DNA from: a virus
DNA: 21,045 nucleotides
Direction: 5' to 3' (one strand)
Virus record (IMG/VR): IMGVR_UViG_3300020469_000311
Coordinates: 1 to 21,045 of that record
The notes beneath the pieces were generated by a model. That model made no database searches and had not been told where the DNA came from. It saw only the letters and a program-made list of their open reading frames with translations. Position 1 is the stretch's first letter. Every line of letters starts with the position of its first letter. Positions 1-21,045 of this stretch are shown here, in pieces. The translations under genes and the position numbers were made by a program.

Positions 1-101
1 GCTATCTCTTTTGATACGTCCAGTCCCTTATACTTTTTAATCTCTAAGATAGATAATCTATCTAAGTAATCACCAACGCTTATTTTCACTTCAACTTTCA
101 C
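1..101 (-). CDS. DUF6165-like protein, N-terminal fragment
   Basis: This is a partial gene of 33 codons that runs off the left edge of the window. It starts at a GTG whose last bases overlap the TGA of the glycosyltransferase upstream (GTGA). A GGAG ribosome binding site lies 8 nt before it. The fragment reads VKVEVKISVGDYLDRLSILE and continues IKKYKG. The SVGDxxDRLxILEIKK pattern is what I recall for the start of DUF6165 proteins, which often sit beside glycosyltransferases in phage and capsule loci. The family has no proven function. The assignment rests on a short stretch and family memory only. Confidence 0.6.
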   Translation of the reverse strand, partial: MKVEVKISVGDYLDRLSILEIKKYKGLDVSKEI

Positions 102-916
102 TGCACGATCTCCATTAACTGCTCTACATTATCACCAGCATTAGGTAACTTATCTTTCAAAAAGAAGTGTACAAAATGCGCCTCTTTAATCTTATCATCT
201 GGTATTGCAGTAAATAGAGCATTCCACTTCCAACTTAGATAAGTCTGTATCATTTTTTCTTTCTTAACCCAGTAGTTTAATAGTGTTTGGTCAGTACTCC
301 ACTTCCATGCTCCTTGACCATCCACAAAGTTTTTAAACTCAGGGCGTTGTATAAATTCTTTACCTGTCTGTCCTCTTAAGTATTTTAATATATTTCTATC
401 CATCAACATTAAACCCATATTATAGAATAGCGCTCCATCTTCGTTCCATTCCCAATCAACATTAGTAAGATTGGAATACTGCATGCGTGTGTAGCCTCTT
501 AATTTTTCTTTATACCATGGAAGAATTGGTCCTAGTCTTTCTATAACTCCAGCAAATTCAGTAGTTCCATCAAAAGCATCCAGCTCATGAAAGATACTTG
601 GCGAGTTAGGTCTTATCCAGATATCAGCATCAATAACACAAATTTGATCATACTTATTAAATAAATCGAGTGCATTTTCTTTTTCATAGATAGGCAGGAA
701 TCCACCATATTTTTCATATGACTCTTTACTACGATTTGTTGCAAATACGTCCGGCTTAATCATCATTTTTGGTATTGTTTGAACTATATATGAAACAGAG
801 TTCTTAGGATCTTCTTCTTTGTTTATTCTCTCGGCATATGCTTTAACCGAGGCGGTACAGTGATCATACAACCTCGATTTCTTTCCAGTATAAACTTGGT
901 AAATCAATCTTTTCAT
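98..916 (-). CDS. Glycosyltransferase, GT-A/GT8-like with DxD motif
   Basis: This 272-aa protein probably transfers a sugar from a nucleotide-sugar donor. The sequence CVIDADIWIR (D96-x-D98) is a metal-binding DxD motif at the end of a hydrophobic strand, as in GT-A enzymes. The second half carries EDGALFYNMGLMLMD and later a histidine-rich AHFVHFF near residue 250. GT8-type enzymes keep a metal-binding His there. There is no signal peptide, so the protein should be cytoplasmic. An AAAGGA site lies 7 nt before the ATG. It is coupled by a 4-nt overlap to a DUF6165-like gene. The acceptor is unknown: host glycan, virion protein or DNA are all possible. It lies far from the other sugar genes (9.3-14.4 kb) and may act separately. 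Confidence 0.65.
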   Translation of the reverse strand: MKRLIYQVYTGKKSRLYDHCTASVKAYAERINKEEDPKNSVSYIVQTIPKMMIKPDVFATNRSKESYEKYGGFLPIYEKENALDLFNKYDQICVIDADIWIRPNSPSIFHELDAFDGTTEFAGVIERLGPILPWYKEKLRGYTRMQYSNLTNVDWEWNEDGALFYNMGLMLMDRNILKYLRGQTGKEFIQRPEFKNFVDGQGAWKWSTDQTLLNYWVKKEKMIQTYLSWKWNALFTAIPDDKIKEAHFVHFFLKDKLPNAGDNVEQLMEIVQ

Positions 917-932
917 AACAAAATCCTTTTAT

Positions 933-1259
933 TTATTTTTTAGTAAGTGCCTGTGATCCATAAAATGCGGCAACGATAGCTGCAACAGAAACAAAATAAA
1001 CACTTGCCATGTCACCAAGTATTTTTGCTGCCTGCTCTAAACCAAGCCACTGCGCAATAACTACTGCGAATGGATATAGTAACATTCCACTAAGAGCAAA
1101 CCATGCCATGTTTCTCTGCGCATCCTGCTTCTTATCTTCATTTTCCATTCTCATTAATTTTTCTTCCATCTCAAACTCTTCATCACTAACTATACCATCG
1201 CCGTCTTTATCAAAAGACGCGTACTTGCTTCCCGGTTCTAACTGTTTTTGTGCAGCCAT
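933..1259 (-). CDS. EF-hand membrane protein with two transmembrane helices
   Basis: This 108-aa protein combines one canonical calcium-binding EF-hand loop with two membrane helices. The loop DKDGDGIVSDEE covers residues 17-28, with ligands D17, D19, D21, S25 and E28. A charged helix follows, then hydrophobic segments at about 51-72 and 81-103. The short C-terminus ends in TKK. AAGGAG lies 7 nt before the ATG, so this start is well supported even though it overlaps the upstream gene by about 50 nt. Two helices and small size are compatible with a holin or other membrane effector, but nothing shows this. A calcium-responsive inner-membrane protein is all that can be inferred. Confidence 0.75.
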   Translation of the reverse strand: MAAQKQLEPGSKYASFDKDGDGIVSDEEFEMEEKLMRMENEDKKQDAQRNMAWFALSGMLLYPFAVVIAQWLGLEQAAKILGDMASVYFVSVAAIVAAFYGSQALTKK

Positions 1260-1488
1260 TTGAGTACTCCTTAATTATCTTCGCAATCTCTATTGCTTCT
1301 TGAAATCCATTACGAAGAGAATTAGACCTGTGTCCATTCTGTAAAAACCAATCTATGTTATTTATATCAGAACCTTCAGGCATACTAAAACCTCTTGTAA
1401 GTTCTTCAAACTCGAATCTTAGTTGTACTATTCTTGTTAATCCTAGTGGCATGTCAGTGTCCAAACATTTTTCTTGTTCTGTATTCAT
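1210..1488 (-). CDS. Conserved hypothetical protein
   Basis: This protein is up to 92 aa and of unknown function. It contains the motif NIDWFLQNGHRSNSLRNGF followed by a predicted helix. The pattern looks like a small family I associate with T4-like marine phages, but no role is known to me. The start is ambiguous. An ATG at 1488 has AAAGGA 8 nt upstream and overlaps the exonuclease gene. A second ATG at 1452, giving MPLGLTRIVQ, lies one base after that gene's stop with GGA about 7 nt upstream. The 3' end overlaps the EF-hand gene by 50 nt, which is unusual here because most overlaps are 1-20 nt. The tail after residue 80 is therefore under double coding constraint. Confidence 0.65.
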   Translation of the reverse strand: MNTEQEKCLDTDMPLGLTRIVQLRFEFEELTRGFSMPEGSDINNIDWFLQNGHRSNSLRNGFQEAIEIAKIIKEYSNGCTKTVRTGKQVRVF

Positions 1489-2083
1489 CAATTGTGTCCT
1501 TTAGTAGTTTAGTATAATTGTCCCTGTGCTCTACGAAGACCACAGGCTTTTCATGATCGACATCCATAATGATTACGACATTAGGTACTATCATTCCTGT
1601 TCGCTCTTCCCACATGATTGCGTATGCTGCACCCTGTGCGAAGTAGTTGCTAATATTTTCTTTCTTTTTAATGTATCGTGACGTCTTAAAGTCAATAATT
1701 GAAGGAACACCATGAAACTGTGCTACACAATCACATCTACCAGCTACACCTAAGTGATCACTAAATAAAGGAACCTCGAGGCCGAATATCGTTCCAATAT
1801 TCTCATCAAGGACAGGTTTGAGATTTTGTAAGCTCTGCCTGATGTGTGGTAAGAAGTCCGTCGTGTCTTCATTGTTTAAATACTTTTCTACTATGCTATG
1901 CACCTTAGTTCCACGCCTCGATGCTTTGCCACCAACTATTTCTGCTTGTTCTTCACCAACTCGAGCTCGCCAAGCACGTATTGCTTCCTCGCTCAGTATG
2001 CTTAGAACTGTTGTGATACTAGGATAAGACTTACCATTAGGAGTATTATAAGTTCTCCCTGTGTCAGTAGTTGTAGCATCCAA
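1454..2083 (-). CDS. PD-(D/E)XK exonuclease, RecB/MGME1-like
   Basis: This is a nuclease of the RecB/Cas4/MGME1 type, about 209 aa from the TTG at 2083. The active-site pattern is complete: H62 in GTKVHSIVEKYL, E103 in GLEVPLFS, D118 in AGRCDCVA, and D131-F-K133 in SIIDFKTS. Such enzymes degrade or trim DNA ends and could act in phage recombination or host DNA breakdown. The start is uncertain. No ATG, GTG or TTG precedes the TTG at 2083 in frame, yet the upstream codons (KINIGYED) read as plausible coding sequence. An ATG one base after the preceding gene's stop lies in another frame. The gene may begin there if one base is missing, or may use a rare start codon. Confidence 0.8.
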   Translation of the reverse strand: MDATTTDTGRTYNTPNGKSYPSITTVLSILSEEAIRAWRARVGEEQAEIVGGKASRRGTKVHSIVEKYLNNEDTTDFLPHIRQSLQNLKPVLDENIGTIFGLEVPLFSDHLGVAGRCDCVAQFHGVPSIIDFKTSRYIKKKENISNYFAQGAAYAIMWEERTGMIVPNVVIIMDVDHEKPVVFVEHRDNYTKLLKDTIDEYRTRKMFGH

Positions 2084-2114
2084 GTCTTCATAGCCGATAT
2101 TAATTTTGTCATGA

Positions 2115-2378
2115 CTAAATATTTTTCTTTTCCTTTTGATCGTAACTGTATTGAAATATATCTTTTACCTCATCCTTAGTTATGCAATATATTGATTCAG
2201 GTGTATATTTGTAGTTATATGATGCGCTTGCCGCAGAGTATATTCTCTGGTGCATAACTGATACAAACTCTCTACACTCTCTTACTGTTTCAAAGTTTGG
2301 TTTTGCAAACACGTAAAGCGGTCTATCAAGAGCTGCGGTGTTTGCCATAATAAAAGAAACTATAATAAAAAATTTCAT
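2115..2378 (-). CDS. Small exported protein with signal peptide
   Basis: This 87-aa hypothetical protein begins MKFFIIVSFIMANTAALDRP, a typical Sec signal peptide with cleavage likely after NTAA or TAA. The mature part is about 70 residues with two cysteines (ECREF and IYCIT), which could form a disulfide in the periplasm. An AGGAGA site lies about 5 nt before the ATG. It sits between an exonuclease gene and an FmdB-like gene and belongs to the same transcript. The function is not recognised. Phage-encoded periplasmic proteins may act in superinfection exclusion or lysis control, but nothing here proves that. Confidence 0.7.
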   Translation of the reverse strand: MKFFIIVSFIMANTAALDRPLYVFAKPNFETVRECREFVSVMHQRIYSAASASYNYKYTPESIYCITKDEVKDIFQYSYDQKEKKNI

Positions 2379-2387
2379 TCTACTCTC

Positions 2388-2618
2388 CTAAGTTTTGATA
2401 GTGTTGTTTCTACCAGAGTTTTCTTTTATTCTCTGTAGATTATCTTTCCAACCCTGATCAGTTTTTGATAGGAGACTTCCATGATGCGAAATGACACCTG
2501 GAAACTTAAGTACTTTAATGCAATTATGTTTTTTAAGATACTCTTGCAGCTCATCAGCACCACATTGAATATCATATTCATCACCCTCTTCAAGAGGCTT
2601 TACTGTATATTTAGGCAC
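2388..2618 (-). CDS. FmdB-like small protein, zinc-ribbon degenerate
   Basis: This 76-aa protein is placed at a GTG start at 2618. It begins MPKYTVKPLEEGDEYD and continues with ADELQEYLKK, VLKFPGVISHHG and KTDQGWKDNLQRI. That layout matches phage FmdB-like proteins (N-terminal strand pair, DLQ helix, APAIVSG-like segment, DxGFxDxLxxI end). The usual zinc-ribbon CxxC pairs are absent. Only two cysteines (C19 and C33) are seen, so metal binding is doubtful. GTG was chosen because AAAGGA lies 7 nt upstream and the overlap with the preceding gene shrinks to 8 nt. An ATG at 2720 would give 34 extra residues encoded over the neighbour's well-conserved C-terminus. The role is unknown; FmdB proteins are often called regulators. 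Confidence 0.65.
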   Translation of the reverse strand: MPKYTVKPLEEGDEYDIQCGADELQEYLKKHNCIKVLKFPGVISHHGSLLSKTDQGWKDNLQRIKENSGRNNTIKT

Positions 2619-3171
2619 CTTGATATCCTTTCCACCAATCAGGCGCAGGTCGACCCCAATCCCACTTGGCAAATGATTTTGCTGTGTGATAGTAATTTCG
2701 ATATGCTTGAACTGCATCACCTGGGACTATACAATCTGGATAGTGAGACATTGCTTGAGCAAACTCGGTAAGACCGCCTACAGGAATATTTATAGGAGTT
2801 TTTTCTAGAAACTTACCAAGTTTAGTATATGTGGCATGTTTTTTACCACGCCTGTATTCAAATTCATCAGCCATGGCTACAAAGTGTTCATAGTGCCACT
2901 TATAGTTTGAGTCGGTTCTGCCTGTCCATGTAGTACATGGATGATATTTGTGAACTGCAAGATAATACATGTCATCACGTTCATCACCAAACGAGTAGTA
3001 CTGCTGCATAGTTTTACCAGACTTTGACCTACGTCTTTCTGGTGTGCCGTCAAGCATCCTATGTATAGTACTAAGCATTTGTGCAGACTCGACAATCATC
3101 TTGGGGACATGCCTGTCACATAACATTTGTGCTGCTTTAGTTGGACTTTTGTCCAGAATAAAAATATTCAT
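2611..3171 (-). CDS. Conserved phage protein, unknown function
   Basis: This is a 186-aa protein. The N-terminus reads MNIFILDKSPTKAAQMLCDR, then HVPKMIVESAQMLSTIHRML. I recognise this as a family widespread in large lytic phages without an established function. Conserved polar residues C18, D19, H21 and H37 in two predicted helices could form a catalytic or metal site. The rest is rich in aromatic residues and ends WGRPAPDWWKGYQGA. The ATG at 3171 was preferred over the GTG at 3180 because AAGGTG lies just upstream at the right distance. It is the first gene after promoter P1 (3196-3224) and overlaps the FmdB-like gene by 8 nt. Confidence 0.65.
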   Translation of the reverse strand: MNIFILDKSPTKAAQMLCDRHVPKMIVESAQMLSTIHRMLDGTPERRRSKSGKTMQQYYSFGDERDDMYYLAVHKYHPCTTWTGRTDSNYKWHYEHFVAMADEFEYRRGKKHATYTKLGKFLEKTPINIPVGGLTEFAQAMSHYPDCIVPGDAVQAYRNYYHTAKSFAKWDWGRPAPDWWKGYQGA

Positions 3172-3195
3172 AATAATCACCTTTTAAATAATATA

Positions 3196-3224
3196 ATTGT
3201 ATCATGGTTTTCACAGTTTGTAAA
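3196..3224 (-). promoter_or_regulatory. Sigma70-type promoter P1
   Basis: TTTACA (3219-3224), a 17-bp spacer and TACAAT (3196-3201) face the gene at 3171. The -35 is preceded by AAAAAAACTG, shared with promoters P2-P4. The promoter fills the gap after the 53-aa gene, starting about 12 nt past its stop codon. Its leader differs from the ATGAAAAAAGCGGAG cassette. Confidence 0.75.
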
Positions 3225-3235
3225 CAGTTTTTTTA

Positions 3236-3397
3236 TTAATTGATTTGAAACTTATCCTCTTGTACTCTTAATAACTTGATTTTCTTTCTTACAAAATTAC
3301 GTTTTTTAACGATCTTTTCCATTCGATTAACTCTTCCTCTTTTTTTAAGCTTTGATGCGTGAAGTTCTAAATCTTTTTCAAGTTGTTGTAGTACCAT
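3236..3397 (-). CDS. Small basic helical protein (53 aa)
   Basis: This short gene starts at ATG 3397 (MVLQQLEKDLELHASKLKKR) and ends with TAA just before promoter P1. It has an AAGG site 7 nt before the ATG. The product is strongly basic, with runs such as KKRNFVRKKIKLLR, and has heptad-like leucines, so it is probably one long helix or coiled coil. It lies 27 nt after the stop of the gene at 3425. No family was recognised. A small nucleic-acid-binding protein would fit its charge, as inference only. The open frame, start, ribosome binding site and tight fit in the gap support it being real. Confidence 0.6.
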   Translation of the reverse strand: MVLQQLEKDLELHASKLKKRGRVNRMEKIVKKRNFVRKKIKLLRVQEDKFQIN

Positions 3398-3424
3398 CTC
3401 TTTACCTTTCGTTAGGTTGCAGAG

Positions 3425-3841
3425 TTAGTCCTGTAGTAGTTTAGGAAAGGCCTCCTCTACAACTGGTTTGGAAATTCCGGGGATTTTTTTCTTATTAATC
3501 ATGTTAATGACAAGCTTAGCATCTTCAGGATGTACACCTTCAAGTATGCCTATGAATATTTGTTCTCTTTTAAACTTTGGTAGAGCGTCACCTTGTCCAC
3601 CTTTTACAAAATATTTAAATTGTGCATTTTGTTTTGTTAAGTTAGTGGGGTGACTATGTGCTGCTGCTGCAGTATATGGAGGATCACCTTCAGGTAAGTT
3701 CCACTTAATAGTAGAATCCATCGATCCCCTTATTATATCTTTTAAAGCCCATGTCTCATTCTCTTTTAAGACACGAACTTTATCATTACGATTTCTTTGT
3801 TTAGCCATTTCTTCAAGGACTTCAAAAACATATTGTTTCAT
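3425..3841 (-). CDS. Conserved phage protein, DUF6433-like
   Basis: This 138-aa protein contains the segment TIKWNLPEGDPPYT, a following QFKYFVKGGQG region, KREQIFIGILEG and a C-terminal EEAFPKLL. I associate this pattern with DUF6433, a family seen in T4-like marine phages. The biochemical role is not known to me. It starts at ATG 3841, which shares its A with the TAA of the RNase H gene (TAATG), so the two should be translationally coupled. Its position beside RNase H suggests a part in replication or in the switch to late expression, but this is guilt by association. The family name itself is from memory. Confidence 0.6.
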   Translation of the reverse strand: MKQYVFEVLEEMAKQRNRNDKVRVLKENETWALKDIIRGSMDSTIKWNLPEGDPPYTAAAAHSHPTNLTKQNAQFKYFVKGGQGDALPKFKREQIFIGILEGVHPEDAKLVINMINKKKIPGISKPVVEEAFPKLLQD

Positions 3842-4695
3842 TAAATAAACTCCTGTACACTTTCAATTAGATTATTACAACGCTTGGCGACTAAGTAAGG
3901 AAATACTTTACCTTTCTTTGACCAAGGATCCTGTTCCTCATAAGTATTTATAATTTGTGTTTTAAGATCAGATGGTGTTTCACTTAAGTCGATTAATTTT
4001 TTATTACGGCAGTAGTTCCTATACCAAGAGGCTGCATATAATAGCTCACCTTCGTTAACATCCTCTATTATGGCATCAACTTTCTTTTGTGTCATAGGAG
4101 TTTGCCTAAAGCCTTCAACAAATACATTATCATCAGACAATATATTAGGTACTCCATCACCTTTATCACCACGTATGATATGATTTTCTAAGAATAACCT
4201 TGCATTAGGCTCGATCATTTCTTCTTTCTTTAAAGGTGAGAATTGTTTTACGTTGGAATACTTTTGTAACTGTAAGAAATCACGATCAGAAGATACTATC
4301 ATGATTTTTTCAGGATTAAACTCGACTTTAGATTTCATTTTTACTAATGTGCCAATGACGTCATCAGCCTCACAGCCATCGATCTTTATAACCTTATATG
4401 GCATATTTTCGAGTATTTCTTCCCTTACTAAGTTTAATATCCTAAAGGCTTCATTCCAATCAAAAGATGATTCTTCTCTGTGTTTTTTACGATTAGCCTT
4501 GTATTGAGGAAATGCTTTCCTGCGCCAGTTATTGGCAGCATCCACAGCAAGAACCATGTCACCGTATTCTTCTTTATATCTTGTACGATACATACGTAGA
4601 GAATTAAGAATCATATGACGAATCATATCCTCGTCATTTGTTTTATTAATAATAATACTAGCCAGTGCAATACCACTGTAGTCAACAATAATCAT
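3841..4695 (-). CDS. rnh: RNase H / 5'-3' exonuclease, FEN family
   Basis: This is a homologue of T4 RNase H, which removes RNA primers and flaps from lagging-strand DNA. It has 284 aa, against 305 in T4. The acidic metal ligands are in place: D5 (IIVDYSG), D52 (LAVDAANNWRRKAF), E109/D111/D112 (CEADDVIGTL), D137/D139 (SSDRDFLQL) and D177/D180 (GDKGDGVPN). The basic YKANRKKHR segment after D52 matches the flap/arch region. GDKGDGVPN is the helix-hairpin-helix region that holds duplex DNA. It starts at an ATG overlapping the previous stop by 4 nt (ATGA). With gp43, gp41 and the primase it forms the lagging-strand machinery. Confidence 0.9.
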   Translation of the reverse strand: MIIVDYSGIALASIIINKTNDEDMIRHMILNSLRMYRTRYKEEYGDMVLAVDAANNWRRKAFPQYKANRKKHREESSFDWNEAFRILNLVREEILENMPYKVIKIDGCEADDVIGTLVKMKSKVEFNPEKIMIVSSDRDFLQLQKYSNVKQFSPLKKEEMIEPNARLFLENHIIRGDKGDGVPNILSDDNVFVEGFRQTPMTQKKVDAIIEDVNEGELLYAASWYRNYCRNKKLIDLSETPSDLKTQIINTYEEQDPWSKKGKVFPYLVAKRCNNLIESVQEFI

Positions 4696-4949
4696 AATGT
4701 ATACCTCCTATAAACATAAACATCCCATAAGGTAGCATTCTTAATACCTCCTATAGGATCACCAAAGTAAGTAAAACCATTTGTTGGTTTTCTACCTTTC
4801 TTTTCAACTCGAAACTTTTGTTTAGTTGAGTTACAGGCTCTTACCACAGATTTAACCATTTCATATTCTAACATATCATCTGGATTTTGTGGATCAAATC
4901 TTCCAATCCACGATGATGACCTATCGTGTTTACCGATATGTATTCCCAT
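4692..4949 (-). CDS. Hypothetical protein (85 aa)
   Basis: This small protein of unknown function begins MGIHIGKHDRSSSWIGRFDP and contains RVEKKGRKPTNGFTYFGDPI and a short C-terminal WDVYVYRRYTL. It is mixed alpha/beta in appearance and soluble, with no signal peptide or membrane segment. The start ATG shares a base with the stop of the upstream gene (TAATG), and its stop overlaps the RNase H start (ATGA). It is therefore translationally linked on both sides and probably made in step with RNase H. No family was recognised. Confidence 0.6.
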   Translation of the reverse strand: MGIHIGKHDRSSSWIGRFDPQNPDDMLEYEMVKSVVRACNSTKQKFRVEKKGRKPTNGFTYFGDPIGGIKNATLWDVYVYRRYTL

Positions 4950-5152
4950 TATATAACCTCCATAGATATTTTTTGAACCATTTTGTACTTATTAGTAAGA
5001 TCTTTTATTATTTTGATATTTGGATTTAATCTCTTAGTTTCCTGCTTAATAGTATAAGGTAAAGTTCTTAATAATACATTGATATGATATTGAGGCTTTT
5101 TAGATGTTAAGATTAAAGTTTTAAGTGATGATGTTGATATTGGTTTTGACAT
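4949..5152 (-). CDS. Hypothetical basic protein after promoter P2
   Basis: This small Lys-rich protein has 67 aa from the ATG at 5152 (MSKPISTSSLKTLILTSKKP). GGAG, the last bases of the conserved leader ATGAAAAAAGCGGAG, lies 6 nt before this ATG. The leader's own ATG at 5173 is in frame and would add MKKAEYY. Two other genes behind the same cassette show the same in-frame arrangement. It is the first gene of the transcript from P2. No domain was recognised. High lysine, little acid and small size would suit a nucleic-acid-binding early protein, by inference. Confidence 0.6.
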   Translation of the reverse strand: MSKPISTSSLKTLILTSKKPQYHINVLLRTLPYTIKQETKRLNPNIKIIKDLTNKYKMVQKISMEVI

Positions 5153-5158
5153 ATAGTA

Positions 5159-5218
5159 CTCCGCTTTTTTCATTTTATAGATCTATTATACTACAGTTTT
5201 TAACAAATGTAAACAGTT
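5159..5218 (-). repeat. Promoter-leader cassette copy 1 (promoter P2)
   Basis: TTTACA (5208-5213), a 17-bp spacer and a consensus TATAAT (5185-5190) are followed by AGATCT and the leader ATGAAAAAAGCGGAG. From the G before TATAAT through GGAGT the sequence is identical over about 34 nt to the copy at 16906-16965. The GGAG acts as ribosome binding site for ATG 5152. A perfect 14-bp palindrome, TTCAATTAATTGAA (5222-5235), lies 8 nt upstream of the -35. Confidence 0.85.
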
Positions 5219-5221
5219 ATT

Positions 5222-5235
5222 TTCAATTAATTGAA
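5222..5235. repeat. Perfect 14-bp AT-rich palindrome before P2
   Basis: TTCAATTAATTGAA is a perfect palindrome 8 nt upstream of the P2 -35 and overlaps the stop of the 59-aa gene. It has no sequence identity with the dyads at P3 and P4. It may bind a regulator or be chance in AT-rich DNA. Confidence 0.4.
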
Positions 5236-5406
5236 CTTTTTTTCATCTTTTTTTGTTTTTTGCCTTAAAGACCACAATATCCAGTCATAATATCTTTCTG
5301 GTTCAGGATCATCATCTAGTTCAGGAAATAATTCAAGCTGTTCAGGCTCATTTGGTAAGGTTATATGATCACCGGTTCCTGTCATATCTTGAGTATACTT
5401 ATTCAC
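5227..5406 (-). CDS. Small acidic protein (59 aa), GTG start
   Basis: This short gene directly follows thyX. It starts at GTG 5406 with GGAG 6 nt upstream (AGGAGACATATGTG), and the start overlaps the thyX TAA by 8 nt. The product begins MNKYTQDMTGTGDHITLPNE. It has an acidic middle (ELFPELDDDPEPE) and a basic aromatic tail (YYDWILWSLRQKTKKDEKK). The charge split resembles small phage proteins that bind a host or replication protein, but no family was recognised. An alternative ATG at about 5385 lacks a good binding site. The stop lies inside the palindrome in front of promoter P2. Confidence 0.6.
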   Translation of the reverse strand: MNKYTQDMTGTGDHITLPNEPEQLELFPELDDDPEPERYYDWILWSLRQKTKKDEKKFN

Positions 5407-6097
5407 ATATGTCTCCTATCATTGGGAATATTTTTGATATCGCCTCAGAACATGCCTTAGCAACTTCCATGCATTCTTTTTGTGTACCATTACTTGAACG
5501 TAGTTCTATAAAGTGAATCCAACTTCTTATTGTTCCATTCATGTACAGCCTGGATGATGTTAAACCTTCAGGTAATACTTTACGTGCAAGTTCTTTAGCG
5601 ATACCGTTATCAATTGCAAACTGATAAGCTTTCTTTGCAGCAATTACCACTTCACTCTGTGCCTTCATCCACTCAAGTGATAATGTAGCTCTCTCATCGC
5701 TATCACTAATTTCAATGCTATTTTGTCTATTCTTATCGTCTTGTAATCTGCATTCTGTAGTTACTCTAATATCTAATTCTTTAAGAGGATCTGCGTATCT
5801 TTGACTAAATTCTTGAAAGCTAAAACTTCGATGTCTTAGTATCTGTCTTGCGATATCTCTTGTAGTATTAATCTCGATACACGCGCTTGCCATCTCAAAT
5901 GGTGACCAGTGCTGATGCTTAATTAAATAGTTTAATAACTTAGCATTAGTAGCATTACTAGATTGTCCTGATGGATTAGAAACTCTTGCACAGTATGCTA
6001 TAAGATCTTCACATCCTTTTGGTGGATCAATATAATCATCATAAGTTTTAAATTCAGATGGTTTACTATAAGATATTAATTTTGCTGACATATCCAT
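5399..6097 (-). CDS. thyX: Flavin-dependent thymidylate synthase ThyX
   Basis: This enzyme makes dTMP from dUMP using FAD, NADPH and methylene-tetrahydrofolate. The signature RHRxxSxxxxSxR is intact at residues 88-100 (RHRSFSFQEFSQR). The 232-aa length is normal for the family. SPFEMASACIEI before it and ARKVLPEGLTSS plus the NGTIRSWIHFIELR segment further on match ThyX blocks. T4 itself uses a ThyA-type enzyme (td). Here the only ThyA-fold protein is the dCMP hydroxymethylase at 15199, so ThyX is the sole visible source of dTMP. The dCMP deaminase at 14769 would supply its dUMP. The gene is coupled to the upstream exported protein by TAATG. Confidence 0.93.
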   Translation of the reverse strand: MDMSAKLISYSKPSEFKTYDDYIDPPKGCEDLIAYCARVSNPSGQSSNATNAKLLNYLIKHQHWSPFEMASACIEINTTRDIARQILRHRSFSFQEFSQRYADPLKELDIRVTTECRLQDDKNRQNSIEISDSDERATLSLEWMKAQSEVVIAAKKAYQFAIDNGIAKELARKVLPEGLTSSRLYMNGTIRSWIHFIELRSSNGTQKECMEVAKACSEAISKIFPMIGDICE

Positions 6098-6456
6098 TAA
6101 GTTTTATCTCCTAACATTGTCCAGTCATCGCCATATCCAATGATACATATGCTGTCATATGATGGATGAAATTCTAGTATGCTGAAAGTTTTTGTTTTTA
6201 AGTTAACAAATATTTGTAGTGGTACATGCGCTGGTATGTCACTTAGTCCATCAGTGTCACGAACTTTAGTACTCTGTATTGCAGTAATGAAAGGAATCTC
6301 GCCTTTAGCCTTTACTGCTTGAAGTACTATTTCTTTTTTCTCACACATCACAGGTTTATCATTCCATTCACCTGCTTCTGCATTTTTAAATATTCCTAGT
6401 CCAAAAATAAACAAATAAGCTGCTACTAATATTCCTAAAATAAAAATTAATCTCAT
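6097..6456 (-). CDS. Exported or membrane-anchored hypothetical protein
   Basis: This 119-aa protein has an N-terminal hydrophobic segment (about residues 3-22) followed by KNAEAGEW, which could be a signal peptidase site (AEA-G). The remainder would be periplasmic, about 90 residues, with cysteines in VMCEKKEI and SICIIGYG. It has strand-rich stretches (LQIFVNLKTKTFSILEF). It is linked by ATGA to the helicase gene upstream and by TAATG to thyX downstream. An envelope protein is therefore co-expressed with replication genes. No family was recognised. A role in envelope modification or superinfection exclusion is possible but unproven. Confidence 0.65.
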   Translation of the reverse strand: MRLIFILGILVAAYLFIFGLGIFKNAEAGEWNDKPVMCEKKEIVLQAVKAKGEIPFITAIQSTKVRDTDGLSDIPAHVPLQIFVNLKTKTFSILEFHPSYDSICIIGYGDDWTMLGDKT

Positions 6457-7820
6457 AATTTAAAATCCTTAAATCTTTGACCTGTCGGTGTTTTATCAAA
6501 TACCGGTGTGTCATCTGTTAAAGTTTGCTGTGTTTCTTCTACATCATATAATCTCATTTTGCTACGATCAACACCTATTACAAATCTTTTATGTTGTGTA
6601 GGATCATTATACCTGTTCTTTAATTGCTTAACCATAAACTGCCCTTGTTGCTCAAGCTCTTCAGTAGATATTAATGCAAACATTAAGTCCGCGGTTGCGG
6701 GTAATCCAAAAGATTCACTTGTATCTTCCAGCCCAACATCCGAGTTAGAATAACCAGAACGAGTCGTTTGCGTTGCAGAGAAGATCGGTACGTTAAACTC
6801 GACCGCAAGGCCACGTAGCTCTTCAGCAATTGCCTTAATGTAAGAGTAAGAGTTAATTGCACCGCCCATTCCTTTCATTCTAGAACTTGCACATATATTT
6901 AAATAATCAATAAAGATTAAGTCTGGTTCAAATTGTCTTTTCAATTTAAGTTCATTAAGTAATGCTCTAAAATGACCAGAATGTGCAGAGCCAGTTGGAT
7001 ATTCTTTTATAATAAGTTTACCAGTTGTCTTACGTGCTATGTCTGAAACTTTGGTAGTAAACATGTCTTTCGATAACTTATCGAGCTGATCAATAGGAAC
7101 ATTAAGTAAGTTGGCATCAATACGCTCAGCTATACGTTCCTCGGCCATCTCCATAGTAATATATAAGACATTATGACCTTGCACTAGAGACGATGCTGCC
7201 ACATGACACATAAACAGAGACTTACCGACACCAGTGCCAGCGAGAGCAATGTTAAGTGTTTTACGTGGAACTCCACCTTTAGTGATTGTATTAAAGTATT
7301 CCAAATCAAATGGTAGCCTATCTTCTTCTGTATGATAAAAGTCATATCTTTCTTCAACATTTTCTGTGTAATCATGACCAACCTTTAAATCAAATCCAAC
7401 ACCAAGAGCTTTACTTAATAAGTCAGGTAATGCACCTTTTGTCAGCTCTTCGTGTTTCCCATCAATTATTGATATTGATTCCATAATTGCATTATATATC
7501 GCTCTGTCCTGACACCACTTTTCAGTTGTATCAAGAAGCCACTGGTTATCTACTTTATCATTAGTAAATAACTGTGGAACTATATCCATTGCCAGATTAT
7601 ACTGCTCATCACTTAACTTTTCTGACTGATCGAGTTCAATCTTAAATGACTCAGCATTTGGCAACTTATTATACTTAGCAACAAACTTACCTGCCTCACG
7701 AAATAATATCCTGTATATACCAGCAAAGTAGTCAGGTTTTATAAACGGTAAAACCTTGCGCATATATTCTTCATCAGTAAGAAGATTTCGTAGTATAGTT
7801 TGTTCTAAATTAGTAGGCAT
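6453..7820 (-). CDS. 41: Replicative DNA helicase, gp41/DnaB-like
   Basis: This is the hexameric 5'-3' helicase that opens the replication fork and works with the primase. It has 455 aa, against 475 in T4. The helical N-terminal domain covers about residues 1-150. It is followed by the RecA-fold motor with Walker A G195-TGVGK-S201, the TMEMAEERIAERID block (motif H1a region), Walker B in LIFIDYLNIC, the TQTTRSGY segment (H3) and the C-terminal GVDRSKMR block. The last is typical of the arginine-finger/H4 region. The start overlaps the previous gene by 11 nt. It lies downstream of uvsX as in T4. Confidence 0.93.
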   Translation of the reverse strand: MPTNLEQTILRNLLTDEEYMRKVLPFIKPDYFAGIYRILFREAGKFVAKYNKLPNAESFKIELDQSEKLSDEQYNLAMDIVPQLFTNDKVDNQWLLDTTEKWCQDRAIYNAIMESISIIDGKHEELTKGALPDLLSKALGVGFDLKVGHDYTENVEERYDFYHTEEDRLPFDLEYFNTITKGGVPRKTLNIALAGTGVGKSLFMCHVAASSLVQGHNVLYITMEMAEERIAERIDANLLNVPIDQLDKLSKDMFTTKVSDIARKTTGKLIIKEYPTGSAHSGHFRALLNELKLKRQFEPDLIFIDYLNICASSRMKGMGGAINSYSYIKAIAEELRGLAVEFNVPIFSATQTTRSGYSNSDVGLEDTSESFGLPATADLMFALISTEELEQQGQFMVKQLKNRYNDPTQHKRFVIGVDRSKMRLYDVEETQQTLTDDTPVFDKTPTGQRFKDFKL

Positions 7821-7992
7821 AGGCAGCTTTTCTCAGGTCCTCATCGATTTGTTTTTGTACATCATCAACTCTACTTTCTAAGTAGCTTATCGAAGTATGT
7901 ATGTGGCCAGTGTCTTCTGGCCTTAGTTTACTCTTTGCAATGGAGATTTCATCCATTAATAATATAAGTCTTTGACTAGTTGTTATTTGCAT
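7810..7992 (-). CDS. Small helical conserved protein (60 aa)
   Basis: This 60-aa protein lies between the uvsX-linked gene and gp41. It begins MQITTSQRLILLMDEISIAK and contains LRPEDTGHIHTSISYLESRV, which looks like a conserved small phage family with a PEDTGHIHT turn between two helices. GAGG lies 5 nt before the ATG. It overlaps neighbours by 17 nt upstream and 11 nt downstream. It occupies the area where T4 carries gene 40, but no sequence similarity to gp40 is claimed. A helix-pair adaptor for helicase or recombinase would fit the position, as inference only. Confidence 0.65.
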   Translation of the reverse strand: MQITTSQRLILLMDEISIAKSKLRPEDTGHIHTSISYLESRVDDVQKQIDEDLRKAAYAY

Positions 7993-8284
7993 TTTTTACC
8001 TCTTTTGTTACAACGCTTCCTTCTTCAATACCTCGAGCCATAATCTTTTCTAACATCTCTCCTGCAAAATCTTGCAGTCTTGTGTCACTTATTTTAAGCT
8101 CAGTATCTGGTGTGTACACTATTTTAAAATCAAATGACATATTCTTTGGCACCTCATTAAATTTTACAGTACCGTATTTAAGAACAGTTTCAGTATATGG
8201 ACCTCTTAGTACCCTAACATTCCAAGCCTGCTCATCAGCTTTATCTGGAATAATTTGATAATCAATGTTCTCCCTCAACACCAT
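7976..8284 (-). CDS. Conserved hypothetical protein after uvsX
   Basis: This 102-aa protein of unknown function contains the conserved-looking VLRGPYTETVLKYGTVKFNE, a KNMSFDFKIVYTPD strand pair and a C-terminal helix (QDFAGEMLEKIM). I associate this pattern with small proteins next to uvsX in T4-like marine phages, without a known role. Its ATG shares a base with the uvsX stop (TAATG), implying strict co-translation with the recombinase. No signal peptide or membrane segment is present. Confidence 0.65.
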   Translation of the reverse strand: MVLRENIDYQIIPDKADEQAWNVRVLRGPYTETVLKYGTVKFNEVPKNMSFDFKIVYTPDTELKISDTRLQDFAGEMLEKIMARGIEEGSVVTKEVKNANNN

Positions 8285-9327
8285 TAGTTTTCATCCACCT
8301 TGGCAAGGTTTACTTGATTATTTAATATTGAATACTTATTAGTTAAGTACTGCTTAAAGTCAGTATCTTCAATGATTGGTTTCCAAAAGCCTTCACTTAA
8401 CGTTTCTTTTTCTCTTACTTTAGGTTCCATTAACTCACCAGTGGTCTTATCTACTCTGCAGTACCAACCATTTGAAGGCTTGGCCACATAGTTACCAGTA
8501 AGTGCAACATCGAGTAAACCTGACCATTCCTGAACACCACCATCCCAGCTGACTGAGATAGGAATTTTTGATTTTTCTTTAACAAACCTAGATTTTTCTA
8601 CATTGATTACAAAGTGATAACCTTTAATTTCCGTACCAACTTTATCTTGTTGGCGGCCAAGAATCCAGATATTATCTGCACTATAGTAGATACCAGTACC
8701 ACCAGAGACTACAGCTTTTGGAAATAAACCAATCTCTTGATAAGTATGATTAACTGCAAGTAAAGGTATATCTTTCATATTTAAATATGGTGTAACCATT
8801 CTAAATAAACCTTTTAAAGCCTTTGCCCTTGACATATCAGCAACTGATTTCTCATTAATTGCATCATCTAATTCTTTCTTAGAGGCAAGGTTACCTATTG
8901 AATCAATTACGATTACAACTTTATCATTTCTGTCCAGGCCTTCAAGCTGACTTATCATATCAAACTTGAGCTCTTCAACGTTTGTAATTGGAGTATGCAG
9001 TACTCTGTTTGTATCAATACCAAAGTTTTCAAAGTATGCCTGTGGTGAGCCGAACTCTGAATCATAAAATAGTAACACAGAATCTTTGTATTTCTTTAAG
9101 TATGCACTTGCCATAATAAGAGCAAATGATGTCTTAAAGTGTTTAGATGGACCTGCCAGTACAGTAAGTCCTGGTGTTAAACCACCATCCATTGAGCCGG
9201 ATAAAGCTACATTGATCATAGGTACATTAGTTGGTACCAGATCCTTATCATTAAAAAATTTAGAATCAGCCAGAATTGATGTATAATCAACCTTCGTATT
9301 CTTTTTCAATTTGTCCATTATTGACAT
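8284..9327 (-). CDS. uvsX: UvsX RecA-like recombinase
   Basis: This is the strand-exchange recombinase of T4-type phages, acting in recombination-dependent replication and repair. It has 347 aa, against about 390 in T4. The Walker A loop has the UvsX-specific form GPSKHFKT (59-66). The Walker B strand is VVIVIDSIGNL. LAVNHTYQEIG and VVSGGTGIYYSADNIWILGR correspond to the L1/L2 DNA-binding region. AGGAG lies 6 nt before the ATG at 9327. It follows the sugar/DNA-modification block and precedes gp41, the order seen in T4. No clear uvsY gene was seen nearby. Confidence 0.93.
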   Translation of the reverse strand: MSIMDKLKKNTKVDYTSILADSKFFNDKDLVPTNVPMINVALSGSMDGGLTPGLTVLAGPSKHFKTSFALIMASAYLKKYKDSVLLFYDSEFGSPQAYFENFGIDTNRVLHTPITNVEELKFDMISQLEGLDRNDKVVIVIDSIGNLASKKELDDAINEKSVADMSRAKALKGLFRMVTPYLNMKDIPLLAVNHTYQEIGLFPKAVVSGGTGIYYSADNIWILGRQQDKVGTEIKGYHFVINVEKSRFVKEKSKIPISVSWDGGVQEWSGLLDVALTGNYVAKPSNGWYCRVDKTTGELMEPKVREKETLSEGFWKPIIEDTDFKQYLTNKYSILNNQVNLAKVDEN

Positions 9328-9336
9328 TCATATCTC

Positions 9337-10095
9337 CTAGTGTGGTATTGTTTGTTTGATAATATATTCATTTACGTCTGTCTTAGGTGTCCAACCTAAT
9401 TTTTTTAATTCAGTTATATCTGCCATATTGTTTTCTGCTTCGCATGCGGCTCCATCTTTAACTGGCAAATTATATCCTGCAGTAAGTGATAACTCTTGAA
9501 CTGTATTTACTTTTCCTGTACCTATGTCATAGGCAGGTTTTAGTAGTCTTATATCATTACTTATTAATAATACTATGGCTTCAATTACATCACTTACATG
9601 TATAAAATCTCTTTGATGTAAAGTTACATATTCAAGTTCATTATTAAGTAATTTTGGCATAAACATATTGGCTCTAGCACCTTCACCATATACAGTTGTA
9701 AACCTTAAGGCAACTTGTTTTTCAAATGCAGTTTCTTCATTTACTTTTTTTGTAGTACCATACGGTGACAGCCACCAGTTATGTATACAAGATGATGACG
9801 CATATAATAAAGGTATATTATTATAGTGACATATTCTTTGTATCTTAGTTGTGTTTTCTACATTATTTTTCCAGTACATTTGTGGATCTTCAATGCTCTT
9901 TCTTACATTAGCGTAAGCGGCAAGATGTACTACATAGTCAACACCTTCTACATTAAAATCCTTTATGCATCTTGAAGGATCTTGTCTTAAATCCCATTCA
10001 GTAACTTCCTTTCCATCATTTATTAATCTATTCTTTAAGTGACCACCAATAAAGCCACGTGAACCTGTGATAGCTACGTTCATTTTACTTTCCAT
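9337..10095 (-). CDS. NAD-dependent nucleotide-sugar epimerase/dehydratase (extended SDR)
   Basis: This 252-aa enzyme probably converts an NDP-sugar by epimerisation, dehydration or reduction. The Rossmann motif GSRGFIGG (11-18) follows strand MNVAIT. AAYANVRKS matches the NAAG-like region, and the catalytic pair is Y112-GTT-K116 with the serines ASSS just before. DFIHVSDVIEAI and DIGTGKVNTVQEL are typical of sugar epimerases. It is shorter than GalE-type enzymes (about 310-340 aa), mainly in the substrate domain. The start ATG at 10095 has GAGG 8 nt upstream. A longer frame from 10161 would run through promoter P5 and is rejected. It is the first gene from P5 and could form a sugar pathway with the fusion at 11323. 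Confidence 0.8.
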   Translation of the reverse strand: MESKMNVAITGSRGFIGGHLKNRLINDGKEVTEWDLRQDPSRCIKDFNVEGVDYVVHLAAYANVRKSIEDPQMYWKNNVENTTKIQRICHYNNIPLLYASSSCIHNWWLSPYGTTKKVNEETAFEKQVALRFTTVYGEGARANMFMPKLLNNELEYVTLHQRDFIHVSDVIEAIVLLISNDIRLLKPAYDIGTGKVNTVQELSLTAGYNLPVKDGAACEAENNMADITELKKLGWTPKTDVNEYIIKQTIPH

Positions 10096-10119
10096 TCTAT
10101 TTGCCTCGATAATAGTATT

Positions 10120-10148
10120 ATTATACCATAAATTGGTCCAATTGTAAA
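10120..10148 (-). promoter_or_regulatory. Sigma70-type promoter P5 inside the methylase 3' end
   Basis: TTTACA (10143-10148), a 17-bp spacer and a consensus TATAAT (10120-10125) lie within the last codons of the C5-methylase-like gene. They face the epimerase, whose start is 25 nt beyond the -10. This would let epimerase and uvsX be expressed apart from the upstream sugar block. Confidence 0.75.
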
Positions 10149-11323
10149 GGACTTTTCTCATAAAAATTTTCTTGTGATTTGTTATCTTGTACTATAAAGT
10201 TAGTATCAACTAACTGATTATCTAAAAAGCCTTGTACAAACTTTAACACCTGTCCTGCCATGTCACTTGCCGTTGTAACTGGTACATTTTGACATATATG
10301 ATTTAAGTTCTTACGTCCGCCTTGTAGTGTAAAGTCATCAGGTAATCCCATAATAGTTAAGCACTCTCTTATCGTAAGATACCTATCTAAGTCAGGATGT
10401 GTAAGCTCAAAAGGTAGATGACCTACAAAGGCTCCTATAATATTTTTAGGTATAGTTACACACCTACGCATAATATTATTACCTTGAGCAAGTTTACTAT
10501 ACATTGTCATAGCTCTATCAGCTTCTTTTTCAAAGCCTTTACTGTTTAACCAGCCTGCAACTTCATTGTATTTTACATTATTATTTTCAATATAATCCAT
10601 AGGATTTACTGTCTTTGTAATTGAGTTTTGAAATTGTTTATGTGTCATTCCACCACACATTTCTTCAAGAACAAATCTATAAAATGGATTCTCTGATGGA
10701 GTCTTATTATTAGTTAATACTGACATAGGATCATTAGGCACGTTCTTTGCAGATCTTATAGTATCTTCTATCTTTTTATGTTTTCTAAAGAAGAAGTCGA
10801 GCTTAGGTACCTTATCTCCTTTCCAGAAAAAATAAAATGACCTATCACGTACTTGACTTAGTCCATGAAGGAGAGACTTTGTTTTATAAAGCGAGAAAGT
10901 GTAACCATACTTTTTTCCAATTTGTCTGAGATTTTCAACGATTGGCTCTCCCATCTTTGAAGCAAGTCTCGGTGCGTTTTCACCCCAGAATACTCGAGGT
11001 TTGACAGTACCCAAGACGTAATTAGCAGAGGTAGACATCCAATCGTTAGCAGCAGCATCAGAAGATGCTGAAGTATTGAGACTAGACAGGCCAGCGCAAG
11101 GGCAAACAGTATTGACAACATCGACGCTAGAAATATTATGTGTCCTATCGTTGTCCAAAAGATAGTAGGGAACTTCTCCTTTATAGTACTCAACCAGGTG
11201 AGTATCGTTTGGTGTAAAATCAGCATAACTTAAAATATACTCCGGTTTCTTTTGAAAGACATTTTGCATAGCTATTGTCTCTCCACCAATTAGTGGAACT
11301 ATGCTTGCGTATGTGTGTTGCAT
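10121..11323 (-). CDS. C5-cytosine DNA methyltransferase-like protein
   Basis: This 400-aa protein has the motif order of C5 cytosine methylases. Motif I is degenerate (ASIVPLIGGETIAM, residues 6-19). Motif IV is CPCAGLS (74-80, nucleophile C76). Motif VI is ENA (115-117), motif VIII is QVRDR (157-161), motif IX-like is RYLTIRECLTIMGLP, and motif X-like is NVPVTTASDMAG. The usual PCQ is PCA, a variant I recall from marine phage homologues. It would methylate C5 of cytosine in DNA. In this phage, cytosine is probably replaced by hydroxymethylcytosine, whose C5 is blocked. The target may therefore be host DNA or residual cytosine, or the chemistry may have changed. It starts at a TAATG junction with the fusion gene, and its 3' end contains promoter P5. 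Confidence 0.75.
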   Translation of the reverse strand: MQHTYASIVPLIGGETIAMQNVFQKKPEYILSYADFTPNDTHLVEYYKGEVPYYLLDNDRTHNISSVDVVNTVCPCAGLSSLNTSASSDAAANDWMSTSANYVLGTVKPRVFWGENAPRLASKMGEPIVENLRQIGKKYGYTFSLYKTKSLLHGLSQVRDRSFYFFWKGDKVPKLDFFFRKHKKIEDTIRSAKNVPNDPMSVLTNNKTPSENPFYRFVLEEMCGGMTHKQFQNSITKTVNPMDYIENNNVKYNEVAGWLNSKGFEKEADRAMTMYSKLAQGNNIMRRCVTIPKNIIGAFVGHLPFELTHPDLDRYLTIRECLTIMGLPDDFTLQGGRKNLNHICQNVPVTTASDMAGQVLKFVQGFLDNQLVDTNFIVQDNKSQENFYEKSPLQLDQFMV

Positions 11324-12423
11324 TATTGTAAATCCTCAACTCTCCAACCTTTATCAACTATTACATTTACTGCCTTGGCTCTTGGTAAACAAGTTTTGCT
11401 AAGTACATCATTGACTACTACCCTGCATCCTTGTGATACACCAAGAATTAACTGATCATAAGGTATTAAGTTGTCATCAAGAAGTTGTTCAGTAAATATC
11501 CTAGCACCTTCTTTTCTAGCTGATACTAATATGATCTTATCACCACGTGAATCAAGTTCATCAAGTGCCTCTTTAATTCCAGGAAGTATTTCAGCTGAAT
11601 TCTTTAAGTTGGAATATCTGTGTGCGTGTTTAAATATAGTACCATCTAAATCAATAAAATAAGTACTTGGCTTTTTAGTGTAGTATTCAGAAATCATACC
11701 CTTAAATAAGGCGAGGTCTTCTGGAGTTCCGGTAGACCAATATTTACCTAGGCTATCATATGTTTCAGAAATAGGAGATACACCTATATTAAGACCATCA
11801 TTAATAAGATAGTTATATGTTTCTGATATATAAGTTTCATTCTTTTTATTAAAGTTTCTTAGTGACTTATTACCTGAACTCACGAAGTCTTGAGCTTTTT
11901 TCCAGTAATGTACACCTACCAAAGCATCTCCTTCTATAGGACCTTTTGGTTTTTCAATCATCTTAACTACTTTATTATTTATAGTCTTAGCAAAAGAGTT
12001 CTTTAAGTCTTCAGACTCGTATGTAAGAACGCATCCATCATAACTTCTGCTGTTTGCAATAAATGTTTCTGAATCCCAATCAAGGTATTGATCACAGTTA
12101 GTTATAATAAGCTCACCATTATAACTATCTAACATTCCGGCCAATGCAGTTTCAGCTGCACCAGTAGTGACATGATCAATAATTTCAATAGTGTAAGTTG
12201 ACTCTGAGTTATCAAAGTATTGATCAAGTTCAATCTTTAAATCAGACATATAGGTACCACCAAGATCTCTACACACAAAAATATAATCACCTGCAATGTC
12301 AAGTGACTCAACCGCGTATCTTATTAAGCTTTTATTATTTACTTTTATTAATGGTTTATGTGTTAGGTAGCCAGCATTTGTAAATCTGGACCCTAAGCCT
12401 GCCATTGGTATAATCACTCTCAT
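11323..12423 (-). CDS. Sugar nucleotidyltransferase fused to HAD phosphatase
   Basis: This is a two-domain protein of 366 aa. Residues 1-245 form a nucleotidyltransferase: the nucleotide loop GLGSRF (9-14), the K23 region (THKPLIKVNN), NCDQYLDWD (D111) for metal and substrate, EKP at 157-159 and VGVHYWKK. Residues 252-366 form a HAD domain: FIDLDGTIF with D258 and D260, LVSAR (S301) and VVNDVLSK (N338-D339). The fusion suggests successive steps, removal of a phosphate and NDP-activation of a sugar phosphate (or phosphocholine-like group). The HAD part could instead be a regulatory or salvage phosphatase. It is linked by ATGA to the GDPD-like gene and by TAATG to the methylase. The exact substrate cannot be read from the sequence. 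Confidence 0.75.
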   Translation of the reverse strand: MRVIIPMAGLGSRFTNAGYLTHKPLIKVNNKSLIRYAVESLDIAGDYIFVCRDLGGTYMSDLKIELDQYFDNSESTYTIEIIDHVTTGAAETALAGMLDSYNGELIITNCDQYLDWDSETFIANSRSYDGCVLTYESEDLKNSFAKTINNKVVKMIEKPKGPIEGDALVGVHYWKKAQDFVSSGNKSLRNFNKKNETYISETYNYLINDGLNIGVSPISETYDSLGKYWSTGTPEDLALFKGMISEYYTKKPSTYFIDLDGTIFKHAHRYSNLKNSAEILPGIKEALDELDSRGDKIILVSARKEGARIFTEQLLDDNLIPYDQLILGVSQGCRVVVNDVLSKTCLPRAKAVNVIVDKGWRVEDLQ

Positions 12424-12857
12424 TTGTACATTTCCTTATATTTTATTGCATAATCTGTGCAGATTCCTAGAGCACCTTCAGGAACCTCATTACCATATCT
12501 CTCTGGTAGTACTATATATGAGCCAGCAAAACCTTTGCCGGGAAGTGCCCATAGCTCACCTTTCGATGTCATGACTACATCTTCATCAGTATGATAGAAA
12601 ACTCGCTTTCCTCTACTATTCAAGTAAACTAAAGCATCAGTATTTTTAGCATGAAACCACACTCGTTTATCATCATATAACCAAGTAGGACATACAGATG
12701 TTGACTCATCATGGCCTATTAAGAGTTCACCCCTTAAAAGTCTTACATCAACTTCAACGTCAAAACCATAAGATAGCGCCTCATCAAGAGTATCAGTTTG
12801 ATTTTCAGCTTCAGGATCAGGTCCTACCATAAGACCTCTATGAGCTATAATCTTCAT
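12420..12857 (-). CDS. Short glycerophosphodiester phosphodiesterase-like protein
   Basis: This 145-aa protein of the GDPD/PI-PLC TIM-barrel type hydrolyses phosphodiesters in its known relatives. It starts MKIIAHRGL with the catalytic H6-R7. It has E35-x-D37 in DVEVDVR for the metal and H49 in LLIGHDES, followed by VWFHAKN, where family members place the conserved Lys. It is much shorter than typical GDPDs (about 240 aa) and so probably a minimal barrel. It lies inside the sugar block with ATGA coupling on both sides. A role in handling a phosphodiester-linked sugar or alcohol is an inference. A different substrate from glycerophosphodiesters is likely. Confidence 0.7.
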   Translation of the reverse strand: MKIIAHRGLMVGPDPEAENQTDTLDEALSYGFDVEVDVRLLRGELLIGHDESTSVCPTWLYDDKRVWFHAKNTDALVYLNSRGKRVFYHTDEDVVMTSKGELWALPGKGFAGSYIVLPERYGNEVPEGALGICTDYAIKYKEMYK

Positions 12858-13198
12858 CTTTCCACCACATACTTATCACCAATAATACTTGGTGTTTTTA
12901 TACAGACAATTGAACAGTCATCAACGAAGTTTGCATCAACTACAAAGTCAGGATATATTACAAATAAGTCACCTTTCTTATAAGTAACTCCGTCAATTTC
13001 CACAGCACCATCAGTAACATAGTTATACTCAGTTGCAACCTTATGATAGTGCTTATCCCATATCTCACCCTTAGGATGAGTTCTTACTGATATTTCAAAG
13101 TCTTTTGTCTTAAATAACGTAGGTTCAAAGTCACCAATGAACCAACCTTTAGTAAAGCTTTTTATATCAAACTTTTCAATTGTGCCGCGCTTATCCAT
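12854..13198 (-). CDS. Cupin-fold protein
   Basis: This 114-aa single-domain cupin has first-motif ligands H50-x-H52 and E57 (KHYHKVATEYNYVTDG), followed by EIDGVTYKKGDLF. In the second motif the usual His is replaced (YPDFVVDANFVDD), so metal binding may rest on three ligands or be weak. Small cupins in sugar operons often act as epimerases, isomerases or binding proteins, and others are dioxygenases. The ATG at 13198 has a strong GGAGG 6 nt upstream and overlaps the glycosyltransferase stop by 8 nt. Promoter P6 inside the preceding gene could drive it. The substrate is unknown. Confidence 0.7.
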   Translation of the reverse strand: MDKRGTIEKFDIKSFTKGWFIGDFEPTLFKTKDFEISVRTHPKGEIWDKHYHKVATEYNYVTDGAVEIDGVTYKKGDLFVIYPDFVVDANFVDDCSIVCIKTPSIIGDKYVVER

Positions 13199-14411
13199 TT
13201 AATACCTCCTCAGCATTTTTCATAATAATGTCATTCATATACTTACCACTTTTCTTATCTGGTGTTATCATATCTTTTAGTTGTTTATGTAATCTATTAT
13301 ACAACATTTCATCACCATTGTAAAGGTTTATTTTTTCTAATAAGTCGTTTGAATCTTTTACTCTGAGCTCTTCGGGAAATCCAATGTTTCTTTGCTCATC
13401 ATATTCTGGATGCATAAATGGTACAATACCGTGTTTAATCATTTCCCAGAATTTACCAGTTGCCCAGCCTGGAGCAATCGGTATACAGAAAGTATACTTA
13501 GTTCTTGGAAACTGCCAAGATAGCTCAGACATTGCAATCTGCTCAATCCTAGGATCTTTTAAAGCTTTTTCATTCCATACACCATAAACTTGTACATCTT
13601 CAACACTATCAAGTATAAAGTTTTTTAAGTCATTATATCTTGACGGCTTTCCTTCATTTAGCCATAATACCATATTAATATCACGCTCGTATTCAGGTTC
13701 ATCAAAGAAATCATCTAGGCCAGCAGGTTCTTCTTCTTCAACTACATATAGAGTTTCAATACCTGAGTACACTGCAGGTACCTTATCAACAATCATCTCA
13801 TTAGATTCATAAGAAACCCTGTGCTCAACTTCGACGGTCTCATTGATTAGCTGCAATATTCTTTTTGGTGGAATTAAGATATCTTTAGTTGGCTTAGGAT
13901 AACATCTTGGATCAAGCGATAGCACCATATATGGAATTTTCGTCTCATTAATAAAATGATGTATTGGACCGGCATACTTCGCGGCTGCCATCAACGTCTT
14001 AATGTGTTTACCATCCTTCATGGTCTTACCCTGTACCGCGTATTCTAGTACACCACCTGCAATAAAGATACCTATGTCAAACTTGTCTTCTGTCTTAATA
14101 ACATGTTCAATATATCTCCATGATTCTGTTACCTCATCTTTATCATCTTGGTTATCAAACCAGTCTTTAAACTTAGCCCATACGTCAATCACATTACCAT
14201 GAGGATCCACTTTCTTTCTTACATCAGGTTTTAACCTTGAAAAGTTTGACCTTCCTATAAGATAGAATGTATCTTGTGGATTAAACTTTATAAGTGTTTG
14301 AAATATAATCCTTGCGTCAATTGACCCTGCGGTCATAGCCTTCTTACCAGTACCTTTTTCTTCTGGTCCAAACTTTATTGACTTACCTATTTTACCTATT
14401 GCTATTCTCAT
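13191..14411 (-). CDS. GT-B glycosyltransferase, possible beta-glucosyltransferase analogue
   Basis: This 406-aa protein begins MRIAIGKIGKSIKF, like the first strand of a GT-B fold. The C-terminal domain contains YTFCIPIAPGWATGKFWEMI followed by KHGIVPFMHPEYD. By eye this resembles the T4 beta-glucosyltransferase region with VWETM and EEFD. The Glu after Trp would match T4 E272, and T4 R269 would be Lys. It lies after gp42 and before uvsX, the position of beta-gt in T4, so glycosylation of hydroxymethylcytosine in DNA is the favoured role. It is about 55 aa longer than the T4 enzyme, with an acidic insert (EEEEPAGLDDFFDEPEYE). The ATG at 14411 has AAGGAG 4 nt upstream, giving a 20-nt overlap with the upstream gene. 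A polysaccharide transferase remains possible. Confidence 0.6.
   Translation of the reverse strand: MRIAIGKIGKSIKFGPEEKGTGKKAMTAGSIDARIIFQTLIKFNPQDTFYLIGRSNFSRLKPDVRKKVDPHGNVIDVWAKFKDWFDNQDDKDEVTESWRYIEHVIKTEDKFDIGIFIAGGVLEYAVQGKTMKDGKHIKTLMAAAKYAGPIHHFINETKIPYMVLSLDPRCYPKPTKDILIPPKRILQLINETVEVEHRVSYESNEMIVDKVPAVYSGIETLYVVEEEEPAGLDDFFDEPEYERDINMVLWLNEGKPSRYNDLKNFILDSVEDVQVYGVWNEKALKDPRIEQIAMSELSWQFPRTKYTFCIPIAPGWATGKFWEMIKHGIVPFMHPEYDEQRNIGFPEELRVKDSNDLLEKINLYNGDEMLYNRLHKQLKDMITPDKKSGKYMNDIIMKNAEEVLNG
13296..13324 (-). promoter_or_regulatory. Intragenic sigma70-type promoter P6
   Basis: TTTACA (13319-13324), a 17-bp spacer and TATAAT (13296-13301) lie inside the glycosyltransferase coding sequence, about 98 nt before the cupin start. 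The boxes and spacer match the intergenic promoters. An internal promoter would allow the cupin-to-methylase genes to be made without the glycosyltransferase. Chance occurrence in AT-rich coding DNA cannot be excluded. Confidence 0.5.
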
Positions 14412-14790
14412 AATACTCCTTACACTCACTTAAAACTTGTTGTACATATACTTTATCATTTAATTTACGGTTAAGACCTGAAGGGTGTGGTAACTTAAAG
14501 TGGCCTACATTAATCTTTGATAGTGCTTCAGATGCAACGTTACCTAATGCGATAACTTTATCATAACCTTTACTAATAGTATATAGCCTGTTATAATCTA
14601 TGTCTTTTTTAGTAAACTGACCAGGGTGAGGATAGGTGTTAGAAAATGAAAAAAAATTAACACCTATCCAATCCATCCACTCGTACATTTTACCGATGGT
14701 ACTACCACCACGTACGCCGTCATCTTTTTTTCTGAAATCCTGTCCTGGTCCAGGATTTTGCGCAATGACTAAAAGTTTAACCAGTCCCAT
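14392..14790 (-). CDS. Uracil-DNA glycosylase superfamily-like protein
   Basis: This 132-aa protein has the two hallmark loops of the UDG fold: LLVIAQNPGPG (6-16, catalytic/water-activating loop) and HPSGLNR (102-108, DNA-intercalation loop). Between them are the strand KVIALGNVA and an aromatic segment WMDWIGVNFFSFS. Known members remove uracil or mispaired or modified bases from DNA. It lacks the GQDPYH of family 1 and looks like a compact divergent member. The start is ATG 14790, with AGG 6 nt upstream, 22 nt inside the dCMP deaminase gene. In a hydroxymethylcytosine phage it might remove uracil or unmodified or oxidised cytosines, or bind modified DNA. The target is unknown. Confidence 0.7.
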   Translation of the reverse strand: MGLVKLLVIAQNPGPGQDFRKKDDGVRGGSTIGKMYEWMDWIGVNFFSFSNTYPHPGQFTKKDIDYNRLYTISKGYDKVIALGNVASEALSKINVGHFKLPHPSGLNRKLNDKVYVQQVLSECKEYYENSNR

Positions 14791-15227
14791 CTTATACCTA
14801 CTTCTCCAAACATTGACTGTGAGGCAGTTGTTGACACCTTCCAATTTTCTGGTACACTTTGATACGGTGTTACTATTCTTTTAATGCCGGCTTGGATTAA
14901 ACCCTTAGCGCATTCACTACAAACAGGTAAACCATAAACATAAACTGTGGAATCTTTTAATGATACGCCATTTTCCGCAGCATTATAGATAACATTCATT
15001 TCAGCGTGAACCATAAATTTATATTTTTCTGTACGATTATCAAGCCTAGTGGTAGTGTCATTAATACCACGTGGAAAACCATTATAACCTTGAGCAATAA
15101 CAGTTCTATTTCTTACAGCAATAGATCCAACCTGTGTTGACGGATCTTTTGACCAAGTTGAAACAAACTTAGCCATTTGCATAAATCTTTTATCCCACTT
15201 ACTTGACAAGATCAAAGTGCCTTTCAT
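14769..15227 (-). CDS. cd: dCMP deaminase
   Basis: This enzyme converts dCMP to dUMP, feeding ThyX and draining the unmodified cytosine nucleotide pool. The zinc site is complete: H74-A-E76 (VHAEMN) and C103-xx-C106 (LPVCSECAKG). SSKWDKRFMQMAKFVSTWSK and DPSTQVGS at the N-terminus are typical of phage and bacterial dCMP deaminases. The start is uncertain: ATG 15227 gives 152 aa. TTG 15209 (giving MSSKWDKRF) has AAAGG 10 nt upstream, fits family length better and leaves an 11-nt overlap with gp42. It follows the hydroxymethylase gene, so both dCMP-using enzymes are made together. Confidence 0.9.
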   Translation of the reverse strand: MKGTLILSSKWDKRFMQMAKFVSTWSKDPSTQVGSIAVRNRTVIAQGYNGFPRGINDTTTRLDNRTEKYKFMVHAEMNVIYNAAENGVSLKDSTVYVYGLPVCSECAKGLIQAGIKRIVTPYQSVPENWKVSTTASQSMFGEVGIRWDWLNF

Positions 15228-15876
15228 AAACATGCAAGTTTTGTACTTGCCAAGTGATATCACCACATGAAATTGGTTCTATACTCTCATTCTTACATTG
15301 ATTATAATCTTCAACTAATACTTCTAGAACATAAAGCTGCCAAGCATAGTCATTTTTGTATCCGAACACGACATCGTTTGAGCGCATTTGTACGACACAG
15401 TGTAGTTTATCATCACGTATGTAATAAGTAACGGCATTAGTACATATGAAATCGCTCTTACCATTTTCATTATATTCCTCCCATATACTTGGACGATTGT
15501 AAATCATTGATGCTCTACGACCATCAGGATTTTCTAATAACTCATCAAGAACTCTACCATATTGATAATAATACTTATCAGAGTAAATTATTTGACCATA
15601 GTTTGAGTTAACTTCACCCCAGTCATTTGCTGCCAGCTTCCATGCAACAGGTACTTTACCTGAAATTGCGTTAACATTAGCAACCTGACTCCTATACCAA
15701 TTTAATTCTCTGTCAATGTAATCTTGATTAGGCTCACCAAATATTGAAGGTTCATCTGCCAGAAATGATGCACCAATCCACTCAATAGTTTTTTGTCCGG
15801 TTTTATCGATAGTGAATACTTCATTAAGAAGCTTTGACTTAAATAGATTTCTTACATTTTCAATCTTATTAATCAT
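15199..15876 (-). CDS. 42: dCMP hydroxymethylase (gp42)
   Basis: This ThyA-fold enzyme adds a hydroxymethyl group to C5 of dCMP using methylene-tetrahydrofolate, the first step to hydroxymethylcytosine DNA. FTIDKTGQKTIEWIGASFLA, ADEPSIFG and YIDRELNWYRS closely follow T4 gp42 as I recall it. The catalytic Cys is C145 (DFICTN). D176 in FGYKNDYAWQ replaces the Asn of thymidylate synthases, the change that favours cytosine over uracil. The C-to-D distance of 31 residues equals T4 (C148/D179). The protein has 225 aa against 246 in T4, ending at HVYERHFDLVK, so about 20 C-terminal residues are missing. ATG 15876 has AAGG 5 nt upstream. In T4 this gene also lies between 43 and beta-gt. Confidence 0.93.
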   Translation of the reverse strand: MINKIENVRNLFKSKLLNEVFTIDKTGQKTIEWIGASFLADEPSIFGEPNQDYIDRELNWYRSQVANVNAISGKVPVAWKLAANDWGEVNSNYGQIIYSDKYYYQYGRVLDELLENPDGRRASMIYNRPSIWEEYNENGKSDFICTNAVTYYIRDDKLHCVVQMRSNDVVFGYKNDYAWQLYVLEVLVEDYNQCKNESIEPISCGDITWQVQNLHVYERHFDLVK

Positions 15877-16165
15877 CTTGACCTTCCATCTTTCCACGCA
15901 TATATGATACCGCAAAAGAGCAGTAATTAATCATATCTTTATAAGTATCTTCGAGTGATTCAAACTTTGGATCACCTTCAGCTTCAAGTAAAGACTGTGC
16001 ACGTAATAGTTTTTGGTGTATCATATCATGAATAGTGTCAACACCTCTACGATAGTGCATAGCCTGCTTTATATTTGAGTTAGGATTTTGATAATCTTGT
16101 GACTTTTTTAACTGTAACTCAATACATTCATTAAGAACGTTTACTGATTCTTTAGACTTTGACAA
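15869..16165 (-). CDS. Nmad1/DUF1599-like protein
   Basis: This all-alpha protein is about 98 aa. The pattern KKSQDYQNPNS, then GVDTIHDMIHQKLLRAQSLL, then ESLEDTYKDMINYCSFAV resembles DUF1599, called nucleotide modification associated domain 1. That domain is found near phage base-modification genes. The conserved acidic and Lys/Arg residues could form a nucleotide site. The neighbour downstream is the dCMP hydroxymethylase, which fits. The start is uncertain: TTG 16165 has GGAG 6 nt upstream, while ATGs at 16171 and 16177 are in frame but poorly spaced. The gene overlaps its neighbours by 14 nt and 8 nt. The family assignment is from memory of the motif. Confidence 0.55.
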   Translation of the reverse strand: MSKSKESVNVLNECIELQLKKSQDYQNPNSNIKQAMHYRRGVDTIHDMIHQKLLRAQSLLEAEGDPKFESLEDTYKDMINYCSFAVSYMRGKMEGQDD

Positions 16166-16367
16166 TTTCATCTCCATATATAAAGTGCCTATTATCCAGA
16201 TCAATGATGCAATGATCGATTAATTTTTCATGCATCTTATCGACATTAATTCCACACTTGGAACTATGTCTTGGTTCAGGCATAATCTCAATCTTCTTGA
16301 TTTTATTGAAACCATATTTTGTTTCAACCGTATCACCTACGTAAAATATATTATCAAACTTAACCAT
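16152..16367 (-). CDS. Hypothetical protein (71 aa)
   Basis: This small protein begins MVKFDNIFYVGDTVETKYGF and ends RHFIYGDEIVKV. It looks like a short beta barrel (FYVGDTVETKYG, CIIDLDNRHFIYGDEIV) of the SH3/KOW type, but no family is claimed. The ATG shares a base with the previous stop (TAATG), and AAGGAG overlaps the end of that gene. There is no membrane segment or signal peptide. It is coupled to the Nmad1-like gene by a 14-nt overlap. Confidence 0.6.
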   Translation of the reverse strand: MVKFDNIFYVGDTVETKYGFNKIKKIEIMPEPRHSSKCGINVDKMHEKLIDHCIIDLDNRHFIYGDEIVKV

Positions 16368-16540
16368 TATATCTCCTTTGTTTCAATTTTAAGTATTTCA
16401 TTTAGATTTAAAGCTAGACACTTAAAAGTATCAAACGCGTTATCAACTGAGTTTTTTTCACTGTAACCACGTTCTACTACTGAAAGCGTAACTGATTTAG
16501 TAGCATTATCTTGAGTGTATACACAAGTTTGATATTCCAT
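16367..16540 (-). CDS. Small hypothetical protein (57 aa)
   Basis: This short gene starts at ATG 16540 (MEYQTCVYTQDNATKSVTLS) and ends at a TAATG junction with the next gene. AGGGAG lies 7 nt before the start, which itself forms a TAATG overlap with the preceding stop. The N-terminal half looks like a strand pair (ACVY-type TCVYTQ and SVTLSVVERGYSE). The C-terminal half is a helix (NAFDTFKCLALNLNEILK). It fills the gap between neighbours exactly, with correct spacing on both sides, which is good evidence for a real gene. No family was recognised. Confidence 0.65.
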   Translation of the reverse strand: MEYQTCVYTQDNATKSVTLSVVERGYSEKNSVDNAFDTFKCLALNLNEILKIETKEI

Positions 16541-16896
16541 TATTGAACTCCCTGTTCTTTAGCTGCATTTAAAATTATTGGTGTAAGTATTTCTTCAACC
16601 ATATCTTCCCAGTTAGACCATGTAGTTGACATGGCATGATGAGTTTGTGACATAGTAGGTGCAAAACCATATACACTGTTGAAAAGACCTCTTCTATTAC
16701 AAAGACCGTTATTGAAAAGATCATAGGCTGCATTTTGTGCTCTTCTAAACTTTTCAAGGTGCTTGTTTGAAGACATTGGCTTTTCACATCTACCTTCGAA
16801 TGGTAATAAATCATTTAACTTATCAGCTAAATGTTTGAAACCTGAATTGATTCCCCAGTTATTAGTAAATAATTCTGATTGATAACCTTTATACAT
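16540..16896 (-). CDS. Hypothetical protein behind cassette P3
   Basis: This 118-aa protein runs from ATG 16896 (MYKGYQSELFTNNWGINSGF), with the cassette GGAG 9 nt upstream. The leader ATG at 16920 is in frame and would add MKKAEFKN. It is mostly helical, rich in Asn, His and aromatic residues, and contains FRRAQNAAYDLFNNGLCNRR and WSNWEDMVEEIL. No domain was recognised. It is the first gene of the transcript from P3, which then continues into the hydroxymethylase block. It may thus head the operon for base modification. Confidence 0.65.
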   Translation of the reverse strand: MYKGYQSELFTNNWGINSGFKHLADKLNDLLPFEGRCEKPMSSNKHLEKFRRAQNAAYDLFNNGLCNRRGLFNSVYGFAPTMSQTHHAMSTTWSNWEDMVEEILTPIILNAAKEQGVQ

Positions 16897-16905
16897 ATTT
16901 TTAAA

Positions 16906-16965
16906 CTCCGCTTTTTTCATTTTATAGATCTATTATACACTATTTCTCGTCATTTGTAAACAGTT
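16906..16965 (-). repeat. Promoter-leader cassette copy 2 (promoter P3)
   Basis: TTTACA (16955-16960), a 17-bp spacer and TATAAT (16932-16937) are followed by AGATCT and ATGAAAAAAGCGGAG. The part from the -10 to the ribosome binding site is identical to copy 1. A-tracts upstream of the -35 (16961-16985) may act as an UP element. This promoter is the nearest one upstream of gp42. Confidence 0.88.
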
Positions 16966-16987
16966 TTTTTCACTTTTTTTCATTTTT

Positions 16988-17007
16988 GTTGTTAACATGT
17001 TAATTAA
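16988..17007. repeat. AT-rich dyad element upstream of P3
   Basis: The dyad TTAAC-AT-GTTAA (16992-17003) lies in a 20-bp block that matches the block at 17544-17563 with one mismatch. It starts 31 nt upstream of the P3 -35. A protein-binding site is possible. The differing distances to the two promoters argue against a tight operator. Confidence 0.45.
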
Positions 17008-17012
17008 ATATT

Positions 17013-17474
17013 TTATTGAAAAAATTCATCACGTTGACTTGGCTTAATTTTACAATTTGGATATTTAGTAACTAAATCAGAGCCAGCGACAAATCGAACT
17101 TTGATTCGAGGAAAATCAACTACATCACAAGCTATGTAATCAATTTCATTGGCATGCTCGTGAGCTATTTCACTAACAATTTTACGACCACCACCGAGCA
17201 TATTAGAAGGTGCATATGTAAGACCACCTTTTGTAAAACATTTAGCATCAAGTTTACGCTTATTTGATTTACGTATATGATCATAGCCAGTTGCATCTAC
17301 AAATTCAAGATCATTGAACCATATAGGTAAATGGTTTTCTAAAAACTTACTAGCAACTCGACCATCTTTAAACATTTTATTAATAGTTTCATTTGGCAAG
17401 CTACCAAATGATGCGTTTACCGTAAAGTTGTATGTATGATTATATTGTATTTCGTTATTTTGTTTTATAGACAT
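17013..17474 (-). CDS. Putative PD-(D/E)XK-like nuclease
   Basis: This 153-aa protein runs from ATG 17474 (MSIKQNNEIQYNHTYNFTVN), with the cassette GGAG 6 nt upstream. The in-frame leader ATG at 17495 would add MKKAENK. D65 in FVDATGYDHI and D76-A-K78 in KLDAKCFT resemble the acidic residue plus (D/E)xK of restriction-type nucleases. The rest has GGLTYAPSNMLGGGRK, IDYIACDVVDFPRIKV and a C-terminal QRDEFFQ. These could form a substrate-specific core fold. The motif match is suggestive only. If it is a nuclease, a phage with modified cytosine could use it on host DNA while sparing its own. Confidence 0.4.
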   Translation of the reverse strand: MSIKQNNEIQYNHTYNFTVNASFGSLPNETINKMFKDGRVASKFLENHLPIWFNDLEFVDATGYDHIRKSNKRKLDAKCFTKGGLTYAPSNMLGGGRKIVSEIAHEHANEIDYIACDVVDFPRIKVRFVAGSDLVTKYPNCKIKPSQRDEFFQ

Positions 17475-17480
17475 TTTATT

Positions 17481-17541
17481 CTCCGCTTTTTTCATTTTAA
17501 TAGATATATTATACCATAAAAAAAGCAGTTTGTAAACAGTT
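17481..17541 (-). repeat. Promoter-leader cassette copy 3 (promoter P4)
   Basis: TTTACA (17531-17536), a 17-bp spacer and TATAAT (17508-17513) are followed by ATATCTATTAAA and the same ATGAAAAAAGCGGAG. It has one extra base and two or three changes in the region between -10 and ATG compared with copies 1 and 2. The dyad block at 17544-17563 begins just upstream of the cassette. Confidence 0.85.
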
Positions 17542-17543
17542 TT

Positions 17544-17563
17544 GTTGTTAACTTGTTAATTAA
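17544..17563. repeat. AT-rich dyad element upstream of P4
   Basis: The dyad TTAAC-TT-GTTAA (17548-17559) is the second copy of the block at 16988-17007, 19 of 20 bases equal. It overlaps the stop codon of the gene ending at 17556 and lies 11 nt upstream of the P4 -35. Confidence 0.45.
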
Positions 17564-18008
17564 TTTCATCTCTATTGAATTTTTTTCCATTCCATACATA
17601 TATGCCTTCATGTACATATTCTTTAGATTTCTTATCATTAGTAAAAACATAAACAATATCAGGATAATTTCTCCAAGTTTCAAGCTTGGCTTCTTTACAT
17701 CTGTCGAGTACATAAGAAATATTACCAGCATGTTCTGTAACTTTAATTTCCACATTATCACCTAAGGGATCTATTAAATCTTTATACTTTCGCAAATCGT
17801 CTTCCCATCCAGTTTCAATAAGATATTGCTCAGCAGCATGTCCATATAAACACACCTCTAATATTTGGTCATATGTTCTACCACGAGCAGTAGATGCTTT
17901 GCTATGAATTTGCTTTGCCTCAAGTTCAGATCTTTCAAGCCATTCACTTTTTTCTTGTATATCATCAATACTGAATGACATGTCCATGTTAAATATTTCT
18001 GTAGACAT
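17556..18008 (-). CDS. Putative PD-(D/E)XK nuclease
   Basis: This protein is about 150 aa from ATG 18008 (MSTEIFNMDMSFSIDDIQEK). The helix ARGRTYDQILEVCLYGHAAE with E60 is followed by YKDLIDP (D77/D80) and VEIKVTE (E87-I-K89), the ordinary layout of a PD-(D/E)XK active site (E...D...ExK). The C-terminal half (NYPDIVYVFTND, YVHEGIYVWNGKKF) would complete the core sheet. Small phage endonucleases of this type cut DNA in repair or host-genome breakdown. The start is uncertain, since ATGs at 17987 and 17981 are also possible and none has a clear binding site. It overlaps the PrimPol-like gene by 20 nt or less. Promoter P4 follows directly after its stop. Confidence 0.5.
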   Translation of the reverse strand: MSTEIFNMDMSFSIDDIQEKSEWLERSELEAKQIHSKASTARGRTYDQILEVCLYGHAAEQYLIETGWEDDLRKYKDLIDPLGDNVEIKVTEHAGNISYVLDRCKEAKLETWRNYPDIVYVFTNDKKSKEYVHEGIYVWNGKKFNRDEIN

Positions 18009-18918
18009 ATTCGAGTGCACGGTTAGCCTCCTTCTCCATTGGACGGTTCTTATACCAATTACCAGTTTCTGTATCAAGTTCGCGACATAACACAGTAATC
18101 TCATCAGGCGTAATTGGATATTTATTTTTTAGGGCATTGCCTGCAGTTGCCACCATAATCTGGTACATCTTATGATACCAGCCTGTCTTACTAATCATAC
18201 GGTATTCTTTCTCAAGTTGCTTAGGAAAGAATGGACAATTTGAATATGAACTCCAATTCACATTCGTATTATCTAATTTAGATTTTCTATGCTCAAGTAT
18301 TTCTCTTTGCATATCTTCAGGTAACCTATCAAAGAAGTTATTACTGCTAGACTTTTCACGGTAAGGGTACTTGTTCATTAGGCTATCAGCGTCAATAAGA
18401 TCACCATCTCCACTAAAAATAAAATTGTAAGCATCATCATATTTTGCTGGTATATAATACATGCGAGATAAGTCTTTGGTTTGCTTATCTCCCATATCTC
18501 CAAGTTCTGTCTGAAGAGCATACCAAAAGTGTCGAATCTTTTCAGCTGATACATTCTTTTTAAGTGGGAACACAAGACGGAACTTTGGATTAGATTGTGT
18601 GCTACTAGCAGTGCTGTAACAGACATACCTAGTACCATTAAACTTATTGCGAATAGCTTCATAAAAATCTCCATCATATTCAAAGTCATCGACATCAACA
18701 GCACACCAACCAGCCCATACCGTAACATTATCATTAGCGCGAGTTGTATTAGGTTTAAACTGCGCAGGTGTCATGAGCGGTGCATCTTTCTTTGATTTTA
18801 TTATACGAGATGATAGACCATACAATGCTTTTTCAAAGCTATCAAAGTTTTCAAATGTTAGTTTTTGATTAGTCTTATTATCAAATATACTAGTAAAAAG
18901 AGTCAGAGATATTTCCAT
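17989..18918 (-). CDS. PrimPol-like primase (archaeo-eukaryotic primase superfamily)
   Basis: This 309-aa protein has the signature of AEP/PrimPol catalytic domains. It has GWCAVDVDDFE (D75-x-D77, metal site), RYVCYSTASSTQSNPKFRLV (the loop and strand where AEPs place their nucleotide-binding residues), FPL, and KDLSRMYYIPAKYD. The C-terminal part (about 200-309) is helical, like the PriCT domains linked to such primases, with WYHKMYQIMVATAGNALKNK. It lies between gp43 and the modification genes. T4 uses a DnaG-type primase (gp61), not seen here, so this could be the primase working with gp41. AAGGAT lies 5 nt before the ATG. It could instead be a replication-associated protein with lost activity. 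Confidence 0.6.
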   Translation of the reverse strand: MEISLTLFTSIFDNKTNQKLTFENFDSFEKALYGLSSRIIKSKKDAPLMTPAQFKPNTTRANDNVTVWAGWCAVDVDDFEYDGDFYEAIRNKFNGTRYVCYSTASSTQSNPKFRLVFPLKKNVSAEKIRHFWYALQTELGDMGDKQTKDLSRMYYIPAKYDDAYNFIFSGDGDLIDADSLMNKYPYREKSSSNNFFDRLPEDMQREILEHRKSKLDNTNVNWSSYSNCPFFPKQLEKEYRMISKTGWYHKMYQIMVATAGNALKNKYPITPDEITVLCRELDTETGNWYKNRPMEKEANRALEYVYRNI

Positions 18919-19309
18919 GATTATCCTTATGTTCTGGACCTGTCCAACCTTTTGGCTTTACCAAATCCGGTAAGCCAAGTGGATTAGGTCTTCCTTCTTT
19001 TATGCCAACTTCTTTTGACATATTCGCTTTATATACTTCATCCCATGCTTTATTAGCATCAACACCAAATACTTCGAGTGTGCCAATTGCAAAGACGCAT
19101 AGGTCAATCATACCATCAACCATTTCTTCTGCATCTCTTTTATCAAAGGCAGCCTTTGTTTCATCAAGTTCTTCTTGCATCATGCCAATTCTAAACTTCA
19201 TATATTTTCTTAGGTGTACACCGTCAAATGTCTTTTCAGTGTCCATCCATTTGTCTACACCATATTTTTTATGCATGTCTTGCATGTCTTTAAACCAGTT
19301 TGTACTCAT
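18890..19309 (-). CDS. MazG-like nucleoside triphosphate pyrophosphohydrolase
   Basis: This 139-aa all-alpha NTP pyrophosphatase-like protein has two acidic motifs that bind magnesium: QEELDE (E46, E47, E50) and EEMVDGMIDL (E61, E62, D65, D69). These are followed by GTLEVFGVDANKAWDEVYKA and NMSKE. The tail GRPNPLGLPDLVKPKGW is typical of a phage subgroup. Relatives hydrolyse dNTPs to dNMPs plus pyrophosphate. In T4 the all-alpha dCTPase gp56 destroys dCTP so that only the hydroxymethyl form is used. This gene could fill that role or clear dUTP, but the substrate is not shown. It starts at an ATGA overlap with gp43. Confidence 0.75.
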   Translation of the reverse strand: MSTNWFKDMQDMHKKYGVDKWMDTEKTFDGVHLRKYMKFRIGMMQEELDETKAAFDKRDAEEMVDGMIDLCVFAIGTLEVFGVDANKAWDEVYKANMSKEVGIKEGRPNPLGLPDLVKPKGWTGPEHKDNHGNISDSFY

Positions 19310-21045
19310 ACAAAAAATTCCTCCAAGGTTGCTCGTTCTTCGGCAGACCAGCCGATAGACTCTAATATTAATTTAAGTGGTTCTATGAAAGTCTTTTCAA
19401 ACTGTAAGTCATAGTCCACATACTTATGTAAGTTAAGTTCTTTAGGTAACACATCAGGAAATGCTATAACGTTTTCCTTGATCGAGTTAGGTAACTTAAG
19501 ATAACAAAACTTAATTCTGTTTCCATTTGTGATTAGCTCATATTTAGAGTTTAGCTTATTCATTTTAATACACTTGTTAAATAATAGTGAACCTCTTACG
19601 TGTATTGGACAGCTCTTCTTATATATCGACTTGTGATCATACCAGTCAGTTATGTTTGAAACTCTACGTGGAAATGACACCTGCTCTGGTGACAGTGACT
19701 TAAACTCATTCTTAAAGTCTCTTATAAACTTTTGTGTATCATATTCTGTACCTGATATGATTAGATTAAATGCCTCACGGAACTTACCTCTTACAACCTC
19801 AGGTGTTGATGACTTAATTGCTTCAATACCCATGATCTTAAGCTTAGGTTCTTTATATTGGACACCTTCATTATTATGAACATTTAGGATATACCTTTTC
19901 TTTGCCGTCCATATACCACTATCAGATATACCTTCCCTTGCCATGACCATTCTATTCTTATGAGCATTCATATTATCAAATAATTTTGAATACGCTTTTT
20001 CCAATACAGGTTCAAAGTGTTCTTTGCAAATCTTATCAAGAAATGATACAGGATTTGTAGGATTAAGCTTATCAACTAGAGGACCAAAGTTTACATATAA
20101 TGAATCCGTATCGATTGCAATTACATAATCTTTTTCAGTTTTAAGTATGTTATTCATTGCAGCATTCATAGCCTTTTCAGCCCATTGTATCGCAAGCTGG
20201 CCAGATAAAGTTACACCTTCAGCCAATCTTACATCAAAGTGTGCGAAGTGTTTATTACCTAGTGCACCATAAAGACTGTTAAGCAAGATCTTAATAGCCA
20301 TCTGACGATTTTCCATCGTGTTTATTTCTTTATCCAGCTCATAACTATAACCTTTTTGTATTTGCTTTTGTGCTGCAATTTGTATCTTCTTGACCGATAC
20401 ACGCTCATCATAATATTCTTCAATGATTTGAGGTAGTACACCATCAAAGTCTTTACGATAGCTTGAACCATTTGCTGCAACTGAGTGTACGCTGTTCACA
20501 CTTTGACCACTTAGATAATATGCCACATCATTCATCTTAGTGTCTTCAACGAGAGTTTCTGGTGACATATTATATTGTACAATAAGATTAGGATATAGAG
20601 AATTCAAATCAAAAGAAACAACCCAATGGTGCCGGCCAACCTGAGGAGCCTTGACATAACCACCTTCGAATGCTCGATATGGTTTTTCATTTACGTTGAT
20701 AGGTACAACCTTCTTATTTAAGTTAAGCCTACGATATATAATTGATTCCCATATTGCTGTAACACCAAAGGTGTCTTGGTAGTTAACACCACCTTTATAC
20801 GCCATAGTTAATGCAAGAGTAATAAGCCCCATCTTTTCTTCCATTCTATCGACAAGCTCAACATCTTTCATATTATAGTCAATATATTTTTGGTGATCAT
20901 CTTTATAAAGGTTTTTTAGTGAGCCAGATTCTTCAAAGGATAACTTCTTTTCACCAAGTACGACATTCGCTATGTGATTAAGAGCATAGGATTCTTGTGG
21001 ACCATAACTATAACCAAACTTTTGAAACAACTCCATGTAATCAAG
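19306..21045 (-). CDS. 43: Family B DNA polymerase gp43, C-terminal part
   Basis: This replicative polymerase is cut by the right edge of the window; 579 codons plus stop are present and the frame is open through base 21045. Counting from the Met at 21036, it has the exonuclease III motif YNMKD (54-58) and polymerase motif A SFDLNSLYPNL (141-151). It also has motif B KILLNSLYGALGN (249-261) and motif C IDTDSLY (308-314, catalytic Asp pair). The later MAREGISDSGIWTAKKRY and KIMGIEAIKSS are thumb-region blocks. The C-terminus ATLEEFFV should hold the sliding-clamp peptide. Exonuclease motifs I and II lie outside the window. It is followed, by ATGA coupling, by the MazG-like gene. Confidence 0.95.
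   Translation of the reverse strand, partial: LDYMELFQKFGYSYGPQESYALNHIANVVLGEKKLSFEESGSLKNLYKDDHQKYIDYNMKDVELVDRMEEKMGLITLALTMAYKGGVNYQDTFGVTAIWESIIYRRLNLNKKVVPINVNEKPYRAFEGGYVKAPQVGRHHWVVSFDLNSLYPNLIVQYNMSPETLVEDTKMNDVAYYLSGQSVNSVHSVAANGSSYRKDFDGVLPQIIEEYYDERVSVKKIQIAAQKQIQKGYSYELDKEINTMENRQMAIKILLNSLYGALGNKHFAHFDVRLAEGVTLSGQLAIQWAEKAMNAAMNNILKTEKDYVIAIDTDSLYVNFGPLVDKLNPTNPVSFLDKICKEHFEPVLEKAYSKLFDNMNAHKNRMVMAREGISDSGIWTAKKRYILNVHNNEGVQYKEPKLKIMGIEAIKSSTPEVVRGKFREAFNLIISGTEYDTQKFIRDFKNEFKSLSPEQVSFPRRVSNITDWYDHKSIYKKSCPIHVRGSLLFNKCIKMNKLNSKYELITNGNRIKFCYLKLPNSIKENVIAFPDVLPKELNLHKYVDYDLQFEKTFIEPLKLILESIGWSAEERATLEEFFV

Follow-up and report, generated by a model that had tools for sequence, protein, structure and literature searches.

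A stand-alone AEP-type primase and the absence of detectable gp61 and gp59 in a lineage of marine T4-type phages

The replication module and its primase gene

The window analysed here is the whole of an isolated, uncultivated virus record (21,045 bases), and the list of its open reading frames (ORFs) together with a PHROG profile search demonstrated that its minus strand carries part of a T4-type replication module. In minus-strand order, the C-terminal part of gp43 is followed by MazG, the AEP gene, a thymidylate synthase and a dCMP deaminase. Next come sugar and methyltransferase-like genes, UvsX and a small ORF, and after these gp41, a thyX-like gene and a 5'-3' exonuclease (Table 1); the sugar, methyltransferase and thyX labels were assigned by inspection of the sequence. 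The exonuclease is likely to function in primer removal. The joint presence of the ThyA-like and ThyX-like genes, the dCMP deaminase and the cytosine-methyltransferase-like ORF may point to a modified-base pathway.

Table 1. Features of the replication module in the window.
Feature	Position	Strand	Basis
Stand-alone AEP-type primase, 309 aa	17989..18918	-	ATG start; PHROG 9765; AlphaFold2 model; conservation
gp43-type family B DNA polymerase, truncated at the record end to its C-terminal 576 aa	19306..21036	-	PHROG 262, 3.1e-218
MazG-like nucleotide pyrophosphohydrolase, separating gp43 from the primase gene	18890..19309	-	PHROG 671, 4.2e-24
UvsX recombinase, T4/DLP6 type	8284..9327	-	PHROG 97, 2.3e-89
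Small conserved ORF between uvsX and gp41	7976..8284	-	tblastn, many AEP loci
gp41 DnaB-like replicative helicase	6453..7820	-	PHROG 19, 3.7e-132
5'-3' exonuclease, T4 RNase H type	3841..4695	-	PHROG 107, 1.3e-59
ThyA-like thymidylate synthase	15199..15915		PHROG 160
ThyX-like gene	5399..6097		by inspection
Cytosine-methyltransferase-like ORF	10121..11323		by inspection
ORF overlapping the end of the primase gene	17556..18104		PD-(D/E)XK nuclease-like by eye

AEPs are the primase class of archaea and eukaryotes and are unrelated to bacterial-type DnaG. The initial annotation had given the primase ORF exactly, and had placed it beside gp43 in a T4-type replisome. The neighbourhood holds with one gene, the MazG-like ORF, in between; of the replisome, the window contains gp41, UvsX and part of gp43, and the full set was found in the three longer genomes described below. 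It is clear that the ORF is a real gene, because relatives are encoded in 590 of the 599 matched IMG/VR stretches, among the matches listed, and because dN/dS was 0.10–0.17 in seven pairs of primase genes. The nuclease-like ORF at 17556–18104 found no match in the PHROG search, and a homologue of it comes after the primase in some AEP loci.

Predicted fold and active site of the primase

The protein matched PHROG 9765 'DNA primase' at 1.5e-42 and, more weakly, phage helicases and helicase-primases (1e-13); no similarity to PHROG 47 or to DNAG_N was seen in the PHROG and Pfam searches. A relationship to the BT4734-like family, which had been put forward for checking, was not borne out, the Pfam match to BT4734-like_N (PF08800) reaching only 14.3 bits against a cut-off of 22.4; a weak match of this kind was present in 5 of 41 members. 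The protein fits none of the named AEP families tested, and a sequence search of the PDB yielded nothing useful.

A model built with AlphaFold2 on an alignment of 41 sequences (mean pLDDT 87.9, pTM 0.62) comprises an AEP domain at approximately residues 1–185 and, in agreement with the helical C-terminus noticed earlier, a helical C-terminal domain at approximately residues 200–309. When the model was compared with the PDB by Foldseek, only two matches fell below 0.001, namely the RepB' primase and the AEP domain of S-2L PrimPol (E ~1e-4). In a VIA-align comparison with 997 PDB chains the S-2L PrimPol AEP domain ranked first (Z 9.3, 147 residues, rmsd 3.5 Å), followed by the CRISPR-associated Prim-Pol (Z 6.8), RepB', Prim-PolC, pox D5/E5, NrS-1 and the human and archaeal primases; most rows down to rank 25 are AEPs, with non-AEP rows of similar middling Z (HP0184, designed bundles) between them. 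The protein is predicted to adopt an AEP-like fold. The C-terminal 109 residues predicted alone gave a pLDDT of 93.6, and the domain matched the helix bundle of the pRN1 primase at only Z 4.3–4.5, a middling value, among designed bundles and helical proteins at Z 6–4. An uncharacterised protein of cyanophage S-TIM5 (UniProt H6WG13, 328 aa) is likewise a Foldseek match to the AEP model (3.7e-12), and S-TIM5 may be another marine cyanophage with a stand-alone AEP.

Among solved structures, the best fold match is the AEP domain of the cyanophage S-2L PrimPol (6zp9), with 12% identity and the acidic triad E85/D87/D146 (PMC8065100) corresponding to D75/D77/D144 of the window AEP. The S-2L enzyme is multidomain and, in the available part of its description, the sole possible polymerase of that phage, whereas the phage studied here has a separate gp43. 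The RSF1010 RepB' primase (3h20) resembles the window AEP in consisting of an AEP and a helical C-terminal domain with no fused helicase (PMC5862659, as far as that text was available), but identity is only ~10% and the whole chains superimpose poorly (rmsd 18–19 Å). Among the matches listed, the Kagunavirus helicase-primases represented by K1ind2 are detectably similar in sequence across the AEP core, motif II block included; there, however, the AEP forms the N-terminal part of a long helicase-primase that keeps the motif II histidine, whereas the window AEP stands alone. The AEP of Vibrio phage henriette 12B8 (VPDG_00043, annotated as DNA primase) likewise stands alone (308 aa) and is 28% identical to the window AEP over 85%, among the matches listed.

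Conservation was examined in 128 aligned proteins (those of the record, 125 IMG/VR loci, phage C48C1 and henriette), three of which are cut at 269–270 aa. Residues D75, D77, K112, R114, D144, D149 and R152 are identical in all of them. The DVDD site recognised earlier corresponds to D75-V-D77-D78, in which both D75 and D77 are invariant; the acids of motif I (hhhDhD; D75, D77) and of motif III (hD; D144, assigned via alignment with the K1ind2 and Emery primases) are thus present in 128/128, as is R152, which was assigned by its position after D144 as the 'Rh' arginine of motif IV in the PrimPol-PV1 supergroup. The expectation of an intact AEP active site was borne out for the metal-binding triad but not for motif II (sxH), where the histidine position, S106, is serine in 127 of the 128 and cysteine in henriette; the K1ind2 and Emery primases have histidine in the aligned column.

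The absent histidine counts against a primase, and it could be taken to mean that the protein has the AEP fold but no catalytic activity, and serves the replisome solely as a structural or DNA-binding part. According to the available text of Kazlauskas et al. (2018, PMC5862659), however, whether an AEP has the motif II histidine depends on its family; glutamine, tyrosine, arginine and lysine are the alternatives named in that text, serine not being among them. RepB'-like and PolpTN2-like enzymes have glutamine there (RepB' thus differing from the serine of the window AEP), PolpTN2 is active, and the motif IV arginine, like which R152 is placed, is essential in PolpTN2 (PMC5862659). With D75, D77, D144 and R152 invariant in 128/128, a dead enzyme appears extremely improbable. 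A further point against primase function is that, in the part of the S-2L study available (PMC8065100), S-2L PrimPol is reported to show no primase activity in standard assays.

Distribution of AEP, gp61 and gp59

The initial annotation had also pointed out that no gp61 lies near gp41 in the window. This is true, but as an argument it is weak, since in P-HM1, Melnitz and HTVC008M gp61 lies ~10–15 kb from gp41, immediately before nrdA, and a fragment of 21 kb alone cannot show gp61 loss. Longer AEP genomes were therefore examined: phage C48C1 (156,191 bases), whose AEP is 49% identical to that of the window among the matches listed, and the IMG/VR contigs G014 (152,719 bases) and G015 (135,206 bases); C48C1 alone is stated to be circular and complete, G014 and G015 carrying no statement of completeness. 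The replisome of these three genomes is otherwise complete, with gp43, gp44, gp62, gp45, gp32 and gp41, and they also hold gp46/47, UvsX, UvsY, UvsW, gp33 and gp55.

PHROG 47, the gp61 profile, matched 11 of 11 gp61 control phages (T4, P-HM1, Melnitz, S-SRM01, S-CREM1, S-SCSM1, Bellamy, P-SSM7, HTVC008M, DLP6 and ACP17) and had no match in C48C1, G014, G015 or another 23 contigs that carry the AEP, the search covering 25 of the 125 IMG/VR AEP records. Pfam DNAG_N matched T4, P-HM1 and Melnitz and 0/7 AEP records. With leave-one-out gp61 profiles every control was recovered when held out, none at worse than 6.8e-74, and the best result among the 4,055 ORFs of the three long genomes was only 0.12. 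Furthermore, three gp61s used as tblastn queries had no match in the stretches fetched for 126 AEP loci (C48C1 included). The search for a gp61 or TOPRIM primase elsewhere in the genome, as the initial annotation had suggested, was thus negative in C48C1, G014 and G015, and the swap of primase class that it proposed is supported: no gp61 homologue was found in these genomes, and the metal-binding residues of the AEP family are retained. Toprim_2 (PF13155) was dropped as a gp61 test because it misses even T4, P-HM1 and Melnitz. In the DLP6 record (KU682439), a second, partial gp61-like match (3.7e-10) was seen at 96641–97006 besides the full gp61.

Conversely, the AEP was absent from 11/11 gp61 phages by an AEP profile (and for three of them also by PHROG 9765), for which henriette was the positive control, T4, P-HM1, Melnitz, DLP6 and ACP17 being run separately with no positive genome among them. 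No gp61 was found in henriette with PHROG 47 and DNAG_N. The presence of the AEP and the absence of gp61 are therefore reciprocal, without exception, between four AEP genomes (C48C1, G014, G015 and henriette) and eleven gp61 genomes.

The change proved wider than initially proposed, the loader gp59 being undetectable as well. The gp59 family (PF08993) was matched in all five gp61 phages searched for it (T4, P-HM1, Melnitz, HTVC008M and DLP6), and weakly in henriette, and was not detected in C48C1, G014 and G015. With leave-one-out gp59 profiles, the held-out proteins of T4, P-HM1 and DLP6 scored 9.9e-31 or better, and henriette's distant gp59 scored 2.9e-29 or better; in the 4,055 ORFs of the three long genomes the best values were 0.07–0.08 (top 0.071), from frames of 46–50 aa. 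Of the three specific primosome proteins of T4, given as gp41, gp61 and gp59 in the available part of PMC3012046, two (gp61 and gp59) are undetectable in these genomes and gp41 remains.

The swap might be only apparent if gp61 and gp59 were present in the AEP genomes and too diverged to detect, and gp59 is indeed poorly conserved in general (Pfam E 1e-11 to 1e-13 outside T4). However, the values for held-out gp61 and gp59 (6.8e-74, and 9.9e-31 or better) stand against 0.12 and 0.071 in the AEP genomes. In addition, gp41 and UvsX of the long AEP contigs are 69–79% identical to those of C48C1, so that these two genes do not evolve fast in the lineage. Undetected divergence is highly unlikely as the explanation; loss of gp59 as well, together with replacement of gp61 by the AEP, explains the data best.

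Henriette resembles C48C1 in having gp44/62, gp45, UvsY (by annotation), gp41 and an AEP of the same family, and differs in keeping gp59, in its motif II cysteine and in the setting of the gene, which adjoins a helicase gene (SF1-like by eye) instead of lying between gp43 and uvsX. The pairing of AEP and gp41 is thus found in at least two T4-related replisomes, with gp59 (henriette) and without it (C48C1, G014, G015).

Gene order, lineage and a proposed primosome

Gene order was compared in 126 AEP loci (125 from IMG/VR and that of C48C1); the IMG/VR loci are metagenome fragments, some near-identical, and the counts of loci are not counts of events. gp43 lies upstream of the AEP on the same strand in 115 of the 126, the other 11 having no gp43 match in the stretch, and MazG lies between the two in 107. 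Where found, UvsX (48/48) and gp41 (35/35) are always downstream of the AEP. There seems to be a large group of marine T4-like viruses without gp61 and with an unrelated AEP near the polymerase gene.

The gp41 of the window is 69% identical to that of C48C1, among the matches listed. In an unrooted tree of 33 gp41 rows, all 22 AEP rows fall on one side of a branch (support 95/98) that recurred in 96% of the 200 bootstrap trees; long branches lead to T4, ACP17 and DLP6, the latter two having been labelled as gp61 phages in the tree before PHROG 47 confirmed it. Since gp61 is present in T4, DLP6, ACP17 and the group of cyanophages, pelagiphage and Melnitz, the simplest reading of these sequences is that gp61 was lost in the AEP lineage. 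The window UvsX is 51–59% identical to those of T4, DLP6 and ACP17, and only 28–32% to the RecA-like proteins in the same place in the cyanophages, pelagiphage HTVC008M and Melnitz; the AEP clade therefore lies outside the group with RecA-like UvsX. A block transfer of the AEP with a foreign UvsX had been suspected, the UvsX of C48C1 being only 33% like that of P-HM1, and was ruled out, since the AEP clade has UvsX of the T4/DLP6/ACP17 type and the cyanophage/pelagiphage/Melnitz group is the odd one. T4-type marine phages thus split into two recombinase types, T4/DLP6-type and RecA-like.

Only eight gp41 columns separate the 22 AEP rows from 8 gp61 rows, from which it appears that the helicase was hardly rebuilt. 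These columns give no clear sign of co-adaptation to a new partner, which counts against a replacement of gp61 by the AEP, as does the distance of ~10 kb between the primase gene and gp41 in the record, the two not being adjacent. The nearly unchanged gp41 could still bind a DnaG-type partner, and host DnaG, recruited to the phage helicase, might prime the lagging strand, with the AEP confined to an accessory role in repriming, gap filling or repair; many AEPs are known to serve repair or damage tolerance. Such a role is nevertheless unlikely in view of the reciprocal distribution of AEP and gp61 (4 against 11 genomes, no exception), the upstream gp43 in 115/126 loci and the strong selection on the AEP (dN/dS 0.10–0.17).

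It is quite probable that this marine T4-type lineage lost the TOPRIM/DnaG-type gp61 and that the stand-alone AEP serves as its replicative primase. This reading draws on sequences and a predicted structure: the predicted fold is AEP-like, the acidic triad never varies, the partners are of the T4 type, and AEP and gp61 occur reciprocally. Encoded between gp43 and uvsX-gp41, the AEP would most likely make the Okazaki primers of the lagging strand at the gp41 fork, working next to an almost unchanged gp41, and the primers would be extended by gp43 with gp45, gp44/62 and gp32. A pair of metal ions is presumably bound by D75, D77 and D144, the usual task of the motif II histidine in holding the nucleotide may have passed to R152 and the invariant K112/R114, and the helical C-terminal domain may start the primer in the manner of the PriCT or helix-bundle domains of plasmid primases. 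Compared with the T4 primosome of gp41, gp61 and gp59, gp41 and the whole replicase set are kept, whereas gp61, a DnaG/TOPRIM-type protein of another fold whose activity is described as gp41-dependent in the available part of PMC3012046, and gp59 are undetectable in C48C1, G014 and G015.

A more far-reaching version, possible but rather doubtful, is that after the loss of gp61 and gp59 the AEP, with its helical C-terminal domain, also brings gp41 onto DNA covered by gp32 and initiates the primers, possibly from deoxynucleotides. Lagging-strand synthesis would then proceed without a DnaG-type primase or a dedicated loader, and henriette, with AEP, gp41 and gp59 and without gp61, would represent an intermediate state.

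Related arrangements are on record: phages with an AEP beside a DnaB-type helicase are known, 0305phi8-36 being an example (PMC2147016), AEPs fused to an AAA+ ATPase occur in one subgroup of a jumbo phage survey (PMC7824862), and a paper on Far-T4 phages mentions primases, the class not being given in the available text (PMC4360716). In the literature searched, which did not extend to a 2016 NAR survey of viral replication proteins, neither an AEP-for-gp61 swap in a T4-type phage nor a joint absence of gp59 with an AEP in a T4-type replisome was found reported. Database records already call the AEPs of C48C1 and henriette 'DNA primase'.

The findings suggest that even a core part of a textbook replication machine can be exchanged. 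The division between DnaG-class and AEP-class primases is that between bacterial replication on the one hand and archaeal and eukaryotic replication on the other, and a phage lineage that made the trade would for that reason be a useful model. With an unrelated primase, an almost unchanged gp41 and no detectable gp59, the clade is a natural experiment on three questions: which surfaces of the helicase are specific to the primase, whether an AEP that is a separate protein is accepted by a hexameric helicase of the DnaB type, and why a loader is needed.

Melnitz ORF 13, annotated as 'DNA primase' beside gp41, was considered as a further primase and rejected, having no PHROG primase match. It is weakly similar (E 0.003) to the small ORF between uvsX and gp41 of the window, which recurs in that place in AEP loci and in C48C1 and is a candidate partner of gp41.
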